Assembly: GCF_002607855.1 (NCBI RefSeq)
Contig: NZ_AWQQ01000105.1
Coordinates: 58,913-66,803 of the forward strand
DNA from: Desulforamulus profundi
GTDB taxonomy: Bacteria; Bacillota_B; Desulfotomaculia; Desulfotomaculales; Desulfotomaculaceae
DNA: 7,891 nucleotides
Reading direction: 5' to 3'
The translations under genes and the position numbers were made by a program. Below the pieces are notes generated by a model. The model searched no databases. It was not told the DNA's origin and worked only from the letters and a program-made list of their open reading frames with translations. This document shows positions 1 through 7,891 of the stretch, in pieces (the first letter of the stretch is position 1; each line of letters opens with the position of its first letter).

Positions 1-309
1 ACCTCGCAGGCCTGTAACTCCTGCGGGTATGTAGATAAAGCTAATTGCAGTTCGCAGGCGGAATTCACCTGCCGGTACTGTGGTTATAAAAGCCATGCGG
101 ACGTAAATGGAGCCAGAAATATTCTTGTCAGAAGTTCTGACGAGATTGGCTCTGTTTACAAGAGTAAAAAGTTGGTCCTCCGGATACTGGTGGAGCGATT
201 CACCGGTAGGCTGGAGCGAGACACATGCCGCTGTAGTACGGCTAAGGACTTAATTCTAAGAAATCCTTATTTTAAGGATTATTGGGATAAGTTCAAAGAA
301 GTTTCGTAG
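1..309 (+). CDS. tnpB: TnpB-family protein of an IS200/IS605-type element, C-terminal fragment (5' end outside window)
   Basis: The open frame runs in from the left edge and stops at TAG 307-309. It shows the TnpB zinc ribbon, CNSC at residues 5-8 and CRYC at residues 24-27 of the fragment. This is followed by HADVNGARNI, which carries the third RuvC-like catalytic Asp. TnpB proteins are RNA-guided nucleases encoded by IS200/IS605/IS607 elements; their guide (omega) RNA overlaps the 3' end of the gene and the element's right end. The last ~50 residues (RLERDTCRC... to KFKEVS) do not look like a conserved domain, which fits DNA that mainly serves as RNA or element end. Whether the full gene is intact cannot be seen. 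No TnpA is visible. The fragment sits 41 bp upstream of parS. Confidence 0.9.
   Translation, partial: TSQACNSCGYVDKANCSSQAEFTCRYCGYKSHADVNGARNILVRSSDEIGSVYKSKKLVLRILVERFTGRLERDTCRCSTAKDLILRNPYFKDYWDKFKEVS
192..284 (+). other. candidate right end / omega-RNA scaffold of the tnpB element
   Basis: The 3' part of tnpB holds two hairpins. GCCG (227-230) pairs with CGGC (239-242) around an 8-nt loop. A perfect 8-bp stem AATCCTTA (262-269) / TAAGGATT (273-280) has a TTT loop. IS200/IS605 elements end in subterminal hairpins, and TnpB guide RNAs are processed from this overlap of ORF end and right end. The exact element boundary is not determinable, so the limits given are approximate. Confidence 0.35.
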
Positions 310-350
310 AATTCTGGAATTTCATACTATTTCAATTTAAGAAAAATAAA

Positions 351-366
351 TGTTTCACGTGAAACA
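351..366. promoter_or_regulatory. parS: parS centromere-like site (ParB/Spo0J binding site)
   Basis: TGTTTCACGTGAAACA is a perfect 16-bp palindrome and matches the bacterial parS consensus TGTTNCACGTGAAACA. ParB (Spo0J) loads at such sites, spreads, and with ParA and SMC organises and segregates the origin region. It lies 22 bp upstream of the DUF554 start codon and 41 bp downstream of the tnpB stop. DUF554 genes are often found close to parAB in Clostridia, so parB may lie to the left beyond the insertion element (inference). Confidence 0.93.
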
Positions 367-387
367 TGGTGGTACGGAGGAACAGAA

Positions 388-1083
388 ATGACAGGAACAA
401 TCGTTAATGCAGCAGCCATTATTGCCGGAACTGCAGTGGGTTTATTATTTCGCAAAGGGATCAGTGAATCCACCAACAATACCGTCATGAGCGGTATTGG
501 ACTGGCAGTGGCATTAATTGGTTTCAAAATGGCCTTTAAAACCGAGAATGAATTAATTGTTATTCTCAGCCTGGTTCTGGGAGGCGTCATTGGAGAAATT
601 TTAAATATTGAAGGATGGTTGGGCCGAGCGGGCAGCTATTTAGAATCCAAGGTTGGCGGCGGGGAAGGCGAAGTGGCCAGGGCCTTTGTAACCACCAGCT
701 TGATCTACTGTGTAGGGGCAATGGCCATTATGGGGGCGTTGGAAGACGGGTTAACCGGTAATGCATCAACCCTTTATGCCAAATCTCTATTGGACGGCAC
801 ATCCGCCGTTATCTTTACCTCGACCATGGGTTTTGGGGTGGTATTTTCTTCAATACCTGTGTTCCTCTACCAGGGGGCCATCACGCTGGCAGCGGGGGGG
901 CTTAAATCTTTTCTGACGCCTGTCATGATCAACGAGATGACAGCCACCGGCGGCTTATTAATCGTAGGAATCGCCAGTAACGTCCTGGGAATCAAGAAAA
1001 TTAAAGTGGGCAACTTACTGCCGGCAATCTTTATGGCAGTTTTCCTTTCGTGGTTATGGACAAAACTAAACATTGGCATTTAA
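388..1083 (+). CDS. DUF554 family integral membrane protein (YqgA/YdfK-like)
   Basis: This encodes a 231-residue, very hydrophobic protein of the usual DUF554 length. About seven membrane segments can be drawn, roughly at residues 4-21, 33-50, 56-75, 99-117, 137-163, 185-205 and 207-227. The family signatures are present: GAMAIMGALEDGL (110-122) and KSLLDGTSA (132-140). No biochemical function is established for DUF554; a transport role is only a guess from topology. The ATG at 388 is preceded by GGAGG (376-380) at good spacing. The gene lies directly behind parS and ends 1 bp before a strong terminator, so it closes its transcription unit. Its natural upstream partner may be parB, from which it is now separated by the tnpB element. 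Confidence 0.88.
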   Translation: MTGTIVNAAAIIAGTAVGLLFRKGISESTNNTVMSGIGLAVALIGFKMAFKTENELIVILSLVLGGVIGEILNIEGWLGRAGSYLESKVGGGEGEVARAFVTTSLIYCVGAMAIMGALEDGLTGNASTLYAKSLLDGTSAVIFTSTMGFGVVFSSIPVFLYQGAITLAAGGLKSFLTPVMINEMTATGGLLIVGIASNVLGIKKIKVGNLLPAIFMAVFLSWLWTKLNIGI

Positions 1084-1110
1084 GCCGGACTCCACAGTCC
1101 GGCATTTTTA
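1084..1110 (+). terminator. rho-independent terminator after the DUF554 gene
   Basis: GCCGGACT (1084-1091) and AGTCCGGC (1096-1103) form a perfect 8-bp stem with a CCAC loop, followed by ATTTTTA. The stem starts immediately after the stop codon. Confidence 0.9.
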
Positions 1111-1285
1111 TTATTTAGCGTCTTGGGAAAGGAATAGTCATTTGCCGTATGGGTTACAATTAAATTATGCTGGCATCATGCATGTTCTGTAAGAACGCAA
1201 AAGGATTTGATTTTGTTAAGTGGAATAATGTCAGGTGGTCTATGCAAAGGGATTTTTTCGGGGGAGTAAAGGTGGTTACATAGTT
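1111..1285. other. intergenic stretch with no convincing gene or promoter
   Basis: This 175-bp AT-rich spacer lies between the DUF554 terminator and the degV relic. A TACAAT hexamer at 1155-1160 could be a -10 box but has no acceptable -35 partner. GGTGG at 1271-1275 is a plausible ribosome binding site for the ATG at 1286. Confidence 0.5.
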
Positions 1286-2053
1286 ATGAAGGGAAAAGTG
1301 GCAATTGTAACGGACAGTACCTGCGACCTGGACCAAGAGGTGATCCGTGAATACGACATCCGGGTACTGCCCTTAAAAGTAATTTATCCCAATAACGAAG
1401 AATATTTGGACCGGACCGAAACAAGTCCCCGGCAAATTTATGAAAGGATGCCGGAGGAAATTCCTTCCACATCCCTTCCCCGGCACAAATTATGGAGCTG
1501 TTTAAAAAGCTCCAGGCAGATGGTTTTACTCATGTCATTTCTATTCATATTTCCAGCGGGCTGAGCGGGACCTTTAACGCGGTGATGACCATTGCCAGGG
1601 AATTTCCAACCATGGTTATTGAGGTCATTGACTCCAAGGCCTGTCCTTAGGACTGGGAATCCCGGTGTTGGAAGCCGCCAGGACCCTGAAGGAAACCCTT
1701 AGTTTTGAGGCTGCCCTGGCCAGGGCTAAAGATATCATTCGCAACATGGAAATTTATTTTGTGGTGGCTACGCTGGACTACTTAAAAAGGCGGCAGAATC
1801 GGCTATGTGGCCGGCACCCCGGGGGAGATTATGCAAATCAAACCCATTATTTCTATTAACGAAGAGGGAAAATATTATACCTATGATAAGGTGCGGGGCA
1901 GAAAAAATCCATCCAGCGCCTGTTTGAGATTGCCAGCAAAATACTTGGTGAGAAAAAAGCCAATGTGGCTGTAATGCACGGCGGGGCGGCAGAAGAGACG
2001 GAGGTTTGAAGCAGTTACTAAATAGCTATTTAAATCTGCTAAAAAAGCAATAA
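1286..2053 (+). pseudogene. DegV family (FakB-type fatty-acid-binding) pseudogene, multiply frameshifted and C-terminally truncated
   Basis: Reading across frames gives successive DegV family blocks: VAIVTDSTCDL, TSLP..PAQIMELF, ISIHISSGLSGTFN, IDSKAC..LGLGIPVLEAAR, VVATLDYLK.GGRIGYVAG, and MQIKPIISINEEGKYYTYD. Intact relatives bind acyl chains for the FakA fatty acid kinase. The frame changes near 1477-1481, 1644-1647 (leaving TAG 1648), 1785-1790, 1903-1907 (in a run of A) and 2003-2006. Most fit loss of one base; the third fits a gain of one or a loss of two. After the last shift the frame reads LKQLLNSYLNLLKKQ and stops at 2051-2053. The usual C-terminal block ending in a GPVIG-HTGPG-like motif is missing, about 50 residues. 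The start is taken at ATG 1286, immediately before VAIVTDST, rather than upstream at 1235. Confidence 0.88.
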
Positions 2054-2080
2054 AACAGGAGGTGAAAAAACCTGTTTCTT
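2053..2080 (+). terminator. weak terminator-like hairpin after the degV relic
   Basis: AAACAGG (2053-2059) pairs with CCTGTTT (2071-2077) around an 11-nt A-rich loop, followed by CTT. The stem is AT-rich and the U-tract is short, so termination would be weak. The AGGAGGTGA inside it resembles a ribosome binding site but no sensible ORF follows. Confidence 0.35.
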
Positions 2081-2092
2081 GCGGTTTCACAG

Positions 2093-2121
2093 TTGTAATT
2101 AATCATAAAGACTGCTAGAAT
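2093..2121 (+). promoter_or_regulatory. sigma-A-type promoter for the structured leader and selenoprotein gene
   Basis: TTGTAA (2093-2098) and TAGAAT (2116-2121) are separated by exactly 17 bp, with 4/6 and 5/6 matches to the vegetative consensus. Transcription would start near 2128, giving an untranslated leader of about 275 nt before the ATG at 2405. Confidence 0.6.
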
Positions 2122-2127
2122 AATGAT

Positions 2128-2400
2128 GTAAATATTTCCATGTCGCAAAGACACGCTGTGAAAGTCGGGCATGGAATACTATCAATCCAGGTGGAGGTAA
2201 CACCTTCTCCGGGCAGTACGTTTGCTTTAGGCAGCGGCGGGGAACCCTGCGGGGTGATCCACCCGGAACATAAGCGAGAGCTTATGGCCTAGCAGTTGAA
2301 TCCTGTGACACTGCCTCTCGTTAGTCGGCGGGAGAGAAAACTAAATGAATCTGGATTATCCTGTATAAATCAGATATGTTTAGCTTTCAGAAACCAGGTT
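2128..2400 (+). ncRNA. long structured 5' leader; candidate degenerate c-di-AMP (ydaO/yuaA-like) riboswitch, identity uncertain
   Basis: This is a ~270-nt non-coding, GC-rich stretch between a good promoter and a start codon. Visible helices: TTCCATG (2137-2143) with CATGGAA (2170-2176), enclosing GTC-GCAAA-GAC; GGTG/CACC near 2190-2204; GGCAGT (2212-2217) with ACTGCC (2310-2315); TTCTCC (2205-2210) with GGAGAG (2331-2336); and CATAAGC-GAGA-GCTTATG (2269-2286). GGCGGGGAACC, GGGGTGATCC and GAATCCTGTGAC occur in the order of the ydaO/yuaA blocks GCGGGGGAACC, GGGGTGAATC and GAACCCGTCAGC, but with indels and no clear P1. It could be a diverged riboswitch, a decayed one, or an unrelated RNA. SRP, RNase P, T-box, cobalamin and SAM-I signatures were looked for and not found. 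Confidence 0.4.
2341..2384 (+). promoter_or_regulatory. leader hairpin just upstream of the selenoprotein start codon
   Basis: CTAAA (2341-2345) pairs with TTTAG. Inside, after a 3x3 internal loop, ATCTGGATT pairs with AATCAGAT with one bulged G. It ends about 20 nt before the ATG and lacks a proper U-tract, so it looks more like an expression-platform or mRNA-stability element than a terminator. Confidence 0.4.
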
Positions 2401-2404
2401 ATTC

Positions 2405-3178
2405 ATGTTGAAGCGTAAGTTGCTGACAATAGGTCTGGCCCTGGCGGTCTCCGTCAGTCTGGTCGGCTGCAATGCTGCTTCACCCGGCGGGGACCCCGGC
2501 AAACAGTCCGCCGGCACCCTGGAACCTGCCAAGCCCGGTCAACCTGAAACAGGAGAACCTGGTAAACCAAAGGAACCTGCCGGTCCGGTTTCCCCCGATA
2601 CGGAATCAAAGGGTACCCCGGAGGCAGCAAAACCGGACAGCAAAAGTGCCAATGCACCTGTTGAACCCGGCAAGCCGGCAGTGGAGGGAGGCAGTACATC
2701 CACTGCTCCCAAGGAACCCAATGCTCCAAAAACACCGGTCTTGTCCAAGGGTGACATATCGATTCAAGTGGGGGCCAGCCTGCCGGAATTCGTTCTGCCT
2801 GACCTGCAAGGGAAAAAGACCGGCGCATCCTCCATTATTACCCAAAGCAAACTAACTATTATCAATTTTTGGGCCACCACCTGAGGGTACTGCATCAAAG
2901 AGATGCCAGTCCTGGAAGGACTGAATAAAAAGTATGCCAATAAGAATGTTGCAGTGCTTGGAATATTGTTGGACCCCCAGCGGGAAGAATGGGCTCAACA
3001 GGCAGTTAAAGAGACCGGCACCACCTTCCCTCACCTCAAGGATGACGGCAGTTTTGCCCCGCATATTTTTGGCGTTCCCCAGACCATCCTTGTGGATCCT
3101 TCCGGTATAATTCTGGAGCATGTCGTTGGGTTTCATTCCCTGGAACAATTTAGTAAACTGGTGGAAAAACATCTTTAA
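2405..3178 (+). CDS. selenocysteine-containing thioredoxin/TlpA-like lipoprotein (UGYC redox motif)
   Basis: This is a 257-residue protein if TGA 2882-2884 is read as selenocysteine (U160). A lipoprotein signal peptide (MLKRK, then a hydrophobic run to lipobox LVGC, Cys22) is followed by a Pro/Gly/Lys/Glu-rich linker (about 23-115) and a TlpA/ResA-like redoxin domain (about 117-257). The domain starts with GASLPEFVLPDLQGK and has NFWATT-U160-G-Y-C163-IKEMP, where relatives have FWATWCGPCRKEMP, so U replaces the first, nucleophilic Cys. The cis-Pro loop FGVPQTILVDPSG (Pro225) is present. The frame is intact on both sides of the TGA with no other lesion. A SECIS-like hairpin follows. The ATG at 2405 is the first possible start after an in-frame TAG at 2381; its ribosome site (AGG 2396-2398) is weak. 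Expected role: extracytoplasmic thiol-disulfide exchange or peroxide reduction; substrate unknown. Confidence 0.85.
2882..2923 (+). promoter_or_regulatory. UGA selenocysteine codon with candidate bacterial SECIS hairpin
   Basis: After TGA 2882-2884, CAGTCCT (2907-2913) and AGGACTG (2917-2923) form a perfect 7-bp stem with a GGA loop. The loop begins 29 nt after the UGA. The known bacterial SECIS rules ask for an apical loop about 16-37 nt downstream with a G in its first two positions, and both hold. SelB would bind this hairpin. Confidence 0.72.
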
Positions 3179-3190
3179 AAATGTCACTTG

Positions 3191-3225
3191 GTACCCCCCG
3201 CTTAAGGGGGTACTATTTATTTTTA
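3191..3225 (+). terminator. rho-independent terminator of the selenoprotein gene
   Basis: GTACCCCC (3191-3198) pairs perfectly with GGGGGTAC (3206-3213) around a 7-nt loop, followed by a T-rich tail TATTTATTTTTA. It starts 12 bp after the stop codon. Confidence 0.88.
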
Positions 3226-3266
3226 GCCGCAGGAATCTTTGTTCATGAATGCACAGACTTAACATC

Positions 3267-3299
3267 GTACTCCCACAGTTATGTAAACTGTGGGAGTAC
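3267..3299. repeat. perfect 14-bp inverted repeat (hairpin) of unknown role
   Basis: GTACTCCCACAGTT (3267-3280) and AACTGTGGGAGTAC (3286-3299) are exact complements separated by ATGTA. It lies between two convergent genes, but neither side has a T-run, so it is not a typical intrinsic terminator. It may act as a bidirectional transcription or RNA-decay barrier, or be a small dispersed repeat. Confidence 0.8.
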
Positions 3300-3324
3300 A
3301 CAATCCGGCGGCTGCTTATCATTA

Positions 3325-4326
3325 TCAAGTGTTCTGAACTTGCCATACCTGCAAAATTCCGTTTGTGGTTCCCACCACGACTTTTTCCCCATCAATAATG
3401 GCAAGATCCCTCACCGGCCCGCCTGCCCTAAAGGCCCAGTTTGGTTCATCGGTAATACCCGGACTGTAAAAGCCAAAAACATAACTTCCGGGAGTTCCTG
3501 CAACTAACAGGGCGGCCTGCGGCCCGGTAGTCTTAGCCGCTACTGCCGTAACGGTGCTGCCTAAATTTTTCGTAACAAGGCCGGTGACCAGCCGGGCATT
3601 GGCTGTGAATATTCTTACAGAACCATCGCTGCCGGCCGCCGTCAGTTCCTCGCCGGGGTCCGGCAGCAGGTCTGCGGCAGATAAATCCGGGATTTGATAA
3701 GGCAGATTATTGATAGCAGGCCCTTCCTCAAAGCCTGTTTCGGTAATAAATAACGTAATGATCCCTGTCCTTTGATTGATGTTGTAAGCGATGGCCAGGA
3801 ATGGTGGTCTTACGGGGTCTGGACGAAAAGCTGTAATACTCCGGGGTGTCCCCGGCAATTGTCTGATTGCCAGCAGTTCAAGTCTTAATGCCTGCAGGGT
3901 CTGACCCGTTACAAGATAAACATATAAGGTATTATTGCCCCCGGCAATTGCTGCCAGTTCCTGTCTTCCATCCCCGTCAACATCAGCCAGCACCATATCA
4001 TTAAAGTTTGCTCCGGGCTCCGGCTCTGTTTGCGAAAGCTGGGTAATAACCCCTTGCAGGTTTCCATAGACAACGATCCTGTTTGCGGTCCCCACAAAGA
4101 TATTCTCCGAAGTAAAAGCCGGTAAACCAACCGCCAGACTCAGGATAGGCTGATTGACATCGATGGCGCTTGCCAATTGGTACGCTGCATTTTGCGGCGT
4201 AAAAATATATACTCTTGAACCACTGGCAACCACCAAATCTTGTCTTTCACGGGTCAGGATATTTCCAGTCTCCACAAGCAAAGGCCCCTCCAAATTGGTT
4301 TGCCATAAAACCCTTGACCGGGTCAT
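3325..4326 (-). CDS. FG-GAP/VCBS-repeat-like beta-propeller protein
   Basis: This is a 333-residue protein made of repeated beta-rich segments: LVVASGSRVYIFTP, NIFVGTANRIVVYG, NTLYVYLV, AGSDGSVRIFTA, VVVGTTNGILQVWQV. There is one clear calcium-binding-like FG-GAP loop, ADVDGDGRQELAAI (Asp115, Asp117 and Asp119 in DVDGDG). Such propellers usually serve in ligand or protein binding; no catalytic residues are recognisable. No signal peptide or membrane segment is seen, which is unusual for FG-GAP proteins. The start is secure: an in-frame TAA directly precedes the ATG, and GGTGAGG lies just upstream, partly overlapping that stop region. It follows the DUF1847 operon in the same direction but behind that operon's terminator, so it is probably transcribed separately. 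Its own promoter is not evident. Confidence 0.78.
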   Translation of the reverse strand: MTRSRVLWQTNLEGPLLVETGNILTRERQDLVVASGSRVYIFTPQNAAYQLASAIDVNQPILSLAVGLPAFTSENIFVGTANRIVVYGNLQGVITQLSQTEPEPGANFNDMVLADVDGDGRQELAAIAGGNNTLYVYLVTGQTLQALRLELLAIRQLPGTPRSITAFRPDPVRPPFLAIAYNINQRTGIITLFITETGFEEGPAINNLPYQIPDLSAADLLPDPGEELTAAGSDGSVRIFTANARLVTGLVTKNLGSTVTAVAAKTTGPQAALLVAGTPGSYVFGFYSPGITDEPNWAFRAGGPVRDLAIIDGEKVVVGTTNGILQVWQVQNT

Positions 4327-4400
4327 TTACCTCACCGTCCCCAGATAATTACTCGTAATACTTTATGCACTGGACAGGGGAAAAATATCTATAAACGAAG

Positions 4401-4433
4401 GTAAAAAAACAACCCTGGCACCAATGGCCAGGG
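4401..4433 (-). terminator. terminator of the exporter-DUF1847 operon (minus strand)
   Basis: On the minus strand CCCTGGC (4433-4427) pairs with GCCAGGG (4419-4413), followed by TTGTTTTTTT. It begins 15 bp after the DUF1847 stop codon. This separates the operon from the downstream propeller gene. Confidence 0.88.
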
Positions 4434-4447
4434 CTGCAAAAGCCTTC

Positions 4448-5041
4448 TTACTCGTATTTTTTATTCATATATTTTTTCCGTAGATAGCTGGAGTAGCATA
4501 CCGCAAGGGGATTATGCCCTAACACCCGGTCCTTGACACAGAAGGTTGTGACAGGCGCCGCTGAATATTTTTTAAACAGCATATCATGCCCTACGCACAA
4601 ACCAACTTCCAGGTTCAGGTCGGTTTCTTTATGATTCAGCACTTTTGCCTGGAGAACAGGGTTGCAAATGACTTCAACCTTATCCTCTTTTACCTTCGGT
4701 ACGTTAAACTCTTCCTTCTTAGGGCCGCCAATTTTACAGCAGGCTGAATATACCTCGAAGTGCTTAGACAATATCTGTTCCAGGATGGCAGCCTCCTCGG
4801 CTAACCCCACACAGAAGGCTAAGCCAATCCGCTGATAGCCCTGTCTTTTGGCAAACATAATCACTTCGTCCAAGCGGCTGAGGTTGTTGCCATATTGTGC
4901 TTGAAATTCACCACTCAGGCGGTGAAAGGGCTTGTTGACTTCTTCACGACACTCGTCTAACGTAAATTTACCCCCGGTACAATCGAAACCCTCTTTGTCA
5001 CACTTGTTTTTCGGTTGTAGTTTACAGGAAGCACACTTCAT
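4448..5041 (-). CDS. DUF1847 family cysteine-rich, probably metal-binding protein
   Basis: This is a 197-residue protein matching the DUF1847 type. An N-terminal Cys cluster (Cys3, Cys6, Cys14 and Cys21) could hold zinc or an Fe-S centre. Further Cys residues recur in FCVGLAEEA, SACCKIGG, ICNPVLQA, LCVGHDMLFKKYS and VTTFCVKDRVLGHNP. Proteins of this family occur mainly in anaerobes including sulfate reducers; their reaction is unknown. The ATG at 5041 follows AGGGGG at 9-nt spacing. It is the last gene of the minus-strand operon, 40 bp after the TSUP exporter stop, and is followed by a strong terminator. Linkage to an exporter of sulfur oxyanions suggests, without proving, a role in sulfur-compound handling or redox sensing. 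Confidence 0.85.
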   Translation of the reverse strand: MKCASCKLQPKNKCDKEGFDCTGGKFTLDECREEVNKPFHRLSGEFQAQYGNNLSRLDEVIMFAKRQGYQRIGLAFCVGLAEEAAILEQILSKHFEVYSACCKIGGPKKEEFNVPKVKEDKVEVICNPVLQAKVLNHKETDLNLEVGLCVGHDMLFKKYSAAPVTTFCVKDRVLGHNPLAVCYSSYLRKKYMNKKYE

Positions 5042-5081
5042 TCCGGGAACCCCCTAAATAACTTTTTGCGGCCCGGTTTAC

Positions 5082-6035
5082 TTAAAGAGCAATACCGCTA
5101 GCAGCTTTAATCATAGGACCAAACAAATACTTGACGCCAACATACAGAAGAACAAAGGCCAGGAAGTACTTCAGTTTGCGGGCATTGATGAACTTGGAGA
5201 GGTGTGCTGCGATAACGGTACCGATGGCTACACCAATCAGCTCGAAGCTGAGGAAAGTCCAGTCAATCTTGCTGCCCAGGTTGATGTAGTTGGCAATACT
5301 GGTTAAGGAAGATACCAGAATGGAAAGTACGGAAGTACCTGCAACGATGTACATGGGGAAGCCCATCACACTGGTCATGAAGGGAACTAACAGGAAGCCG
5401 CCGCCAACACCAAGGGAAGCGGAAATAATGGCTACAACAATACCCGCAATGAAAGGAGTTAAAGCATTGTACTTAAATTCCTGTCCGGCAAAGGTAAAGG
5501 TGTTTTGAATCCCGACTTGCTGGAAGTTAACACCGATTTCCTTAATTTCATTCATCTTTCCGGCAGCCTTAAGTTCTTTAACTTTCTCAGCAAAGGCCTT
5601 GTTAGCTTCTTTTACCTTTTTCTGGCCGTCAATAAACTTCTGGCTGCACTCGTAGAACAGGCGGAATGAAATCACAAGTGTAAAGAAACCAAAGTAAGGT
5701 TGGAAAGTCTTCATGTCTTTAAGTAATTCCGAAGAGAAATAGGACCCAATCAATGCGCCGATGATACCACCGAGACCCAAAGCGACAGCAGCAGGAACAA
5801 CGATACGCTTTTCACGGAGATACAGGGGAGTGCCAACGATGGGGCTTACCAGAGTAAGAACCTGGTTCATGGGTTTTACCATGTTGGCTTTCTTTATACC
5901 GAAAATGGTCATGTGACCAACACCGGCCAGAATACCACCAGCTGCGCCTACGGTGGTAAACACATAACCTACAAAGATACCCCAGAGGATCAGGGCGATA
6001 GGACTGGCTTCAACGCCTGCCATTGGAAATTGCAT
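5082..6035 (-). CDS. TSUP (TauE/SafE) family membrane protein, probable sulfite/organosulfonate exporter
   Basis: This is a 317-residue polytopic membrane protein with the duplicated TSUP architecture. The first half (about 12-130) has TTVGAAGGILAGVGH (27-41). A hydrophilic, Lys/Glu-rich cytosolic linker follows (about 131-190). The second half (about 191-310) repeats the signature as SASLGVGGGFLLVP (205-218) with TSVLSILVSSLTSIANY. Family members export sulfite, sulfoacetate or related anions, or take up sulfur compounds; in a sulfate reducer sulfite is the obvious candidate, but substrate cannot be read from sequence. The ATG at 6035 has GGAGGG upstream at good spacing. It lies 15 bp after the small membrane protein gene and 40 bp before DUF1847, so all three are probably co-transcribed. 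Confidence 0.88.
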   Translation of the reverse strand: MQFPMAGVEASPIALILWGIFVGYVFTTVGAAGGILAGVGHMTIFGIKKANMVKPMNQVLTLVSPIVGTPLYLREKRIVVPAAVALGLGGIIGALIGSYFSSELLKDMKTFQPYFGFFTLVISFRLFYECSQKFIDGQKKVKEANKAFAEKVKELKAAGKMNEIKEIGVNFQQVGIQNTFTFAGQEFKYNALTPFIAGIVVAIISASLGVGGGFLLVPFMTSVMGFPMYIVAGTSVLSILVSSLTSIANYINLGSKIDWTFLSFELIGVAIGTVIAAHLSKFINARKLKYFLAFVLLYVGVKYLFGPMIKAASGIAL

Positions 6036-6050
6036 AGGTAATTCCCTCCA

Positions 6051-6479
6051 TTAATTAGTTATTTTGTTTTCAGATACTGTAAAACCAAGCAAACCTAACT
6101 TATGCCCTAACTTAGATTTGATTGATTTTATAATTGCTTTCCCGACATAATATGCCAAATAGGCCATCAAATACGCTACGAAAATACTGACCTGCCGGTT
6201 GATAATGGGTATTGAAATCACCGGTACAACCATACTAATTAACCAAATTATAAGTACGTGGGGAACTAAATGATAAATTGAATCGACTACAACTGCTGTT
6301 AAGTAATCAAAAAAGACTTCCCTCATCTCCGACTGAAGGGACCGGTAGGCCGATGCGTCGCCGATTTTAACCGCCACGTCCGACAATTCGTCCAGTTCTT
6401 GATATCTTTCTTTTAGTTTTTGTATCTTACGTCCGTGGGGGTCTTTAAAATATTTGATTAAACCAGAAAATGTTTTCAT
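6051..6479 (-). CDS. small membrane protein with N-terminal charged helix, function unknown
   Basis: This is a 142-residue protein. An N-terminal charged, helix-forming segment (about 8-55, with KIQKLKERYQELDEL and RSLQSEMREVF) precedes two or three hydrophobic segments (about 60-95 and 97-115) and a basic tail. The layout of a short amphipathic helix, a Met/Glu-rich helix and then membrane segments recalls small insertase-like DUF106/EMC3 proteins, but the match is loose and I do not assign it. The ATG at 6479 is chosen because GAGG lies 9 nt upstream; an in-frame TTG at 6500 would place that GAGG inside the gene. It is the first gene of the operon and sits downstream of two Crp-type palindromes, so it may be an accessory partner of the TSUP protein. 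Confidence 0.72.
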   Translation of the reverse strand: MKTFSGLIKYFKDPHGRKIQKLKERYQELDELSDVAVKIGDASAYRSLQSEMREVFFDYLTAVVVDSIYHLVPHVLIIWLISMVVPVISIPIINRQVSIFVAYLMAYLAYYVGKAIIKSIKSKLGHKLGLLGFTVSENKITN

Positions 6480-6583
6480 GGCAACCAGCCTCACTTGCAA
6501 TCTTATTGATAATGCTTTATCCTTATTAACGGTACTCTCCGCCCAACCCCCTTCCTTTTTTATATTTCCTGCCGCTTGTTAAT

Positions 6584-6589
6584 AAAATA
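6584..6589 (-). promoter_or_regulatory. candidate -10 element of the exporter operon promoter
   Basis: TATTTT on the minus strand (6589-6584), preceded by TGA. A start near 6577 would place the centre of the nearer palindrome (6618.5) at about -41.5, the classic class II activator position. No good -35 box is present, as often at activator-dependent promoters. The start site is assumed. Confidence 0.35.
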
Positions 6590-6610
6590 TCAAACTTTGA
6601 GCCGTTTTCA

Positions 6611-6626
6611 TGTCACACCGGTGACG
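6611..6626. promoter_or_regulatory. Crp/CooA-type operator, proximal copy
   Basis: TGTCA-CACCGG-TGACG: the 5-6-5 geometry of Crp-family sites with the half-site TGTCA rather than the Crp half-site TGTGA. It lies 132 bp upstream of the operon's first start codon. Confidence 0.7.
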
Positions 6627-6679
6627 GTATTATTGTCATATTTGTTACGTTATTTCGGTCTATTGCCTTACATTGTTTT

Positions 6680-6695
6680 TGTCACACCTGTGACA
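6680..6695. promoter_or_regulatory. Crp/CooA-type operator, distal copy
   Basis: TGTCA-CACCTG-TGACA is a perfect palindrome in both half-sites and shares the core CACC with the proximal copy. The two centres are 69 bp apart. A weak third half-site TGTCA occurs at 6634-6638. Confidence 0.75.
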
Positions 6696-6735
6696 TTTTT
6701 GTTTGACAACTGCTTATTGGTAGTTTTTCACCAGT

Positions 6736-6770
6736 AAAAATGAGGTCGGCTACAATGCCGGCCTCAATTT
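6736..6770 (-). terminator. terminator after the Crp/Fnr-type regulator gene
   Basis: TGAGGTCGGC (6741-6750) pairs with GCCGGCCTCA (6757-6766) with one G-T pair and a 6-nt loop. The minus-strand transcript continues into TTTTTACTGG (T-run at 6740-6736). The stem begins just after the stop codon (6773-6771). Confidence 0.85.
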
Positions 6771-7438
6771 TTATACAATCCATTTATTTAGCTTTTCTAC
6801 ATCCAGAATATACATTTCTCGCCCTTCAATGGCGATACTTTTTTCCTGCTTGAAGGTATTTAACAGGGAAGTGACTGTCTGTCTGGATGTTCCAATCATA
6901 CAGGCTATTTCCTCATGCGTTAAACGCAAATCGATCTTCGTTCCTTTTTCAGTTTCTACCCCGGCCCGTTCAGCCATCTTCAACAGTAACATGGCCAGCC
7001 TTCCCGGCACCTGCCAACAAACCATTTCGTGGATAATGGCCTCTGCTTCTCTCATTCTCACGCCTAATGTTTTAGCAACCTTAATGGCGATGGATGGGTG
7101 CTGCTCCAGCAGTTCCTCAAACCTGTTTTTCCTCACAACGACCATGGTAACGTCATTAATGGCTCCGGCAAAACAGGTGCGCTCTCCGTGATAAAGAGTT
7201 TCTGCAAGCCCCATCAGCTCACCGGGGCTTCTCATACTGCCAACGGTTACTCTGCGCCCATCAGCGTGATACGATAAATTTTTACAAAACCTTCTTCAAT
7301 CAGGTATATGCGATCCGCTGTATCCCCAGCGGCGAAAATAATCTGCCCTTTGGGATAATGCACCACAGTTCCATATTCTCTGATAAGATTTTTCTCGTGT
7401 TCTTCCAATGCTAAAGGCTCCACATTTATGTTTTCCAT
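6771..7438 (-). pseudogene. Crp/Fnr-family transcription regulator, interrupted by one frameshift (possibly a sequence error)
   Basis: Two adjoining frames make one ~222-residue Crp/Fnr protein. The N-terminal part (7438-7259) carries the cyclic-nucleotide-like beta-roll: YPKGQIIFAAGDTADRIYLI and EEGFVKIYRIT. After ATGGG at 7261-7257 the frame runs to a premature TAA. Restoring one base gives RRVTVGSMRSPGELMGLAET, the normal continuation, then a dimer helix (RMREAEAIIHEMV) and a winged HTH with recognition helix TSRQTVTSLLNTF. Arg-Gln-x-x-Thr there matches CooA (R177, Q178, S181) rather than Crp (Arg-Glu-x-x-x-Arg), consistent with the TGTCA half-sites downstream. No CooA heme ligands are evident and no Fnr-type N-terminal Cys cluster is present, so the signal sensed is unknown. 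The start is taken at ATG 7438 (GGGGGGA 12 nt upstream); TTG 7489 or ATG 7477 are alternatives. Confidence 0.82.
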
Positions 7439-7489
7439 TTTACCAGCCAATCCCCCCTGAACAAGATGAGGTCCCATGAGTTTATGCAA

Positions 7490-7503
7490 GGTACTTTAGT
7501 ACC
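7490..7503. promoter_or_regulatory. perfect 14-bp palindrome in the regulator's 5' untranslated region
   Basis: GGTACT-TT-AGTACC is an exact inverted repeat about 50 bp upstream of the preferred regulator start. It could be an operator for self-control or an RNA hairpin; it does not match the TGTCA sites. Confidence 0.4.
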
Positions 7504-7552
7504 CGTTCTTCCGCTCATTACAATAATATTCAATATAACTTTTCGAAGCGTA

Positions 7553-7598
7553 ATTATATCACTTCTACCATTTTATATGTTTCGGTGATCATGTTCAA
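7553..7598 (-). promoter_or_regulatory. promoter region of the Crp/Fnr-type regulator gene
   Basis: Two overlapping candidates lie on the minus strand. The first is TTGAAC (7598-7593), 17 bp, TAAAAT (7575-7570). The second is an extended -10, TGATATAAT (7561-7553). Both would start transcription about 110-125 nt before ATG 7438. Confidence 0.5.
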
Positions 7599-7680
7599 GA
7601 AATCTGGTAAAAAATTAAATTTTTCACTAAGCCTGCTTCCAATATATGTTGTAACTTATATTATTCTTTCCAAAGTTTAT

Positions 7681-7714
7681 TATAAATAAATTACCCACCA
7701 AGAATGGTGGGTAA
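7681..7714 (-). terminator. terminator of the rRNA operon
   Basis: TTACCCACCA (7691-7700) pairs perfectly with TGGTGGGTAA (7705-7714) around a 4-nt loop. On the minus strand it is followed by TTTATTTATA. It sits 7 bp beyond the 5S 3' end. Confidence 0.85.
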
Positions 7715-7720
7715 AAATTA

Positions 7721-7834
7721 CTCTGGCGACGACCTACTCTCCCGGGGCTTGCGCCCCGAGTACCATCGGCCCTGGAGGCTTAACTGCTGTGTTCGGGATG
7801 GGAACAGGTGTACCCCCTCCGGTATCGCCACCAG
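7721..7834 (-). rRNA. rrf: 5S ribosomal RNA
   Basis: The reverse complement begins TCTGGTGGCGATACCGGAGG and contains the conserved CCCATCCCGAACAC and CAGTTAAGCC blocks. It closes with GTCGCCAGAG, complementary to the 5' end. The length of about 114 nt is normal. It is the last gene of a minus-strand rRNA operon whose 23S gene should lie to the right. Confidence 0.96.
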
Positions 7835-7891
7835 AAAATCTTTTGGGATTGTCTTTGGGGTCTGGCCGTCAGCTTCAGCAATCGCCTTCAG
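7835..7891. other. spacer upstream of 5S rRNA
   Basis: No recognisable 23S 3' end or tRNA is seen in these 57 bases. This is presumably the 23S-5S (or tRNA-5S) spacer. Confidence 0.5.

Follow-up and report, generated by a model that had tools for sequence, protein, structure and literature searches.

Organisation of the locus

The window (the whole stretch of DNA analysed, 7,891 nucleotides from Desulforamulus profundi) carries on its forward strand two open reading frames in a common frame, at 2405-2884 (159 amino acids, stop TGA) and 2903-3178 (91 amino acids). When the TGA at 2882-2884 is read through, 2405-3178 becomes one frame of 257 residues which passes through the motif U160-G-Y-C163 and ends at a TAA (3176-3178), and the Pfam matches of the joined protein span the UGA (AhpC-TSA 2.5e-15, Redoxin 2.7e-14, Thioredoxin 9.6e-07). 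Several related bacteria have kept this UGA together with an RNA hairpin that matches, and 2405-3178 is therefore very probably a single intact gene for a membrane-anchored selenium enzyme that has been cut in two by annotation. An earlier note on this DNA had placed the TGA at the catalytic cysteine of a UGYC motif, as residue 160, with the frame and the second cysteine preserved; its residue number and coordinates are correct, and the read-through product indeed retains C163.

The product is laid out as a TlpA/ResA-type lipoprotein with selenocysteine (Sec) at position 160, a reading based on the open reading frames, Pfam, orthologues and codon comparison. A signal peptide (2405-2470, forward strand, as are all features of the gene) ends in the lipobox LVGC, with Cys22 as the presumptive lipidated residue, and by eye on the alignment L-[VAS]-G-C follows a hydrophobic stretch in all six aligned orthologues; a signal peptide and a lipobox Cys, as in a bacterial lipoprotein, thus appear to be present, with lipidation itself predicted. 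A Pro/Gly/Glu-rich linker, predicted to be without structure, takes up about residues 23-115 (2471-2749) and leads to a thioredoxin-fold domain of about residues 119-257 (2759-3175), nearest to ResA-type folds by Pfam, PDB matches and the model. The in-frame UGA (2882-2884) occupies the presumed nucleophile position of UGYC, judged from the translation, the orthologue codons and the roles known in the family. Directly 3' of the TAA lies a terminator-like hairpin with a T-rich tail (3189-3225), identified by its match to the consensus, of which the region 2050-3400 holds five matches against 2.2 expected; beyond it, a near-perfect palindrome (GTACTCCCACAGTT/AACTGTGGGAGTAC) was seen by eye at 3267-3300.

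Elsewhere in the window, positions 1-309 encode the C-terminal part of a TnpB-like protein (PF07282), a DegV-family gene lies in several frames at 1235-2010 (a broken gene or sequencing errors) and a Crp-type regulator at 6771-7489 is apparently in two frames, split near 7240, with a relative of its C-terminal piece in genome G402. Between the broken degV and the selenoprotein gene, the stretch 2100-2345 looks non-coding and had no Rfam match at E <= 1, nor did 2050-2404 match anything when searched against plasmids; from its resemblance, 2100-2345 is perhaps an IS200/IS605-type end.

The two halves in protein databases

A protein database search with the joined protein returned six proteins: the N-terminal half from the window (P0002), its counterparts from Desulforamulus putei (P0003) and a Bacillota MAG (P0004), both of which stop after FWTTT as the window half does, and three distant one-piece Cys proteins. 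The C-terminal half retrieved eight clusters, and an alignment of these used as query retrieved ten, all of 73-93 amino acids with a Met start downstream of the redox motif and coming from D. putei, D. ferrireducens, D. aeronauticus, MAGs or unnamed sources (the UGA upstream of these clusters was read directly only where the locus DNA was examined). The claims of the earlier note that gene calling splits the gene at 2884/2903 and that the selenoprotein is unannotated therefore fit the databases examined, which enter the halves as separate proteins. The split annotation hides the enzyme in three named species, D. putei, D. ferrireducens and D. aeronauticus.

The same entries could be read as favouring a true stop, by which translation of a short lipoprotein would end at the UGA after 159 residues, and the frame beyond it would encode a second protein starting at 2903 or would yield no product. 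UGA does terminate the neighbouring ORF at 3325-4326 and, in relatives, two of the 24 neighbour ORFs, so the codon also serves as a stop in this group. Against termination here, the predicted model would have the N-terminal half end within the thioredoxin fold and leave the C-terminal half without its first strands; an orthologue with Cys in one piece exists, and further evidence at the RNA level is given below, so that we consider a true stop very unlikely.

Orthologues and the codon at the redox site

Orthologues were sampled in 101 genomes of the phylum, then in 398 genomes of the phylum and then in the ten-genome family of G154. The first sample yielded no full-length orthologue and the second yielded two (G154 and G206), while the family held five (52-77% identity), together with two genomes with a distant Cys homologue only and three without a match at E 1e-12. 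A scan of genome contigs with the window protein found three distant Cys relatives only, six exact peptide patterns, one of which spanned the UGA with Cys in its place, did not pick up the orthologues in that scan, and the viral contigs scanned held no relative. Orthology is supported by the DUF1847, TauE and Crp-type regulator neighbours common to the window and G402, where the upstream genes differ.

The earlier note had proposed to look for Cys or U aligned at position 160, and the five closest full-length homologues with DNA carry just these: TGA in four (genomes G404, G406, G402 and G154; loci L029, L053, L054 and L055) and the Cys codon TGC in one (G206, locus L030). Of the four TGA genomes, G404 matches the deposited D. 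putei, G402 D. ferrireducens and G154 D. aeronauticus. Judged from these codons, the gene bears the mark of a selenoprotein, an in-frame UGA where homologues have Cys (TGC in L030 and Cys codons in the other motif-matched homologues).

The broken degV and the split Crp-type regulator indicate that errors or decay occur in this record, and the TGA could accordingly be suspected of being a sequencing error at a TGC/TGT codon, or the gene a pseudogene. Four further genomes, of which three match deposited species, carry TGA at this codon too, which refutes such an origin unless the same decay is common to all, and dN lies well below dS after the UGA between the window and L053; we regard it as extremely improbable.

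A SECIS-like hairpin downstream of the UGA

The 65 bases from 2881 fold with -19.9 kcal/mol (z -3.44), and their apical hairpin (2907-2923), CAGUCCU-GGA-AGGACUG, agrees with the bacterial SECIS (bSECIS) model. According to a figure legend of PMC13188914, this model asks for a stem of 4-16 bp, a loop of 3-9 nt with G in the first two places, a distance of 16-37 nt from the UGA and a minimum free energy of -7.5 kcal/mol or below; the window hairpin has 7 bp, the loop GGA (in agreement with the loop pattern), a distance of 29 nt from UGA to loop and -8.3 kcal/mol for the hairpin alone. Each of the group's five UGA genes has a 7-bp hairpin with a GGA loop 29 nt past the UGA, and each also has a second small stem, GCAUC/GAUGC, between the UGA and the apical hairpin (2892-2906 in the window; folding and alignment). 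In the Cys orthologue L030 no hairpin fitting the SECIS model was found, and 5 of the 7 apical pairs can still form there.

Over all homologues, the bSECIS model was matched by 7/7 UGA genes (window included), which represent two tree lineages rather than seven independent samples, versus 1/37 Cys-codon motif matches (L045), a difference that argues against a true stop. The Cys-codon control covered homologues whose locus DNA had been fetched, leaving out the others of the 398-genome sample; 46 loci entered it, L014, L017, L040, L046 and L049 dropped out for want of a motif match, and one of the 37 matches (FWADCC, L034) may not be a TlpA gene and was excluded from the tree. The exception, the Cys-type TlpA gene L045 of G334 (FWTTWCPEC), has a bSECIS-like hairpin of -16.9 kcal/mol after its Cys codon, which may be chance or the remnant of a former Sec gene. 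Among the loci dropped, L049 (G253), a TlpA-like lipoprotein with a CcdA-like ORF at the same locus, has an in-frame TGA at the expected Trp of FW before CxxC (FUSLNCSYC), for which Sec, an error or a mutation may be considered.

Elsewhere in frame within the eight ORFs analysed, model matches were infrequent (29/1541), as they were among synonymous resamplings of the window gene (14/2000), the UGA orthologues (17-41/2000) and the Cys gene (11/2000); for the more distant L022 they were common (181/2000), and L023 gave 68/2000; resamplings as stable as the observed hairpin numbered 3-11/2000 across the seven UGA genes (3/2000 for L022). Covariation rests on a single compensatory pair, columns 29-39: the window, L053 and the Cys gene have U-A there, the remaining three rows C-G. 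Shuffle controls gave 2/500 for cells paired, 22/500 each for the covariation score and for cells changed on both sides, 253/500 for pairs changed on both sides and 481/500 for further pair types, and when the hairpin was slid, 22-44% of cells paired versus 94% in place.

Selection on the downstream part

Over the first 14 codons past the UGA, the proportion of synonymous differences was 0 to 0.38 when UGA genes were compared with one another (ten pairs), versus 0.76-0.95 in the five pairs with the Cys gene; in the codons beyond, it was 0.18-0.81 in the ten UGA-gene pairs and above that of the first 14 in every pair. Comparisons between UGA genes show this synonymous conservation and those with the Cys gene do not, so the stretch after the UGA is conserved at the level of the RNA in the genes that use UGA, which again speaks against a simple stop. 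Between the window and L053, dN after the UGA was 0.068 and dS 0.394; dS was saturated for several other pairs, and non-synonymous change after the UGA was low, from which it follows that the downstream half is kept as protein.

Selenocysteine machinery in the family

The earlier note had pointed to selA, selB, selC and selD as genes to be checked, and all four are present in each of the five related genomes that bear an orthologue, as selA, selB, selD and tRNA-Sec(UCA); the machinery of the window's own genome we infer from these relatives. Across the ten family genomes, selB was over its cut-off in all ten (in pieces in G401), selA in nine (in pieces in G401; only a 27-bit end in G407) and selD in all ten, every best selD match having an in-frame TGA, compared with 2/14, 1/14 and 2/14 control genomes for selB, selA and selD. 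The tRNA model RF01852 was over its cut-off in all ten but also in 5/14 controls and on other long tRNAs, and ARAGORN was therefore run on the best RF01852 match of each genome, giving tRNA-Sec(tca) in nine of the ten; the match in G407 is a tRNA-Ser.

In each of the group's five UGA genes the reading frame remains open past the UGA, as would also be expected if UGA were reassigned to Trp or Cys or read through independently of the hairpin. Such decoding disagrees with the termination of some neighbour ORFs at UGA, with the Sec machinery of the relatives and the model SECIS, and with the aligned orthologue residue, which is Cys and not Trp; there is hardly any probability left for it in our assessment.

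We therefore put at about 95% the probability that 2405-3178 encodes one selenoprotein, with Sec inserted at UGA codon 160 through SelB and the hairpin, and that the product is an exported redox lipoprotein. The reading of the gene as a selenoprotein in the earlier note is upheld, with added support from the SECIS hairpin, which that note did not contain.

Desulfotomaculum reducens we take to be the same species as Desulforamulus reducens. Eight selenoproteins are given for it in the part of PMC1794560 that we consulted, among them a 'DsbA-like' one which might be a separate protein or the present one named otherwise.

Evolution and distant UGA homologues

A midpoint-rooted tree was built from 43 homologues, 7 with UGA and 36 with Cys. 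Within it, the group's five UGA genes formed one clade (95/81), which indicates few independent events, and the Cys gene of G206 was its sister (99/97 for the six). The other two UGA genes, of G005 and G083, formed a separate clade (99/99), so that the codon labels need two changes. These genes come from other classes of the phylum; both are TlpA-type and have UGA in place of the redox Cys as well as a strong SECIS-like hairpin (L022 of G005, FWASWUPNC; L023 of G083, FWTTWUGAC); no further UGA gene was found in the one and three genomes, respectively, sampled from their classes. Separately, a peroxiredoxin-like ORF (L024, G066) contains a TGA in frame where its peroxidatic residue is likely to be (WTPVUSSEL) and probably encodes a Sec peroxiredoxin.

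On the codons, two gains of Sec from Cys would be the simplest reading, and gain is favoured by the tree, where the Cys gene branches as the sister of the five-gene UGA clade; a loss of Sec in G206 is a possible alternative, since 5/7 apical pairs can still form there. On balance we lean slightly towards gain: in a single family of sulfate reducers (Desulforamulus and its relatives), Cys would have given way to Sec in a TlpA-type enzyme that is carried on a lipid anchor and linker, the sister lineage keeping Cys, and a second TlpA lineage of the phylum would have gained Sec at this residue independently. If this is true, the surface-anchored Sec enzyme would form a branch of the selenoproteome of its own, located outside the cytoplasm and overlooked by annotation. 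The UGA and Cys versions of one orthologue, all in genomes with Sec machinery, offer a natural comparison by which the gain of Sec for an exposed redox enzyme in anaerobes can be tested.

Predicted fold and proposed function

In the model built from a 12-row alignment, residues 10-115 have pLDDT below 50 and the block means of the thioredoxin domain exceed 90 from residue 121. The Sec position lies directly before the helix 161-176 and P225 directly before the strand 226-230, so that the predicted structure shows a thioredoxin fold whose first long helix begins at the redox motif, together with a candidate cis-Pro loop; the cis-Pro loop suggested in the earlier note is borne out as regards the place of P225, its cis geometry being presumed. 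The closest PDB chain by sequence is Bacillus ResA (4nmu, 4.7e-16), followed by similar thiol-disulfide oxidoreductases, and the best fold matches of the model are likewise ResA and its relatives (TM by target 0.82-0.87 for 4nmu and 1st9).

Given the ResA-like predicted fold and the lipobox Cys in 6/6 orthologues, the protein likely carries out thiol-disulfide exchange outside the cytoplasm. By analogy with the family, Sec would act as the nucleophile and Cys163 would be the resolving residue, and by the same analogy the protein is most likely a reductase. We propose that a ribosome reaching the UGA at codon 160 would meet SelB with selenocysteyl-tRNA(UCA), held by the hairpin whose loop is 29 nt downstream, and that Sec would be inserted. 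The product would be exported, lipidated at Cys22 and anchored on the outer face of the cytoplasmic membrane, where the flexible Pro/Gly-rich linker would keep the thioredoxin-fold domain off the membrane. An exported substrate would there be attacked by Sec160 at a disulfide or a comparable oxidised sulfur group, and the selenenyl-sulfide would then be resolved by Cys163, as in ResA/TlpA-type oxidoreductases. Sec insertion, export, lipidation, direction of catalysis, substrate and electron donor are parts of the explanation that we infer.

The obvious candidate for the electron donor, DsbD_TM/CcdA, was found in eight of the ten family genomes scanned, with only a partial match in G404 and none in G406, both of which have UGA genes; it was rejected as a firm partner, and another donor may serve. 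A Pfam scan of ten window ORFs showed no cytochrome c maturation gene.

Comparison with known systems

ResA is an extracytoplasmic thiol-disulfide oxidoreductase with the redox motif CEPC. The window protein resembles Bacillus ResA (4nmu, 1st9) in sequence and fold and differs from it in having UGYC; it would work like ResA without being filed as ResA, as its score against the NCBIfam ResA model (NF002854) is 63.8 bits versus a cut-off of 170, and its matches to the NCBIfam TlpA and DsbE models are also below their cut-offs. The ResA-like family WAxxUGC_long (NF041054) has, by its name, a U in the motif as the window protein does, but with U-G-C adjacent rather than U-G-Y-C, and the protein reaches 40.9 bits against a cut-off of 300. 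The TlpA-like genes of G005 (L022/L026) and G083 (L023/L028) share with the window gene the UGA at the same position and strong hairpins, but by eye they have an N-terminal hydrophobic helix and no lipobox, and they belong to a separate lineage of the tree.

No title or abstract on this gene was found among those listed in the literature searched on selenoproteins in connection with Desulfotomaculum, Desulforamulus, Peptococcaceae, TlpA, lipoproteins or an extracytoplasmic location. As the earlier note had stated, UxxC redoxins are an established class: in the portions of PMC13188914 consulted, UxxC members of PF00578, cd02966 and PF08534 are tabulated as predicted prokaryotic selenoproteins, so the kind of selenoprotein is known. 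The Prx-like thiol:disulfide oxidoreductases (PF00578) and thiol-disulfide isomerase-like proteins (cd02966) described there resemble the window protein in UxxC and in a bacterial SECIS just past the UGA, and its best Pfam match, PF00578, is the family of the tabulated Prx-like selenoproteins, a likeness drawn from their description rather than from member sequences. The lipobox and long linker, in contrast, are features of the window protein that the parts of PMC13188914 consulted do not mention for the PF00578 and cd02966 families, and the words lipoprotein, secreted, periplasm and membrane-anchored are absent from the main text of that review. The suggestion that the enzyme is unusual consequently holds for the lipid anchor and linker, as far as that account goes, and not for the UxxC redoxin itself, and we regard the group described here as a new, well-supported member of the known class of UxxC redoxin selenoproteins.
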